In this document: positions 1 through 63,064 of the stretch, piece after piece
How positions within the stretch are numbered: the first letter of the stretch is position 1
Layout: each line of letters starts with the position of its first letter
Origin: Bacteroidaceae bacterium
Lineage (GTDB): Bacteria; Bacteroidota; Bacteroidia; Bacteroidales; Bacteroidaceae
Assembly: GCA_017503645.1 (NCBI GenBank)
Contig: JAFVSR010000040.1
Location: 1-63,064 of the forward strand
Length of the DNA: 63,064 bases
Direction of reading: 5' to 3'
Translations under genes and position numbers: made by a program
The notes under the pieces: model-generated
Told to the model about the DNA's origin: nothing
Databases searched by the model: none
Seen by the model: the letters and a program-made list of their open reading frames with translations, nothing else

Positions 1-334
1 GAGAGAATGCCAGATAATCAGCACCGAAAACTATAAAGCAAGACAATACCATCCATAGAGCGTTGCACCCATGTAGCCAAGGCACACACAAAACCTCCTC
101 AGTCTTGCGAAGAGCGAAAGCCGGCTCCTCCTAATGAGGAGCAGTTTAATGCCCCTACAGCAGGCGACCGCGTGATGAGCCCTATTGCCGCAGTTCTCAC
201 AAGCAGAGGAAATACAAGAAAGAGAACCGCCACCGAGGAGATTAAAGAATATTTAACAACTTTCTACACTTGTCTATCAATGCCATTAATTAGGTTTCCC
301 CCAGACTTTGCGGGTGAGCCGTTAAAATATAATT
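1..334. other. Unassigned non-coding stretch at left edge
   Basis: No convincing gene is seen here. A + strand frame of 73 codons starting at 172 has no recognisable domain and runs through the hairpin at 335-365, so I do not call it. The part from about 60 to 240 is richer in G+C than the AT-rich spacer after it. It contains a local hairpin (GCTCCTC at 124-130 pairing with GAGGAGC at 136-142), which would suit a structured RNA or a dispersed repeat. A minus-strand frame stays open for several dozen codons across 105-240 but has no start or domain I recognise. It might be the 3' part of a non-coding RNA ended by the hairpin at 335-365. I cannot name it. Confidence 0.3.
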
Positions 335-365
335 ATAGGGCAATCGTCGCTGACGATTGCCCTAT
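335..365. terminator. Perfect 14-bp hairpin, probable bidirectional terminator
   Basis: Arms 335-348 and 352-365 are perfectly complementary with a 3-base GCT loop. On the + strand a T-rich run ending in TTTTTT follows at about 378-383. On the minus strand the hairpin lies 25 bases after the stop of the nucleotidyltransferase gene and is followed by an AT-rich run. It therefore probably ends that gene, and possibly a + strand transcript coming from 1-334. Confidence 0.7.
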
Positions 366-389
366 GATTATTTGGTTCTTTTTTGTATA

Positions 390-1295
390 TTAGAACAACT
401 TGTTGGGATATTCACCGGCCTCAACGAGTGACTGAATCTTCTCAACTGTAGCGGGGCGGTCGGCAGCATATGTTACACCGAACCACTTGGCTGTTGTGTC
501 GAGAACCTCGCAAGTAGCTGTGCCGCTGTTGATGAGGTTGTCAACTACCAAGGGGATGAAGTACTCTGCTTTGGGTTTGTCGGCATTCTCCTTCAAGAAG
601 TCAACGAACTGCTCCTCGCTGTATTTGAAATAGTCGGGTGTGAAGCCCCAGAAGTTCATTGAAACGGGAGTCTGCTCGCCAACGGCAGTCCAGCCACCCT
701 CCTCGTTCTTGTAGCAGATGTCGCCATCTACACGCATAATCTCGGTGCGCTCAACAACGCCTGTGAGCTGCTCCTGGTCGTTCTTTGAACATACGCCACG
801 TGCTACGCTACCATTCTCGCTCAATGTGTTGCAGATGCGGAAACCTACCATACTGTACTTGCCTGTGCTGCCCTCGGGAAGTTCGCTCAACCATTTGCCC
901 ATAACGGCAAAAGCATCGCGGCCATAGAAGTCATCGGCGTTGATTACTGCAAAAGGCTCTTTGATTACGTCCTTGCCCATAAGCACTGCGTGGTTGGTAC
1001 CCCAAGGTTTGGTGCGCTCTGCGGGTGCTGTGAAACCGGCAGGCAGGTTGTCGATAGCCTGGAAAACGAGCTCTGTGGGGATGTGGCCCTCGTACTTGCT
1101 CAATACCTTCTCGCGGAAGTCCTGCTCAAAATCCTTGCGGATAACGAACACCAACTTGCCGAATCCTGCGCGGATAGCATCGAAGATAGAGTAGTCCATA
1201 ATTGTCTCACCGTTGGGGCCCAGACCGTCCAACTGTTTCAAACCACCATAACGGCTGCCCATACCTGCAGCCAAAACAAAAAGTGTAGGTTTCAT
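390..1295 (-). CDS. Sugar-phosphate nucleotidyltransferase family protein
   Basis: A 301-aa protein of the NTP-transferase family (GT-A fold), expected to join a nucleotide to a sugar or alcohol phosphate, releasing pyrophosphate in the cytoplasm. The N-terminus has the nucleotide-binding signature LAAGMGSRYGG (residues 8-18) followed by a conserved lysine in GLKQLD. AVINADDFYG near residue 117 is the metal-binding aspartate region. Length matches single-domain members of the family. There is no left-handed beta-helix acyltransferase tail, so it is not GlmU-like. It has its own promoter: the minus strand carries TATATTTG at 1362-1355, a -7 box of the Bacteroidota type. The substrate cannot be told from sequence, and no kinase or glycosyltransferase lies beside it in this window. 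Confidence 0.8.
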   Translation of the reverse strand: MKPTLFVLAAGMGSRYGGLKQLDGLGPNGETIMDYSIFDAIRAGFGKLVFVIRKDFEQDFREKVLSKYEGHIPTELVFQAIDNLPAGFTAPAERTKPWGTNHAVLMGKDVIKEPFAVINADDFYGRDAFAVMGKWLSELPEGSTGKYSMVGFRICNTLSENGSVARGVCSKNDQEQLTGVVERTEIMRVDGDICYKNEEGGWTAVGEQTPVSMNFWGFTPDYFKYSEEQFVDFLKENADKPKAEYFIPLVVDNLINSGTATCEVLDTTAKWFGVTYAADRPATVEKIQSLVEAGEYPNKLF

Positions 1296-1354
1296 AATAG
1301 AAATGTTTTATAGATTAGATAAGTTTGTTTCTCTTTTTTGAGTATGTAACTTTG

Positions 1355-1362
1355 CAAATATA
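1355..1362 (-). promoter_or_regulatory. -7 promoter box of nucleotidyltransferase gene
   Basis: The minus strand reads TATATTTG here, matching the Bacteroidota TAnnTTTG -7 element, 60 bases before the ATG at 1295. No clear TTTG is seen at the -33 position, so this rests on the -7 box alone. Confidence 0.45.
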
Positions 1363-1448
1363 GATATTTTGTTTTTCTTTAAGTAATATTTTGTATTCTT
1401 TTTTTCAAAAACCCAATTTTTATTGGCGTGCTATGGCAAAACTCTCTT

Positions 1449-3758
1449 TTAGAATGGGTAGCCTATGGCAAAATGCCAGGCGAAACCATCGCCAAACGGC
1501 GATAGGTTGAAATACCCCCTCTTCTCGGTCTTGTATGGCGCGTGCAGTCCCAGGCCGAAGTCGAGGCGCAGAACCAGAAAATCGAGGTCGTACCTCACGC
1601 CGAATCCCGTGTTCAGCGCAATATCCTTGGCAAAATTTTTCATAGTAATCTCGCCACCCGGGCGGCTCTCGTCGCGCTTGGTGAGCCATATGTTGCCGGC
1701 ATCCACGAAAAGGGCACCGTGCAGCTCCGATATTATGCGGAAACGATACTCAATGTTGGCCTCTAATTTTAGGGTTCCCGTTTCGTCGAGGTACGAATAT
1801 CGTGTTTCGGCAGCCGGGTGAAAACTGCCCGGGCCCACTGTGCGCACCGTGAAGGCACGCAGGCTGTTGGCACCGCCAATGTAGAACTGCTCGCTGTATG
1901 GGGCATATTCGGCATTTCCATAACTATGCAGAATGCCCGCCATTATGCGCGTGGCAATAAAATTGTTGCGGTCTATCCTGTATAGCTGGCGCAGCTCGGC
2001 AGTCACCTTAACGAACTGCGCATATGGGTTCTCGAACAGGTTTTTGTCCTTCTCGTTCCACCCTTTGCCGAAGGCGCAGAATGCCAGCGATGTGATATTG
2101 CCTGCTGCCGTCACCGAGCCTTCGAAATAACTCTTGTTGCGGTGGCGTGTTTTTACATTGTCATATGTAAATGTATATTGCATTGCGGGAATGAATTGGT
2201 CGCGGAAACTGTTCTGCAACGAACGGTTATTGGCTACAATTTCATCAAATTTATCGCTGGTATCCCTCAATAGGTCGAATGTGAGACGTAGCGGGGTAAT
2301 TGTGTGTGTGGTTGTGCTCTTTGTATATATTTTGTAAGACAGGTCGCCACCCAAATGTATCATTCTGAAGAATCCCGAGCGGTTGAGGCGGTCCACATAC
2401 ATCCTTACCGATGTGGATGCCGGTATGCGCATAAGTTTTCTTTGGAAGAAGGGAAGGAACAGGCGGGGGAAGGTGAGCGACACATCGGCACCCATCTCCC
2501 AGGAGTTTAGCAGGTCCTTGTCGGTTATTCCCTCGTCTTTTGTCTGCCACTCGTAGGAGCCTTTGAGGCTCATTGTGAGTGTCTCGCCGCCACGAAACAG
2601 GTTCTTGCGCGAAAGGCTTATCACGCTGCCGGGCCCTATCTGGTTGTTGCTCTTCGACGTTACGTTCATCTCGAACGTGAAATCGTAGGGCTTGTCGAGT
2701 TGTGCCATTATGTTTAGGTCGAGCGTATCGCTGTCGCCACGGGGGGTAAACGTGAGGTTGGTACTGCTGAATATGTTTATCTGGCTCAGGCGGCTCACCG
2801 TGTTCTGCTGCGCCTCCTGCGAGTATGGCTCGCCTTGGCGCATAAATATATTGCGCAATATTGTGCCGGGGCGCACGGGTGGTTTCTCTCCATTATATAT
2901 ATAGGTGAAACTGCGCCCTTTTATGGTGTCGTTGTTGCTGCTGCGTGGCAGGGTGCTGTTTTTCAGTACTTGAATATTTATGTTGCCTATGTTGTATGGG
3001 CGGTTGCCTCTTGACGGCAGGCCCGGTTGCGGTTCTATGCGCATTTGTGCCAGCCCGGGTGTGTTTATGGTGTCGGCAAGAATGCGGGTGAATGTCGGCT
3101 GGTAATAGTAGTAGCCGTTGTTGCGCAAGAGGCTGTTTATCCTCTCACGCTCGCTGTTTATTGCGTTGGCGCTGAACTGTTCGCCCTTTCTTATTAGTCT
3201 CTCGTTCTTTGTGGCTTCGATGAGGCTGTCGGCTTTTCCTGTGAATCCGCGGTACTCTATGCTGTCATATCTGTATGGCCGGTGCAGCCTGATGCTGTAT
3301 GCCACTTTGGCCTTTTTGCTGTTTTTCCTGTCGGTGATAATCTCGCTTGTTACATCGCCGTCGAAATAACCGTAATATTTAAGTACATTGCTTGCCACGC
3401 GGGCGCGCAGTTCGGGGTTCACTTTTGATATCAGTACAGGTGCATCGCCAAATGTGTCGAAAAGCCAGCGACCTATCTTGTTCTTGCTGTTGTAGAATGT
3501 ATTATACCACCACAGCCCAATGGAAAAACCGCGTATGGTGGAGCTGCCTGCTATGGCGCCATTCGGCGGGCAGGAGAGCGCTGCCACAACCTCATCCATA
3601 GCCTGCTGCCCTATGCTGCCGTCGGCATACTCTTTTTCTCCCTTTATATCAATGCGTTTTATTCCTGTGTACAACTGCTCGCCATCGGCTATGTGCCTTG
3701 TGGTGGAACAGCCGACAAGCAGGGTGGCTGCAAACAGGTATATGATAGCTCTTTTCAT
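1449..3758 (-). CDS. tamL: TamL-type Omp85 outer-membrane assembly lipoprotein
   Basis: A 769-aa outer-membrane protein of the Omp85/BamA superfamily. Residues 1-17 are a lipoprotein signal ending in the lipobox LVGC (Cys17). That lipid anchor marks TamL, the Bacteroidota form of TamA. POTRA-like segments occupy roughly residues 30-330. The C-terminal half is beta-barrel-like with alternating aromatic/polar strands and ends in phenylalanine, as expected for a barrel-insertion signal. The gene is translationally coupled to tamB: its ATG (3758-3756) overlaps the tamB TGA (3757-3755) in the form ATGA. TamL and TamB together would link the inner and outer membranes and help insert outer-membrane proteins or move lipids. 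A second, essential BamA is expected elsewhere in the genome. Family call is firm; exact role is inferred from the family. Confidence 0.88.
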   Translation of the reverse strand: MKRAIIYLFAATLLVGCSTTRHIADGEQLYTGIKRIDIKGEKEYADGSIGQQAMDEVVAALSCPPNGAIAGSSTIRGFSIGLWWYNTFYNSKNKIGRWLFDTFGDAPVLISKVNPELRARVASNVLKYYGYFDGDVTSEIITDRKNSKKAKVAYSIRLHRPYRYDSIEYRGFTGKADSLIEATKNERLIRKGEQFSANAINSERERINSLLRNNGYYYYQPTFTRILADTINTPGLAQMRIEPQPGLPSRGNRPYNIGNINIQVLKNSTLPRSSNNDTIKGRSFTYIYNGEKPPVRPGTILRNIFMRQGEPYSQEAQQNTVSRLSQINIFSSTNLTFTPRGDSDTLDLNIMAQLDKPYDFTFEMNVTSKSNNQIGPGSVISLSRKNLFRGGETLTMSLKGSYEWQTKDEGITDKDLLNSWEMGADVSLTFPRLFLPFFQRKLMRIPASTSVRMYVDRLNRSGFFRMIHLGGDLSYKIYTKSTTTHTITPLRLTFDLLRDTSDKFDEIVANNRSLQNSFRDQFIPAMQYTFTYDNVKTRHRNKSYFEGSVTAAGNITSLAFCAFGKGWNEKDKNLFENPYAQFVKVTAELRQLYRIDRNNFIATRIMAGILHSYGNAEYAPYSEQFYIGGANSLRAFTVRTVGPGSFHPAAETRYSYLDETGTLKLEANIEYRFRIISELHGALFVDAGNIWLTKRDESRPGGEITMKNFAKDIALNTGFGVRYDLDFLVLRLDFGLGLHAPYKTEKRGYFNLSPFGDGFAWHFAIGYPF

Positions 3759-6700
3759 TGTTCTTGCGTTTTAATGTTTTGGTGCGGCTCTCCCTCATTG
3801 CGTGGCTTTATAAACAGCAGCTCGCTAAGGTTGTTCAACTTGCGCCTGTAAACGTATCCCACGCCGGTTTCGGTAATCTCACCCTCGAGTATCGATTCGT
3901 AGTTTTTGTCGTAGAAGAGGCGCAGGTAGCGGTTTCCGTCGGCCGTGAGCCTCCACTCGAGCGATACATTGTTTATGAAGCTATTCTCCTCCTCGGGGTT
4001 ATCGCCGCTGTTAACCTCGCCACCCACAACTATAGTGAGGCGGTCGTTCCAGAACCGTTTTGCAAAACTGAAGCTGTAATTGGTGTACGAGCCACCCGTC
4101 TCTTTATTCTCGACATCGGTTATTCCCACGTTTATGCTCACGCTCTTCATTGCATCGCCTGCCAGGTCGTTAATCTTTGCATCGAGGAACGATGTGAGGG
4201 CATTGGATACCGTGAGTCCGCCGTTGCTGCCCATATATGCTCCGGTAATGAGCATAGTCACTGCATATTTGTTCAGCGTTTCGGCATCGAGGCTGTTCAG
4301 CTCATCCTGTATTGCGGCGTTCTCGGGGGCCTTAATTGTGAAGCTGAGCCCCATATTGTCGAGCGAGTTGCTGAGTACAAGCCCCACGTCGAAGGCCACA
4401 GGCTGGTTATTGCCCCCGTCTATGGATACGGGTGCAATAATTCTCTCGAGCGCCGTAATGTTCAGGGTGGGGTTCATAAGGTCGCCTGTCCAGTTTACAT
4501 AGCTGCCCTGGCTTATGCTGAATGTTTTTAACGGAATGATGGGCAGGTTGTACTTCATCTCGCCGTTGTTAAGCGTGTATCGCCCTGTGAGGCTTATTCC
4601 GGCCTCGCTGGTGTAGCTCATATTAAGCTGCCCGCCGCCCTGCAGGTTTATGTAGCTTTGGCGCGAGGAGTCGAAATCGGCATTTATCCAGGCTCCTTCC
4701 TCTATATTCAAAGTCATTGACATTGTTATGTTTCCCAGGTCGGGCGACTCTTCGTTATGGGTTGTCTTTGTGCTGTCTTGGAAATTTACAAACTCCACAA
4801 GCCCGTCGAGTTCGTTGTTTGTGGCTATGCTGCTTTCGGGCATAACGTATGTTACATTTGTGTTGCCGAGTACCGTGGCATTGCCATATACCTTGAGTGC
4901 CTGTATGGCCCCCGTGATGTAACTGTTGATGTCGAGGAACAGTTTACCATATATAAGCGAGTTTCTTTGGCGCTCGGCATTGATAAGTTCGTAGTTGCTT
5001 GCCTGCATCCTCAAATCGAATGCAGGTTGCGCAAAACGGCTCACATCAATGTCGCCGTTTACTTTGAATGGGGTATTGCCCTTGGCATATATCTTGAAGT
5101 CGTTGAATTTTATCTTGCTCTCCTCAATATTTACTTTGTCGTTTACCAATCTCATTTGGCTGCCAAGCATTGGAGCATCCACATATACCGAGTCGAATTG
5201 TATGTAGCCGTTGGAGTTTGCGGTTTCCAAAGGCCCGTCGAGTGTCACGTTGCCATCTATGTAGCCGTCTATGTTCAGGTTACTCTCTTTTATAAATGAG
5301 TTTATTACCCTCAATGGCAGTTTTGTGAGTATTGCCCTGCCGTTTATGTTGCCGTTGTCGTAATCGCCCTGCAGGTCGAGGTATTCATTCCCGTTATGGC
5401 ACAGCAGCAACGATGCAATGTGTCTGTCATTCTGCTTGGGAAGATACACGAAATCGGCACTCTCGTTGCCAATATAATTGCCTTCGTAGGTAATGCTGTC
5501 GCCATAAATCTCTCCGTTCAGCACTAAACCGTCGCTCTCGTTGCGTAAACGTATGTCGCTGTTTAGCGTGCCGGCAATGTCGGGAGTGAATGGCAACGAT
5601 GCCGTAAGTTTCCCTAAGTTTATGTTGAAGAGCGACAGGCTTATGTCGTGTTTGGCGGTGCTGTCGTTTGTGGCATACAGGTGCAGCCCCGCATCGTATT
5701 GGTCGGTGGCGTGTATGTCGGCACTGATAACCTCGTTCTTACCAATGCTTATGTAGTTGTCGCCGTTTATTTCAAAAACCTCGCCCAAAACTTTTGCTTT
5801 GGGGAGTATGTGTATGTTGAGCCCTTCGGGCATAAGCAGTGTACTTATCCCTATTCTTGTGTCGCTGCTGCGGTCGTTGCCCCTGAAGCTGAAATTTGTG
5901 TTCAAAGTGTCGCGCAGCAGATTGCCAAAGAGGGCTGCACTGAAACTCTGTTTTTTCTTGTCCGGTGTTATGGCCGAACTGCGTACCCCTGCGAAATATT
6001 TGATGTTCTCGCCCTCCTGCATAGCCGAAAAGCGTATGGTGTCGAGCTTGGCTTCGTTTGTTGTCAGGTCATATACAGCTCCTCTTGCCCGTATGCCTTC
6101 CGTGCTGTCTATGCTGCATTTAAGTTCAATGTCACCCAGGTCTATGCTGTTCATCGCCATAAAATTGTGCAACATATTCTGCTTGCCACACTCAAAGTTC
6201 AAATTCATAGCCGGCAATAGCCGTTCAAAATCGTGTGCATAATATATGCTCTTTTCGCTATAACGTGTCTCAAGGAACATATCTTCTATTTTTGCTATTT
6301 GAGCAAGCAGTTGATTGTAGCCGCTTGCAAGCGTTCCGTAGATGCTAAGGTCGCCGTTGGTAGCAGAAATGTGTGAGCTGTCCGGCGCAGTGGCAATGTC
6401 GATGTTTATGTCGGCAGGCGTGAATTTTTTTATCGGGGTGTTCAAGGCTATGTCGCTTCCGCGCAGTTTTAGGCTATGCGTTTCGTCAAGGTCGGTGCGT
6501 GCCTCAAATTCAAGGTCTATTTTGCCGCTTATATTCTTGTCGCTTATACCCGTTTTGTCAAATGCAAGATTTTCTATTTTGAGTTCCGTGCTGTTTGAGA
6601 TGTCGGTGGGGCGTATATTGGTTTTTGCCGTAAGTTCCAGATTGGAATGCGGGCTGTTTGATATCAGTGATATCAACGAGAATGAATTGGCCTGGAATGC

Positions 6701-8326
6701 ACTCACGGTGGTGCCGGTTGCAATAAAATTGCTGTATTGCAATGTGTCGATGGCGGCAAATAGTTGGTAGTAGGTGGCAGGTGCAAAAATATCGGTTCCC
6801 GCACCCGACAGCGATGCCCGCATAGATAAATTCTTAACGGGAACAGCCCCAATGGAGGCCTCTAAGTCGAACTGCTTGAGGTCTATTTTTGCATTGTAAA
6901 TCTCGCTTTTGGTATCATAGAAGGCAAGTATATTTCCGCCACCGTTGCCATTTATGTCTATGTCGGCGGAATAGAGGCTGCCTCTGGCTTTTGCATTGCC
7001 GTTCAGTGATAGCGGGGTGGTTGTGGTGCTCCCCGTGAAAGGTTCGACATTGAAGATAGTTCCGGCCAAATCAATGTCGGCGCCCTGTTTGTTGCTGCCT
7101 ATGTTTGCCAACCTGCCTTTTGCACTCATTGTGGCTATTGTGGGTATGGCAATGCAGGCCGTGTCTATTACGGCCTTTTCCATCGAACCGTGCAACGATA
7201 ATCTTGCATCTATCATAGAGTCGGGCAAAGTGCTCAACAGCTCGGCTTGCTCGGCTGTGATAAGGCCTTTAAGGTCGCGCTTGTCTATGTGTGCGGCCAA
7301 ATTAGCCCGCACAGGGCTGTGGCTGTTACCGCTGAATATGGTTTGCGCTATTTTGGCGGTGACATTTATGTATGAGCCGTTTGCGCTGTTCAGCGTAGCT
7401 TCATCTATTTTTATGAGTGTGCTGTCGGCCTCTATTGCCAGGCTGCCGCGTTTTATATCTATTCCATCGGGTTGTCGCAGTGCCAGTGCATCGATGTTTG
7501 CTTCTAGGGTGGCGGGTGAATAGGCAATATCTCTTCCTGCAATGTGTATATCTTCAATGGTAATATGGTTTAGCGGGGCCTCCTCGCGTAGCTGTGTGCC
7601 GTGGTCGTATGTCACACCGCTGTGGGTGATGTCGAGCTGCTCCAGTTTGTAGCTGTTGTCCGCAAGGTGTGCTTGCAGGTTCCTTGCTGCCAGTTTCCCG
7701 ATGTCGGTGCCAATGGTTGTGCTATCCTCGGGCAATTGTATTGTTATGTGGCTGTTTTTAATGTTGCCTTTGCGCAAGAGAATCTCCCAGTTTACGGGCG
7801 CTGCGGGCTCGTCGTCGCTCTCTTTGCTCTCGCCTATGGCAATTTTTACATCGGCCTCCTCTATGTGTAGCTGCTTTATCTCGGCCTGTTCGCGTATGAG
7901 GTCGATGTTGCGTATGGCACTTCTGAAGTAGCCTATCTCTCCCGCAATGTGTGTGCTCTCTATGAGGTCGTGCGTGTCAATCTTTATCTGTTCCAGGAGA
8001 ATGTAGTTTACCTCAACCTCGCCGCGCAGCAGTGGAATAGGGTTTATGTTTATCTCCAATGCCTTGCCGCGGGTAACGAGCCTTTGCTCTTTCGTGAGTT
8101 CAAAATCTTCTATGGCAAGGTTGAAAGGGAATGTGAGGCCTATGCGGCCGACAGACAAACGGAACTCGCTGTTGCGGGCCACGGCCTCCTCAATCTTGTT
8201 TGTGGCATACTCTTGCACCGGTGGCAGATAGAGCAATGAGCATATTGCCCATATTGCAATTATGGGCACTAATATGGCTGCTGCAATAATTCGTATAATG
8301 ATATTTGCTCTTCTGCTTTTTTTCAT
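3755..8326 (-). CDS. tamB: TamB-type translocation/assembly module protein (DUF490)
   Basis: A 1523-aa envelope-spanning protein of the AsmA/TamB group. Residues 9-30 form one N-terminal membrane helix. The rest is a long series of short beta-strand repeats, seen as recurring D-x-x-G-x-I/L-x-G units, that would build a hydrophobic groove across the periplasm. The conserved TamB/DUF490 region fills about residues 1050-1490. The preceding N-terminal part resembles AsmA. Length is normal for Bacteroidota TamB. It is the first gene of a two-gene operon and overlaps tamL by four bases. The family is linked to outer-membrane protein assembly and, more recently, phospholipid transport. The gene is divergent from the cyclophilin gene across a 192-bp spacer. 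Confidence 0.9.
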   Translation of the reverse strand: MKKSRRANIIIRIIAAAILVPIIAIWAICSLLYLPPVQEYATNKIEEAVARNSEFRLSVGRIGLTFPFNLAIEDFELTKEQRLVTRGKALEININPIPLLRGEVEVNYILLEQIKIDTHDLIESTHIAGEIGYFRSAIRNIDLIREQAEIKQLHIEEADVKIAIGESKESDDEPAAPVNWEILLRKGNIKNSHITIQLPEDSTTIGTDIGKLAARNLQAHLADNSYKLEQLDITHSGVTYDHGTQLREEAPLNHITIEDIHIAGRDIAYSPATLEANIDALALRQPDGIDIKRGSLAIEADSTLIKIDEATLNSANGSYINVTAKIAQTIFSGNSHSPVRANLAAHIDKRDLKGLITAEQAELLSTLPDSMIDARLSLHGSMEKAVIDTACIAIPTIATMSAKGRLANIGSNKQGADIDLAGTIFNVEPFTGSTTTTPLSLNGNAKARGSLYSADIDINGNGGGNILAFYDTKSEIYNAKIDLKQFDLEASIGAVPVKNLSMRASLSGAGTDIFAPATYYQLFAAIDTLQYSNFIATGTTVSAFQANSFSLISLISNSPHSNLELTAKTNIRPTDISNSTELKIENLAFDKTGISDKNISGKIDLEFEARTDLDETHSLKLRGSDIALNTPIKKFTPADINIDIATAPDSSHISATNGDLSIYGTLASGYNQLLAQIAKIEDMFLETRYSEKSIYYAHDFERLLPAMNLNFECGKQNMLHNFMAMNSIDLGDIELKCSIDSTEGIRARGAVYDLTTNEAKLDTIRFSAMQEGENIKYFAGVRSSAITPDKKKQSFSAALFGNLLRDTLNTNFSFRGNDRSSDTRIGISTLLMPEGLNIHILPKAKVLGEVFEINGDNYISIGKNEVISADIHATDQYDAGLHLYATNDSTAKHDISLSLFNINLGKLTASLPFTPDIAGTLNSDIRLRNESDGLVLNGEIYGDSITYEGNYIGNESADFVYLPKQNDRHIASLLLCHNGNEYLDLQGDYDNGNINGRAILTKLPLRVINSFIKESNLNIDGYIDGNVTLDGPLETANSNGYIQFDSVYVDAPMLGSQMRLVNDKVNIEESKIKFNDFKIYAKGNTPFKVNGDIDVSRFAQPAFDLRMQASNYELINAERQRNSLIYGKLFLDINSYITGAIQALKVYGNATVLGNTNVTYVMPESSIATNNELDGLVEFVNFQDSTKTTHNEESPDLGNITMSMTLNIEEGAWINADFDSSRQSYINLQGGGQLNMSYTSEAGISLTGRYTLNNGEMKYNLPIIPLKTFSISQGSYVNWTGDLMNPTLNITALERIIAPVSIDGGNNQPVAFDVGLVLSNSLDNMGLSFTIKAPENAAIQDELNSLDAETLNKYAVTMLITGAYMGSNGGLTVSNALTSFLDAKINDLAGDAMKSVSINVGITDVENKETGGSYTNYSFSFAKRFWNDRLTIVVGGEVNSGDNPEEENSFINNVSLEWRLTADGNRYLRLFYDKNYESILEGEITETGVGYVYRRKLNNLSELLFIKPRNEGEPHQNIKTQEQ

Positions 8327-8384
8327 AACCGCGCAAAGTAATTAAAAAAAATGTTACGAACCGCATTTTGCGGGCGGAACTTTT

Positions 8385-8404
8385 GTGCCAATTTGCAATG
8401 GCAC
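8385..8404. promoter_or_regulatory. Inverted repeat GTGCCA-N8-TGGCAC in divergent spacer
   Basis: GTGCCA (8385-8390) and TGGCAC (8399-8404) are exact inverted copies around ATTTGCAA, in the spacer between tamB (minus) and the cyclophilin gene (plus). It could be an operator, but the arms are short and no partner regulator is nearby. Confidence 0.25.
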
Positions 8405-8480
8405 GTTATATATAAACGTATGCCGTGGTGGAGAGAATTAAAAAAGTTGTAAAATAGTTTTAATTTAGGCTTGCTTGCAC

Positions 8481-8488
8481 TATCTTTG
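8481..8488 (+). promoter_or_regulatory. -7 box of cyclophilin/M16 operon
   Basis: TATCTTTG matches the Bacteroidota TAnnTTTG -7 element and lies 31 bases before the ATG at 8519. A weak TTT-rich -33 region precedes it. Confidence 0.5.
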
Positions 8489-8518
8489 AATTGTCTAAAA
8501 ACGTAACCAATAATATCT

Positions 8519-9409
8519 ATGAATAAGAACGTAACCTTTCTGTTTCTCGCCTTTGCACTCTTAGCAATGTATGCCTGTGGCGGTGCAGGCAGCGATGCTC
8601 CCAAAACCGAGTTTGGAATAGAGCAACTGAACGAGGAGAGCCCCGACTGCGACCAATATGTGCTTATGGAAACCTCTATGGGCAATATTAAATTGAAACT
8701 TTACAAGGAGACACCGCAGCACCGCAAGAACTTTGTGAACCTGGTGAAGAATGGCTTTTACGATGGACAGCTCTTTTTCAGAGTGACGCAGGATTTTATG
8801 ATACAGGCTGGTGATCCCAAATCGCGCGGCGCTGCAAAGGGGGCACATCTTGGTACCACCGAGGTGAGTTACAACATCCCTATGGAGATTGATGTTACCA
8901 AATATTGGCACAAGCGTGGTGCCCTCTCGGCTGCCAGCCTCAAGCCCGGTATATCGTCGTCGGGTTGCCAGTTCTACATAATCACAGGTAAAAAAGTGTA
9001 TGACAAAAACCTTGATGCACACGAGGTAAAGTATAACAAAACGCTCCGTCGCCTTATGTACGAGAGCCTGCAAAAGCCATATGCCGACAAGATTAACAAA
9101 CTTTATGCCGAGAGCAAGAAGAGTGCCAAGAAAAAGAGGGAACTCAATGATATGATTCATATGTTTAGCGCTATGACCGACTCGGCTATGGCGGGCAAAA
9201 AGTGGGCCTACACAAAAGAGCAACGCCGCGGATATAAGGAGGATGGCGGTGCCTTCCACCTCGATGGTTACTACACCGTCTTTGGCGAGGTAATCGAAGG
9301 TATAGAGATAGTGGAGGCCATTTCGCGTGTGGATTACGACGTGCGTGAGCGCCCCTTGAAGGATGTCGTAATAAAGAAAGTAACCCTGCTTGGCAATGAA
9401 GATAAATAG
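8519..9409 (+). CDS. Lipoprotein cyclophilin-type peptidyl-prolyl isomerase
   Basis: A 296-aa cyclophilin expected to catalyse cis/trans proline isomerisation in the cell envelope. It starts with a lipoprotein signal and lipobox ending at Cys20 (MYAC). The cyclophilin core begins near residue 55 (METSMGNIKLKLY) and includes FFRVTQDFMIQAGD, where the catalytic arginine of the family's FHRV motif is kept but the histidine is Phe. The GCQFYI strand is also present. A charged, probably helical insert of about 70 residues (roughly 170-240) separates this from the last core strands (YYTVFGEV). Such inserts are common in Bacteroidota members. The stop overlaps the start region of the M16 peptidase, so the two are co-transcribed and likely act on envelope proteins together. 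Confidence 0.88.
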   Translation: MNKNVTFLFLAFALLAMYACGGAGSDAPKTEFGIEQLNEESPDCDQYVLMETSMGNIKLKLYKETPQHRKNFVNLVKNGFYDGQLFFRVTQDFMIQAGDPKSRGAAKGAHLGTTEVSYNIPMEIDVTKYWHKRGALSAASLKPGISSSGCQFYIITGKKVYDKNLDAHEVKYNKTLRRLMYESLQKPYADKINKLYAESKKSAKKKRELNDMIHMFSAMTDSAMAGKKWAYTKEQRRGYKEDGGAFHLDGYYTVFGEVIEGIEIVEAISRVDYDVRERPLKDVVIKKVTLLGNEDK

Positions 9410-10631
9410 AAAAACACTTGCCAACGGGCTGCGCATAGTGCACCACCGCACGCCCGACTCGCAGATGGTATATGTGAACGTGCTATACGCCGTGGGCTCT
9501 AAAAACGAGGATTTTGAATACACCGGTATTGCCCACCTGTTCGAGCATCTTATGTTCGGTGGCACAAAGGCTGTGCCCTCGTTTGACGAACCGCTTGAGT
9601 GCGCAGGTGGCGAAAACAATGCATATACCAACAACGACATCACGAACTACTATATATCGCTTCCCAAGCAGAATGCCGAACTTGCCTTTTGGATGGAGAG
9701 CGACCGTATGCGCAACCTCTCACTCTGTGCAAAAAAAGTTGATATACAGCGCAATGTGGTTATGGAGGAGTTCAAGCAGGGGAATCTAAACCGCCCATAC
9801 GGCGATGTCTCTATGCTGTTGCGTGCTATGGCCTACAAAAAGCACCCTTATCGTTGGTCCACAATAGGGCGTAAGCTGTCGCACATAGCAAATGTGCCGT
9901 TGGAGCATCTGCGTGCTTTCTACAAACGATACTATGCCCCCGACAACGCTATCCTTGCGGTGCTTGGCGATATCTCCTTCGAGCAAGTGGTGGAGTGGGC
10001 CGAAAAGTGGTTCGGTGCCATCCCCGCAAAGGGGTTTAAGCGCCCACAGCTGCCTGTCGAGCCGCGCCAGGTGCGTGCCCGCCGCAAAACGGTATATCGC
10101 CCTGTGCCCGAAAATGCGCTCTATATGGCTTTTCATATGGGTGGCAGGGACGATGCCGATTACTATCCCTGCGACCTTATCTCGGATATCCTTTCCAACG
10201 GCTATTCGGGGCGCCTGCTCACCCGTTTGGTGAAGGAGAAAAAGCTCTTTTCAAAGATTGATGCCTTTATTTCGGGCAGTGAACATCCCGGCCTTTTCTG
10301 GATATATTCGCGCGTGGCACAGGGCGTCTCCATAGAGGATGCCGAGGCTGCTATATGGGAGCAGCTCGACGAACTGAAGAATGGCGAGGTGCCTGCCGAG
10401 GAGATTGAAAAGGTGAAGAACCGTTTTGAGTCGGAGTTTCATTTCCGCAATCTTGGTGGCGAGAATCTTGCCGGCAACCTTGCGATAGCCGAGCTGCGTG
10501 GCGATGCCCATCTTCATCTTCAGGAGGTTGAGCGCTATCGTGCAGTGACCGCGGCCGATGTGCGCAGTGCAGCAAAAGAGCTGTTCCGCAGGGGGAACAG
10601 CTCGGTGCTATACTATAGATGCAAAGAGTAA
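9396..10631 (+). CDS. M16-family zinc peptidase (insulinase/MPP-like)
   Basis: A 411-aa metallopeptidase of family M16B. The inverted zinc motif HLFEH lies near residue 50, followed by the family's conserved N-N-A-Y-T-N region and the third metal-ligand region VVMEEF near residue 125. One catalytic and one inactive half are present, the usual layout for a protein of about 410 residues. I chose ATG 9396; an in-frame TTG at 9390 would add two residues (Leu/Met-Ala). The start lies inside the 3' end of the cyclophilin gene, which ends at 9409, so translation is probably coupled. No signal peptide is visible, so it is likely cytoplasmic. The gene ends only 8 bp from the convergent pseudouridine synthase gene. 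Confidence 0.9.
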   Translation: MKINRKTLANGLRIVHHRTPDSQMVYVNVLYAVGSKNEDFEYTGIAHLFEHLMFGGTKAVPSFDEPLECAGGENNAYTNNDITNYYISLPKQNAELAFWMESDRMRNLSLCAKKVDIQRNVVMEEFKQGNLNRPYGDVSMLLRAMAYKKHPYRWSTIGRKLSHIANVPLEHLRAFYKRYYAPDNAILAVLGDISFEQVVEWAEKWFGAIPAKGFKRPQLPVEPRQVRARRKTVYRPVPENALYMAFHMGGRDDADYYPCDLISDILSNGYSGRLLTRLVKEKKLFSKIDAFISGSEHPGLFWIYSRVAQGVSIEDAEAAIWEQLDELKNGEVPAEEIEKVKNRFESEFHFRNLGGENLAGNLAIAELRGDAHLHLQEVERYRAVTAADVRSAAKELFRRGNSSVLYYRCKE

Positions 10632-10639
10632 AATGCTGT

Positions 10640-11308
10640 TTATTGTGCAAAGCTCTGCCATAGTTTGTCGGCGGGCAGGGGTGCGGTTATCTGTATAAGT
10701 TCCTTAGACACGGGGTGTATGAATTCTACATAACGGGCGTGCAGCGATATGCTGCCGTCGGGGTTCGACCGCTTGGCGCCATACTTGAGGTCGCCTTTTA
10801 TGGGGCAGCCTATAGATGCCAGCTGGCAACGTATCTGGTGGTGACGGCCCGTCTTTAGTTCCACCTCTATGAGGTTGTAGTTTTGCGATGAGGCTATGTG
10901 GCGGTAGTGCAGTTGTGCCTTTTTGGCACCCTTTACCTCTTTTGTGTAGGCAAAACTCTTGTTCATCTTCTCGTTGCGCAATATCCAGCATTCAAGTTCG
11001 GCTTCGGGTTGTGCGGGGCGCTCCTTGGTTATTGCCCAATATATCTTCTTCACGCTGCCCACGCGGAACATCTCGTTCAGCCTTTCGAGTGCCTTGCTCG
11101 TTTTTGCAAATATCACAACACCGCTCACGGGGCGGTCGAGGCGGTGGGGCAGCCCCACAAATACATTGCCGGGCTTTGCATATTTCTCCTTGAGAAAGGC
11201 TTTCATCTTGTCGCACAGCGATTTATCGCCGGTCTTGTCGCCCTGTACAATCTCGCCGGCAGCCTTGTTAATCACTATTATGTGGTTGTCTTCGTGTAGA
11301 ATCTCCAT
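10640..11308 (-). CDS. RluA-family RNA pseudouridine synthase
   Basis: A 222-aa pseudouridine synthase of the RluA/RluC/RluD family that would convert uridine to pseudouridine in rRNA or tRNA. The catalytic-aspartate motif HRLDRPVSG lies near residue 56. The second conserved block is KTGRHHQIRCQLASIG, near residue 150, followed by GDLKYGA. It has no S4 RNA-binding domain, so it belongs to the short subgroup (like RluA and TruC). The target nucleotide is unknown. It lies 18 bp downstream of the TetR gene and probably shares its promoter, which puts an RNA-modifying enzyme under a ligand-sensing repressor. Its stop is 8 bp from the stop of the convergent M16 gene, leaving no space for a normal terminator. 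Confidence 0.9.
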   Translation of the reverse strand: MEILHEDNHIIVINKAAGEIVQGDKTGDKSLCDKMKAFLKEKYAKPGNVFVGLPHRLDRPVSGVVIFAKTSKALERLNEMFRVGSVKKIYWAITKERPAQPEAELECWILRNEKMNKSFAYTKEVKGAKKAQLHYRHIASSQNYNLIEVELKTGRHHQIRCQLASIGCPIKGDLKYGAKRSNPDGSISLHARYVEFIHPVSKELIQITAPLPADKLWQSFAQ

Positions 11309-11326
11309 TTCGGTAACTGTTTTTAT

Positions 11327-11920
11327 TCAGGAAATGTTATTCTGTCCAAGTGCATTGAGAATGATTTTCTCGGTGAAGTGCTGTACGAATTTGTCGTCGT
11401 TGTTCTTGTTCATAATGCCGTTTATAAAGGGAATCTCAATGCCCTTGAGGCAAAAATGAAGGAAACGCGCGGCAAGGTCGGGGCTCTCGACGGTGAAAAG
11501 GCCCAGTTGCTTTCCTTCCGATATTATGGCACGGAAAAGAGCTATCTCGCGTGCATCGAATGTGCGGCGTATGTGCTCCACAATCCACACATTGTTAAAA
11601 TATTCCGAACGCAGTCCGGCATTGCGACGTACTATGCTGCGTGTGGAGTGCAGGCGCACAAATATGAGCTTTACCAGCTTTTTGTCGGGTGCAAGGTCGC
11701 TCATTGCAACCTTTGTGATGGCTGCCGAAATTTTCTTTACCTCCATCTCGATAGATGCTTCCAAAAGCTCCTCTTTGCTCTTGAAATAGGTGTAAACGGT
11801 GCGGCGGCTGCGGTTGGCTGCCACGGCAATATCGTTCATCGTAATGTTGTCTATTCCCTGTTTGGCAAAAAGTTTTCTTGCAACCTTTATAAGCTGTTCT
11901 CTTGTATCTATGGTGCTCAT
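11327..11920 (-). CDS. TetR/AcrR-family transcriptional regulator
   Basis: A 197-aa TetR-type repressor. The DNA-binding part covers about residues 1-50, with helix-turn-helix sequence ITMNDIAVAANRSRRTVYTYF. The C-terminal ligand/dimer region matches no specific class I recognise. I chose ATG 11920; an upstream ATG-like start at 11971 would place coding sequence over the promoter. The minus strand upstream has TAATTTTG (11948-11941) and TTTG (11972-11969), a 20-base-spaced Bacteroidota promoter. An 18-bp palindrome overlaps the spacer and the -33 box, which strongly suggests autorepression. The downstream pseudouridine synthase gene is 18 bp away and probably co-regulated. The inducer is unknown. 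Confidence 0.88.
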   Translation of the reverse strand: MSTIDTREQLIKVARKLFAKQGIDNITMNDIAVAANRSRRTVYTYFKSKEELLEASIEMEVKKISAAITKVAMSDLAPDKKLVKLIFVRLHSTRSIVRRNAGLRSEYFNNVWIVEHIRRTFDAREIALFRAIISEGKQLGLFTVESPDLAARFLHFCLKGIEIPFINGIMNKNNDDKFVQHFTEKIILNALGQNNIS

Positions 11921-11940
11921 AAATAATTTGTTTTCTGCTG

Positions 11941-11972
11941 CAAAATTACTCCTTTTTGCACATCTGTGCAAA
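11941..11972 (-). promoter_or_regulatory. Promoter of tetR-pseudouridine synthase operon with embedded operator
   Basis: On the minus strand -33 TTTG is at 11972-11969 and -7 TAATTTTG at 11948-11941, separated by exactly 20 bases. The palindrome TTTGCACATCTGTGCAAA (11955-11972, 8-bp arms, 2-base centre) covers the -33 box and most of the spacer. Binding there would block RNA polymerase. It is the natural candidate operator for the TetR protein encoded 21 bases downstream. Confidence 0.65.
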
Positions 11973-12030
11973 ATAAAAAGTCTTAAAAATGGGTAAATTT
12001 GCTCTTTTTTGAGAAAAAGTGGCTCGAAAA

Positions 12031-12062
12031 TTTGGTTATTAGCCGAAAAGGTATTACCTTTG
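12031..12062 (+). promoter_or_regulatory. Promoter of initiator tRNA gene
   Basis: TTTG at 12031-12034 and TACCTTTG at 12055-12062, spaced by 20 bases, match the Bacteroidota -33/-7 consensus. The mature tRNA starts 21 bases after the -7 box. Confidence 0.65.
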
Positions 12063-12083
12063 CATCAGTTTTGAAAACCGCAT

Positions 12084-12155
12084 CGCGGGGTGGAGCAGTG
12101 GTAGCTCGTTGGGCTCATAACCCAAAGGCCGGAGGTTCGATCCCTTCCCCCGCTA
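12084..12155 (+). tRNA. Initiator tRNA-fMet (anticodon CAT)
   Basis: A full 72-base cloverleaf. The acceptor stem pairs GCGGGG with CCCCGC. D-stem is GAGC/GCTC. Anticodon stem is TTGGG/CCCAA around CTCATAA. T-arm is GGAGG-TTCGATC-CCTTC. Three features identify the initiator and not the elongator: an unpaired 1-72 position (C opposite T), three consecutive G-C pairs at the base of the anticodon loop, and an A11-T24 pair in the D-stem. CCA is not encoded (A73 is followed by CTT). A terminator follows at 12161-12188. Confidence 0.95.
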
Positions 12156-12160
12156 CTTCT

Positions 12161-12188
12161 GAGGAGAGATTTTTTCTCTCCTCTTTTT
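12161..12188 (+). terminator. Terminator after tRNA-fMet
   Basis: GAGGAGAGA (12161-12169) pairs with TCTCTCCTC (12175-12183) and is followed by TTTTT. It is a standard intrinsic terminator directly downstream of the tRNA. Confidence 0.85.
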
Positions 12189-12285
12189 GTTTTATCTCTC
12201 TGCCGCTGAAATTGTGGCACAAAATTGTGAAAATAGCTGAATTTTCATTTAATTTGTACTCGCTGTTTGTACAACGAGTATTTCT

Positions 12286-12843
12286 ATGAAAAAAATATAT
12301 GCTAAAACAGTTGCTGTGTCGGCAATACTCCTGCTTGGGTTCTTTTTGTTCGACGTAATGGATGAATCCGATAACCATCACAGTTTGGCAAGGAACCCTA
12401 TGTCTATAGAAAAGATACTCGATGTGCAGTTGCCACAATACACAGTGGTGGAGTCGTCGGACAATCTGGAGCGCGAAACGTCGCGTTTCGACTGCTTTTC
12501 GCATTCGTACATTTTTCGTGAACCGTTCACTTCCTCAATGATTGAAAAACTCGACGATTTGTGCAAAACGGAGCCTCTGCAGTGGTCCAAGGGCCGTGGC
12601 GCCGTGTCGTACAGCTATCAGCGGGGCGACTGGGATGCCTATTACATAGAATGCGGCATAAGCGAAACCGGTGCCCACATAGATTATTACGTGGATGAAC
12701 TTGGCGATGGCCTTGCTGCCGTCATAGAGTGGATACTCATAATAATTGTGTGGCTGGCTGCAATGCTTGTCTTGGGCTTTGTGATGCTTGTTATATCGGT
12801 TGTGAAAAAAGCGGTAAATAAAAAGAGTGCAAAAAATAGATAA
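12286..12843 (+). CDS. Hypothetical membrane-anchored protein
   Basis: I do not recognise this 185-aa protein. An N-terminal hydrophobic segment (about residues 7-24) would serve as signal anchor or uncleaved signal. A central polar region (about 25-140) contains two cysteines. A strong membrane helix lies at about 143-172 (IEWILIIIVWLAAMLVLGFVML), followed by a basic tail that should face the cytoplasm. The most likely topology is a periplasmic domain held by two helices. It is followed 20 bases later by the RyR-domain gene in the same direction, so the two may be expressed together. No enzyme motif is seen. Confidence 0.6.
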   Translation: MKKIYAKTVAVSAILLLGFFLFDVMDESDNHHSLARNPMSIEKILDVQLPQYTVVESSDNLERETSRFDCFSHSYIFREPFTSSMIEKLDDLCKTEPLQWSKGRGAVSYSYQRGDWDAYYIECGISETGAHIDYYVDELGDGLAAVIEWILIIIVWLAAMLVLGFVMLVISVVKKAVNKKSAKNR

Positions 12844-12863
12844 CAATATAAGATTCAAGTAAT

Positions 12864-13319
12864 ATGAGTAATTATAACCCAAAACCTATTGATTTGTCGG
12901 GTGTAGAATTAACCGACGATTTGAATGAGTTGCGCGAAGCTATAGCCGAAAATGCTCACGATGTATGGGCTGCGGAACGCCAGGCGCAAGGCTGGACATA
13001 TGGCCCGCAGCGAAATGACGAGATGAAGCAGACACCTTGTATGGTACCCTATTCGCAATTGCCCGAGAGTGAGAAGACGTTTGACCGCGATATGGCGATG
13101 AAAACATTGAAACTTGTGAAAAAACTGGGCTACGATATTGTAAAACGCGAGGAGACCGAGCTGTACAGAGTACTTAAAGAGCGTATAAGAGATAGCAAGG
13201 ACCATTTCGTGTGCCCTCAATGCCTGGCAAATGGTATAACCACACCGCTTTACCGCAATCAAATATATTGTGACCGATGCGGCCATAAATTAAATATCGA
13301 TTGGAACCTGTATAAGTGA
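12864..13319 (+). CDS. RyR-domain protein with C-terminal zinc ribbon
   Basis: A 151-aa protein. Residues about 28-95 match the ryanodine-receptor (RyR) domain: an N-A-H-D-V-W-A start, then Q-G-W-T-Y-G-P-Q-R, then V-P-Y-S-Q-L-P and the end helix containing K-L-G-Y-D. This fold is found alone in many bacteria, usually with unknown ligand. The last third has CPQC and CDRCG pairs (about residues 117-140), a zinc ribbon. The pairing suggests a small adaptor or nucleic-acid/nucleotide-related protein, but no function is established. It lies 20 bases after the membrane-protein gene and converges with the HD hydrolase gene over a shared hairpin. Confidence 0.8.
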   Translation: MSNYNPKPIDLSGVELTDDLNELREAIAENAHDVWAAERQAQGWTYGPQRNDEMKQTPCMVPYSQLPESEKTFDRDMAMKTLKLVKKLGYDIVKREETELYRVLKERIRDSKDHFVCPQCLANGITTPLYRNQIYCDRCGHKLNIDWNLYK

Positions 13320-13330
13320 TTATATCGTTT

Positions 13331-13369
13331 AAGAATGGCACTGCGGGGTTCACCGATAGTGCCATTCTT
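13331..13369. terminator. Shared hairpin between RyR and HD genes
   Basis: AAGAATGGCACT (13331-13342) and AGTGCCATTCTT (13358-13369) form a perfect 12-bp stem. The right arm lies inside the last codons of the HD-hydrolase gene. The hairpin probably ends both convergent transcripts, although T-runs are short. Confidence 0.55.
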
Positions 13370-13994
13370 CGTTGAATATCCTATCAAACAGCGCACGCAA
13401 CGCCGTCTTGTCCTCTATTAAATCCTGGAACTTGCTGAGTCTATTCGCATTGGGCGATTCGGGTATCCACAGGCGCAGGTAGCCGCCCCGTGCATATTTT
13501 TCCTGCAGATGTTCGCAGGCACGGGCAAAATGCCCTTCACGGTCCATCGCAGGGTAGTGGGCTATGCCATATTGGATGGTGCGGCGCATAATCGTTTCGC
13601 CATCGATCACCCTGTCGGCCTCGGCTACAATTTTTCCATATATGGTGCGCGGTGCCTGTTTGCTCGATGCCCTGTGGTCCTCTGTGGCATCGGCAATGGT
13701 CTCAATCTCATCGGCTGTGAAAAAGTCACTTAACGCTTTACAGCCCCTCACAAAGGCGGCCGATGCCGTGTGGTGCTGCTCGCGCCCCTCCCGCAGGCCC
13801 GTGTCGTGGAACGCTGCAATGGCATATACCATATTTATATCCACAGGGTAGTGTCTTGCAAGCAACAGGCTTTGCTCAATAACCGTGAGTGCGTGCTCCC
13901 TGCGGTGCGCCTTGTCAAAGGTGTCGTACAGCGGCAATATCTCCCTTTCGACAAATTCCCGCAACGCGGGTTTTATTTTTTCAATTGCTTTCAT
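13350..13994 (-). CDS. HD-domain phosphohydrolase
   Basis: A 214-aa metal-dependent phosphohydrolase of the HD superfamily. The metal ligands are visible in order: His in RREHAL (near residue 33), the HD pair in AAFHDTG (near 63), and the late Asp in VAEADRVIDG (near 128). The HHTAS and TEDHR motifs are further histidines in the active-site region. The substrate could be a nucleotide, a nucleoside phosphate or a cyclic dinucleotide; sequence alone does not decide. No regulatory domain is fused. A minus-strand -7 box TATCTTTG at 14041-14034 is a likely promoter. Confidence 0.82.
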   Translation of the reverse strand: MKAIEKIKPALREFVEREILPLYDTFDKAHRREHALTVIEQSLLLARHYPVDINMVYAIAAFHDTGLREGREQHHTASAAFVRGCKALSDFFTADEIETIADATEDHRASSKQAPRTIYGKIVAEADRVIDGETIMRRTIQYGIAHYPAMDREGHFARACEHLQEKYARGGYLRLWIPESPNANRLSKFQDLIEDKTALRALFDRIFNEEWHYR

Positions 13995-14033
13995 ATGCTA
14001 AGCTGCAATGCAATATACAATGCTTGTGAATAG

Positions 14034-14041
14034 CAAAGATA
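14034..14041 (-). promoter_or_regulatory. -7 box of HD-hydrolase gene
   Basis: The minus strand reads TATCTTTG, a full match to TAnnTTTG, 39 bases before the ATG at 13994. No clear -33 TTTG is present. Confidence 0.45.
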
Positions 14042-14172
14042 TAATAAAAAATGTGTATTGTAGTTACTTGTTGCAAAATGGTAATGTGATAGAGTGCAGG
14101 GTGAAATAAAAAGGGAATAATAACATATTTAGTTGTGGAATATCAGGATACTCCGTTTATCACAAATTATCC

Positions 14173-14213
14173 ACACAGAAAAGGCGAGCATTTTTTGCTC
14201 GCCTTTTCTGTGT
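14173..14213. terminator. Strong terminator after dnaK
   Basis: An 18-bp perfect stem (14173-14190 with 14196-14213) around TTTTT. It starts 21 bases after the dnaK stop on the minus strand. The stem contains the TTTT stretch following GCTCGCC, so it can act in either direction. Confidence 0.85.
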
Positions 14214-14233
14214 ATATATTTAGTGAGGGGTTT

Positions 14234-16141
14234 TTATTTAACCTCCTCGAACTCAGCGTCCTGAACATCGTCGTTGCCACCCTGTGCACCGCCTGCGTTC
14301 TGCTGGCCGCCCTGTGCGCCTTGTGCGCCCTGAGCACCGCTCTGTGCATACATCTCGGCGCTTGCTGCCTGCCAAGCGTTGTTGAGCTCGGCTGTTGCGG
14401 CATCGATGGCTGCAAGGTCTTGTGCCTTGTGTGCCTCCTCGAGCTTCTGAACGGCTGCCTCAATGGGGGCTTTCTTGTCGGCGGGAATCTTGTCGCCAAG
14501 CTCGCTCAACTGATTCTTTGTCTGGAATACCATAGAGTCGGCCTGGTTCAGCTTGTCAATCTTCTCGCGCTCCTTCTTGTCGGCATCGGCATTTGCCTCG
14601 GCCTCCTGTTTCATACGCTCAATCTCCTCTTTGCTCAATCCCGATGATGCCTCGATGCGGATTGCCTGCTCCTTGCCGGTTGCCTTGTCTTTGGCCGAAA
14701 CCTTGAGGATACCGTTGGCATCGATGTCGAATGTTACCTCAATCTGGGGTACACCACGGCGTGCGGGAGCAATGCCTGTGAGGTTGAACTGGCCGATAGA
14801 CTTGTTCTGGTTGGCCATAGGACGCTCGCCCTGCAATACGTGGATTGTCACCTCGGTCTGGTTGTCGGCTGCAGTAGAGAATGTTTCGCTCTTCTTGCAG
14901 GGGATTGTGGTGTTGGCATCGATGAGTTTTGTCATCACGCCGCCGAGTGTTTCAATACCCATAGAAAGGGGAGTAACGTCGAGCAATACGATGTCGCCCA
15001 CACCGCCCTCTTTGTTGAGGATTGCGCCCTGGATGGCTGCACCCACTGCTACCACCTCGTCGGGGTTTACGCCCTTTGAAGGTGTCTTGCCAAAGAAGTC
15101 CTCTACCACTTTCTGCACTGCGGGGATACGTGTAGAGCCACCTACGAGGATTACCTCGTCGATATCGGCGTTGCTGAGGCCGGCATCGCTCATTGCGCGC
15201 TTGCAGGGCTCCAGGCAGGCCTGGATGAGGTTGTGTGCGAGTGACTCAAATTTGGCACGTGTAAGTGTTTTAACCAAGTGTTTGGGCACACCGCCTACGG
15301 GCATAATGTAGGGGAGGTTAATCTCGGTAGATGTTGTCGATGACAACTCAATCTTGGCCTTTTCGGCTGCCTCTTTAAGGCGCTGCAATGCCATAGGATC
15401 GGCCTTAAGGTCGGCACCCTCGTCGTTCTTGAACTCCTCGGCAAGCCAGTCGATGATTACCTGGTCGAAGTCGTCACCACCAAGGTGTGTGTCACCGTTA
15501 GTCGAGAGTACCTCGAACACGCCGCCACCGAACTCAAGGATTGAGATATCGAATGTACCACCACCAAGGTCGAACACTGCAATCTTCATATCCTTGTTGG
15601 CTTTGTCCACACCATATGCAAGAGCGGCTGCTGTGGGTTCGTTCACAATGCGCTTAACGTCGAGGCCTGCAATCTGGCCGGCCTCTTTTGTTGCCTGGCG
15701 CTGTGAGTCGGAGAAGTATGCGGGCACGGTGATAACTGCCTCTGTAACCTCCTGGCCCAAGTAATCCTCGGCGGTCTTCTTCATCTTCTGCAGAATCATT
15801 GCCGAAATCTCCTGGGGAGTATAGAGGCGGCCGTCGATATCTACGCGGGGCATATTGTTCTCCTCAACTACTTTATAAGGTACGCGTGTAATCTCCTTGC
15901 TCACCTGCTGCCAGTTCTCTCCCATAAAACGTTTGATAGAGAAGATTGTGCGCTGGGGGTTGGTGATAGCCTGGCGCTTTGCGGGGTCGCCCACCTTGCG
16001 CTCGCCACCATCTACAAATGCCACAATAGAAGGAGTGGTGCGCTTGCCTTCGCTGTTTGTGATAACTACGGGCTCGTTGCCCTCAAAAACCGATACACAA
16101 GAGTTAGTTGTACCTAAGTCAATACCAATAATCTTTCCCAT
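14234..16141 (-). CDS. dnaK: Chaperone DnaK (Hsp70)
   Basis: A 635-aa Hsp70 chaperone. It binds exposed hydrophobic segments of unfolded proteins in an ATP-driven cycle with DnaJ and GrpE. The N-terminus [12 protein letters not shown] is the ATPase phosphate-1 motif. The second signature, [11 protein letters not shown], and the third, [14 protein letters not shown], follow in order. The substrate-binding domain starts near residue 390. The C-terminus is rich in Gly/Gln/Ala and ends in an acidic tail (DAEFEEVK), normal for the family. Neither dnaJ nor grpE lies beside it, as is usual in Bacteroidota. Upstream on the minus strand is a near-consensus sigma-54 promoter at 16227-16212, described separately. 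A strong hairpin terminator follows the gene. Confidence 0.98.
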
Positions 16142-16211
16142 AATTTTATTCTTTTTTTATTTATTATTCAACTTGTTTATTTGCGCTTTTGTTCGCGCTC
16201 ACCGATTAAAG

Positions 16212-16227
16212 AGCAAACAGTGTGCCA
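16212..16227 (-). promoter_or_regulatory. Sigma-54 type -24/-12 promoter of dnaK
   Basis: The minus strand reads TGGCAC (16227-16222), five bases, then TTGCT (16216-16212). This fits the sigma-54 consensus TGGCAC-N5-TTGCW, with GG and GC dinucleotides at the correct spacing. Expected transcription start is near 16202, giving a 5' leader of about 60 bases before the dnaK ATG at 16141. No enhancer-binding activator gene is in the window. Confidence 0.6.
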
Positions 16228-16407
16228 AACCATATTTTCTGCCTGTTTCTTGCCAAGAGTGGGCTTTTTGGCAATTTTTGGTGACAAAGTGTGACATTGT
16301 GGCAGATTTTGTGTCAGTGTTTTACTCTTTGTTGCCTGTCTTGGTTGCGCTCAATGTCATTGTGTGTGTTGTGCGTTACAGGTGTTTGTATTATTTATAA
16401 TGTATGA

Positions 16408-16439
16408 TTTGCATTTTGCTTGCTTTTGTACTATATTTG
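16408..16439 (+). promoter_or_regulatory. Promoter of dehydrogenase-recA-peptidase operon
   Basis: TTTG (16408-16411) and TATATTTG (16432-16439), spaced by 20 bases, form a full Bacteroidota promoter, 59 bases before the ATG at 16498. Confidence 0.65.
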
Positions 16440-16497
16440 CGATAATTTTTGAGTAGAAAACAATAAATTTATTATAAACCTTTAGCGAATTATTAAA

Positions 16498-17691
16498 ATG
16501 GGAAGAGTTTTAATTATCGGCGCCGGTGGCGTGGGTACAGTTGCAGCCTTCAAGGTGGCACAGAACAGCGATGTTTTCACGGACATTATGATTGCCAGCC
16601 GCACTCGTTCAAAGTGCGATGCCATTGTAAAGGCAATAGGTAACCCCAATATAAAGACTGCTGCGGTTGATGCCGACAGTGTTGAGGCTTTGGTTGAATT
16701 GTTCAACAGTTTCAAACCCGAAATTGTAATAAACGTGGCACTCCCTTATCAGGACCTCACCATTATGGAGGCTTGCTTGCAGTGCGGCGTTAACTATCTC
16801 GATACAGCCAACTACGAGCCCAAAGACGAGGCTCACTTCGAGTACAGCTGGCAGTGGGCGTTCCACGAGCGTTTCAAAGAGGCAGGCCTCACTGCCATTC
16901 TTGGTTGCGGTTTCGACCCGGGTGTGAGCGGTGTTTATACTGCGTATGCTGCAAAGCATCACTTTGACGAGATTCACTACCTCGACATTGTAGACTGCAA
17001 TGCGGGCGACCACCACAAGGCATTTGCCACAAACTTCAACCCCGAAATCAATATCCGCGAGATTACTCAGAACGGCCGTTACTATCAGGATGGCAAGTGG
17101 GTGGAAACAGGTGCGTTGGAGATTCACCAGCCCATCACATATCCCAATATAGGTCCTCGCGAGTCGTACCTGCTGTTCCACGAGGAGCTGGAGTCGCTCA
17201 CAAAGAACTTCCCCACAATCAAACGTGCCCGTTTCTGGATGACATTCGGCCAGGAGTATCTCACTCACTTGCGCGTAATACAGAACATAGGTATGGCCCG
17301 CATCGACGAAATCGACTATAACGGTATGAAGATTGTTCCCTTGCAGTTCCTCAAGGCTGTTCTTCCCAATCCTCAGGATCTTGGCGAGAACTATGAGGGC
17401 GAAACCTCCATAGGTTGCCGCATACGTGGTATCAAGGATGGCAAGGAGCGTACATACTATGTGTATAACAACTGCAGCCACCAGGCGGCATACAAGGAGA
17501 CCGATATGCAGGGTGTGAGCTATACCACAGGTGTTCCCGCAATGATTGGTGCTATGATGTTCCTCAAGGGCCTGTGGCGCAAGCCGGGCGTATGGAACGT
17601 TGAGCAGTTCGACCCCGATCCCTTTATGGAGCAGTTGAACATCCAGGGCCTGCCTTGGCACGAAGAATTTGATAAAGACCTCGAACTCTAA
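16498..17691 (+). CDS. Saccharopine dehydrogenase-family protein, probable carboxynorspermidine/carboxyspermidine dehydrogenase
   Basis: A 397-aa oxidoreductase. The N-terminal Rossmann fold has the dinucleotide motif GAGGVG (residues 8-13) and a following acidic/basic stretch. The body matches the saccharopine dehydrogenase family, in the subgroup called carboxynorspermidine synthase (Lys1-like). In gut Bacteroidota this subgroup makes carboxyspermidine from putrescine and aspartate semialdehyde with NADPH, on the way to spermidine. I infer that role from family resemblance. The partner decarboxylase (NspC-like) is not in the window. It is the first gene of an operon: recA begins 18 bases after its stop. 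Confidence 0.8.
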   Translation: MGRVLIIGAGGVGTVAAFKVAQNSDVFTDIMIASRTRSKCDAIVKAIGNPNIKTAAVDADSVEALVELFNSFKPEIVINVALPYQDLTIMEACLQCGVNYLDTANYEPKDEAHFEYSWQWAFHERFKEAGLTAILGCGFDPGVSGVYTAYAAKHHFDEIHYLDIVDCNAGDHHKAFATNFNPEINIREITQNGRYYQDGKWVETGALEIHQPITYPNIGPRESYLLFHEELESLTKNFPTIKRARFWMTFGQEYLTHLRVIQNIGMARIDEIDYNGMKIVPLQFLKAVLPNPQDLGENYEGETSIGCRIRGIKDGKERTYYVYNNCSHQAAYKETDMQGVSYTTGVPAMIGAMMFLKGLWRKPGVWNVEQFDPDPFMEQLNIQGLPWHEEFDKDLEL

Positions 17692-17709
17692 TAAAAGAAG
17701 AATAGTAAA

Positions 17710-18747
17710 ATGGCAAAAAAAGAGGAATTGGAAAACATTGCAGGCAACGAAAAGCTGCGCGCTTTGCAGGCTGCAATGGACAAGATAGAGAAGAATTTTG
17801 GTAAAGGCTCCATAATGAAGTTGGGCGATGACAACTACGAGGATATAGATGTTATCCCTACAGGTTCGGTGGGCCTTAATGCAGCGCTTGGCGTGGGCGG
17901 CTTCCCCCGCGGCCGTATAATTGAAATATACGGCCCCGAGTCGTCGGGTAAAACAACACTTGCCATACACGCGATAGCCGAGGCGCAGAAGATGGGCGGT
18001 ATTGCTGCCATTATAGATGCCGAGCACGCTTTCGACCGTTTCTATGCGCAGAAGTTGGGTGTAGATATCGATAATTTGCTCATTTCGCAGCCCGACTGCG
18101 GCGAGCAGGCTTTGGAGATTGCCGAGCAGCTCATTCGCTCGTCGGCCATCGATATCATAGTAATCGACTCGGTTGCCGCCCTCACCCCCAAAGCCGAGAT
18201 AGAGGGCGAAATGGGTGACAACAAGGTGGGCCTGCAGGCTCGTCTTATGTCGCAGGCGCTTCGCAAGCTCACATCGGCCATAAGCAAGACAAAAACCACT
18301 TGTATCTTCATCAACCAGCTGCGCGAGAAGATAGGTATTATGTTCGGCAACCCCGAAACAACCACCGGTGGTAATGCGCTCAAGTTCTACTCTTCGGTGC
18401 GCCTTGATATCCGTCGCGTGAGCCAGATAAAAGATGGTGAGGATGCCATAGGTAATCAGGTGCGTGTGAAGGTGGTGAAGAACAAGGTGGCTCCCCCCTT
18501 CCGCAAGGCCGAATTCGATATTATGTTTGGCGAGGGTATCTCGCGCATAGGCGAAATTGTCGATTTGGGCGTGCAGTTTGGCGTAATTAAAAAGAGCGGC
18601 TCGTTCTTCAGCTATGGCGACACAAAGCTGGCACAGGGCCGCGACCGCACCAAGGCGTTGCTTGCCGACAACCCCGAACTTGCAGAGGAGTTGGAGAACA
18701 AGATTGCCGAAGCTATGAAAAACAGTACTAACAATATAGAAGAATAA
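17710..18747 (+). CDS. recA: Recombinase RecA
   Basis: A 345-aa recombinase that forms filaments on single-stranded DNA, drives strand exchange and stimulates LexA-type self-cleavage. Walker A is GPESSGKTT (near residue 77). Walker B and the L1/L2 DNA-binding loops follow, including the NQLREKIG stretch and [10 protein letters not shown]. The acidic, Asn-rich C-terminus is usual. It is the middle gene of an operon: 18 bases after the dehydrogenase gene and 3 bases before the peptidase gene. No LexA-like palindrome is evident at the operon promoter. Expression seems driven by the general promoter at 16408-16439. Confidence 0.98.
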
Positions 18748-18750
18748 TAG

Positions 18751-19950
18751 ATGAAAAAGACATTATTATTGATTGCGCTCGCATTTGCCGGTGTAAACGC
18801 TTTTGCACAGGAGGCCGAAAAGAAAAACGAGCCCGAGTTTACCGTTGTAAAGGAGAACCCCATTACAAGTATCAAAAACCAGAACCGTGCAGGTACCTGC
18901 TGGTGCTACTCTTCACTCGCCTTCATCGAGTCGGAGTTGCTCCGTATGGGCAAGGGCGAGTACGATTTCTCTGAAATGTACATCGTTCATAACACCTACC
19001 TCGACCGTGCCGACAAGGCTGTGCGCACACACGGTGATGCCTCTTTCTCGCAGGGTGGTTCTTTCTACGATGTAATCTATGGTATGAAGACCTTCGGCCT
19101 TGTTCCCGAGGCTGAGATGCGCCCCGGTGTGATGTATGGCGATACATTGAGCAACCACAACGAGCTTTCTGCTGTTGCCGATGCGGTTGTCGCAGCCATC
19201 GCAAAGGGCAAGCATCGCGACCTTCAGGTAGGTGCCGACAATGTTCCCTTGTGGAAAAAGTGTATCGAGGAGATTCACAATATCTATCTTGGTGAGCGTC
19301 CCGAGAAATTCACATACAACGGCAAGGAGTATACTCCCAAATCGTTCTATGAGTCTTTGGGCCTTAATGCCGACGATTACATATCGTTGACCTCGTACAC
19401 ACACCATCCCTTCTACGAGCCCTTTGTTCTCGAGATTCAGGACAACTGGCGCTGGGCTACATCGTACAACCTTCCTATCGACGAGTTTATGCAGGTGTTC
19501 GACCACGCTATTATGGAGGGCTACACCATTGCTTGGGGTAGCGACGTGAGCGAGGCCGGTTTCTCGCGCGACGGTAAGGCTACAATGCCCGATGCCGGCA
19601 AGAGCGCAAGCCTCGATGGTTCCGATATGGCAAAATGGCTCAAATTGAGCGAGGCCGACAAGAAGAACACTCCCAAACCCTCTACAGAGAAATGGTGCAC
19701 ACAGGAGGAGCGTCAGGTTGCTTATGACAATTGGGAGACAACCGACGACCACGGTATGCAAATCTACGGTATTGCCAAGGATAAAGACGGTGTTGAGTAC
19801 TATATGGTTAAAAACTCTTGGGGCGATGCCGGCAAGTACAAAGGTATATGGTATGCTTCAAAGGCATTTGCACGCTACAAGACAATGAATATTGTTGTTC
19901 ACAAGAACGCTATTCCCAAGGATATCCGCAAGAAGTTGGGTATTAAATAA
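18751..19950 (+). CDS. Secreted C1B cysteine peptidase (bleomycin hydrolase/PepC-like)
   Basis: A 399-aa papain-like peptidase. Residues 1-19 form a cleavable signal peptide ending NAFA-Q, so it acts in the periplasm or outside. The catalytic region is NQNRAGTCWCYSS, with the active cysteine in GTCW. The His is in DDHGMQIYG, and the Asn is in VKNSWG. These place it in the C1B (bleomycin hydrolase/aminopeptidase C) group, which normally is cytoplasmic; secreted forms are common in Bacteroidota. A long insert lies between Cys and His, as in C1B. The ATG follows the recA stop by three bases (a TAG triplet), so the genes share a transcript even though their roles seem unrelated. A strong terminator follows. 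Confidence 0.9.
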   Translation: MKKTLLLIALAFAGVNAFAQEAEKKNEPEFTVVKENPITSIKNQNRAGTCWCYSSLAFIESELLRMGKGEYDFSEMYIVHNTYLDRADKAVRTHGDASFSQGGSFYDVIYGMKTFGLVPEAEMRPGVMYGDTLSNHNELSAVADAVVAAIAKGKHRDLQVGADNVPLWKKCIEEIHNIYLGERPEKFTYNGKEYTPKSFYESLGLNADDYISLTSYTHHPFYEPFVLEIQDNWRWATSYNLPIDEFMQVFDHAIMEGYTIAWGSDVSEAGFSRDGKATMPDAGKSASLDGSDMAKWLKLSEADKKNTPKPSTEKWCTQEERQVAYDNWETTDDHGMQIYGIAKDKDGVEYYMVKNSWGDAGKYKGIWYASKAFARYKTMNIVVHKNAIPKDIRKKLGIK

Positions 19951-19980
19951 TATTCATGCTTGATATTACATAAAGCGATA

Positions 19981-20013
19981 AAGCGACTCAAAAATTTTTG
20001 AGTCGCTTTTTTT
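19981..20013 (+). terminator. Terminator of recA operon
   Basis: AAGCGACTCAAAAA (19981-19994) is directly followed by its complement (19995-20008) and a T run. It is an intrinsic terminator 30 bases after the peptidase stop. Confidence 0.85.
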
Positions 20014-20169
20014 GTGAGGTTAATAATTGTTAATGATAGTATGCAAAAAGTATATAATACTTGTTTAAATGTAAATAATGCTTTACATTTGTTGCGCTAC
20101 TTCGTTGTATCGTGCACGCGGTGGGGTAGCAAGGGAATTTATTTTGTAAACAGATTAAAAACAGGTATT

Positions 20170-20610
20170 ATGAAAAATTTTAAATTATTGCCTCACTGGT
20201 GTCAGAATGTAGGTTGGGGTTTTGTAGGCGGTGGTGTTACGCTGTTGTTGTACTCTCTTTTTATGGAGGTTGATAGTGATGTATTCTTTGCAAGTACGCA
20301 ATGGGCCTTTGGCTGTGCTTTAAAGACAATAGGTTTTCTTATGGTTGCCTTTTCGTGCGAGTCGTTCGAAGACGAACGCATAAATAGCATACGCTTAAAT
20401 ACGTTAGGGCTGATAGCTGTTGTGTATGCCGTGATGCTCATCACCTATCCGATTATGGATTTTTTGCTCGTCTTTTTCTCCTTGGCTTCTCCTATGTTGG
20501 TAGGCGAGATAGTGGCGGTTAGAGGTATTGTTGGGGTTTTGCCTCTCTATGTGATAATTTTTAAATTAACCATCTGGTTCAAGAATAAGGATTTGTGTTA
20601 TGAAGAATAA
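20170..20610 (+). CDS. Four-helix membrane protein of XRE-paired type
   Basis: A 146-aa protein with about four membrane helices (roughly residues 15-32, 45-62, 77-95 and 100-140). Loops are short and no enzymatic motif is seen. I chose ATG 20170; a longer in-frame start at 20014 would include low-complexity sequence right after the terminator. The next gene, a small XRE regulator, starts inside its 3' end (20600 against stop 20608-20610), so the two are translationally coupled. Pairs of a small membrane protein and a short Cro/CI-type regulator are widespread in bacteria; the regulator often controls the pair. The function of the membrane partner is unknown. Confidence 0.7.
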   Translation: MKNFKLLPHWCQNVGWGFVGGGVTLLLYSLFMEVDSDVFFASTQWAFGCALKTIGFLMVAFSCESFEDERINSIRLNTLGLIAVVYAVMLITYPIMDFLLVFFSLASPMLVGEIVAVRGIVGVLPLYVIIFKLTIWFKNKDLCYEE

Positions 20611-20803
20611 TTTGCGTGTGGAGCGTGCCAAACTGCGCATTACCCAGCAGGAGCTTGCTGCAAAGGTTAATGCCAGCCGGCAGACTATTGTTGCCATAGA
20701 GCAGGGGAAGTTCAACCCCTCAACCGTGCTTGCCTTGCGTCTGTCGCATGTGTTCGGTGTGTCGGTAAACGAAATATTCGAGCTCGAACAGGGCGACTGG
20801 TAG
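20600..20803 (+). CDS. Small Cro/CI (XRE)-family transcriptional regulator
   Basis: A 67-aa protein made of a single helix-turn-helix domain. RITQQELAAKVNASRQTI is the HTH, and IEQGKFNPSTVLALRLSHVF is the following pair of helices. It belongs to the short YozG/PhrH-like group that pairs with membrane proteins. It overlaps the upstream membrane-protein gene by 11 bases. A hairpin with T run at about 20859-20905 ends the transcript. Confidence 0.88.
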   Translation: MKNNLRVERAKLRITQQELAAKVNASRQTIVAIEQGKFNPSTVLALRLSHVFGVSVNEIFELEQGDW

Positions 20804-21108
20804 CGGTTGTCCGCTACGGCGGGTGATTAATGTTTGTTACTTATATTTTATTTAACATAAAAAAAGGTTGTTTGTGCAAAATAAATTGCAAAAACAGCCT
20901 TTTTTATATGGCTTTTCCCTATCTTTACAAGTTGAAAGAATTAATTTGCGGTAAGTGTGGTTGTTGCCGTGCTGTTGAATTTATGCTTGTGCAATTACAC
21001 GCCCGGTGTGTGAGCGAAAGAGTGTGAATGTTGCGTGTTGAATATTGTCGGGCAGGTTGCAAAAAAAATAATTCTTTCCCTGTATTGAAAAATAAAAAAT
21101 AATATATA
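20804..21108. other. Spacer between XRE gene and recJ
   Basis: A 305-bp AT-rich spacer. It contains the XRE-gene terminator (20859-20905), then TATCTTTA at 20920-20927, a 7-of-8 match to the -7 box and a weak candidate for the recJ promoter. A + strand frame of 65 codons across 20830-21027 runs through the terminator and has no domain, so I do not call it. Confidence 0.5.
20859..20905 (+). terminator. Terminator after XRE gene
   Basis: AAAAAGGTTGTTT pairs, with one G-T pair, with AAAACAGCCTTTTTT. The loop is about 16-18 bases. The hairpin is preceded by an A run and followed by a T run, so it can work in both directions. Confidence 0.7.
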
Positions 21109-22833
21109 ATGGGCCAAAAATGGAAATATCAACCTCCGACATACGAAGAGACTGCAGCAGCTAGGGCACTATCTGCGGAGTTGGACATCAGTCCCATACT
21201 TTGCAGTTTGCTCATAAAACGCGGTATATCTACCGTGGCCGAGGCAAAGAACTTTTTCCGCCCACGCTTGTCGAGCCTGCACAATCCGTTCCTTATGAAC
21301 GATATGGACATTGCAGTGCAGCGTCTCAACAGGGCATTGGGCCGCAAAGAGCGCATACTGGTATATGGCGACTATGATGTCGATGGTACCACGGCGGTTG
21401 CGCTTGTATATAAGTTCTTGCAGCAGTTCTCGTCGAATATAGATTACTATATCCCCGACCGTAATGAGGATGGTTACGGCATCTCGCGCCGAGGTGTCGA
21501 TTACGCTTATTCAACCGACGTTAAACTCATAATTGTGCTCGATTGCGGCATTAAGGCAATTGAGGAGATAGCCTATGCCAAATCACTTGGCATAGATTTC
21601 ATTGTGTGCGACCACCACGTACCCGATGAGGAGCTGCCCTGCGCAGTGGCTATCCTTAACCCCAAACGTCTCGACTCCACCTACCCCTATCCCCACCTGT
21701 CGGGTTGCGGTGTGGGCTTTAAGTTTATGCAGGCGTTTGCAGCCGACAACGGCATCCCCCCCGAACAACTGTATCCGTTGCTCGACCTGGTGGCAGTGAG
21801 CATTGCATCGGACCTCGTTCCCATAATGGGCGAAAACCGTGTGCTTGCCTATCACGGCATAAAACAGCTGAACCACGCACCCAGCACGGGCCTCAAAGCT
21901 ATCATTCAGGTGTGTGGTCTGCGCGACAAGGAGGTGAGCATAAACGATATAATATTCAAGATAGGGCCGCGTATAAATGCATCGGGGCGCATACAGCAGG
22001 GCAAGGTGGCTGTGGATTTGCTCATAGAGAACAACCTGCCCACCGCTCTAATGATGAGCGAGCAGATAAACGAATTCAACGAAGCGCGCAAGGAACTCGA
22101 CAAGAGTATGACCGAGGAGGCCAACCGCATAGTGGAGAACCTCGAAAGTTTCGACGAGCGCCGTGCAATAGTAATCTTCAACGAAGATTGGCATCGTGGT
22201 GTCATAGGTATTGTGGCATCGCGCCTCACCGAGGTATATCACCGCCCTGCGGTAGTCATCACCTGCACGGGCGACATTGCCACCGGCTCGGCCCGTTCGG
22301 TAACCGGTTTCGATGTCTATAAGGCTATAGAGAGCTGCCGCGACTTGCTCGAGAATTTCGGCGGACACACCTATGCTGCCGGTTTCTCTCTCAAGGTGAG
22401 CAATATCGATGCATTTGCCGCCCGTTTCGAAGAGTTTGTTACAACCAACATCCTCCCCGAACATACCGATCCCGTGATAGAGATTGATGCCGAGCTCGAC
22501 TTTCACCAGATAAGCCGCAAGTTCTTCAACGACCTCAAGCGCTTCAGCCCCCACGGCCCCGACAATACCAAGCCCATCTTCTGCACCCGCAACGTGTGCG
22601 ACTATGGCACAAGCAAGGTAGTGGGGCGCAAGCAGGAACATATAAAGCTGGAGCTGGTCGATAACAAGTCGAACACCATAATCAACGGCATCGCCTTTGG
22701 GCAGAGCCGTCAGGCGAAATATATCAAGTCGAAGCAATCCTTCGACATATGCTACACGCTCGAGGACAACGCCTACAAGCACGGCGAGGTGCAGCTGCAG
22801 ATAGAGAGCATTCACACCAAGGCCACTCGTTGA
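21109..22833 (+). CDS. recJ: Single-strand DNA exonuclease RecJ
   Basis: A 574-aa DHH-family nuclease that degrades single-stranded DNA 5' to 3' during recombination and mismatch repair. The metal-binding motifs appear in order: YGDYDVDGTTA (near residue 85), LDCGIKA, and the DHH itself in VCDHHVPDEE (near 167). The DHHA1 part contains GPRINASGRI, and a C-terminal OB-like domain completes the usual RecJ length. Its stop lies 6 bases before the recQ start, so RecJ and RecQ are made from one message. This fits their joint action at gaps and stalled forks. Confidence 0.96.
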   Translation: MGQKWKYQPPTYEETAAARALSAELDISPILCSLLIKRGISTVAEAKNFFRPRLSSLHNPFLMNDMDIAVQRLNRALGRKERILVYGDYDVDGTTAVALVYKFLQQFSSNIDYYIPDRNEDGYGISRRGVDYAYSTDVKLIIVLDCGIKAIEEIAYAKSLGIDFIVCDHHVPDEELPCAVAILNPKRLDSTYPYPHLSGCGVGFKFMQAFAADNGIPPEQLYPLLDLVAVSIASDLVPIMGENRVLAYHGIKQLNHAPSTGLKAIIQVCGLRDKEVSINDIIFKIGPRINASGRIQQGKVAVDLLIENNLPTALMMSEQINEFNEARKELDKSMTEEANRIVENLESFDERRAIVIFNEDWHRGVIGIVASRLTEVYHRPAVVITCTGDIATGSARSVTGFDVYKAIESCRDLLENFGGHTYAAGFSLKVSNIDAFAARFEEFVTTNILPEHTDPVIEIDAELDFHQISRKFFNDLKRFSPHGPDNTKPIFCTRNVCDYGTSKVVGRKQEHIKLELVDNKSNTIINGIAFGQSRQAKYIKSKQSFDICYTLEDNAYKHGEVQLQIESIHTKATR

Positions 22834-22839
22834 GGGGAT

Positions 22840-24741
22840 ATGCGGTACAGGGAAATCCTTAAGAAATATTGGGGATACGATGACTTTCGCGGCATCCAGC
22901 GCGAGATAATCGAGAGCATAGGCAGCGGACGCGATACGCTCGGGCTTATGCCCACAGGTGGTGGCAAGAGCATCACCTTTCAGGTACCCACACTTGCTTC
23001 CGACGGCCTTTGCGTGGTGGTCACCCCGCTCATTGCACTTATGAAGGACCAGGTTGCAGGCCTGCGCAGCCGTGGTATAAAGGCCACGGCCATCTACTCG
23101 GGTATGAGGAACAGCGAAATAATCGTAGCACTCGAAAATTGCATTTTCGGCAACTACAAGTTCCTCTACATATCGCCCGAGCGCATCTCATCCGAACTTT
23201 TTCTAAATAAGATACGCAAAATACCGGTGAGGCTCATCACCATAGACGAGGCCCACTGTATATCTCAGTGGGGGCACGATTTCCGCCCTGCCTACCGCCG
23301 CATAAAGGAACTGCGCGACATATTCCCCCGGGTGCCGGTGCTGGCACTCACCGCCACCGCCACCCCCGAGGTGGTGAAGGATATACAGCAGCAGCTCTCC
23401 TTTGAGCAGGAAAACTGCTTCCGTATGAGTTTCGAACGTAAGAATCTTGTATATGTGGTGCGCCACACCGAAAACAAGCAACAGGAACTGCTGCATATTC
23501 TTTCGCGCATACAAGGTTCGGCAATAGTATATACGCTCAACCGCCAAAAGACCAAGGAGGTGTGCGAGTATCTGATAGCCAACGGCATCACAGCCGAGTA
23601 TTACCACGCGGGCCTCTCGCCCGAGGCTAAAGATGCCCGAGAGGATGCCTGGAAGAGCGGGCGCTCGCGCGTTATGGTCTCTACCAATGCTTTTGGAATG
23701 GGTATAGACAAGCCCGATGTGCGTTTGGTGGTGCATATCGACCTGCCCGGCTCCATAGAATCCTATTTTCAGGAGGCAGGTCGTGCAGGGCGCGACGGTA
23801 ATCGTGCCTATGCCGTGGCGCTCTTCAATCGCATAGACAAGCAGGTGGTGTCGCGCCGTCTCTCCGACAATTATCCCTCAAAGGAGTTTATCCGCGAGGT
23901 TTACGACGACATATGCTACTATTATCAAATGGCATTGCACGATGGGCTCAACTGCACATTCGAGTTCGGGCTTAACGACTTTTGCAAACAGTACCATCTG
24001 CCCACACTGCCCACCGATAGTGCCCTGCGCATCCTCACCCGTATGGGCTATCTGGAGTATGTCGAGGAGATGGAGTATGCCTCTCGAGTGCGGTTCATAG
24101 TTGATAAAGATTCGCTATACCGTTTCAAAGGGCTGCCGGCCGATTACGAACTGCTTGTGAATGCCATTATGCGTGCATATAGCGGCCTTTTCACCGATTT
24201 TGCATATATCGACGAGCGCTACCTCTCGCGTGTTACAAAACTCACGCGCCATCGTATGTACGAGATTCTTGTGTCGCTGTCACAAAAGCGCCTTGTGCAG
24301 TATGCCCCCTCTAAAAGATGTCCCATAGTAACCTTCACACGCCACCGCGTGTTGTCGAAGGACCTTCATTTCGCAGCCGAGGTTTACGACGAGCGCCGCG
24401 CAGCCTTTGCCACCCGCCTGAACTCCATAATAAAATATGCCGTCACCGACGACAAGTGCCGCAGCCGCCTGCTGCTTGAGTATTTTGGCGAGACCGATGC
24501 TGCCGATTGCGGTCGTTGCGATGCGTGTGTGGCTCGCCGTGCAGTAGAAAACCCGGTGGCGGCAAGCTCTTCCGATGCAGAACGGCTTATGCAACTGCTT
24601 GCCGATGGCAGGCCGCACGATACTGCAGAACTCGATAAACTGGGTTTCTCACGTGCCCGTATGGCAGCACTCTTGCGTGCGCTATGTGATGAGGAGAAAA
24701 TAGTTATAGAGAATGGAAAAATTTTGCAGGCACGCAATTGA
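22840..24741 (+). CDS. recQ: ATP-dependent DNA helicase RecQ
   Basis: A 633-aa 3'-5' helicase. Motif I is MPTGGGKSITFQ (near residue 38). Motif II is DEAHCISQWGHDFRPAY, which includes the RecQ aromatic loop. The SAT-like motif III is ALTATATPEV. Motif VI is QEAGRAGRDG. The RQC zinc site follows near residue 545 with CRSRLLLEYFGE and CGRCDAC. The end is a short winged-helix-like region; a canonical HRDC domain is not evident, as in many Bacteroidota RecQ proteins. A stem overlapping the last codons acts as terminator. Confidence 0.95.
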   Translation: MRYREILKKYWGYDDFRGIQREIIESIGSGRDTLGLMPTGGGKSITFQVPTLASDGLCVVVTPLIALMKDQVAGLRSRGIKATAIYSGMRNSEIIVALENCIFGNYKFLYISPERISSELFLNKIRKIPVRLITIDEAHCISQWGHDFRPAYRRIKELRDIFPRVPVLALTATATPEVVKDIQQQLSFEQENCFRMSFERKNLVYVVRHTENKQQELLHILSRIQGSAIVYTLNRQKTKEVCEYLIANGITAEYYHAGLSPEAKDAREDAWKSGRSRVMVSTNAFGMGIDKPDVRLVVHIDLPGSIESYFQEAGRAGRDGNRAYAVALFNRIDKQVVSRRLSDNYPSKEFIREVYDDICYYYQMALHDGLNCTFEFGLNDFCKQYHLPTLPTDSALRILTRMGYLEYVEEMEYASRVRFIVDKDSLYRFKGLPADYELLVNAIMRAYSGLFTDFAYIDERYLSRVTKLTRHRMYEILVSLSQKRLVQYAPSKRCPIVTFTRHRVLSKDLHFAAEVYDERRAAFATRLNSIIKYAVTDDKCRSRLLLEYFGETDAADCGRCDACVARRAVENPVAASSSDAERLMQLLADGRPHDTAELDKLGFSRARMAALLRALCDEEKIVIENGKILQARN

Positions 24742-24761
24742 TGGTGTGCCTGCAAAATTTT
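24718..24761. terminator. Bidirectional terminator at recQ 3' end
   Basis: A 16-bp perfect stem: AAAATTTTGCAGGCAC (24718-24733) with its complement (24746-24761) and a 12-base loop. Its left arm is inside the last codons of recQ. The convergent lipoprotein gene ends 2 bases after the right arm. T-runs occur on both strands. Confidence 0.75.
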
Positions 24762-24762
24762 A

Positions 24763-25260
24763 TTAAAACGAGTAGCTCCTCATAGGAACAAATTCTTCTG
24801 TCATATCCCTTATTACAAGAAATTTGTCATCCCTTATAAGATGAAACTTGGCATCCTTTCTTCCTCTCTTTATAAAATCTTTGTCTGTGCAGAAATATAC
24901 CCCCTTTGCCCAATCACTTGCCATATATAAATCTACTATATGTACAATTTTGCCATCTTTCAGGAAATGTAAATCCTCGGGGTTATATTTCCTTTGGTCC
25001 TCTATGTTGTGAATGTGCATATACTCTTTTACATTTTCTTTGTCCTCATAAGGGTATGCGCAATCAAAATAGACCAGTGTATCCCATTCGAATGGCATTA
25101 TACGGTCAAAATCCAGTACGCAGCAGGTGGTGTCCCGGTTCACCGCCTTCCACTCCTCCCAATATTTGCCCACAATGTTGTCGAGCCGGTCTTTTTCGCT
25201 CTCATATAGCGTGCAGCTGCACATTAGAGTAGTAGCAATAAAAAACAGTATCTTTTTCAT
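24763..25260 (-). CDS. Hypothetical lipoprotein
   Basis: A 165-aa protein of unknown role. It opens with a lipoprotein signal and lipobox MCSC (Cys16). The mature part is rich in charged and aromatic residues and has a Cys-Cys pair near residue 46. No domain is recognised. It would be anchored to the inner or outer membrane. It follows the TonB-C gene by 47 bases in the same direction, so it may be co-transcribed. Confidence 0.65.
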   Translation of the reverse strand: MKKILFFIATTLMCSCTLYESEKDRLDNIVGKYWEEWKAVNRDTTCCVLDFDRIMPFEWDTLVYFDCAYPYEDKENVKEYMHIHNIEDQRKYNPEDLHFLKDGKIVHIVDLYMASDWAKGVYFCTDKDFIKRGRKDAKFHLIRDDKFLVIRDMTEEFVPMRSYSF

Positions 25261-25307
25261 ATATAATCTATTATTAAAACAAATAGTTGTTTTGCACTAT
25301 GTTGCTA

Positions 25308-25787
25308 TTACCTATCTTCATCGAGCCTGAAGGCTACAGGCACGGTGAGCATCACACTCACATTCTTGCCTTCGAGTATTGCGGGTGTTAATCGAGGCAT
25401 TTTTCTTATTACCCTCAGAGCTTCTTTATCAAGTTTCTTGTTGCCACTGCTCTTTTTCACCTTCACATCCTTTACCTTGCCTTTTGAGGTTACAACGAAA
25501 ATAACAGATGTGCGCCCCTCAATCCTTGCTTCGCGGCATTTCTTGGGGTAACGTATTGCGTTTTTTATATATTCAAAAAGTGCTTCTTCGCCGCCCGGGA
25601 ACCGGGGCATCTCATCGGCGGTGGTGTAAATGGGTTCGTTGTAGTGCGTTCTTGTAGATGATGTCCCGCTATATCCGTTGCTTGTTACGTTTACACTCAC
25701 ATTGCCTATCTCCTGTGCATCGCAGGCAGTGGAGTGGAATAGTAACAAACATATAGCAACAATTGTGACAGCTGTTATTCTGTTCAT
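25308..25787 (-). CDS. TonB C-terminal domain protein
   Basis: A 159-aa protein. A signal peptide covers about residues 1-24. The TonB-C domain follows from about residue 55: the region P-R-F-P-G-G-E-E-A-L-F-E-Y, then RYPKKCREARIEGRTSVIFVV, then KVKKSSGNKKLDKEALRVIRKMP. I start it at ATG 25787, because the in-frame codon two positions upstream (25793) is TTG. Classical TonB has an N-terminal membrane anchor and a Pro-rich linker, both absent here. It is probably a soluble periplasmic partner and not a true energy transducer. Similar short TonB-C proteins are common in Bacteroidota. Confidence 0.78.
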   Translation of the reverse strand: MNRITAVTIVAICLLLFHSTACDAQEIGNVSVNVTSNGYSGTSSTRTHYNEPIYTTADEMPRFPGGEEALFEYIKNAIRYPKKCREARIEGRTSVIFVVTSKGKVKDVKVKKSSGNKKLDKEALRVIRKMPRLTPAILEGKNVSVMLTVPVAFRLDEDR

Positions 25788-25852
25788 ATACAATAGTGTT
25801 GGTGTTATTAAGCGATGAATATGCGTTTATGCGGCAGTTTTGTTCTCTTTTT

Positions 25853-27073
25853 TCAAGAGAACGCCTTCTTCTCGCAGGCTACAGCCCGCCCACGTGTGAA
25901 ATCGGGAATCTCCACGGGAGCGCCGCCGTTGCTTGCCGATATGTCGGTGAGCTCCACAAGACTGCTCCACAGGGCAGCATCATATACATTCATATCGAGC
26001 GGCAGCCCGTTGCGCAGGCAGTGTATGAGGCGGCAATCCATTGCGTAGTCTATCCAGCGGCGGCCGCAAAGTTCCATACCACGCTCTTTGTACATAGTTA
26101 CAAAGGGGTGGCGGTGTTTTTTCATCAGTGTGGCGCACTGCTCTCCCATTATGGTGTTGTCGCTGTCGGGCGCAAATGCAAACAGGGGCATCGGGTATTT
26201 TTGTGCATATCCTTCGGTGCCGCTCACAAGAAAAGCGCGGCTATAGGGGCGAGGCAGTGTTATGCAGTGCTGCACAAGTATGGTATGCCTCCTCTCGGTT
26301 GTAATGATGGAACTATTCATATTGCCTTGCAGGCTGCCGTCGCTCACCATTTTAGATGAACAGGATACTATGCTCTTCATTCGGTCGCCACGGTTTATGC
26401 CCATTGCAAGGGCGATGGGGCCCAGTCCGTGTGTGGGGTAGGGGTTGCCGTTGTGCCTGCTCATAAACTCCACCTGCCAGTTGCTCCATTTGCGCCCGCC
26501 TTCGTCGTTTGTGGCAATGCGGTCGCGCAGGTCGTGCAGGTATGATCCTTCGGCGTGTATTATTTCGCCAAGCAGCCCTTTTTGTGCCATATTAAGCACA
26601 CACAACTCAAACTCGTCGTAACAGCAGTTCTCGAGCATTATAAAGTGGCGGCGCTGCTTTTCGGCGGTATCTACTATGCGCCAGCAGTCGGCTATGGTGG
26701 TTGCTGCCGGTACCTCGGCTGCAACGTGTTTGCCCTGTTCCATTGCATACACGGCAATATCGGCGTGGCTTGCCCAGTCGGTACATATATATACAAGGTC
26801 TATTTGTGGGTTGCTGCATAGCTCCTTCCACCCGTTTGCACTGCAATGGCACGCCGGTTCCTTGCCGCCATATTGCGCTATTATGCTCTTTGTCTCCTCA
26901 ATGTTTTCGGGGACAAGGTCGCAAATGGCGTTAATGGTGCAGCCATCTATGTGCATCATACGCATAACGGCACGTTTGGCTCTGACGCCAAGCCCCACAA
27001 TACCCACCCTCACCGTGTCGAGAGGTTCGCACTGCAGATGTGCCACGCTGCCGTATAAGCTATCCTTGTTCAT
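25853..27073 (-). CDS. Gfo/Idh/MocA oxidoreductase, GH109-like glycosidase
   Basis: A 406-aa protein with an N-terminal Rossmann fold (VGIVGLGVRAKRAV near residue 22). The body resembles glycoside hydrolase family 109, which uses bound NAD+ to cleave alpha-N-acetylgalactosamine by an oxidation-elimination route. Supporting motifs are LENCCYDEFEL, then EGSYLHDLR, then YPTHGLGPIA, whose His is part of the family's active site. No signal peptide is visible, so it is probably cytoplasmic; many GH109 enzymes are secreted or lipoproteins. A different sugar substrate within the oxidoreductase superfamily is possible. It lies downstream of cstA. Confidence 0.75.
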   Translation of the reverse strand: MNKDSLYGSVAHLQCEPLDTVRVGIVGLGVRAKRAVMRMMHIDGCTINAICDLVPENIEETKSIIAQYGGKEPACHCSANGWKELCSNPQIDLVYICTDWASHADIAVYAMEQGKHVAAEVPAATTIADCWRIVDTAEKQRRHFIMLENCCYDEFELCVLNMAQKGLLGEIIHAEGSYLHDLRDRIATNDEGGRKWSNWQVEFMSRHNGNPYPTHGLGPIALAMGINRGDRMKSIVSCSSKMVSDGSLQGNMNSSIITTERRHTILVQHCITLPRPYSRAFLVSGTEGYAQKYPMPLFAFAPDSDNTIMGEQCATLMKKHRHPFVTMYKERGMELCGRRWIDYAMDCRLIHCLRNGLPLDMNVYDAALWSSLVELTDISASNGGAPVEIPDFTRGRAVACEKKAFS

Positions 27074-27154
27074 ATATAATAATTCTCTACTGCAAAATAA
27101 ACAAATTAGTTCTTCTTATGCAAAGGGATTCACGCTATTTAATATACATTGCGG

Positions 27155-28624
27155 TTATTTTTCTTTTCTGTCGGCTCGTATTTTCAGTATGCCGGTCACC
27201 AAAATAACCGCAGTGAGCACGCCCCCGCAAATATATGCCAATCTCCTGTTCTCCATTCCCACCATCATAGGCGATATGAAGATGTACGAAGCACACACGT
27301 ATGTCATAAACAATGCGGGCAACAAACCTATGAGCAGCGGCTTCCTGTGCTTTGCAAGGTATATTGTGATGCACCACAGGGTGATGCAGGCAAGCGTTTG
27401 GTTCATCCACGCAAAGTAGCTCCAGATGGTTTGGAAGGGTAGTGCGAAGATGATGAGCAGGCCGCCGATAAAGAGGGGCAGCGACACCGCAACGCGCTTT
27501 GCAAGGGTGTTTTGCGGGATGTTAAGCATATCGGCTACAATGAGGCGTGCCGAGCGGAAGGCTGTGTCGCCCGATGTTATGGCGCAGGCAATCACTCCCA
27601 CAACCACAAACGCGGCAATGACACTGCCAAGTGTCTGCACCGAAATGATGTTCACAAGGCGTGCAGCGCTGCCACCATACTCGGCAATGGCAGCGTTTAG
27701 CCCCTCTACGCCGCCCCAGAAGGCCATTGCTATTGCAGCCCATATGAGTGCGATTATGCTCTCGGCTATCATAGCTCCATAGAATATTGAACGGCTCTGC
27801 TTCTCGTTTGTCACGCAGCGTGCCATCATTGGCGATTGTGTGGCGTGGAAGCCCGATATTGCACCGCAGGCAATTGTCGTGAATAGCATTGGTAGGATGG
27901 GGAATTTTTTGGCATCTGCAATGCAGTTGCGCAGCGATGTGAGTTCGGGTATGCTGTACCGGTCGCTTTGGAACAGCAACACATACAAAATGCCCACAGC
28001 CATAATGAGCAGTGCCATACCAAAGATGGGGTAGAAACGGCCTATAATCTTGTCGATGGGCAATATCGTTGCAAGCACATAATATACCAAAATAGCTATA
28101 AGCACAGCGAATACCTCCCAGCTCATAGTACCGTGCATAGTGCTTTCGAGTGTGGGGCAGGAAACATTGGCGGCAATGAGCTCGGCGGGTTGCGACATAA
28201 ACACAGCACCCACAAGCACCATAAGCAGCAGGGCTGCCACGCGCATAAACATCTTGGAACCATTGCCCATATATTTACCTATAATCTCGGGCAGGCTCAG
28301 TCCGTTGTTCTTCAGCGATATTACTCCCGCCACAAAGTCGTGCATTGCGCCCATAAATATACCGCCGAGTGTTATCCACAGGAATGCCACGGGGCCGTAT
28401 GCCGCGCCAAGCAAAGCACCGAATATGGGGCCAAGTCCGGCAATGTTAAGCAATTGTATCAGGAATATCTTCCAGCGGGGCAGTGGCAGGTAATCCACTC
28501 CGTCGTAAAGGGTTTTTGCAGGTACAGGGTTTTTCTCATCAACGTCGCACACATGCTCAAGGTATTTGCCATATGTGAAGTAGGCTATCACAAGTGCAGC
28601 CAAGCAAATTAAAAATGTAATCAT
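27155..28624 (-). CDS. cstA: CstA-type peptide/pyruvate transporter
   Basis: A 489-aa inner-membrane protein with about 13 helices. It belongs to the carbon-starvation CstA family; characterised members import peptides or pyruvate. Family features include the first helix region followed by LLNIAGLGPIFGALLGAAYGP, the AMHDFVAGVISL stretch and the GFHATQSPMMARC segment. It is shorter than E. coli CstA (about 700 aa), as is common in Bacteroidota. It starts 19 bases after the stop of the MG2-Sel1 gene and is likely co-transcribed with it. Confidence 0.9.
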   Translation of the reverse strand: MITFLICLAALVIAYFTYGKYLEHVCDVDEKNPVPAKTLYDGVDYLPLPRWKIFLIQLLNIAGLGPIFGALLGAAYGPVAFLWITLGGIFMGAMHDFVAGVISLKNNGLSLPEIIGKYMGNGSKMFMRVAALLLMVLVGAVFMSQPAELIAANVSCPTLESTMHGTMSWEVFAVLIAILVYYVLATILPIDKIIGRFYPIFGMALLIMAVGILYVLLFQSDRYSIPELTSLRNCIADAKKFPILPMLFTTIACGAISGFHATQSPMMARCVTNEKQSRSIFYGAMIAESIIALIWAAIAMAFWGGVEGLNAAIAEYGGSAARLVNIISVQTLGSVIAAFVVVGVIACAITSGDTAFRSARLIVADMLNIPQNTLAKRVAVSLPLFIGGLLIIFALPFQTIWSYFAWMNQTLACITLWCITIYLAKHRKPLLIGLLPALFMTYVCASYIFISPMMVGMENRRLAYICGGVLTAVILVTGILKIRADRKEK

Positions 28625-28643
28625 CGTGTTTTATCTCTTTTTA

Positions 28644-31600
28644 TTATAGTCCTTCCAATATCCTTGCAGCCTCTTTGTTACCGGCGTTGGCTGCTGTGCG
28701 GTAGAGGTCTTTTGCAAGCCCTTTGTCACGCTTCACACCCTGTCCGTAGTAGTAATAGTCGGCCATTTGCTTGGTACCTATGTGGTTGCCCATTTGCGAC
28801 AAGGTTTTTGCCCAGCGATATGCCTCCTCGTAATTGCTAACCGACTGCTCGTAGAAAAGCATAAAGAGCATAGCCTGTTCCCACCCCTTCTCGGCTGCTG
28901 TTTTTATGTGGCTTATGGCCTCGGGGTTGGTTTTACCTGTATCGTTAGGGCCCGTCAGCAGCAAACCATATTCATAATGCGCTTCGGCATTGCCGCTTTG
29001 TACCGCCTCGGCAAGCATTGCCGTAGCCTCTTTTATGGCGGCCTCTTCCTCTCTGCTTATTAGCTCTTTTGCTTTGTAAACCATTGCGCGTGGCTCTTTC
29101 TGCAGGCAGGCACGGCGCATCCAGGTGGCGGCAAGTTCGTCGCTCTGCTCGCAACCAATGCCATTTTTGTATAGCAAGGCAAGCTCATATTGCGCAGAGG
29201 GGTTGCCTTTGACGGCTGCGTTCTCAAAGAATTTCTTTGCCTGTTGCTCGTTCTTTTTCAGTCCTGTGCCATTGAGGTAGCACTGTGCTATTTCGTTTAC
29301 TGCCGGTGCATAGTTGTATTTTGCAAGCTCGGCCCATATTGCAATGGCATTCTTGTAGCGTTTCTGGTTTTTATAGGCAATGGAAATGTTGTACTGCTTT
29401 AGGCAGGCTCTTTCAACCTCGGGGTCCATCTCCTGTTCAAAATAGTCCTCGTCGCTTTCCCCCTTGCTCTCGTTGCTTGCAGTGGCATTTGCCTCTTGCT
29501 TGCTCTGTTCGTTGATGCGTGTTGTCATTGCGGCGTCGTTGCTATAGAATGCCTGCCCGTCGCGGCCTGCAATATCCACCGTGAGCGTGCTGCACGAACA
29601 GCTGTTGTAGAACTCTATGTTTATAGAACCGTCGTTGCCGGTAGTCAGTTGCGGGTTCCACAAAATGGTGCGGCGGTGCTCCTTTTTGTCGGCAGCGGGT
29701 TTTGCCTTGCTGTAGTCGGGCGAGTAGAACTGCTTGCTCTCGTTGTAGCCCTGCAGGCTGGTGTAGCGTGTGGTGCCATATGTGTTTGCAAGGTCGGGTG
29801 TTATGCCCTGGTTCTCCTCTCCCTCTTTGTATGGTATTAAGCAGGCTACGTAGTTGGGATGCTTGGGATCGGGCTGTTGCAGTGTGTAAAGGAACGTTTC
29901 GGGCAAGGGGAAACCATCGACTCCTTCGCGGTTCGATACATAGTGCTGCGAATAGAATCCTAAATAGAACTTCTGCAATGGTGCCTTGTTGTCGAGCACA
30001 TTGGCATATCTTGTCCAGTTGGTATATGTATTCTCGAACTGCTCGCGGGTTTTTGCATCACTCCTTATTACAAACTCCTTGAAGTTCATCATCTTTTCGG
30101 CATCGGCTCTTCCGTGCAGGTATTCAAAATCGGGGGTGGGTACGCCATTTGAATCGTATGCGCCGCTCACTACCATAAACTGCACCCAGTAGGCCCAGTT
30201 GTAGTTGTGGCGCTTCATAGCGCTGGTTACCACATCGGCCACGGTGAGCGAGTATTTGTACTCGTCGGGGATAGATGTGTTTGCGTTGCGCATATCGCTG
30301 CTGCTTGGCATATCCGCAAAAGCCTTCGATGTGTCCTTTGCTGCCTCATACCTTGTATTTCCAATGTATTTTATATGTCCCGTTGGAATATCTTTGCTTG
30401 TGGTGCTTATGATACCCGACTGTGCCACGGCGTTAAGAAGATTGTATTTCGTGAGGGCACTGGCCTCCGGGCCCAATCCGGCGTAGTCGGTCTCTTTTGT
30501 AAATTCGCTCTCTAATTGTTTAAGTGTTTCGTTGTACACCTCGTCTTTGTAGGTGTCGAAGTCGCGCAAGTAGCTCACGTCTTGTGCATACTCCCACTCG
30601 TCGAGGAAATTAAAGCGCATTTCGCTGTGCGGCGGGCGCGATTTTGCCTCTTTTTTGGCGCTGCTTACAACTTCCACTTGCGACAGCATAAACTCAAACG
30701 GGCTCAGCTGCACAAGATTGCTGCCGCCGGCAGCCTCGTTTTCATCGGCAGGTACACCGGTGTTGCGTTCCCAATAGTCGTACAAACGAAAATCGGGCGA
30801 GAAGTAACGGTCGAGTGCGAATGCATATCTTATGTTGTCGTTCTGCTTCACCGTTATCTGCGGTTGCAAGGCTGCTATTCGTTTGCCGTAGAAATCTTTT
30901 GTTTCCACAATGAATTCGCCCATACTGTCGGTGCGGAAGGAGTATGACGAGGCCTCTTTTCCCTCATACGATATGAGCAATTGTGTGAGATTGTCCTTGA
31001 GCGGCACCAAATTAACCTCGTCTATGTTGCCAAGTGCCGAGCCTCTGTTCTTCCTGAAGAGAGAACCTTTTATGGTTATACCGCGTTCTATTGGCTCTAT
31101 TTTGCTGAAACGCTCCTGTGTGAGCTTGCTCCAGTCGTACGATGTCCAGCCGTTGGTGAGCATCACAAGGTCGAGCTGCTCTTTTCTTTTGCCGTTGTTC
31201 TTGTTGAAATATTGTGCGGCGTTGGGTATGTATCCCTTAAGCTCGGAGCCGAGCAGCAGGTATGTGTGTATGTTATAGTCCCACGATGTCTCCACGTTGC
31301 CTGCTGCATCGCTCACGGCAAGCGACAGGTTGGCATTGGCGGGGATGGGCTTGCCGTCCTCGCGTGCAATGTTCAGTGTCACCTTCTCGTATGGTGCGAG
31401 TGACAGCTCGTTTATGGCCTCGCTATTTCCCCTAACGGTTAGTTTTATGGTACTGCGGTCGCTCTTTTCTATATTTTCGTGCTCTATGAAGAAACAACGC
31501 TCGGCAAGCGGAATCTCGCCGCTGAATACAATGGCTTTGTTCACACCCTCGGGCAGTTCGCTTTTGTTCAGTGTGAATGTCTTGCTTTTTTCCGTGGGAG

Positions 31601-32567
31601 CAATCTTCTTGTAGTAGCCCATTGTGCCGCGGTACAATATACTGAAGGCATACTCCTCGCCCTCTGCTACGTTGTTCTCCACGGTGAAGCTTATCTCGCC
31701 GCCGTTCTCTTGCACAGCAATGGTCACACCCTCCTCCTCAACTTCGGGCAGTGTGAACTTGAACTCCTTGCGTTCCTTCTTTTTGTTGGCAGCGGTAACG
31801 GTGGCGCTGTATTTCACACCCGCTTGCGGCGTTATCTCAAAGCTACCCTTGCCATAGTGTGTGGGTTTGGTGGTGAGCAGCGCAGCCTTGTCGGCATAAA
31901 TGGTTATCTGCTCGTTGATGAATTCTCCCTCGTTCCCACGCAACTCATATGCCACCTTGCTTTTGAGCCCTGCAACAAGATGTCCGCCCTCGGGGTAGAA
32001 TTTCAGCTCCACATCGGGCAGTTCCGAACTTATCCACTCGCCGTCGCGCATAAAACCGCGCTTGCGGTCGAGCATATTCTTGAAATCCCAGTTGTCACCG
32101 TTCACTTTGTCGAAAATGGGGAACACACGGCTGAATACGGCATCCTTACCCCAGTTGAGCATATATCGTGTGTATGCACGCACCTCGTAGTAGCCCGACA
32201 GCAACAGCGGGTTCAACTCAAAATCGCCCCGGCAGCAACCATTTTCGTCAATCTTGTATTTTTTTGTCTCCACCACATAGCCTTCGGGGGCAACTAATTC
32301 CACATACAGCACCTTGCTTGGTGTGGTTATGCGGTCGTTTGTACCATAGCTTACATATGCCTTGAACCACATAGTTTCTCCTAAGTAGTATGCGCTGTTG
32401 TCGAAATGGAGGAACACGCGCTCCTGTTGCATAACGCGCCCCACCTGTAAGGCACGTTTGGCAGCCTCGTCGTTTGTCATACGTCTTTCTTCCTTGTCTT
32501 TGGGCTGTTGGGCTTGCAGCAACGTGATTGCAAGTGTGGCAAGTAGTATAAATATGGTACGTTTCAT
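28644..32567 (-). CDS. Large secreted MG2-domain protein with C-terminal Sel1 repeats
   Basis: A 1307-aa exported protein. Signal peptide at residues 1-19 (LLQAQ). An MG2-type macroglobulin domain follows (about residues 48-150), recognisable in RVFLHFDNSAYYLGETMWFKAY and the later SGYYEVRAYTRYM. Several more beta-sandwich segments follow up to about residue 1000. The C-terminal 290 residues hold Sel1-like repeats, with motifs such as AQCYLNGTGLKKNEQQAKKF, ALLYKNGIGCEQSDELA and DYYYYGQGVKRDKG. It lacks the thioester GCGEQ motif, so it is not a classical alpha-2-macroglobulin. MG2 proteins of this group are common in Bacteroidota envelopes, but I do not know an MG2 plus Sel1 fusion with an assigned role. 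Confidence 0.75.
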   Translation of the reverse strand: MKRTIFILLATLAITLLQAQQPKDKEERRMTNDEAAKRALQVGRVMQQERVFLHFDNSAYYLGETMWFKAYVSYGTNDRITTPSKVLYVELVAPEGYVVETKKYKIDENGCCRGDFELNPLLLSGYYEVRAYTRYMLNWGKDAVFSRVFPIFDKVNGDNWDFKNMLDRKRGFMRDGEWISSELPDVELKFYPEGGHLVAGLKSKVAYELRGNEGEFINEQITIYADKAALLTTKPTHYGKGSFEITPQAGVKYSATVTAANKKKERKEFKFTLPEVEEEGVTIAVQENGGEISFTVENNVAEGEEYAFSILYRGTMGYYKKIAPTEKSKTFTLNKSELPEGVNKAIVFSGEIPLAERCFFIEHENIEKSDRSTIKLTVRGNSEAINELSLAPYEKVTLNIAREDGKPIPANANLSLAVSDAAGNVETSWDYNIHTYLLLGSELKGYIPNAAQYFNKNNGKRKEQLDLVMLTNGWTSYDWSKLTQERFSKIEPIERGITIKGSLFRKNRGSALGNIDEVNLVPLKDNLTQLLISYEGKEASSYSFRTDSMGEFIVETKDFYGKRIAALQPQITVKQNDNIRYAFALDRYFSPDFRLYDYWERNTGVPADENEAAGGSNLVQLSPFEFMLSQVEVVSSAKKEAKSRPPHSEMRFNFLDEWEYAQDVSYLRDFDTYKDEVYNETLKQLESEFTKETDYAGLGPEASALTKYNLLNAVAQSGIISTTSKDIPTGHIKYIGNTRYEAAKDTSKAFADMPSSSDMRNANTSIPDEYKYSLTVADVVTSAMKRHNYNWAYWVQFMVVSGAYDSNGVPTPDFEYLHGRADAEKMMNFKEFVIRSDAKTREQFENTYTNWTRYANVLDNKAPLQKFYLGFYSQHYVSNREGVDGFPLPETFLYTLQQPDPKHPNYVACLIPYKEGEENQGITPDLANTYGTTRYTSLQGYNESKQFYSPDYSKAKPAADKKEHRRTILWNPQLTTGNDGSINIEFYNSCSCSTLTVDIAGRDGQAFYSNDAAMTTRINEQSKQEANATASNESKGESDEDYFEQEMDPEVERACLKQYNISIAYKNQKRYKNAIAIWAELAKYNYAPAVNEIAQCYLNGTGLKKNEQQAKKFFENAAVKGNPSAQYELALLYKNGIGCEQSDELAATWMRRACLQKEPRAMVYKAKELISREEEAAIKEATAMLAEAVQSGNAEAHYEYGLLLTGPNDTGKTNPEAISHIKTAAEKGWEQAMLFMLFYEQSVSNYEEAYRWAKTLSQMGNHIGTKQMADYYYYGQGVKRDKGLAKDLYRTAANAGNKEAARILEGL

Positions 32568-32597
32568 ATCTTAGTTATATTGCAGTTGAAAAATTAA

Positions 32598-32627
32598 GAC
32601 AAAGCCTGCCCGCGGGCAGGCTTTGTC
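32598..32627. terminator. Perfect 30-bp palindrome terminator between GH2 and MG2 genes
   Basis: GACAAAGCCTGCCCG and its exact complement meet with no loop. It begins 17 bases after the GH2 stop on the minus strand. Only 30 bases separate it from the ATG of the MG2 gene, so read-through must happen or the next promoter overlaps this hairpin. Confidence 0.75.
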
Positions 32628-32643
32628 GTGGGTTACTCCCTTA

Positions 32644-36645
<4,002 letters not shown>

Positions 36646-36668
36646 CTAAAATTATTCGCGTTTAATTG

Positions 36669-36676
36669 CAAAAATA
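36669..36676 (-). promoter_or_regulatory. -7 box of GH2 gene
   Basis: The minus strand reads TATTTTTG, matching TAnnTTTG, 41 bases before the ATG at 36627. The -33 position is only a weak match. Confidence 0.45.
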
Positions 36677-36771
36677 GCCAAAAAAACATTAATATCCCAA
36701 GATTATAGTATTTATATTATAAGATTAAGAAATTATAATGTTTTTAACTTGTTTGGTAGCGTGTTTCTCTT

Positions 36772-36779
36772 TAATTTTG
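36772..36779 (+). promoter_or_regulatory. -7 box of DUF4405 gene
   Basis: TAATTTTG matches TAnnTTTG, 63 bases before the ATG at 36843. A TTTG at 36752-36755 lies closer than the usual 20-base spacing. Confidence 0.4.
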
Positions 36780-36842
36780 TTGCAAAATTATTAAACGTTT
36801 CTTAGCTTGTCGCTATGCAAAGTTTGCAATTTGTTTGCTGTT

Positions 36843-37265
36843 ATGAGTAAAAACAGGCTTTTATATACCGATTTGTCGCTTATTCCTCTGTTTGTGGCGA
36901 TATCTTTTACGGGTGTGGTGTTGCACGTCGCCCCTTTTACCACCCACGATGAGTGGCATAATTGGGCTGTGGCGCATATTGTGGCAGGGGCGTTGTTCCT
37001 TATTGCCGGTATAATTCATATAAAGCAGCATTGGTTATGGTACAAAGCGCTTGTAAAGGGGTTTAGGAATAAAAGCCATACAACCATTGCTCTCTCATTC
37101 TTGTTTCTTTTTGAGGTGGTTACAGGATTACTATTGCTGACCGTGGTGGAGGGTGGTGGCAGCAACATTGGCTATTGGCATGATATCATTGGCTTGGCTA
37201 TGCTTATTGTTGGTTTATGGCACATTCTACAACGCCTCAAGATTCTTACCGGATGGCTTAAATAG
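36843..37265 (+). CDS. DUF4405-type small membrane protein (cytochrome b561-like)
   Basis: A 140-aa protein with four membrane helices (about residues 10-27, 40-60, 77-97 and 107-127). Conserved histidines lie at the ends of helices: H in HVAPF, HNWAVAHIVAG, HIKQHW and YWHDIIG, WHILQR. This spacing suggests a pair of heme ligands as in the cytochrome b561/DUF4405 group. I chose ATG 36843; the in-frame upstream codon at 36807 is TTG. Electron-transfer role is inferred from the histidines only. It is convergent with ddl over a strong hairpin. Confidence 0.75.
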   Translation: MSKNRLLYTDLSLIPLFVAISFTGVVLHVAPFTTHDEWHNWAVAHIVAGALFLIAGIIHIKQHWLWYKALVKGFRNKSHTTIALSFLFLFEVVTGLLLLTVVEGGGSNIGYWHDIIGLAMLIVGLWHILQRLKILTGWLK

Positions 37266-37272
37266 GACTATT

Positions 37273-37320
37273 CATAACGCAAGCAGCCCTTCCGTGCACG
37301 GAAGGGCTGCTTGCGTTATG
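37273..37320. terminator. 22-bp perfect hairpin between DUF4405 and ddl
   Basis: Arms 37273-37294 and 37299-37320 with a TGCA centre. It ends 10 bases before the ddl stop region on the minus strand and starts 8 bases after the DUF4405 stop. T-runs are weak, but the stem is very stable, so it likely ends both transcripts. Confidence 0.7.
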
Positions 37321-37329
37321 GTGTATATA

Positions 37330-38544
37330 TTATTTACCAAATTTTCCACCCATTTTAGGCCCCATCTTGGCACCGTTCTTGGCACCGCCGCCGCCACCTG
37401 CGGCAAATATGTTCTCGCCATAGTTCACAGCCTTGAAACCGGCATCCTGCTTGCGGCGGAAGGCAATCTCTATCAGTTTGTCGACCAATGTACCGAAATT
37501 GTAGCCGCTGTACTCCCATAGGTAGAATGACAGTGAACCGGGGATGGTGTTAATCTCGTTTACAAAAATCTCATTGGTAGCCTCGTCGATGATAAAGTCT
37601 ATGCGGGCCACACCGTCGCACGAAAGGGCACGGAATGTGTCGCAGGCAGCCTTTTGTATGAAGTCGGTGCTCTCCTTGGGCAGGTTGGCGGGAATCTCGC
37701 GCACTGTCGATTGCATTCCCTGACTCTGCTTGCCACCACCGTTCATATATTTATCCTGGTAGGAGAGTATCTCGCCACTGCGCACCGGTACCTCGCACAC
37801 CGAGGGCTCGCACTCGTAATAGTTACCAAGCACAGCACAGTTTACCTCCTTTAGTTTTTGTACATATTTTTCAATAATTATGCGGCTGGTGAAAGATATT
37901 GCATAATCCACGGCGTCTAAAAACTCCTCGCGGTTGTGTGCGGCGCGTATGCCCACGCTGGAACCACTGTTGGCGGGCTTTACAATCACGGGGTAGCCCA
38001 GTTTCTCTTCAACCATTGCCACCGTCTCCTCCTGCTTGTCGCTCCACTGCTTGTCGCTGAACCAACAATAGTCTATCACGGGTATTCCGCACTCCTTGAG
38101 AATCATCTTCATTGTGATTTTGTCCATACCGTTGGCCGATGCAAGGGTGTTGCAGCTGGTGTAGGGTATGCCCGAGAACTCCATAACTCCCTGGAATGTG
38201 CCATCCTCGCAATTTGTGCCGTGCAGGGCGGGCAGAATAACATCCAATTTAGTAACCACCGCCTTTTGGAAAAATCCTTTGTTGCAGCGGTAGAGATTGG
38301 TGTCGCCATAGATGGGGCGCATATAAACCTCCTCGCACATAGCCAGCAGTTTCTTTGTGTCGCGGTAGTTGGCTACGTTAAACAGCGCGTCGCCTGTGTA
38401 CCACTTGCCTGTTTTTGTAATGTATATGGGGGTAATGTCATATTTTTCTCTGTCCATTGCCGCCATTGCCTGGTTGGCTGTGATTACCGAAATCTCGTTC
38501 TCGACGGAACGGCCGCCAAAAACTACTCCTACATTTATTTTCAT
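37330..38544 (-). CDS. D-alanine-D-alanine ligase family protein
   Basis: A 404-aa ATP-grasp ligase. Conserved Ddl residues are present: Glu of the GGRSVENEIS loop (equivalent to E. coli DdlB Glu15), SSVG (Ser150 equivalent), and DKY in the omega loop (Lys215-Tyr216 equivalents). The Tyr marks a D-Ala-D-Ala enzyme; VanA-type D-lactate ligases have a different loop. NEINTIPG is the metal-binding end motif. The C-terminus carries an unusual tail of about 25 residues rich in Gly, Lys and Met (AAGGGGG, then NGAKMGPKMGGKFGK), absent from standard Ddl. It is the last gene of a hydrolase-MurF-Ddl operon. It could be a second ddl beside the normal one or the only one; the window does not tell. Confidence 0.88.
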   Translation of the reverse strand: MKINVGVVFGGRSVENEISVITANQAMAAMDREKYDITPIYITKTGKWYTGDALFNVANYRDTKKLLAMCEEVYMRPIYGDTNLYRCNKGFFQKAVVTKLDVILPALHGTNCEDGTFQGVMEFSGIPYTSCNTLASANGMDKITMKMILKECGIPVIDYCWFSDKQWSDKQEETVAMVEEKLGYPVIVKPANSGSSVGIRAAHNREEFLDAVDYAISFTSRIIIEKYVQKLKEVNCAVLGNYYECEPSVCEVPVRSGEILSYQDKYMNGGGKQSQGMQSTVREIPANLPKESTDFIQKAACDTFRALSCDGVARIDFIIDEATNEIFVNEINTIPGSLSFYLWEYSGYNFGTLVDKLIEIAFRRKQDAGFKAVNYGENIFAAGGGGGAKNGAKMGPKMGGKFGK

Positions 38545-38587
38545 TGTCGTTGTGTATGTTAATTTGTAATTCTATCCTGTTAAATGT

Positions 38588-40162
38588 TTATTTGAAATTA
38601 TCGGGTAAATCGTTTTCGTAAAGCACCACATCGCCTGCCTTAAGTATAGTGGCAAGGTGTGCGTGTGCTTGGTGCAGCGAGTCGGCAAGGAAATAGCGGT
38701 CGGGGCTCATACCGCCCTTCTCTATGCCCTGCTTAATGGCCTCGCGGTTGGTTTGGTTCACCACAATTGCATAGTCGGCACAGCGGGCAATGCCCTCGCC
38801 AAGCCCTTGGTTGGCCTCGGCCTGCTTTGCGCCCATCTCCACAAATCCCGGGGTGATGATTATGCGTTTGTTTCCCTCACCCACGGCAAAATTGTGCAAA
38901 ACCTCAAGTGCCATTTTGGCGCCCTGCGGGTTGGAATTGTATGCATCGTCGAGCACGGTTATGCCGCCCGAATTGCGCATCGACAGGCGGTGCTCCACGG
39001 GTTGCAGGCGTGCTATGGCGTTCTTCTGCTTTTGCAGGGGTACCTGCAGGTGGTTGGCAACGGCAATGGCTCCCAATATGTTCAGCAGGTTGCCCTCGCC
39101 CAAAAGACGGCTACTGTATGCCTCCTTGCCTTGCGCGGTGGTTAGTTTGAACGAAAGACCGTTTGCGCCATACTGCACCTCGCTTGCGCGGTAGTCGGCA
39201 GTGTCGTCGGTGCCATATTTTATTACCCTGCAAGGGCTTGTTATCTTGTTGTAGCTCTTTATGTAGGGCGAGTCGGTGTTTATCACTCCAAGCCCTGTGG
39301 CGGGTAGCGAGTTTATGAGTTCGAATTTTGTATCCTGAATATTCTCCACACTCTTGAAGGTTTCCAGATGCATCTCGCCCACCGCCGTTACAATACCTAT
39401 TGTGGGGTGTACAAGGTCGCATATCTCCTTTATGTCGTTCCGCTGCTTGGCGCCCATCTCCACAATGAACACCTGGTGATATGGGCGCAACTGTTCGCGT
39501 ATGGTGCGTATGACACCCAGCAGGGTGTTGAAGTTGCCGGGGGTGACAAGCACGTTATATTTCTCGGCAAGTATGCTTGCAAGGTAGTTCTTGGTGCTTG
39601 TCTTGCCAAAACTGCCTGTGACGCCTATTATAACAAGGTTTTTATTGCTCTCTATAATTCTCTTTGCATCGTTGTAATAGCCGCGGTTTATCGCCTTTTC
39701 TATGGGTGTGTTTACAAAATTGGCCCCAAGCATCACTGCATCCGACAGTAAAATGAGCAGGGCGGCGGTTGTGGTTGCGTATGCGGGTGAGAGCACTGCT
39801 GCGGTTGCCACCATAGCCGCAAAAAGCAGCAGGGTGGTGGTGTATAGCCTTTTAACTCGGTTGGTAAATACCAATGGGGTTTTCTGTGCCTCCTTTTTAC
39901 CTGTTTTGCTTCTTACCGACGCAAATACAATGGTAGCGACTATTCCCGCTGCTGCATACAGCGGGTGGGGAATTAGTGAAAAGGCGACGATTGCAATTGC
40001 AAAAGCGCGGTTCCCGCCCCAAATGTTTCCCTGCCCTAACCAACGCAAGTAGCGGCTGTAGCGGTAGGAACTCAGCTGGAACATATGAATATCGTGCTTT
40101 GCCGATATTACTCCAAAATATATTGCGCATAGCAGTAGCGCTACGAGTGTATATATGCTCAT
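38588..40162 (-). CDS. Membrane-anchored MurF-like Mur ligase
   Basis: A 524-aa protein with a Mur-ligase body and an unusual N-terminus. Residues 1-140 hold about five hydrophobic helices in place of the usual MurF UDP-binding domain. The ATP site is GVTGSFGKTST (near residue 178). VEMGAKQRNDI and the GEMHLETF stretch match MurF. PVEHRL and DDAYNSNPQG are the C-terminal MurF signatures. Together they point to addition of a D-Ala-D-Ala-like dipeptide to a UDP-MurNAc-tripeptide or related carrier. Its operon with Ddl supports this. Lack of the normal N-terminal domain raises the chance of a lipid-linked or otherwise different acceptor at the membrane. It starts 4 bases after the hydrolase stop. 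Confidence 0.82.
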   Translation of the reverse strand: MSIYTLVALLLCAIYFGVISAKHDIHMFQLSSYRYSRYLRWLGQGNIWGGNRAFAIAIVAFSLIPHPLYAAAGIVATIVFASVRSKTGKKEAQKTPLVFTNRVKRLYTTTLLLFAAMVATAAVLSPAYATTTAALLILLSDAVMLGANFVNTPIEKAINRGYYNDAKRIIESNKNLVIIGVTGSFGKTSTKNYLASILAEKYNVLVTPGNFNTLLGVIRTIREQLRPYHQVFIVEMGAKQRNDIKEICDLVHPTIGIVTAVGEMHLETFKSVENIQDTKFELINSLPATGLGVINTDSPYIKSYNKITSPCRVIKYGTDDTADYRASEVQYGANGLSFKLTTAQGKEAYSSRLLGEGNLLNILGAIAVANHLQVPLQKQKNAIARLQPVEHRLSMRNSGGITVLDDAYNSNPQGAKMALEVLHNFAVGEGNKRIIITPGFVEMGAKQAEANQGLGEGIARCADYAIVVNQTNREAIKQGIEKGGMSPDRYFLADSLHQAHAHLATILKAGDVVLYENDLPDNFK

Positions 40163-40166
40163 AATC

Positions 40167-40925
40167 TTATGCTATCTTGAAAAAACTTTTCATTACCTGT
40201 GTAAAAAGCCCCTGATTCTCGAGGAACGAAAAATGTCCTGTGCCGTGTGCTATAACCAATCCTGCATCGGGAATCTGTTTCTCCATTGTCTTTGCATCGG
40301 ACAGCGGGGTGGCGGTGTCCATATTGCCCCAAAAGAGCAGCGTGGGTGCCGCTATCTTTGGCAGTAGATGGGTGAGGTCTTCGTTTACCACCTTCGACAG
40401 TATGGCACGCATCTTGGGCGATGCGTTGTTGTAGTCGGCCGAACCTGCCCCTTTACGGCGTTTTTCAATTACGGCATCGGCTGTTTTCTTTGGCAGGAAT
40501 GTGTAGCAGAGCCATTTGAGCGCTTTGAAGGTATATACCTTGTAGTAGTACTTCAATGGGCGCTTGGGCTTTATGCCGGCGGCATCCACAAGCACCACGC
40601 GGCTCACCCGGTTGCGCGATGCATATATGATGCTTATGCGCCCGCCGAACGAGTGCCCCACAAGGGCGGGGCTTTGCAGGTCGTTATCCTTTACAAACTG
40701 CTCCACCATACGGGTGTATTCCTCCGTGCCCCACACCGTTTGCGGCTCCTGCGATGCACCGAAGCCGGGAAAATCGAAATTATATACCCTGTATTGCGTG
40801 GCAAGCACAGCCTGCAGGTGCTTGAAAATCTCGTTGCTGCAACCCCAACCGTGGAGTAGCAGCACGGGAGCACCCTCACCTGCAACCTCTATGTTTATCT
40901 CTATGTCGTCGTATCTGTATCTCAT
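40167..40925 (-). CDS. Alpha/beta-fold hydrolase
   Basis: A 252-aa hydrolase. The oxyanion region is LLLHGWGCSNE (near residue 23). The nucleophile elbow is VGHSFGG (Ser near residue 92). The acid Asp is likely in WGNMDTATP, and the catalytic His is in GTGHFSFLEN near the end. It has no signal peptide, so it is cytoplasmic. It starts the operon hydrolase, MurF-like ligase, Ddl, with only 4 bases between it and the ligase gene. Its substrate is unknown; a peptidoglycan-precursor ester or amide is possible by context, but that is only inference. Confidence 0.82.
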   Translation of the reverse strand: MRYRYDDIEINIEVAGEGAPVLLLHGWGCSNEIFKHLQAVLATQYRVYNFDFPGFGASQEPQTVWGTEEYTRMVEQFVKDNDLQSPALVGHSFGGRISIIYASRNRVSRVVLVDAAGIKPKRPLKYYYKVYTFKALKWLCYTFLPKKTADAVIEKRRKGAGSADYNNASPKMRAILSKVVNEDLTHLLPKIAAPTLLFWGNMDTATPLSDAKTMEKQIPDAGLVIAHGTGHFSFLENQGLFTQVMKSFFKIA

Positions 40926-40972
40926 TTTATGCCTGTTGCCACCCTTTTGGCGGCAATACGATTTTCTCCCGC

Positions 40973-40980
40973 GAAGATAA
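40973..40980 (-). promoter_or_regulatory. -7-like box of hydrolase-MurF-Ddl operon
   Basis: The minus strand reads TATCTTCG, 7 of 8 to TAnnTTTG, 48 bases before the ATG at 40925. No -33 TTTG at the usual spacing. Confidence 0.35.
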
Positions 40981-41031
40981 TGAATATTATTTAGATACTT
41001 GTTTTTATTTTTTACAAATAATCGGATATGT

Positions 41032-41073
41032 ACACAAAAAGTGGTTACGCCGCGGCGTAACCACTTTTTGTGT
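41032..41073. terminator. 20-bp perfect hairpin terminator after GH31 gene
   Basis: Arms 41032-41051 and 41054-41073 with a GC centre. On the minus strand the second arm ends in the T-rich stretch CACTTTTTGTGT. It lies 18 bases after the GH31 stop. Confidence 0.8.
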
Positions 41074-41090
41074 CATTGTTGTGCGTTTTT

Positions 41091-44000
41091 TTAGAATTTT
41101 ACGCAGTTAAGGTTCTTGTCGACAATCACACCATCTGTGGCTTTGAGGTTGAATTTTACGTTCTTCTTGGCCTTGAGTGTGATGGTTGCAATATCAATGT
41201 CGCCGTTTAGCATAGGCTGGTCGGCTACATTCACGAATGTGGGGTAAACAACTGTGTTGCCATTACCGTGCATACGGTTCTTGGTATAGTTGTTCATATT
41301 GGCTGTGTTCATAGCCTTAACCGTTACATACTCGTACTCGTCGCTGTCGTAGGGGATTGCAAGGCCCAGTGCGTTTACATTGGCCAGAGCCCGGCCTTTG
41401 ATTGTAATGACAACCTCCTCGCCGGCCTTGTAGTTCTTCTTGTCGGCCGCAATGGTTATTGTGCCTGCAACCACCTGTGCCGGGTCGGCATACGCACCAT
41501 CCTCAATACGTGTGGCTGCCACGGAGATGTCGTATGCATCGATGAGCCCGTTCTCGTTAATATCGCCTATGCTCACATATTCAAAGTCGCTGTCGCTGCT
41601 ACGCAAGCCTGTGTAGTTCATATACGATGTGAGGTCGTTTTCATCCACTTTCTTGTCCTTGTTTATGTCGCCTGATAGGAATGACTCGCTGCCGGGCACC
41701 TTGAAGATATACATTTCGCGGCCCGAGCCAAAGTTGCCAACAGCCTCGCTCACGTGAATCTTTACAAAGCGTGCTTTGGGGTTGCCGTCGAATGTAAACA
41801 CCTTGGTGTCGGGTGTGCGCTCCCAGCTTACGTCAACAGGCTCGCTCCACACCTCTTTGTTTGTGCTGTAGCTTATTTCGGCCTTGGTAATGGTTCCATT
41901 GCCGCCATCCTCACGGCCAAGATAATGCAACTTGTCGAGGGTGCTCATACCATTGAGGTCGATAATCATATCGAAGGGAACAGAACTCTCGCCATACACC
42001 GTGTGCCATATGTTACCCTCCTCGAAGTCGAACAGGCGGTTGGGGCCCTGCCCGCCTTGGTTACGGCAGGTTGTTGTTGCCGAAAGGCCTGTGAGGGCAA
42101 ACTCAAGCGGGTTGCTTTTTGTGGTGCACTCTATTGAGGCCCACTCCGATGTTCCGCTGTTGTTCACGGCACGCACATTGAATTTGTACGTTGTTTCGGG
42201 TTTCAAATCTTCGAATAGCAGTTCGCAGTTCTTTATGGTGGTGTATGTGCGGCCTTCGAACTCTATTTCATAGTAGTCGGCATTGGCAACCTCGTTCCAG
42301 CTCGGTGTTATGGTGTATGCCTGGCAATTCTCGTCGGTTACCACGGGCTTGGGAGCCTCTAATGCGCCCTCTTTGGCAAGGTGGCTGTTGGCGGGGTTGA
42401 ATATGTACCCCTTGAGTGTGACTGTCGTGGTTGCTGCCGTTACGTCGCTCTTTGCCAGTTTAACCATTACCACCGGGTTTTTGATGATTTCCACTTTGGC
42501 AAAATCGCTGCCCTCTGTGGCAAAACGGTTTAGGTTGGGGGCCGCATCGTAGAAATAGACATTCTCGCCCTTGTCGAAATCCTCAATGTTGTTTACTTTG
42601 GTAAGTTTTACACCCTTCTTGCCCACTTTGGCAGTAACGCTTTTGGGTGCTTCGCTCACGTTTATTTTGAAGATTGTTGTTTTCTCCTTTACAAAACCGT
42701 CAAAACCGCCCTTTGTGGGCTCAATGGTGATGGTGGCATTGCCCTTTGCATCGCAAGCCTGCTTTATGACGGTTTCTGTGCAATGGCCGGCGCGGTAGAG
42801 CTCTGTTGTGCCATCGTCGTCATACTCGGTGAACGAGCCTTCACCTGCGGGATAAACCTCGTACATACGCAGGCTCTTATCCACCTGTGCAGGGGTGTTG
42901 TGGGGTGTTGTAACGGGGATGATGGCACCGGCCTTTACAAACACGGGGAGTTTCCACAAGGGGGCATCAAAGTTGTTGATTATGCAGTTGCCGCTGTACT
43001 TTTCACCCGTAAAGTAATCTATCCACTCGCCCTCGGGCAGGTATATTCCGTTGCGTATGTCGTTGCCATCCTTGTCCATTGCAGTCTCTTGGTATATGGG
43101 TGCTACAAGGAAATATGGGCCATACATAAACTGGTAGCGGGTTGCGCTGCCAAGTGTGTAGTCGTTGGGGTAGTCGAGGAACATTGCGCGAATCATTGGC
43201 TTGCCATTGATGGCTTCGCGCGCAATTGTATATGCATAGGGCATAATCTCGGCCTTAATCTTCAGATATGTGCGGTTGATTGATGTTGCAGGCTCGCCAA
43301 ATACGTGAGGGTATTTCTGGCTTGAACCCCAACCGTCCATATTAAGCATCATAGGCGTGAATGTTTTCCACTGGTAGTCGCGCACGTTCACAGGTGTGTT
43401 TTTACCACCGAATATTCCGTCCATATCCGATGAAATGTTGGGCTGGCCTGCGAGGCCCGAACCTATGTATGTGGGTATGTGGAATCGTATGTACTCCCAT
43501 TCGCCACCGCTCTGGTCGCCTGTCCATATACCTGCGTAGCGCTGTGTGCCTGCCCAGCCGTCGAGCGAAATGATGAAGGGGCGTGCGTTGTTTCCATAGT
43601 ATGTCATAATTTGTGCAACATCTGTTACACCGTTAAGGCCGAACGAGTAGCCGGCGCCCACCCAGGCAACGTCTGTCTTGAGAACGCGAACGCCTGCATC
43701 ACGTACCTCCTTAATAATGTCGCGCTGCAAAAGAGCGTGAACGCCCTCGCGGGGGTATAGGTTCGACTCGGTCCACAAACCTATCTCCACACCCTTTGCA
43801 CGGGCATAGTCGCCAAACTCTTTAAGGTTCTGTATGTTGCCGTCGATAGTCTCGGTCTGGCCATAACCGGCACCGTAACCGTCATTTGGCAGAATCCAAC
43901 CAAGGGGCATATCGTGAGCTTCGTAGCGGTCAATAACGGCACGTGCCGAAAACTGGTACTGCTCCTTGCCGAACTCGCCGTTGAGCGACTCCTTGATACC

Positions 44001-44927
44001 GCCGTTGTCGGTCTGGCTCTCGGTATAGCGTTTGCCATCCTCGTATAAAAAGCCGCCGCCCTGTGTGTTCTCCTTCCAATAGTCGCGGTTGTATGCATTG
44101 AGGTGTCCCTCATAGAAACCGAACTTGGGGATAAGCACAGGCTCGCCGGTAAGCTGGTAGAAATCGTTCAGAAGGGCTATGCCGCATTCGTTAACCATAA
44201 AGAATACATCGAGGTAGTCGGTTTCGTGCATAAGGGTTACCTTGCCCTCCTCGGTTGCCGCAAAGTCGTATGCGCCTTTCTTGAATGTGTACCACATAAA
44301 GCCATAGCCGCCTGTGGACCAGAAGAAGGGGGTGGGCGATGCTACGCCACCGTCGGTCCAGCTGTTCTGGTTCTCTATGGCTATTACGTTGCCTTTATGC
44401 GAGAAACGGCCGTTCTGCACACCGCCGCCATAGTAGTATTCTTCGGGGTTGGCCTTTAGAGTGATGGTGGTCTTTGTGTTCTTGAACTGCACAGGGGCAA
44501 TCTCTTCAAATGCCACCTTGCCTGTCGCAAGGTCCTTTACCTTCATTGTGCCGCTCTTCTTGCATATCGCAATTTCAATTTTTGCAGTGGCGATGGTATA
44601 GCATCCGTCACTCTCGCCCACCTCAACCTTTGAAACCTCTCTGCGGGGGTTGTTGACAAGAATCTTGGCTTCAGGTGTTGCTGCGGGGTTGCGCAGAATG
44701 CCACCGTTGTTGTCGCGGAACATACGGAAGATGTTCTCACCGTAAAAATCGAGTGTCACTCGCTGTTTGTTGCTCAAATTGAGCTCTACTGTGGTGGGGT
44801 TGATTTTTACCACTTTGGCTACTGCATCGCCGTCGCTTGTGGGCGTGGCTTGCACTTGAACGCCTTGTGTAAAAAGCATTAAGATTGCAAGAGCAAATGT
44901 CTTGAATCCTCTTTTTGCAATGTTCAT
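41091..44927 (-). CDS. Secreted multidomain GH31 glycosidase with dockerin and cohesin modules
   Basis: A 1278-aa exported enzyme. Signal peptide at about residues 1-27. The GH31 catalytic domain spans about 100-760. The nucleophile Asp is in RVLKTDVAWVG and the acid/base Asp in WTGDQSGGEWEY. It lacks the WxDMNE motif of alpha-glucosidases. A fibronectin-III-like domain (about 865-950) and an F5/8C carbohydrate-binding domain (about 955-1080) follow. Next is a type I dockerin with two calcium loops (GDINKDKKVDENDL and GDINENGLIDAYDI). The C-terminal 130 residues are cohesin-like (TITIAADKKNYKAGEEV). This order recalls gut Bacteroides GH31 enzymes acting on alpha-N-acetylgalactosamine (subfamily 18), but the substrate is inferred. 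Promoter: minus-strand TATTTTTG at 45004-44997. Confidence 0.87.
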   Translation of the reverse strand: MNIAKRGFKTFALAILMLFTQGVQVQATPTSDGDAVAKVVKINPTTVELNLSNKQRVTLDFYGENIFRMFRDNNGGILRNPAATPEAKILVNNPRREVSKVEVGESDGCYTIATAKIEIAICKKSGTMKVKDLATGKVAFEEIAPVQFKNTKTTITLKANPEEYYYGGGVQNGRFSHKGNVIAIENQNSWTDGGVASPTPFFWSTGGYGFMWYTFKKGAYDFAATEEGKVTLMHETDYLDVFFMVNECGIALLNDFYQLTGEPVLIPKFGFYEGHLNAYNRDYWKENTQGGGFLYEDGKRYTESQTDNGGIKESLNGEFGKEQYQFSARAVIDRYEAHDMPLGWILPNDGYGAGYGQTETIDGNIQNLKEFGDYARAKGVEIGLWTESNLYPREGVHALLQRDIIKEVRDAGVRVLKTDVAWVGAGYSFGLNGVTDVAQIMTYYGNNARPFIISLDGWAGTQRYAGIWTGDQSGGEWEYIRFHIPTYIGSGLAGQPNISSDMDGIFGGKNTPVNVRDYQWKTFTPMMLNMDGWGSSQKYPHVFGEPATSINRTYLKIKAEIMPYAYTIAREAINGKPMIRAMFLDYPNDYTLGSATRYQFMYGPYFLVAPIYQETAMDKDGNDIRNGIYLPEGEWIDYFTGEKYSGNCIINNFDAPLWKLPVFVKAGAIIPVTTPHNTPAQVDKSLRMYEVYPAGEGSFTEYDDDGTTELYRAGHCTETVIKQACDAKGNATITIEPTKGGFDGFVKEKTTIFKINVSEAPKSVTAKVGKKGVKLTKVNNIEDFDKGENVYFYDAAPNLNRFATEGSDFAKVEIIKNPVVMVKLAKSDVTAATTTVTLKGYIFNPANSHLAKEGALEAPKPVVTDENCQAYTITPSWNEVANADYYEIEFEGRTYTTIKNCELLFEDLKPETTYKFNVRAVNNSGTSEWASIECTTKSNPLEFALTGLSATTTCRNQGGQGPNRLFDFEEGNIWHTVYGESSVPFDMIIDLNGMSTLDKLHYLGREDGGNGTITKAEISYSTNKEVWSEPVDVSWERTPDTKVFTFDGNPKARFVKIHVSEAVGNFGSGREMYIFKVPGSESFLSGDINKDKKVDENDLTSYMNYTGLRSSDSDFEYVSIGDINENGLIDAYDISVAATRIEDGAYADPAQVVAGTITIAADKKNYKAGEEVVITIKGRALANVNALGLAIPYDSDEYEYVTVKAMNTANMNNYTKNRMHGNGNTVVYPTFVNVADQPMLNGDIDIATITLKAKKNVKFNLKATDGVIVDKNLNCVKF

Positions 44928-44996
44928 AGTAATTAAAGATTTATAGTACGATTTGTTTATATTTTTACGCTATGGCATATTACTCCATACAAAGTG

Positions 44997-45004
44997 CAAA
45001 AATA
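44997..45004 (-). promoter_or_regulatory. -7 box of GH31 gene
   Basis: The minus strand reads TATTTTTG, a full match to TAnnTTTG, 69 bases before the ATG at 44927. Confidence 0.4.
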
Positions 45005-45145
45005 TTAAAAATTTGTGATTTAATGAATTTATTTTCAATTATTATTAGTCTATTTTTTTTAGTCTGATTCTAATCTGCCATTATTTTTTATAATTATAAT
45101 ATTTTGAGCTATCTTCGCTCTGTTTTTGTCGAATTGTATAAAAAT

Positions 45146-47662
45146 ATGATATATCCCCGTAATTTCGAGAATAAGATAGAGTTCGATGCGGTGCGCCGTA
45201 TGCTCAAAGAACATTGCCTCTGCAGCCTTGGCCGCGAGAGGGTGGATGATATGTTCTTTATGACCGACTTCGATGCCATCTGCACTCGCCTTGCCGAAAC
45301 CGAGGAGTTTGTGCGTATATTGCAGGTGGAGCAGGGCTTCCCGTCCGATTTTTACTTTGACGTGCGCGAACCATTGCAGCGCATACGCATCGAAGGTATG
45401 TATATGAGCGCCGACGAACTGTTTGCGCTGCGCCGCTCGCTCGACACCATAGGGCGCATACTGTCGCTCTTGCGCAAGCAGGGCGGTGATGGCGACAATG
45501 CTACCGATGACAACCCGCTATACCCGTCGCTCCGCCGCCTGGCAGGCGATGTGGAGGCTTTCCCTGCCATAATACGCAGCATAGACAGCATAATAGACAG
45601 GTTCGGCGCAGTAAAGGATAGCGCATCACCCGCACTTGCCCGCATACGTGGCGAGCTTGTGCGCACATCGGGCAGCATCTCACGTACTCTCAATACGATA
45701 TTGCGCCGCGCACAGGCCGATGGCCTTGTGGAAAAGGATGCCGCGCCCACTTTCCGCGACGGCCGCCTGGTAATCCCGGTGGCACCCGCCCTAAAACGCA
45801 AGATGGGTGGTATAGTGCACGACGAGTCGGCAAGTGGAAAAACCGTATTCATCGAGCCGGCCGAGGTAGTTGAGGCCAACAACCGCATACGCGAGCTGGA
45901 GGCCGAGGAGAAGCGCGAGGTCATTGCCATTCTCACAGCCTTTTCGGCCGAATTGCGCCCGTCGGTGCCATCACTTATGCAGGCATACGGTTTCCTGGGC
46001 GAGATGGATTTCATTCGTGCAAAAGCCGAGCTTGCAATAAGTTTTAACGCCATAAAACCTATATTGGAAAACAGACCAATGATGGACTGGGGTGCGGCAG
46101 TTCACCCACTGCTCGAAATATCATTGCGTAAGCACGGCCGTCGTATGTCGCCCCTTGATATAGAACTCGACGGCGAGCGTCGCATATTGCTCATTTCGGG
46201 CCCTAACGCAGGTGGCAAATCGGTGTGCCTTAAAACAGCCGGCCTGCTGCAATATATGTTGCAATGCGGTATGCTTGTGCCGCTGCACGAACGCAGCCGT
46301 GCAGGGCTTTTCAAGAATCTGTTTATAGACATTGGCGACGAGCAGAGCATAGAGGACGACCTTAGTACCTATTCGAGCCATCTGCTCAATATGAAATTCA
46401 CTCTTAAAAATTGCGACAGCGCCTCGCTCATACTCATAGACGAGTTTGGCAGTGGCACCGAGCCGCTCATAGGCGCTGCCATAGCCGAAGCATTGCTCAA
46501 ACGTTTCAACAACCGCGGTGCATACGGCATAATAACCACCCATTACCAGAATCTCAAACATTTTGCCGATTCCACCGTGGGAGTGGTAAACGGTGCTATG
46601 CTCTACGACCGTGGCGAGATGCGTCCTCTCTTTCAGTTGCAGATAGGCAACCCGGGCAGCTCGTTTGCCGTGGAGATAGCGCGCAAGATAGGCCTGCCCG
46701 AGGAGGTTATAGCCGATGCATCGGAGATTGTAGGCAGCGACTACATACGTTCCGACAAATATTTGCAGGATATCGTGCGCGACAAGCGCTATTGGGAAAC
46801 CAAACGCAAGAACGTGCACCAGAAGGAGAAGGAACTCGACGAGATGCTTGGCAAGGTTCAAGAGTCGTCGGAAGAACTCAAAAAGAGCCGAAAGCAGATA
46901 CTCAAGGATGCCCGTGAAGAGGCCGAGCAACTGCTGCGCAGCGCCAATGCCAAGATTGAAAACACCATACGCAGCATAGTGGAGGCAAAGGCCGAAAAGG
47001 AGAAAACACGTAGGGCCCGTCAGGAATTACGCGATTTCAGTAAAGAACTCGAGGAACTTGCCAAGCAGCAGCAACAGGTGAAGACCGACCGGGAAATGGC
47101 CCGTATTCTCGCGCGCCAGGAGCGTAAAAAGGGCGGTAAAAAGGAGAAAACCGGCCCCGCGCAACAGCAAGCCGCGCAGCCCGAAAAAGAGAAGCCCGCA
47201 TTGCAGCCCGGAATGTATGTGCGCATCGAGGGCCAGCAGGCCGTGGGCGAGATACTTTCAGTGAACAAAGCGGGTGCCGTGGTGCGTTTCGGTGCCATAA
47301 AATCCACCGTTTCCATCGAACGTTTGCGCCCTGCCGATGCCCCCAAGGAGGAGGTGCGCAAGGTGTCGTTCCTCACTACCGAAACACAGCAACAGTTGCA
47401 CGACAAACGCTTGAATTTCAAATCGGACATAGACATACGCGGTATGCGTGGCGATGAGGCTGTGCAGGCTGTAACTTACTTCCTCGACGATGCCGTGGTG
47501 TGCAACGTGCATCAGTTGCGCGTGCTTCACGGCACGGGCAACGGCATTCTGCGCACCCTTGTGCGACAGTATTTGAGTACGGTGCCTTTTGTGCACTCTT
47601 TCCACGACGAGCACGTGCAGTTTGGTGGTGCGGGCATCACAGTGATAGAACTCGACAAATAA
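45146..47662 (+). CDS. mutS2: MutS2 family protein with Smr nuclease domain
   Basis: An 838-aa MutS2. The core ATPase has Walker A GPNAGGKSVCLK (near residue 355), DEFGSGTEP as Walker B, and THYQNLKHFA. Coiled-coil and lysine-rich linker follow (about 550-700), then a KOW/SH3-like part. The C-terminus is an Smr domain with the conserved DIRGMRGDEA and the LHGTGNG motif. MutS2 acts on branched DNA and, in Bacillus, splits collided ribosomes; it is not a mismatch-repair protein. I chose ATG 45146; the longer in-frame start at 45104 is a TTG and adds residues not typical for the family. The gene is convergent with the SIMPL gene over a shared hairpin. Confidence 0.95.
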   Translation: MIYPRNFENKIEFDAVRRMLKEHCLCSLGRERVDDMFFMTDFDAICTRLAETEEFVRILQVEQGFPSDFYFDVREPLQRIRIEGMYMSADELFALRRSLDTIGRILSLLRKQGGDGDNATDDNPLYPSLRRLAGDVEAFPAIIRSIDSIIDRFGAVKDSASPALARIRGELVRTSGSISRTLNTILRRAQADGLVEKDAAPTFRDGRLVIPVAPALKRKMGGIVHDESASGKTVFIEPAEVVEANNRIRELEAEEKREVIAILTAFSAELRPSVPSLMQAYGFLGEMDFIRAKAELAISFNAIKPILENRPMMDWGAAVHPLLEISLRKHGRRMSPLDIELDGERRILLISGPNAGGKSVCLKTAGLLQYMLQCGMLVPLHERSRAGLFKNLFIDIGDEQSIEDDLSTYSSHLLNMKFTLKNCDSASLILIDEFGSGTEPLIGAAIAEALLKRFNNRGAYGIITTHYQNLKHFADSTVGVVNGAMLYDRGEMRPLFQLQIGNPGSSFAVEIARKIGLPEEVIADASEIVGSDYIRSDKYLQDIVRDKRYWETKRKNVHQKEKELDEMLGKVQESSEELKKSRKQILKDAREEAEQLLRSANAKIENTIRSIVEAKAEKEKTRRARQELRDFSKELEELAKQQQQVKTDREMARILARQERKKGGKKEKTGPAQQQAAQPEKEKPALQPGMYVRIEGQQAVGEILSVNKAGAVVRFGAIKSTVSIERLRPADAPKEEVRKVSFLTTETQQQLHDKRLNFKSDIDIRGMRGDEAVQAVTYFLDDAVVCNVHQLRVLHGTGNGILRTLVRQYLSTVPFVHSFHDEHVQFGGAGITVIELDK

Positions 47663-47702
47663 CCAAAAAAGCGGCATTTGCCGCTTTTTTGGTTATTTGT
47701 CG
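47653..47702. terminator. 24-bp perfect bidirectional terminator holding both stop codons
   Basis: Arms 47653-47676 and 47679-47702 are fully complementary. The mutS2 stop (47660-47662) sits in the left arm and the SIMPL-gene stop (47693-47695) in the right arm. AAAAAA/TTTTTT stretches on both sides allow termination both ways. Confidence 0.88.
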
Positions 47703-48406
47703 TTCAACAGGAACTTTACATTAACATTTACCGTATAGGTTATTTTCCCTATCTCTATTTGCGGCCCGCCATCTGCAATATCATCAATATTCACCTCTGA
47801 TAGCATTGTGTTGCGTGCCTTGTAGAGGCGTGGCTGGGCGTTGCCGCTTGAATATTTGTTTGAGTTTATGCTCAGTGCCGTGCCTATGCTTTGCCCTATT
47901 GCCGCAGCAAGGTTGGCAGCCTCCTCTTTGGCGCTTTTCATTGCTTTTGCCCCAAGCTCCCTGTATATCTCATCCTCCTTGCTGTAGTTGGTGCGCACAA
48001 GCTGTATGTTGGTTATTCCCTCGGCCTCGAGGGCGGCAATAACCTTCTGCATTGTGGCAGCGCTGCCAAGTTTAAGCATATATGTGGCGCTGGTGCGCGG
48101 GGTGATGTTGCGTTTGAATGTGGAGTAGGTTATTTCGCTGCCCATATAGTTGAGCGAGAGAGCCTCCTCTACATTTATGCCAAGAGCCTCCAATCTGTTT
48201 ATCATTGTCCGTTGCAGCTCCTCCACGCTCTTTTTCCCTTTGTTCTCCTTTTCGTTGACGGTGATGCTTATGTATAGCTCATCGGGGGTTACCTTCTGCT
48301 CGCAGGTAGAGTTCTGCATTATGTATGGGCGTTCTTCGCTCTGTGCAGATGCACTCAGTGGCGCAACCATTATTGCAATGAGTGCAAATCTCAAAATTCT
48401 TTTCAT
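47693..48406 (-). CDS. Secreted SIMPL-domain (DUF541) protein
   Basis: A 237-aa periplasmic or exported protein. Signal peptide about residues 1-20 (ends ASAQ). The rest is the SIMPL/DUF541 domain found in BP26-like proteins, which build oligomeric rings; the molecular role is unclear. Typical motifs are DELYISITVNEKENKGKKS, the GSEITYSTFKRNITP region and KAMKSAKEEAANLAAAIGQSIG. I chose ATG 48406 (an ATG three bases earlier is equally possible); a longer frame to 48502 would begin inside a terminator-like hairpin. Its 3' end overlaps the hairpin shared with mutS2. Confidence 0.85.
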   Translation of the reverse strand: MKRILRFALIAIMVAPLSASAQSEERPYIMQNSTCEQKVTPDELYISITVNEKENKGKKSVEELQRTMINRLEALGINVEEALSLNYMGSEITYSTFKRNITPRTSATYMLKLGSAATMQKVIAALEAEGITNIQLVRTNYSKEDEIYRELGAKAMKSAKEEAANLAAAIGQSIGTALSINSNKYSSGNAQPRLYKARNTMLSEVNIDDIADGGPQIEIGKITYTVNVNVKFLLNDK

Positions 48407-48456
48407 CATTGTTGCTGTTTTTTTTGTTATGCTTGCAATTTTATGCTTTTGAAATA

Positions 48457-48512
48457 AAACAAACAAATGGTGCAACCCTTTTCTGCGGATTTTTAACACC
48501 ATTTGTCTGTTT
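48457..48512 (-). terminator. Probable terminator of zinc-finger membrane protein gene
   Basis: AAACAAACAAATGGTG (48457-48472) and CACCATTTGTCTGTTT (48497-48512) pair at 15 of 16 positions around a 24-base loop. It lies 44 bases after the stop of the minus-strand gene ending at 48556. Confidence 0.5.
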
Positions 48513-48555
48513 ACCTGCCTATTTTAATATTATTAAATATTCTGTAATGGCGGGG

Positions 48556-50208
48556 CTAAAATAGCAGAGAGATAAATCCTATTATTATAAATATTATAAA
48601 GAATACAGTACTTATACCTGCAAATACCACACCCCAAAGCAAGAATATAGCACCGGTGTATGTGCCAAGCAAAACAATAGCACTGCATAGTAAAGCGCGG
48701 TATAAACCATAGATGAAACCGCGTATAAAACGCCTTGTCGATGATGCCACCTGATAACTGAATTTTGGTAATCCTGATTTTGGCAACCTCATACTAAACC
48801 ATAGTATTGTGACAAGCGATGCCGCCGTAGTGAGGTCGCTCGTCATATCGATTTCCTCTATCGCCCACGCGGTCCAGGGAGCAAAAAAACCGAAGGTTTC
48901 GTATAACAGATATAATATCGGTGCAACCAATAGAACGCAAAGTATAATAGCCAGATTTGTGCCAAATTTTGTTACCATTGACATTCGTTTCTCCAGCTCC
49001 TCTTGCATATAAGCCTCGCTCGACCCGGCCTGCGGATATTTATTTACTTTTTGCAAAACCGCCCAAGCCTTTCCATATTTGCGCTTTCTGCAATACTTGT
49101 TTACTTCTCCTCTTAGGTCGTTGAGCCTGTCCGATATTGGCGATGTCACAGCAATCAGCCGCCAATCATCACCAAGCAACATACAGGTATATTGCTTGCC
49201 ATCTATCTGATAGTTAATGGTTTTGGCCTTGCACTCGTAGGTGTAAACATTGCTGAAACATACGGCGGTGCTGTCGGGGCGCTCCACGCTGCCGGCAAGG
49301 TGCGATAGCATAGCGCCGACAAAGGGGCGCTCTTTAAGGCCGGCTTGTTCAAAATTACCCTTTTCGACACGAATATTCTCCACCAAATTCCAGGGAGTGT
49401 TCTTGTCGAACAACTTGATAATTTTGCTTGCATCATCTCGTTGAATAAGTATGGGAAAGCGGTAGTCGTGAATGGTTTTTGTGTATAGTCGTTGGTTAAA
49501 TCCAAGGTAATTAACAACCTTTCCCTCGCCTTGACAAGTGCTGCACGTAACCTTGCCCGTAGCGCCGCAATTCCTACAATTCTCAATTGTTTCTTTGCTA
49601 TCTGTGATTTTTCTTCTTCCCTGGCATACGGGGCAGTTGACCTTTTCATCGTAATACTCGGTCTTATAAACCAACTTCCTTTGTCCCGTGTAGTACTCTG
49701 CCACTTGTCTCTCTCTGGACCTTTTCTCATATACATAGCCATAACCGTTGCAATTGGGGCAATTGCGCTCGGTTTTGATGATGCGTTTTACCGTTCCCCT
49801 GCCGCCACATTCGCTGCAAGTGACCCTGCCTTGCCCATGGCAGGAATGGCAGGTGGTGACATAGTGGCTGTTTTGTATTGCAAACGAATTCTCCTTGTTG
49901 GTGAATGCGGTAGGGGAATCGGCCATAGACCAACGGTTTATGTCGTCTTTCCCTATTTTGGGCGTGGTGGGTATGCTTCTCCCTCTCAAGCGCTCCATCT
50001 CCTTTGATATCCAACGGCTGTCGTATTGCGTCTTTATCTCGGCATAATATAACGGAGTGTCAAAAACCTCCACGATTTTTATTTCGTCGCCCAACTTGTT
50101 GCGGTCGTAGCCTTTGATAGATGCCGCCCATTGATTGAACAGCTTGCGGAATTGTTTCTCTTCCTCTCTGGAAAAGGTTATTTTTTCTGTGTTTTTATAA
50201 TCTGCCAT
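48556..50208 (-). CDS. DnaJ-type zinc-finger membrane protein without J domain
   Basis: A 550-aa protein. After a polar N-terminal region (about 1-115) comes a DnaJ-like cysteine-rich zinc domain: CHSCHGQGRVTCSECGGRG, CPNCNGYG, CPVCQGRRK, then CRNCGATGKVTCSTCQGEG. In DnaJ these CxxCxGxG repeats bind two zinc ions and help hold substrates. No J domain (HPD) is present. The last 150 residues contain about four membrane helices (e.g. LAIILCVLLVAPILYLLY and the end FFIIFIIIGFISLLF). I start at ATG 50208, which follows a GGAGGAGGGAA sequence, an unusually strong Shine-Dalgarno for this phylum. The gene follows the 158-aa membrane-protein gene by 19 bases. Function is unknown; a membrane chaperone-like or scaffold role is a guess. 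Confidence 0.75.
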   Translation of the reverse strand: MADYKNTEKITFSREEEKQFRKLFNQWAASIKGYDRNKLGDEIKIVEVFDTPLYYAEIKTQYDSRWISKEMERLRGRSIPTTPKIGKDDINRWSMADSPTAFTNKENSFAIQNSHYVTTCHSCHGQGRVTCSECGGRGTVKRIIKTERNCPNCNGYGYVYEKRSRERQVAEYYTGQRKLVYKTEYYDEKVNCPVCQGRRKITDSKETIENCRNCGATGKVTCSTCQGEGKVVNYLGFNQRLYTKTIHDYRFPILIQRDDASKIIKLFDKNTPWNLVENIRVEKGNFEQAGLKERPFVGAMLSHLAGSVERPDSTAVCFSNVYTYECKAKTINYQIDGKQYTCMLLGDDWRLIAVTSPISDRLNDLRGEVNKYCRKRKYGKAWAVLQKVNKYPQAGSSEAYMQEELEKRMSMVTKFGTNLAIILCVLLVAPILYLLYETFGFFAPWTAWAIEEIDMTSDLTTAASLVTILWFSMRLPKSGLPKFSYQVASSTRRFIRGFIYGLYRALLCSAIVLLGTYTGAIFLLWGVVFAGISTVFFIIFIIIGFISLLF

Positions 50209-50210
50209 AA

Positions 50211-50221
50211 TTCCCTCCTCC
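50211..50221 (-). promoter_or_regulatory. Strong Shine-Dalgarno site of the zinc-finger gene
   Basis: The minus strand reads GGAGGAGGGAA just before ATG 50208. Bacteroidota genes usually lack such sites, and it decides between this start and the in-frame ATG at 50259, which lies inside the upstream gene. Confidence 0.6.
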
Positions 50222-50227
50222 TTAATT

Positions 50228-50704
50228 TCATTTTTTGAATCCGGTTGCTTTGTTCTCAAAACTTAGGCTGCGTATCGATTTAAGCCCAAATTTAACGGCT
50301 GCAAAAAGGGCGATAATCAATAATATCACCGAAAACAGTGGTATCAACAGTGCTAAACGGTCTTTCTCGCTTATCTTGTCGTCGTAATCGTGACTATCGA
50401 AGGCGCGTTTGAAATAATCCACATAGGTCCAGCCCGAAAGCTCTTCGTCGGTCTTTCCTTCGGCCACCTCTTTTTGGTAAAGGTCTTTGGCGCATATATC
50501 TGTTTTCTCGTACGCTGTGGATAGGCTGCTCCATCTATATGCCTCGTATGCCGATACAAATATTCTTCTATAATCGGTTGTTCCCTGCTGTGCTAATCTT
50601 TCCTGTGTGCCGGGGAGTGATATATGGAATACAAATAATCCCCCTAATGCCGCAAATAGCAGAATTACAATAAACAGTTTTTTGATGAATTGTAGAATCT
50701 TCAT
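50228..50704 (-). CDS. Hypothetical two-helix membrane protein
   Basis: A 158-aa protein with one membrane helix near each end (about residues 10-27 and 115-137). The central region of about 85 residues is polar and acidic and should lie in the periplasm. A basic C-terminal tail follows the second helix. I do not recognise a family. It is the first gene of a pair with the zinc-finger membrane protein (19-base gap to its start), and the two likely form a complex or are expressed together. Confidence 0.6.
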   Translation of the reverse strand: MKILQFIKKLFIVILLFAALGGLFVFHISLPGTQERLAQQGTTDYRRIFVSAYEAYRWSSLSTAYEKTDICAKDLYQKEVAEGKTDEELSGWTYVDYFKRAFDSHDYDDKISEKDRLALLIPLFSVILLIIALFAAVKFGLKSIRSLSFENKATGFKK

Positions 50705-50745
50705 AAGCCGTTGTATTTGTGTTTTTTTACTGGTTTATGTGGTGC

Positions 50746-51663
50746 TTAAATATCCTGTGTGGCACGTTTCCTATATTCCAACGGTGATTGCCCCGTCTTC
50801 TTTTTGAAGAATGTGGAAAATTGCCCCAGACACTCAAAATGCAGCTGCTCGGCAATAAGAGCAATGCTCATATTGGTGGAGTAGAGCAGTTCCTTTGCTT
50901 TCACAAGTTTAAGTTCCTGGCGGTATTGCCCCGGCGATATGCCGCAGGCTCGCTTGAACTCCCTGCGGAAAAGCGAGTAGCTTATGTTGAGCGAGGTGGC
51001 TATCTCCTCGAGCGAGTGGCTGCCGCTCATATCCTCCTTTATAATGGCCTTTGCCTGGCTTATGATACGTGTCATAAAACTGTCGCCAAACGAGTGGTTT
51101 ATGTTCTCGTAATACACCAGGCCTATGAGCGAAAAGGCAAGACCGGCGGCCATCTGCTGGTAGCCTTTTCGTTCGCTGCTCACAATCTCCAGTATCTGGT
51201 GATAGGTGTTTGTTATCCTCTCGTCCACGCCCACGCGGAAAACGCAATTCTTGAATGTGAAAAAGCCTGCCTTTATCTTGTCGTCGATGATACTGCCGTT
51301 GAATCCTATCCAGTGGATGTTCCAGCCGCTTTCGCAGTCGGGGGCAAAAGAGTGCCACTCGCCGGGGAAGAGCATAAACATTGTGCCGGCCTCAATCTTT
51401 GTTCTGGAACAGGATGCACTCTCGAAATAACCACCGCCGCGTGTTATGTAAACAAGTTGGTATTCATTGAGCACCCGTCGTCCTTCGTCATTGAATTTAT
51501 ATCCATCGGGCTGTTCGATTGGCAGTTGCTCCTCGCCGGCATCTATGTGTCTGAACCCCACGGTGGTTACTGCCAGGCCCCACGACTTGTCTCTGGGTGA
51601 TATTTGCAGATATTTGAACTGCTCTATTCTCTCTTTTTTCTCAGTTGTTGTCTCTTCTTTCAT
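50746..51663 (-). CDS. AraC-family transcriptional regulator
   Basis: A 305-aa regulator. Residues about 20-180 form a cupin-like sensor domain (seen in AGTMFMLFPGEWHSFAPD). The C-terminal 100 residues hold two helix-turn-helix units: SLEEIATSLNISYSLFRREFKR and the second, SIALIAEQLHFECLGQFSTFFKK, followed by the PLEYR end typical of AraC. Ligands are often sugars. It is divergent from the porin gene across a 233-bp spacer, so it may control that gene or itself. The 5' end of the porin spacer holds the repeats TGTACA and TGTAC-like words that could be its sites. Confidence 0.88.
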   Translation of the reverse strand: MKEETTTEKKERIEQFKYLQISPRDKSWGLAVTTVGFRHIDAGEEQLPIEQPDGYKFNDEGRRVLNEYQLVYITRGGGYFESASCSRTKIEAGTMFMLFPGEWHSFAPDCESGWNIHWIGFNGSIIDDKIKAGFFTFKNCVFRVGVDERITNTYHQILEIVSSERKGYQQMAAGLAFSLIGLVYYENINHSFGDSFMTRIISQAKAIIKEDMSGSHSLEEIATSLNISYSLFRREFKRACGISPGQYRQELKLVKAKELLYSTNMSIALIAEQLHFECLGQFSTFFKKKTGQSPLEYRKRATQDI

Positions 51664-51896
51664 TTTGTAGTAAATGCAGTGTTGTATAGTAGTGTATATG
51701 ACAAAGAAAATAAAAAAAGTTTATATCTTGTCCATAAGTACAATGTTTTTTTGAAAAAAGTTAAAAAAGAAAAATGTACACATATTCATCCCTTTATCCT
51801 TATATATAATAATGCGGTGCAGCAGCCACTTTGCCTGCAAACATTTCTTTTGCTTTGTTTGTTTCTCTCTCTGTAAACTTTCAAACAAATAAAATT
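51664..51896. promoter_or_regulatory. Divergent spacer between araC-type gene and porin gene
   Basis: A 233-bp AT-rich spacer. GTACAATG and TGTACACAT (about 51738 and 51776) are similar words about 38 bases apart. They are candidate AraC sites, but the match is weak. Confidence 0.3.
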
Positions 51897-53171
51897 ATGA
51901 AAAAACTTTTAAAGGCAACAATGGTTTTTGTTTGCGCGTGCCTCACAGGCTCGGCCGTTTGCGCACAGGAGTGGGTGAAACCCGGTGATGAACCCGTTTC
52001 GCTTATCTGCATCAGTGAGACTATTAACGAAGCTCCCGATGTGGTGGAGATTTTCCAGACAACGCAGAGTAGCTATTACCACAATCCGCGTGCTCCGCGT
52101 TTTGTACTTGTCGACCAGCAGGGCAAGTGGGGCTTGGGTATAGGCGGTTACCTGCAAACCACGTTTGAGTACGATTTTGGCGGCTCGGTGGATAATGTCG
52201 ACTTCTTGCCCTCGGCAATAGACAGGAGTGGTGTGTCGTCGAGCCAGTATCAGATGGATATGACAACCTCTACCATCTTTATGAAACTCGTAGGGCGCAG
52301 CAAGGTGCTTGGCGATTTCTATGTGTTTACGTCGGGTAACTGGCGCGGTAGCGGCGACAACTTCCGCCTTCACAATATGTATATGAGCACCAAGTACCTC
52401 ACACTCGGTTACACAACCGGTGCTTTTATGGACCTTGAGGCCTGCCCCGTTACCGTAGATTACGGTGGCCCCTGTGGTATGGCTTTCTATCGCACCACGC
52501 AGTTGCGCCTTAAGTATGCCTTCGATTGGGGCTTGTCTATGGGTATGGGTATAGAGGCATCCAAGCCTGTGGGTACCAATACCGAGTATTCAAACATCAC
52601 AAGTCAGCGTATGCCCAATATCCCCATATATGTGCAGTATGCATTCAATGACGACAGCCACATACGCGTGGCCGGCGTGGTGCGCAACCTTTCGTATCGC
52701 AATAATGTAACAAACGACAAGCATAACAAGTATGCCTGGGGTGCGCAGGTGAGCCTTTTGGGTACATTGGGCAAATTGCAGCTGAAGGGCCAGTTCACTA
52801 TGGGTAAAGGTATAAGTTCCTACATAAACGATATATCCAATGTGGGTGTCGACCTTGTTCCCGCTGCCGAAAACGGCCGTATGACTATGTTGCGCTCCGA
52901 GGCTTGGTATGTGGGCTTGCAATATAACGTAAGTTCAAAATTCTTTGCCACCGCCACATATAGCCAAACAGCCCTTCACTCCAACAGCGGCTATGCCGAG
53001 GCTTATCCCGAATCGTACCGTCGCGGGCAGTATGTTGTTGCCAATATGTTCTACAATGTGAGCAAGAATATGCAGGTGGGCCTTGAGTATCTGCACGGCT
53101 GGCGCACCGATTTCGATGGCGACAAGGATGGTGCCAACCGCGTGAACATTGCAGCACGTTACAATTTCTAA
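51897..53171 (+). CDS. DcaP-like outer-membrane porin
   Basis: A 424-aa outer-membrane beta-barrel protein. Signal peptide at about residues 1-23 (ends VCAQ). A short helical/linker part follows, and the barrel starts near WGLGIGGYLQTTFEYDF. Many strands of alternating aromatic/polar residues follow, ending in the motif VNIAARYNF with C-terminal Phe. The layout resembles the DcaP/porin O-P-like trimeric porins. I chose ATG 51897; the in-frame start at 51831 would place the signal peptide off its N-terminus. It is divergent from an AraC-type gene and upstream of the two phosphate transporter genes, so a role in anion uptake is possible but not shown. Confidence 0.8.
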   Translation: MKKLLKATMVFVCACLTGSAVCAQEWVKPGDEPVSLICISETINEAPDVVEIFQTTQSSYYHNPRAPRFVLVDQQGKWGLGIGGYLQTTFEYDFGGSVDNVDFLPSAIDRSGVSSSQYQMDMTTSTIFMKLVGRSKVLGDFYVFTSGNWRGSGDNFRLHNMYMSTKYLTLGYTTGAFMDLEACPVTVDYGGPCGMAFYRTTQLRLKYAFDWGLSMGMGIEASKPVGTNTEYSNITSQRMPNIPIYVQYAFNDDSHIRVAGVVRNLSYRNNVTNDKHNKYAWGAQVSLLGTLGKLQLKGQFTMGKGISSYINDISNVGVDLVPAAENGRMTMLRSEAWYVGLQYNVSSKFFATATYSQTALHSNSGYAEAYPESYRRGQYVVANMFYNVSKNMQVGLEYLHGWRTDFDGDKDGANRVNIAARYNF

Positions 53172-53189
53172 CATATTGCAGTAGTTGTT

Positions 53190-53232
53190 TTGTTTATATA
53201 AGCGAGCATCGTGCCACGCACGATGCTCGCTT
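53190..53232 (+). terminator. Hairpin after porin gene
   Basis: AAGCGAGCATCGTG and CACGATGCTCGCTT pair around CCACG. It follows the porin stop by about 30 bases. It has no long T run. Confidence 0.6.
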
Positions 53233-53364
53233 GCTTGCGCTTCGCTTTCTTGTAGCATTATTGCATTATGCGAAATATTGCAAATGCAGTTGTAACATTT
53301 TGCATTCTGCGAAATGTTCTGCGCTCGCTGTGAAACCTGCAAACAGGTTTGCGTTTCGCTCTCT

Positions 53365-53404
53365 TGTAACATTTTGGTAACAATTATGTAACAAGCAGGT
53401 AATT
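53365..53404. promoter_or_regulatory. Candidate Pho box: four 11-bp-spaced direct repeats
   Basis: Four direct repeats at an exact 11-base step: TGTAACA (53365-53371), GGTAACA (53376-53382), TGTAACA (53387-53393) and GGTAATT (53398-53404). Four-base linkers separate them (TTTT, ATTA, AGCA). Seven conserved plus four variable bases, on one face of the helix, is the layout of PhoB and PhoP boxes. The last repeat ends 10 bases before a -7-like TATTTTG (53415-53421), also as in PhoB-activated promoters. The gene behind it encodes a phosphate transporter. Confidence 0.6.
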
Positions 53405-53414
53405 TATATTCCCC

Positions 53415-53421
53415 TATTTTG
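53415..53421 (+). promoter_or_regulatory. -7-like box of first PiT gene
   Basis: TATTTTG is one base short of TAnnTTTG. It lacks a -33 TTTG, which agrees with an activator-dependent promoter served by the upstream direct repeats. The ATG is at 53468. Confidence 0.4.
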
Positions 53422-53467
53422 CAACACGAAAGAATAGTAAGAGGCATATAATTATAATCTGAATATT

Positions 53468-55717
53468 ATGGAAATATCTTATCTTTTGATTGTCGTCTTT
53501 CTCTTTGCACTTGCAATAGTGGATTTGTGGGTGGGAGTGAGCAACGATGCTGTGAATTTCATTAGTTCGGCTGTTGGTTGCAAGGCTGCCAAGCTGAAAC
53601 ACGTACTCTTTGTGGCGGCTGCAGGTGTCTTTATGGGCGCAGCGTTCAGTAACGGAATGATGGAGGTTGCCCGCAGCGGAATTTTCAACCCTTCGGAATT
53701 CTATTTCTCCGAGGTTATGTGCATTTTCCTTGCCGTGATGGTGAGCGATGTCTTTCTGCTCGACCTCTTCAACTCGCTTGGCCTGCCCACATCAACTACA
53801 GTGTCGCTTGTGTTCGAGTTGCTTGGTGCAGCCTTCATTGTGGCAATAATAAAGATGTTCAGCGGTGGTGCCGATATGGATATCGTTAACCTGCTCAATA
53901 CCGACAAGGCATTGGTTATGATTATCTCGATATTTCTTTCGGTAGCAGTAGCATTTCTCTTTGGTCTTGTGGTGCAGTGGATATCGCGCCTTATTTTTAC
54001 ATTTCATTTTCGCAGGAATCTTGGTCGCAAGATTGGCATCTTTGGCGGTATTGCCGTTACATCGATAGTCTATTTTATGCTCATAAAGGGCTTGAAGGGT
54101 ACTACCATTGTGTCGCCCGATGTAAAGGAGTACATAAACAACAACCTGCTACTTGTGCTTGGCGGTTGCTTCCTCTTTTTCACGCTGCTTATGCAGCTGC
54201 TCCATTGGTGCCGCGTGAATGTTCTTAAAGTGGTTGTACTCATTGGTACATTCTCGCTTGCACTTGCCTTTGCAGGTAACGACCTTGTAAACTTCATCGG
54301 TGTTACACTTGCCGGTTTCGATTCATTCATCACATATTCATTCAACAATCCTGCCGGCCTTGCAGCCGACCAGTTTACAATGGAGTCGCTTGCCGGTGCA
54401 GCAAAAACACCTGTATATTTTCTCTTTGGTGCCGGTGCGGTGATGGTGATTGCGCTATGCACCAGCAAAAAGGCGCTGAAGGTGTTGCAGACATCTATCG
54501 ACCTCTCTACTCAAAGCAACGATGAAAACGAGATTTTCGGCACATCGCCCATTGCACGCAACCTTGTGCGCACAACCACCAAGGTGGCCGATGCCGTGGT
54601 ACGTGCCACCCCGCAATGCGTGAAGAACTGGGTGAACAAGCGCTTTGCCCCTCTGGAGGAGAGGCAGGATGTAGCCTTCGACCTTGTGCGCGCATCGGTA
54701 AACCTTGTGCTTGGCGGTCTGCTCATAGCAGTGGGTACATCGCTCAAATTGCCCCTCTCCACTACATATATCACATTTATGGTGGCAATGGGTAGCTCGC
54801 TTGCCGACCGTGCCTGGGGGCGCGAGAGCGCTGTCTATCGCGTGACGGGTGTAATATCGGTTATAGGCGGCTGGTTTGTTACCGCAGGCGCAGCCTTCAT
54901 ATTGGGTGCGTTGGTAGCCGCAATTATGTACTACGGCGGCATTGTGGCAATGTATGCAATGATAGCGCTCGTAATTTATCTGCTCATCCACAGCCATATA
55001 AAATATAATAAGAAGAAAAAGGAGGAACAGGATGATGTCACTATGCAGATAGTGTTGCGCAGCGACGATGAGGCCGAGGTGTGGAGTGCATTGAAGGAGC
55101 GCACCGCAAAGACTATATCTTCTTCGCTTGTCTTTTCGGCCGACACATACAAACGTATGTTTGAGGCATTTGCCAAGGATTCTTTGCGCCCCCTCAAACT
55201 GTCGCTCATAAAGATAGTGGAGGAGAAGGCGAAACTAAAGAAGCAACGCCGCCTTGAAACACGTGGCTTGCAGCGCATAGACCAGCAGCTATCGTTTGAG
55301 CGCAGCACTTGGTATCACTTGTGTACCAACAGTTGCCAGCAGATGCTAAACACCCTCACCCGCATAGGCGAGCCTATGAAGGAGCACGCCGACAACAGCT
55401 TCTCGCCCCTCTCCAAGAGTTATATAGAGGAGTTCTCTCCCTATTGCCGCGATGTATACAATGTGCTTATGGATATAAACCATATGGTTGAGAGCGGTAG
55501 CTATGACAACGCCGATGAGGTGTCGGCCCGTGCCAAGGAGCTGAAGCACTCGCTTGCCACACTGCGCAAAACACAGACAAGGCGCCTGCAGGGTAACAAA
55601 GGCAGCCTGCGTATGGATTTCGAATATCTCAACATAATACAGGAGAGCCACGAGCTGCTGAGCGAGGTGCGCAACCTGTTGCGTGGCAGCAATAAATATT
55701 TTGCTCCGGTGGTGTAA
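53468..55717 (+). CDS. PiT-family inorganic phosphate transporter with PhoU-like tail (copy 1)
   Basis: A 749-aa inner-membrane transporter of the PiT family (cation/phosphate symport). Its two inverted signature repeats are SNDAVNFISSAVG (near residue 24) and AGNDLVNFIGVTLAG (near 270). About ten to twelve membrane helices fill residues 1-515. The C-terminal 230 residues are soluble, helical and PhoU-like (EVWSALKERTAKTI and ERSTWYHLCTNSCQQM). PhoU restrains phosphate uptake in other bacteria, so the tail may give built-in feedback. It has a Pho-box-like promoter. A second copy follows at 56038. Confidence 0.88.
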   Translation: MEISYLLIVVFLFALAIVDLWVGVSNDAVNFISSAVGCKAAKLKHVLFVAAAGVFMGAAFSNGMMEVARSGIFNPSEFYFSEVMCIFLAVMVSDVFLLDLFNSLGLPTSTTVSLVFELLGAAFIVAIIKMFSGGADMDIVNLLNTDKALVMIISIFLSVAVAFLFGLVVQWISRLIFTFHFRRNLGRKIGIFGGIAVTSIVYFMLIKGLKGTTIVSPDVKEYINNNLLLVLGGCFLFFTLLMQLLHWCRVNVLKVVVLIGTFSLALAFAGNDLVNFIGVTLAGFDSFITYSFNNPAGLAADQFTMESLAGAAKTPVYFLFGAGAVMVIALCTSKKALKVLQTSIDLSTQSNDENEIFGTSPIARNLVRTTTKVADAVVRATPQCVKNWVNKRFAPLEERQDVAFDLVRASVNLVLGGLLIAVGTSLKLPLSTTYITFMVAMGSSLADRAWGRESAVYRVTGVISVIGGWFVTAGAAFILGALVAAIMYYGGIVAMYAMIALVIYLLIHSHIKYNKKKKEEQDDVTMQIVLRSDDEAEVWSALKERTAKTISSSLVFSADTYKRMFEAFAKDSLRPLKLSLIKIVEEKAKLKKQRRLETRGLQRIDQQLSFERSTWYHLCTNSCQQMLNTLTRIGEPMKEHADNSFSPLSKSYIEEFSPYCRDVYNVLMDINHMVESGSYDNADEVSARAKELKHSLATLRKTQTRRLQGNKGSLRMDFEYLNIIQESHELLSEVRNLLRGSNKYFAPVV

Positions 55718-55748
55718 AATTCGCATTACGTTGTAAATAAAGTTATTA

Positions 55749-55794
55749 AAAAATTAACAGAGGAAAGCGCGCTTTCCCCTGTTAATTTTTTTTT
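55749..55794 (+). terminator. Terminator of first PiT gene
   Basis: AAATTAACAGAGGAAAGCG and CGCTTTCCCCTGTTAATTT pair with one mismatch and are followed by eight or more T. Confidence 0.85.
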
Positions 55795-55800
55795 GCCCCT

Positions 55801-55833
55801 TTTGCTGAATTATAAAATATTTATCTATTTTTG
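55801..55833 (+). promoter_or_regulatory. Promoter of second PiT gene
   Basis: TTTG at 55801-55804 and TATTTTTG at 55826-55833, spaced by 21 bases, fit the Bacteroidota promoter. It would give a leader of about 200 bases. No 11-bp GTAACA repeats are seen here. Confidence 0.5.
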
Positions 55834-55897
55834 TGATAATTTAGCACTATTCCGTTTGATATGCGGTTGTAGTAATTATGATGCCCCAAAGTGTATT

Positions 55898-55970
55898 TGT
55901 CATTCCGAACCTTGTGTGAGGAATCTTGAAAAAAGACCATTGAGATATCTCACATTCGTTCGATATGACA
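55898..55970. repeat. REP/MITE-like palindromic element
   Basis: A 73-base element with inverted ends: TGTCATTCCGA at the left and TCGATATGACA at the right (mostly complementary). Inside, GAGGAATCT and GAGATATCTCAC-like words form a second inner pair. Elements of this form (TGTCAT-x-CGA ... TCG-x-ATGACA) are dispersed repeats in many Bacteroidota and other genomes. No other copy is in the window. Confidence 0.6.
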
Positions 55971-56037
55971 CTAATGAAAATTGGCGATACCGGATTAACT
56001 GCATAATAAAACATAATATAAATAAAAAATATCGATT

Positions 56038-58299
56038 ATGGATATTGCGTATCTATTGGTAGTCATCTTTATGTTCTCGCTGGCAATCCTCGATTTGACA
56101 GTCGGTGTGAGCAACGATGCCGTAAACTTTCTAAGTTCTGCAGTCGGCAGTAAGGCTGCAAAATTAAATCACGTACTTTTGGTTGCCGCCCTGGGTGTAT
56201 TCATAGGCGCGACTTTCAGCAGCGGTATGATGGATGTGGCGCGCCACGGAATCTTCGCTCCGCAGTATTTCAGTTTCAGTCAGGTTATGTGCATCTACTT
56301 GGCGGTGGTCATCAGCGATGTCTTTCTGCTCGACCTCTTCAACTCGCTTGGCTTGCCCACATCAACCACCGTTTCTATGGTGTTCGAGTTGCTTGGTGCC
56401 GCATTCATCACTGCGCTCATCAATTCAAGCACAACCACAGCAAGTTTTATGGAGATGCTCAACACCGACAAGGCGTTGACAATCATTATCTCAATATTTC
56501 TCTCGGTAGCCATAGCCTTTGTGTTCGGTCTCATTGTGCAGTGGATTGCGCGTGTCATCTTCACCTTCCACTATCGCAAGAACCTGTCGAGCAAGATTGG
56601 TATCTTTGGCGGTATTGCCGTTACGTCTATCATATACTTTATGCTCATTAAGGGATTGAAGGGCAGTGCTTTGGTTTCCGACTCGGCGCGAGCATATATC
56701 GACGAACACACCGTTCTCATACTCTTTATTGCATTTGTGTTCTTTACAATATTTATGCAGTTGCTCCATTGGTGCAAGGTGAATGTGCTCAAGGTGGTTG
56801 TGCTCATAGGTACATTCTCTTTGGCTTTCGCCTTTGCGGGTAACGACCTTGTGAACTTCATTGGTGTTACATTGGCCGGTTTCGAGTCGTTCAAGGATTT
56901 CACAGCCAATGGTGCCGGCATTGCTGCCGATAACTTTATGATGGATTCGCTAAACGGTTCGGCAAAGACTCCCGTATATTTCCTCATAGGTGCCGGTGCG
57001 GTTATGGTGTTTGCGCTGTGGACAAGCAAAAAGGCCCGCAAGGTGTTGCAGACATCTATCAACCTGTCGAGCCAGCAGAACGACGAAGGTGATATATTCG
57101 GTACATCGCCCATTGCACGTAACCTTGTACGTGCCACCACCAAGATGGTCGATGGCATTTCGCGTGTGACACCGCAGAGCGTTAAGGACTGGGTAAACAA
57201 GCGCTTTAGGCCGCTCGAGGAGCGCGAGGATGTTGCATTCGACCTTGTGCGCGCATCTGTGAACTTAGTGCTTGCGGGCTTGCTCATCGCGATTGGTACA
57301 TCGCTTAAACTGCCCCTCTCAACAACCTATGTTACATTTATGGTGGGTATGGGTTCTTCGTTGAGCGACCGTGCCTGGGGGCGTGAGAGTGCCGTGTACC
57401 GTGTAACCGGTGTGGTTTCGGTAGTGGGCGGTTGGTTCATCACAGCCGGTGCTGCATTCATAATTGCTGCTTTTGTGGCATCGATAATGAACTATGGCGG
57501 TATCCCTGCAATGTATGTGATGATTGCCCTGGTTGTCTATCTGCTCATCCGCAGCCACATACAGTATAACAAGAAAAAGGGAAGCGAGAAGGCCGACGAG
57601 GATATGATGGTTATTCTCCGTTCCGAGGACCAGAAGGAGGTTTGGGAAAAACTGCAGTCGCATGCAGCAAGCACCCTCACACACTCGCTCACTTTCTCGG
57701 CCGATACATACAAACGCCTCTTCGAGTCTTTTGCCAAGGATGAGCTTCGCCCATTGAAATCGTCGCTCATAAAGATTGTGGAGGAGAAGGCCTATCTGAA
57801 GAAGGAGCGCCGTTCCGAAACACGCGGTATGCAGCGCATAGACCAGCAGCTTGCTTTTGAGCGCAGCACCTGGTATCACCTCTGTACCAACAGTTGTCAG
57901 CAGATGCTCAACACCCTCACCCGCATTGGTGAGCCTATGAAGGAGCACGCCGACAACAGCTTCTCACCGCTCTCAAAGAGTTATATAGAGGAGTTCTCGC
58001 CCTATTGCCGCGATGTATATAATACCTTAAAAGATATCAGCGATATCATAACAAGTGGCAACTACGAGGATTCGCACGAGGTGTCGGAGCGCGCCAAAGA
58101 ACTCAAGCACGCGCTTGCCAACCTGCGCAAGACACAGACAATGCGCTTGCACCAGAGCAGCGGCAGCTTGCGTATGGACTTTGTATATCTGAACCTTATC
58201 CAGGAGAGCCACGAGCTCCTCAGCGAGGTGCGTAACCTATTACGTGGTGGTAACAAGTTCTTTGCCTCATCTACGGTGAAGGTTACTCCCGCAGAATAA
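56038..58299 (+). CDS. PiT-family inorganic phosphate transporter with PhoU-like tail (copy 2)
   Basis: A 753-aa paralogue of the preceding gene. The same SNDAVNF and AGNDLVNFIG repeats, membrane core and PhoU-like tail are present, and a stretch of about 60 residues around ERSTWYHLCTNSCQQM is identical in both. Differences concentrate in the loop near residues 120-130 and in the linker near 520-530. It follows from a tandem duplication. The promoter differs: it is a constitutive-type site, without the GTAACA repeats. Two paralogues with different control may give low- and high-phosphate uptake. A strong terminator follows. Confidence 0.88.
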   Translation: MDIAYLLVVIFMFSLAILDLTVGVSNDAVNFLSSAVGSKAAKLNHVLLVAALGVFIGATFSSGMMDVARHGIFAPQYFSFSQVMCIYLAVVISDVFLLDLFNSLGLPTSTTVSMVFELLGAAFITALINSSTTTASFMEMLNTDKALTIIISIFLSVAIAFVFGLIVQWIARVIFTFHYRKNLSSKIGIFGGIAVTSIIYFMLIKGLKGSALVSDSARAYIDEHTVLILFIAFVFFTIFMQLLHWCKVNVLKVVVLIGTFSLAFAFAGNDLVNFIGVTLAGFESFKDFTANGAGIAADNFMMDSLNGSAKTPVYFLIGAGAVMVFALWTSKKARKVLQTSINLSSQQNDEGDIFGTSPIARNLVRATTKMVDGISRVTPQSVKDWVNKRFRPLEEREDVAFDLVRASVNLVLAGLLIAIGTSLKLPLSTTYVTFMVGMGSSLSDRAWGRESAVYRVTGVVSVVGGWFITAGAAFIIAAFVASIMNYGGIPAMYVMIALVVYLLIRSHIQYNKKKGSEKADEDMMVILRSEDQKEVWEKLQSHAASTLTHSLTFSADTYKRLFESFAKDELRPLKSSLIKIVEEKAYLKKERRSETRGMQRIDQQLAFERSTWYHLCTNSCQQMLNTLTRIGEPMKEHADNSFSPLSKSYIEEFSPYCRDVYNTLKDISDIITSGNYEDSHEVSERAKELKHALANLRKTQTMRLHQSSGSLRMDFVYLNLIQESHELLSEVRNLLRGGNKFFASSTVKVTPAE

Positions 58300-58316
58300 C
58301 GAGTGATAAAAATAAA

Positions 58317-58369
58317 AAGCAGCAGCGGCAGAAAGATAGAAAAATTCTTCTGTCGCTGCTGCTTTTTTT
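58317..58369 (+). terminator. Terminator of second PiT gene
   Basis: AGCAGCAGCGGCAGAA and TTCTGTCGCTGCTGCT pair with one mismatch and are followed by TTTTTTT. Confidence 0.88.
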
Positions 58370-58370
58370 G

Positions 58371-58378
58371 TAAATTTG
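58371..58378 (+). promoter_or_regulatory. -7 box of nfo operon
   Basis: TAAATTTG matches TAnnTTTG, directly after the preceding terminator and 27 bases before the ATG at 58405. Confidence 0.45.
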
Positions 58379-58404
58379 CCGTAAATAGCAGAACCATAGT
58401 AGTT

Positions 58405-59238
58405 ATGAAATATATTGGAGCACACGTATCGGCAAGCGGCGGTGTAGAGAACGCGCCGCTGAATGCAGCAGCCATAGGAGCCAATGCATTTGCCCTCTTT
58501 ACAAAGAATCAACGCCAGTGGGTGTCGGCACCCCTCACAGAAAAGAGCATTGCTCTCTTTAAGGAACGTTGTGTGGCGGGTGGCTTTGATGCCCGTTACA
58601 TATTGCCGCACGACAGTTACCTCATAAACTTGGGCAACCCCGACGAGGAGGCAATACAAAAGTCACGCGCGGCCTTCCTCGACGAGATGAAACGTTGCGA
58701 GCAACTGGGGCTCACAATGCTCAATTTCCACCCCGGCAGCCATTTGAACAAAATTTCGGTGGAGCAGTGCCTCGATGCCATTGCGGCCAACATAAACCTG
58801 GCGCTTGAACACACCCGTGGCGTGACGGCAGTTATTGAAAACACGGCAGGGCAGGGCAGCAACGTGGGTAACCGCCTCGAGGAGATACGTTACATAATAG
58901 ACCGCATCGACGATAAAAGCCGTGTGGGTGTGTGCATAGATACCTGCCACTTCTATTCGGCAGGCTACGACATAGTGAACGACTACGAAGGCGCGTTTGC
59001 CGCACTCGACAATATCATTGGGCGCGAGTACCTGCGTGCAATCCACCTGAACGACACCAAGAAGCCCTTGGGCTCTCGCGTGGACAGGCACGAAAGCATA
59101 GGCCTGGGCCTGCTGGGCTTGGATTTCTTCAAACGTTTTATGAAGGATTCCCGTTTCGACAATATAGCTATAATCCTTGAAACACCAGATGAAAGCCGTT
59201 GGGCCGATGAGATAAACCTATTGCGTAGTTTTGAATAA
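58405..59238 (+). CDS. nfo: Endonuclease IV (AP endonuclease)
   Basis: A 277-aa DNA repair enzyme that cleaves 5' to abasic sites, with three zinc ions in a TIM barrel. Visible signatures: [12 protein letters not shown] at the start, LNFHPGSHL (metal His), [13 protein letters not shown] (metal Glu), [15 protein letters not shown] (metal Asp/His) and [23 protein letters not shown] start at ATG 58405; a longer in-frame start at 58303 would lie in the previous terminator. It leads an operon with a response regulator (5-base gap), a histidine kinase (6-base gap) and an acyltransferase (15-base gap). Confidence 0.96.
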
Positions 59239-59243
59239 AGCAT

Positions 59244-59939
59244 ATGGAAAGAATTCTTGTCGTTGATGACGAACCCGATTTGTGCGAGATTCTCAAATTT
59301 AATCTCGAAAACAATGGCTACGAGGTAGATACCGCAAACTCGGGCGAGGAGGCACTTGAAAAGGATGTGACCTCCTATAGCCTGTTTCTGCTCGATGTGA
59401 TGATGGACGATATGAGCGGTTTCACTCTTGCATCGTGCCTGCGCAAGATACCGCAGGCGGCAAACACCCCCATAATATTCATAACGGCCAAGGGCGATGA
59501 AAACGATGTGCTCACGGGCTTTAACGTGGGTGCCGACGACTACATTCATAAACCATTCCGCATAAGCGAGGTAGTTGCCCGCGTGAAGGCCGTGTTGCGT
59601 CGTCGCGAGGCGGGCGCTGCACCCGTCGCACAGGCAAGCGAGTTGGTGGTGGGTTCTCTTGCACTGAACCCCGAAACCAAGCGCGCCACCATAGACGGCG
59701 AGGATATATCGCTCACAAAAAAGGAGTTTGAGGTATTGCATATGCTACTGTTGAAGCCCGGCAAGGTATATTCGCGCGAGGAGATTCTTGCCCGCGTGTG
59801 GCCCGACGATGTGAACGTGCTCGAGCGCAGCATAGATGTGAATATGACACGTCTGCGCAAGAAACTCGGCCCTTATGCATCGCACATAGTGTCGCGAAGC
59901 GGCTATGGATATTGTTTCATTTCAGACCGTAACGAATAG
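59244..59939 (+). CDS. OmpR/PhoB-family response regulator
   Basis: A 231-aa two-component regulator. The receiver domain (about 1-120) has the acidic pair VVDDEP, the phospho-Asp in FLLDVMMDD (near residue 52), the Thr in FITAKGD and the Lys in HKPF. The DNA-binding winged helix (about 135-230) has TKKEFEVLHMLLLKPGKVYS and the recognition region ERSIDVNMTRLRKKLG, ending in SGYGYCF. It lies downstream of two phosphate transporter genes; the first has a Pho-box-like array, so a PhoB-like role is an attractive inference. It is co-transcribed with nfo, a kinase and an acyltransferase. Other signals are not excluded. Confidence 0.93.
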   Translation: MERILVVDDEPDLCEILKFNLENNGYEVDTANSGEEALEKDVTSYSLFLLDVMMDDMSGFTLASCLRKIPQAANTPIIFITAKGDENDVLTGFNVGADDYIHKPFRISEVVARVKAVLRRREAGAAPVAQASELVVGSLALNPETKRATIDGEDISLTKKEFEVLHMLLLKPGKVYSREEILARVWPDDVNVLERSIDVNMTRLRKKLGPYASHIVSRSGYGYCFISDRNE

Positions 59940-59945
59940 AGTAGT

Positions 59946-61580
59946 ATGTCCTCCTCGTTTGCAAAGTTCTTTCTTCCTCTTGTGGTACTGCTGCTCCTGC
60001 TTGTCGGTTGCAGCATATACTACTACCACGACCGTGAGCGCCAGTTTGCCGAGCTGCACCTGCAAGAGGCACTGCGCAATGTGAACGAGAATGTGTACGA
60101 CCTGCTGCGCATACGTGGCGAGAATGAGTACAGCGAGGATATGGCAGTGTATCTGCAACGCTACATTGCTCACTACGACAGGCGCGGCCTGCGCCTCACG
60201 CTCATTTCGCCCGCTACAGGCAACGTGCTCTATGAGTCGTCGGCCTTGGCAGGTGATGCCTGGATAAGCCGCGAAAACCACGCAGCCCGCCCCGAGGTGG
60301 TGCAGGCCAAGAGCGATGGCCTGGGCTATGCCGTGCGCCGTCTCTCCACCGCAACGGGCGAGGAGTATTTCTATGTGGCCACATACGATGAAGAGTTCAA
60401 TTTTATTGTGCGCAGCTCAATGCCTTACAAGTTTGTATATACCCACAATACCACCAAGCACATTGTTGTACTCTTAGTTTCGGCTTTTCTTGTGGCGCTT
60501 CTCATCATTATAATGTATCGTGTGACCCAGGCCATTGGCAGCAAGGAGTTTGCAACGCAAAAACTGCTTATGCATTTGAGCATAGCACAAGAGGGGCTTG
60601 CTTTCTTCGACAACCGCAAACGGTTGCTCTTTGCAAACAGCCTCTTCAGCGAGTATGGCGATTTCATATCGGCAAAACATCTGGCCGATACGGGTGATAT
60701 CCTTGCCCAGCCCGAATTCCGCAAAATAAAGCGCTTCATAGACAACGACGGCTACCTGAACAATACCACGCGCGAAAGTACCATACACGACAAGGTCGAT
60801 GTCTCGGGGCGCACATTCTCCCTGCGTTGCGTGCTGTTCAAGGATGGCAGTTTCGAGGTATCCATAAACGATATAACGCGCGCCGAGGAGCAGAGCCGCA
60901 TTGAAAGGCAACTGACGCAAAATGTGGCCCACGAATTCAAAACACCGGTATGCAGTATTCAAGGCTATCTGGAAACTATATTGGAAAACTATCCCGCCAA
61001 CCTCACCGCCGAACAGATGATGCACTTTCTGCAACGTTGCCACTCGCAAAGCAACCGCCTCAATACCCTGGTGCAGGATATGCAGAACCTCAATAATATG
61101 AACGATACCCTGCAAAAGATAAATAAAGAGCAGGTGGATATAGCACAGGTGGTAGGCGGCATACAGCAGGAGATAGACAACAAACTTGCCGAGCAGCAAA
61201 TGAGCGTGCATAACAAACTGCCTGCACGGCTGTTGCTTATGGGCGATGCGGGTAAAATATACTCCATCTTCCGCAATCTGTTCGACAATGCCGTGGCCTA
61301 TGCAGGGCAGGGTTCCGTCATCACAATAAGCTGCTTTCGCAGCGATGCCCAGTACTACTATTTCAGTTTCAGGGATAATGGCGCGGGAGTGCCGCAAGAG
61401 CACCTGTCACGCATATTTGAACGCTTTTATCGCGTGGATAAGGGACGCAGCCGCAAACTTGGCGGTACCGGCCTTGGGCTTGCCATTGTGAAGAACGCCG
61501 TGGCTTTGCACGGTGGCACCATATCGGCACGCGAGGCACAGGGTGGCGGTCTTGAATTTGTGTTTAAGTTGCGCAGGTAA
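59946..61580 (+). CDS. Sensor histidine kinase partner of the response regulator
   Basis: A 544-aa membrane kinase. Helix 1 covers about residues 8-27 and helix 2 about 172-193, enclosing a periplasmic sensor of some 145 residues with no Cache-type motif I can name. A PAS-like domain follows (about 205-310). The phosphorylation helix holds NVAHEFKTPVCSIQGY (His near residue 329). The ATPase domain shows NLFDNAVAYAG (N box), DNGAGVP (G1), FERFYRVDKG and GGTGLGLAIVKN (G2). It starts 6 bases after the regulator gene, as a cognate pair. The layout (membrane, PAS, HisKA, HATPase) is that of PhoR-like kinases, which agrees with the phosphate context but does not prove it. Confidence 0.93.
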   Translation: MSSSFAKFFLPLVVLLLLLVGCSIYYYHDRERQFAELHLQEALRNVNENVYDLLRIRGENEYSEDMAVYLQRYIAHYDRRGLRLTLISPATGNVLYESSALAGDAWISRENHAARPEVVQAKSDGLGYAVRRLSTATGEEYFYVATYDEEFNFIVRSSMPYKFVYTHNTTKHIVVLLVSAFLVALLIIIMYRVTQAIGSKEFATQKLLMHLSIAQEGLAFFDNRKRLLFANSLFSEYGDFISAKHLADTGDILAQPEFRKIKRFIDNDGYLNNTTRESTIHDKVDVSGRTFSLRCVLFKDGSFEVSINDITRAEEQSRIERQLTQNVAHEFKTPVCSIQGYLETILENYPANLTAEQMMHFLQRCHSQSNRLNTLVQDMQNLNNMNDTLQKINKEQVDIAQVVGGIQQEIDNKLAEQQMSVHNKLPARLLLMGDAGKIYSIFRNLFDNAVAYAGQGSVITISCFRSDAQYYYFSFRDNGAGVPQEHLSRIFERFYRVDKGRSRKLGGTGLGLAIVKNAVALHGGTISAREAQGGGLEFVFKLRR

Positions 61581-61595
61581 TAAAAACAACACAAT

Positions 61596-62738
61596 ATGGC
61601 ACAAAACGAAAAAATAAACATAGGTTGGATAGATATGCTGCGTGTGGCAGCCTGTTTTTTTGTGGTCTTTTCGCATTGCTGCGACCCCTTTGTGGCTCAT
61701 TTCGATGCCAACCGCGAAATGTTCGTAACGGGTGTATTTGCCGGCAGCCTTATGCGCCCCTGCGTTCCACTCTTTGCAATGATGACGGCCGTGCTGTTGC
61801 TGCCAATAAAACAGGGAACCACGCTTAACGAGTTCTATCGCAAGCGCATAGGGCGCATCGTGAAACCGCTTGTTTTCTGGTCGCTGGCACTGCCGCTTAT
61901 GGCATTTTTCTATTTCACGGTGGTGAGCCCCCATACTCCCAATCCTCAGCTGTCGGTGGCCGACTATACTCCTGCCACGCTGCTGCAACGGCTATATACC
62001 TTTGTGTTCAATTTTAATTTCGACACCACACCGCTATGGTATCTATATATGCTCATAGGTCTCTATCTTGTTATGCCCATAATAAACAGCTGGCTAGTGC
62101 AGGCTACGCAAAAAGAGATAAAGACTTTGCTCTGTGTATGGGTGGCCACCCTCTTTATGCCATACGTCAAGATGGTTGCTCCTTTGTTGGGCTACGCGGG
62201 TAACTATGGCCATATGGGGCTTCTGGGCGAGTGCGATTGGAACGTATATGGCACCTTCTACTATGTGTCGGGCTTTGCGGGCTACCTTGTGCTGGCCTAC
62301 TATCTTAAAAAATACCCCCTCCAATGGAGCTGGGGCAAAATGGCTGCAATATGCCTGCCTATGTTCATCGCAGGCTATGCGGTAACCTCGGTGGGCTACA
62401 TTATCACAAACAGCTATTTCCCCGGCAATTATGCCTATTTGGAAATCTTGTGGTACTTTGCCGGTATAAATGTGTTTATGATGACTTTCCCCATTTTTGT
62501 GGTTATACAAAAACTCAATATAAAGCAGAGCCCGTGGCTTTCACAGGCAGACAAGCTCACATTTGGCATATACCTGTGCCATTTTACATTCACATTCCTC
62601 AGTTACGACCTTTACAATACCCCCTCGCTGCCCTATGTGGCGCGCATAGTGCTTGCGGCCATAACCACCACTGCCGTCAGCGCTCTGCTTGTGTGGCTGC
62701 TGTCAAGAAATAGATTTACAAAGGTGCTGGTGGAGTAG
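61596..62738 (+). CDS. Membrane acyltransferase (acyltransferase-3 family)
   Basis: A 380-aa inner-membrane protein with about ten helices. The N-terminus has the family pattern W-I-D-M-L-R-V-A-A-x-F-x-V-V-x-S-H, including the catalytic-type His in VFSHCCDPF. A conserved Arg near residue 88 (YRKRIGRIVKP) follows. Family members transfer acetyl or other acyl groups to sugars, lipids or peptidoglycan at the membrane. No glycan-synthesis genes are adjacent, so the acceptor is unknown. It starts 15 bases after the kinase gene and is the last gene of the operon. Confidence 0.88.
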   Translation: MAQNEKINIGWIDMLRVAACFFVVFSHCCDPFVAHFDANREMFVTGVFAGSLMRPCVPLFAMMTAVLLLPIKQGTTLNEFYRKRIGRIVKPLVFWSLALPLMAFFYFTVVSPHTPNPQLSVADYTPATLLQRLYTFVFNFNFDTTPLWYLYMLIGLYLVMPIINSWLVQATQKEIKTLLCVWVATLFMPYVKMVAPLLGYAGNYGHMGLLGECDWNVYGTFYYVSGFAGYLVLAYYLKKYPLQWSWGKMAAICLPMFIAGYAVTSVGYIITNSYFPGNYAYLEILWYFAGINVFMMTFPIFVVIQKLNIKQSPWLSQADKLTFGIYLCHFTFTFLSYDLYNTPSLPYVARIVLAAITTTAVSALLVWLLSRNRFTKVLVE

Positions 62739-62976
62739 GGGGATTGGCCGGTAAGCGAGCTTCCCGCTGCCGCGTTCGTTTGGGATTGGCTTCGCTTTGC
62801 TCGCCCATCCCTTTTGGGAGTTCCTTTGCAAGAAACAAGAACGCTGTTGCGTTTTTCTTGTTTTGCTTTCTACTCGCTTTGTGAGCAAGCTCCCAGGCGG
62901 GCATAAAACGGCTCACCTGCAAAAGTTGGGGGGATGATATAAAAATATTATCTTCGCATAGTTAAAATAAAGTACT
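62739..62976. other. Non-coding stretch before the transposase, with hairpins
   Basis: A 238-bp GC-skewed stretch. AAACAAGAACGC (62833-62844) and GCGTTTTTCTTGTTT (62849-62863) pair with a small bulge and could end the nfo operon. Other partial inverted words occur, such as GGGATTGG with CCATCCC. A minus-strand frame (62703-62922) is open but Lys/Pro-rich, without a domain, and overlaps the acyltransferase gene; I do not call it. TATCTTCG (about 62949-62956) is a near-match -7 box for the following gene. The stretch may be a dispersed repeat. Confidence 0.45.
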
Positions 62977-63064
62977 ATGCAGGACGAAAAAATACTATTG
63001 GAATTAGCTCGTTTGATATTGCCATCAGGTTTCATTGAAAACTTCAAGATTACAGGTATCACCA
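62977..63064 (+). CDS. Transposase N-terminus (ISAon1-like), cut by window edge
   Basis: Only the first 29 codons are visible (beginning MQDEKILLELARLILPSG). The pattern K-I-L-L-E-L-A-R-L-I-L-P followed by F-I-E-N-F-K-I is like the N-terminal region of ISAon1-type transposases in Bacteroidota, which often occur as a separate first open frame. The gene continues past the right edge. If correct, the left end of the insertion sequence should lie upstream of 62977, but I see no clear terminal repeat because the other end is missing. Confidence 0.45.
   Translation, partial: MQDEKILLELARLILPSGFIENFKITGIT

Follow-up and report, generated by a model that had tools for sequence, protein, structure and literature searches.

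The window, a 63,064-nucleotide stretch of DNA from a Bacteroidaceae bacterium, carries two tandem phosphate permease genes followed by an nfo-like gene and a two-component pair, and a short array of direct repeats lies upstream of the first permease gene. The features of the locus, all on the forward strand, are as follows.

53366..53404 (+), predicted Pho-box array of period 11, named from its letters, its recurrence at orthologues and its place as the top site of its own genome
53366-53371, 53377-53382 and 53388-53393 (+), array units GTAACA; 53399-53404 (+), array unit GTAATT
53415..53421 (+), −7-like element TATTTTG, in a register common to PiT and pst promoters
53468..55717 (+), PiT1, phosphate permease gene downstream of the array (PF01384)
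55750..55794 (+), intrinsic terminator 3′ of PiT1, followed by a T run (−17.7 kcal/mol, z −5.44)
55801..55833 (+), ordinary promoter-like pair for PiT2 (TTTG, 21 nt, TATTTTTG), without a Pho box
56038..58299 (+), PiT2, 75% identical to PiT1, without an array
58314..58369 (+), intrinsic terminator 3′ of PiT2 (−33.8 kcal/mol, z −7.44)
58405..59238 (+), nfo-like gene (PF01261), which opens the phoBR unit
59244..59939 (+), phoB (pair A; NF053854), proposed binder of the array, whose adjacency tracks the box
59946..61580 (+), phoR (pair A; NF053855), sensor kinase

Because strong terminators follow both PiT1 and PiT2, the two permease genes and nfo-phoB-phoR look like three units. The promoter-like pair preceding PiT2 we take to be of the −33/−7 type, going by the consensus that we assume for these elements. 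A DcaP-type porin gene (51831-53171) precedes PiT1, and such a gene lies near PiT in 21 of 28 named loci of the genus. The C-terminal ~245 amino acids of PiT1 and PiT2 (54980-55717 and 57562-58299) are conserved; this region gave no Pfam family above cut-off and no convincing match to a solved structure. Its identification as a PhoU-like sensor is unsupported, with no PhoU in Pfam (E ≤ 5) or among solved structures (E ≤ 10).

Upon re-reading of the letters, the repeats, their 11-base spacing, the 10-base gap between unit 4 and TATTTTG and the missing −33 box proved to be exactly as the first-pass annotation had them. Counting both ends, the stretch between the first G in unit 4 and the last G of TATTTTG is 23 nt long. 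No TTTG occupies the −33 position of the PiT1 promoter, where 53390-53396 reads AACAAGC. Judged from the letters, with a −33 region lacking TTTG and a −7 TTTG in fixed register, the array replaces the upstream promoter element. Its word is (T)GTAACA, and it does not match the E. coli word CTGTCAT. The window has a single run of three exact GTAACA units at period 11, which is far above chance, and the three-unit pattern with up to three mismatches gave two overlapping window matches versus a mean of 0.05 in 100 shuffles. The two-unit pattern is unremarkable: up to two mismatches gave 10 window matches, three of them in the array, versus 4.7 expected. In the whole genome, exact GTAACA-N5-GTAACA has four matches, two in the array and two within coding sequence; as the sole search word it was rejected as too loose, and a 63-column profile was used instead. 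Two imperfect copies of a CGCTTCGCTTTCTTGTAGCATT-like stretch lie 5′ of the array (about 53238-53259 and 53351-53373), which together with a lone GTAACA at 53292 may be the remnant of a duplication.

Recurrence of the repeats at phosphate genes

A family sample of 61 genomes, 34 of which had a match, supplied PiT loci (29 foreign ones were kept), and to these we added 33 loci from named records. In all, 62 PiT upstream regions were scored, one truncated locus being excluded; at least two genomes are represented twice, so the regions are not independent. The phased pair G[TA]AA[CT]N-N5-G[TA]AA[CT] was present in 42 of the 62, compared with a shuffle mean of 0.58 and a maximum of 4 (200 shuffles), and absent from 20. 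When periods from 6 to 21 were scanned in 63 regions (PiT2 added), 42 had the pair at period 11 and at most eight at any other period. The first-pass annotation's Pho-box reading is borne out by this comparison, as the 11-bp repeats are conserved upstream of orthologous PiT genes. The distance from the second unit to TTTG at PiT was most often 45 (27 loci), 23 (22 loci) or 34 (20 loci), the next being 12 (7 loci).

In this family, pstS often shares an operon with a porin-like gene on its 5′ side, and it is this porin-like gene that the box precedes. The name "porin-like" rests on relatives: the genus protein falls below Pfam cut-offs, and a 74%-identical relative passes Porin_4. Of 14 pst regions fetched, 11 were scored; L119, which meets a contig end, L120, in which no porin frame was found, and L124 were left out, the last having a different pst layout, in which boxes are nevertheless present. 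Upstream of the porin-pst operons the phased pair occurs in 8 of 11 regions (shuffle mean 0.11, maximum 1), and 23 nt is the commonest distance from unit to TTTG (5 loci). The immediate upstream region of PstS was rejected as the position of the box: there, 24 of 30 PstS-type loci differed from the two-unit word at three or more positions. At many of these loci the box precedes the upstream porin-like gene of the same operon. PF12849 gave no match in the genome of the window, but as the assembly is 86% complete and close relatives have pst with the box, we do not read this as a true loss of pst. At unit 4, almost every pst site has A and most PiT sites have T. This letter fails as a pure marker of the regulator, since the same split persists in the window's subclade, where pair B (below) is not found beside pst; the letter therefore tracks target as much as regulator.

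Rows for the profile were picked with TT(T/C)G at a fixed place (22 PiT and 11 pst); L030 and L114 were dropped. The final 21 PiT and 10 pst sites, from unrelated gene classes, form a gapless alignment of 31 rows and 63 columns, in which units 1 and 2 are weak in several pst rows (L111, L112, L113, L116, L121 and L122). Having the register was a condition for entering this alignment, so the register is fairly tested by the unselected distance scan above. In its own genome, the window site scored 47.9 bits and the next match 19.0, the window site being one of the 31 training rows. Across 44 genomes of the genus, the profile gave 91 matches at E ≤ 1e-3 in 41 genomes and none in the other three. 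The first downstream gene is a PiT, pst-operon-type or Na/Pi cotransporter gene in 86 of the 91: 36 pst-operon-type porin genes, 29 PiT, 20 Na/Pi cotransporters and one pstC, with training rows accounting for at most 15 of the 29 PiT sites, 3 of the 36 porin-type sites (an upper bound) and none of the 20 cotransporter sites. PstS came next after 33 of the 36 porin-type genes and was not seen after two, one being unchecked. The single cotransporter scanned has PF02690 and PhoU domains. The other five matches precede a cation P-type ATPase, a TonB-dependent receptor, a contig end, a small HTH gene and an ECF-type sigma factor. The boxed cation-transporting P-type ATPase gene (L222:1221-3890, in G071) has look-alikes with weaker sites in G064 and G077 (L234, L235).

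The search was extended to 98 other Bacteroidales genomes, nearly all from different families (E ≤ 1e-3), where it returned 50 matches in 25 genomes. Phosphate-type genes account for 32 of the 50. By next gene, seven matches precede PiT, seven phoB, seven a PstS-type gene (PF12849) and eight a porin-like gene; single matches precede a pst-type permease (PF00528), an alkaline phosphatase and a metallophosphatase. All seven phoB genes pass NF053854, and six of the eight porin-like genes are over a Pfam cut-off. The 18 matches not clearly linked to phosphate comprise three TonB-dependent receptors, six small proteins and nine with another gene or none. In Parabacteroides distasonis An897, a Bacteroides MAG and two Parabacteroides MAGs, a site precedes phoB in all four (E 5e-7 to 2e-3; NF053854) and PiT in three (E ≤ 0.05), one of these being a training row. 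Thus, in Bacteroidales the repeats recur upstream of the PiT, pstS, phosphatase and porin genes to which the first-pass annotation had pointed, and also before phoB.

No match was found in 73 of the 98 Bacteroidales genomes or, in the rest of Bacteroidota, in 113 of 117 genomes (E ≤ 1e-3), perhaps partly because the search filters are stricter above 40 genomes; the remaining four each had one match, two of them before PstS. A phylum-wide box in this form is unsupported. The earlier suggestion that the motif could define a Pho box for Bacteroidota needs correcting: in this form the motif occurs across Bacteroidales and hardly elsewhere in the phylum, and the available part of one report already gives a related motif, TTTAACA, for the Pho-type regulator of Riemerella anatipestifer (PMC9603813).

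A small protein of 114-123 amino acids (PF13715, carboxypeptidase-regulatory-like) lies 3′ of the site in 6 of the 50 order-level matches (L298:1524-1865, L291:1571-1939, L274:1113-1478, L276:1113-1457, L307:3809-4159 and L287:1579-1932) and is an unnamed candidate for the Pho regulon.

PhoB/PhoR pairs and co-variation with the box

The nearby pair that had been called PhoB-type from its letters is PhoB/PhoR by curated NCBIfam models. The response regulator scores 329.7 bits against NF053854 (Bacteroidales PhoB; cut-off 270) and the kinase 565.2 bits against NF053855 (Bacteroidales PhoR; cut-off 500). The window PhoB falls below the broad equivalog TIGR02154 (201 bits versus 296.2), as do the PhoBs of P. 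distasonis An897 and the three MAGs (206-224). At E ≤ 1e-10, the window's own genome has pair A only; two more distant OmpR-type regulators are present (C12 and C35; 35-36% identity).

In the genus, pair A follows PiT and nfo, and a second pair (B) adjoins porin-pst in 28 of 35 pst loci fetched. The pair B response regulator passes the PhoB model in the two scanned, and its kinase scores 428 and 426 against the cut-off of 500. The pair A kinase of G059, which is short, scores 473 against the same cut-off. In G059 and G040 the pair A PhoR (L111:7285-8418 and L125:11481-12623) has 377-380 amino acids versus 544 in the window, its N-terminal part missing.

A PiT box, meaning three or more phased units upstream of a PiT copy, is present at 15 of 15 loci with pair A adjacent and at 2 of 11 without it; two undetermined loci, one same-genome duplicate, two truncated loci (L051 and L080) and five loci from other genera were excluded. 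With shared ancestry ignored, this association has a Fisher p of 1.8e-5. On the nfo tree, phoBR adjacency changes at least eight times. Among four independent pairs on well-supported nfo branches, the box changed in the same direction in 3.5 on average and never in the opposite one, giving a median p of 0.125 in a test that cannot reach 0.05 because only four such pairs exist. In G016, which has pair B only, the PiT box is absent and the pst box, itself a training row, is kept. The profile found no Pho box before nfo-phoB-phoR of the window's own genome.

The first-pass annotation had further stated that the second PiT gene lacks the motif. This is so in the window and in four close relatives scored, none of which has a Pho array at PiT2; the seven other tandem PiT loci scored depart from it, with at least three phased units at both copies in 7 of 7.

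The recognition helices of the two regulators differ (ERSIDVN-RLRKK in PhoB A; DRTIDVNITRLRSK in PhoB B), and therefore box dialect and regulator may have co-evolved. That two paralogous PhoBR systems split the Pho regulon in the genus in this way is a tentative reading, to which we give somewhat less than an even chance. Under it, pair A (in PiT-nfo-phoBR) would serve the four-unit GTAAYA boxes at PiT, and pair B (beside porin-pst, often with a Na/Pi cotransporter) would serve boxes ending in a GAAAYA unit. A lineage losing pair A would then see its PiT box decay and its pst box stay.

Predicted mechanism, alternatives and known systems

Beside what was observed directly (the array, its register, its recurrence, its association with phosphate genes, the identity of PhoB and PhoR, and the co-variation with phoBR), we regard it as highly likely that the array is a Bacteroidales-type Pho box that replaces the −33 element, a predicted PhoB site activating PiT1. 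Likewise, the GTAACA pattern in related bacteria is very probably a docking site, predicted from sequence, of their phosphate-starvation regulator. At promoters that lack the upstream element, PhoB and PhoP are known to bind 11-bp repeats as head-to-tail dimers and to contact sigma, an arrangement with which the fixed 23-nt register agrees. In the proposed sequence of events, PhoR (59946-61580) would activate PhoB (59244-59939) by phosphorylation, and phosphorylated PhoB would then occupy the 11-bp direct repeats, of the form (T)G(T/A)AA(C/T)A, in head-to-tail order. In the Bacteroidetes promoter, the box would stand in for the missing −33 element, its last repeat kept at a constant 23 nt from where the −7 element ends, and box-bound PhoB would bring RNA polymerase to TATTTTG and turn on the PiT1 permease. 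PiT2, which a terminator separates from PiT1 and which has an ordinary −33/−7-like pair, would be the housekeeping copy. PhoB binding, activation, the response to low phosphate and constitutive PiT2 expression are what we infer from these features. Low-phosphate induction of PiT1 must be worded with the same care, because in Bacteroides fragilis, according to the available part of the report, the PiT-type permease BF3715 is 52-fold lower without PhoB yet in phosphate-limited wild type changes at most 4-fold (PMC3547664, Table 2).

The same observation bears on whether PhoB, bound at the array, might chiefly repress PiT1 or keep it poised instead of inducing it. Several PhoB-dependent B. fragilis genes, including this permease, change at most 4-fold in wild type, and in the accessible text of another study R. 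anatipestifer pstS is up in the regulator mutant (PMC5399024). The array is positioned, however, where a −33-replacing activator would sit, and the 52-fold drop without PhoB goes against repression, making this alternative unlikely.

Less likely still, the array could be a true direct-repeat operator bound by an OmpR-type regulator other than the window PhoB. OmpR-type regulators often bind direct repeats, and the two more distant ones (C12 and C35) exist in the genome. Against them, the box also precedes phoB and other phosphate genes across Bacteroidales, and the PiT box is kept with adjacent phoBR and mostly lost without it.

A third possibility, that an ECF-sigma promoter has the repeats as its −35 part, draws on the second-best match in the window's own genome, which, like its counterparts in two close relatives, reads GTAACAAATATGTAAAATCTCCGTCATA; in the relatives the element precedes a 159-amino-acid gene, an ECF-type sigma factor in the one scanned. 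It is very improbable for PiT1, whose array has no CGTC-type −10 element and whose promoter has an ordinary −7 TTTG in fixed register, and four phased repeats are not known to us from any ECF promoter. The conserved GTAACA-N5-GTAAAATCTCCGTCATA element itself (C89:46235-46268 in the window's own genome; L229 and L230) resembles an ECF promoter and not a Pho box, and in two close relatives it lies directly 5′ of the gene for the 159-amino-acid ECF-type sigma factor. Chance, or a functionless low-complexity AT repeat, is consistent with the many two-unit matches obtained when mismatches are allowed, and is refuted by the recurrence of the repeats at phosphate genes across families, by the shuffles and by the genome-wide specificity.

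The finding of phosphate-gene-associated repeats is real, and it is more general than the first-pass annotation supposed. Bacteroidales are major gut bacteria, whose phosphate genes can now be predicted from sequence alone by a specific word, its period and its promoter register. The finding also hints at how an activator site is accommodated in promoters built on TTTG elements instead of −35 and −10. Within one genus, the box varies together with adjacent phoBR, which amounts to a natural experiment in the sharing of targets between duplicated regulators.

The Bacillus subtilis PhoP box consists of TTAACA-like hexamers about 5 bp apart. The predicted Bacteroidales-type Pho box likewise has several near-identical hexamers at an 11-bp period just 5′ of the core promoter, but its first base is mostly G, its −7 element is that of Bacteroidetes (TTTG), and its register to TTTG is fixed at 23 nt. 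The E. coli Pho box, in the part of the source available, has two 11-nt repeats with a CTGTCAT core (PMC4415409). Both systems have 11-bp direct repeats at phosphate-gene promoters, a PhoB-family reader and a site before phoB itself, here in other Bacteroidales (PMC4415409, same part). Unlike the E. coli box as described there, the present one has another word, up to four or more units, and a different sigma factor and promoter elements.

No Pho-box consensus for Bacteroidales was found in the open-access library searched, which lacks most subscription journals and preprints. In B. fragilis, the pst genes and the PiT-type permease need PhoB, and PhoB binds a 512-bp pst promoter fragment in EMSA; the portion of the report at hand does not define the site within this fragment, and the word "consensus" is absent from its main text (PMC3547664). 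For the Flavobacterium phosphate regulon, neither "motif" nor "pho box" occurs in the main text (PMC8115612). The DAP-seq motif of R. anatipestifer PhoP, most conserved as TTTAACA and found around 579 of 583 peaks, is reported as single, and the available part of the paper describes no 11-bp array, fixed promoter register or tie to phosphate genes (PMC9603813). It shares with the Bacteroidales repeats the phylum and a phosphate-linked PhoB/PhoP-type regulator, and its core word is similar; in R. anatipestifer too a site precedes the regulator's own operon (PMC9603813, same part); as far as that text goes, it is the closest published match in the open-access literature.
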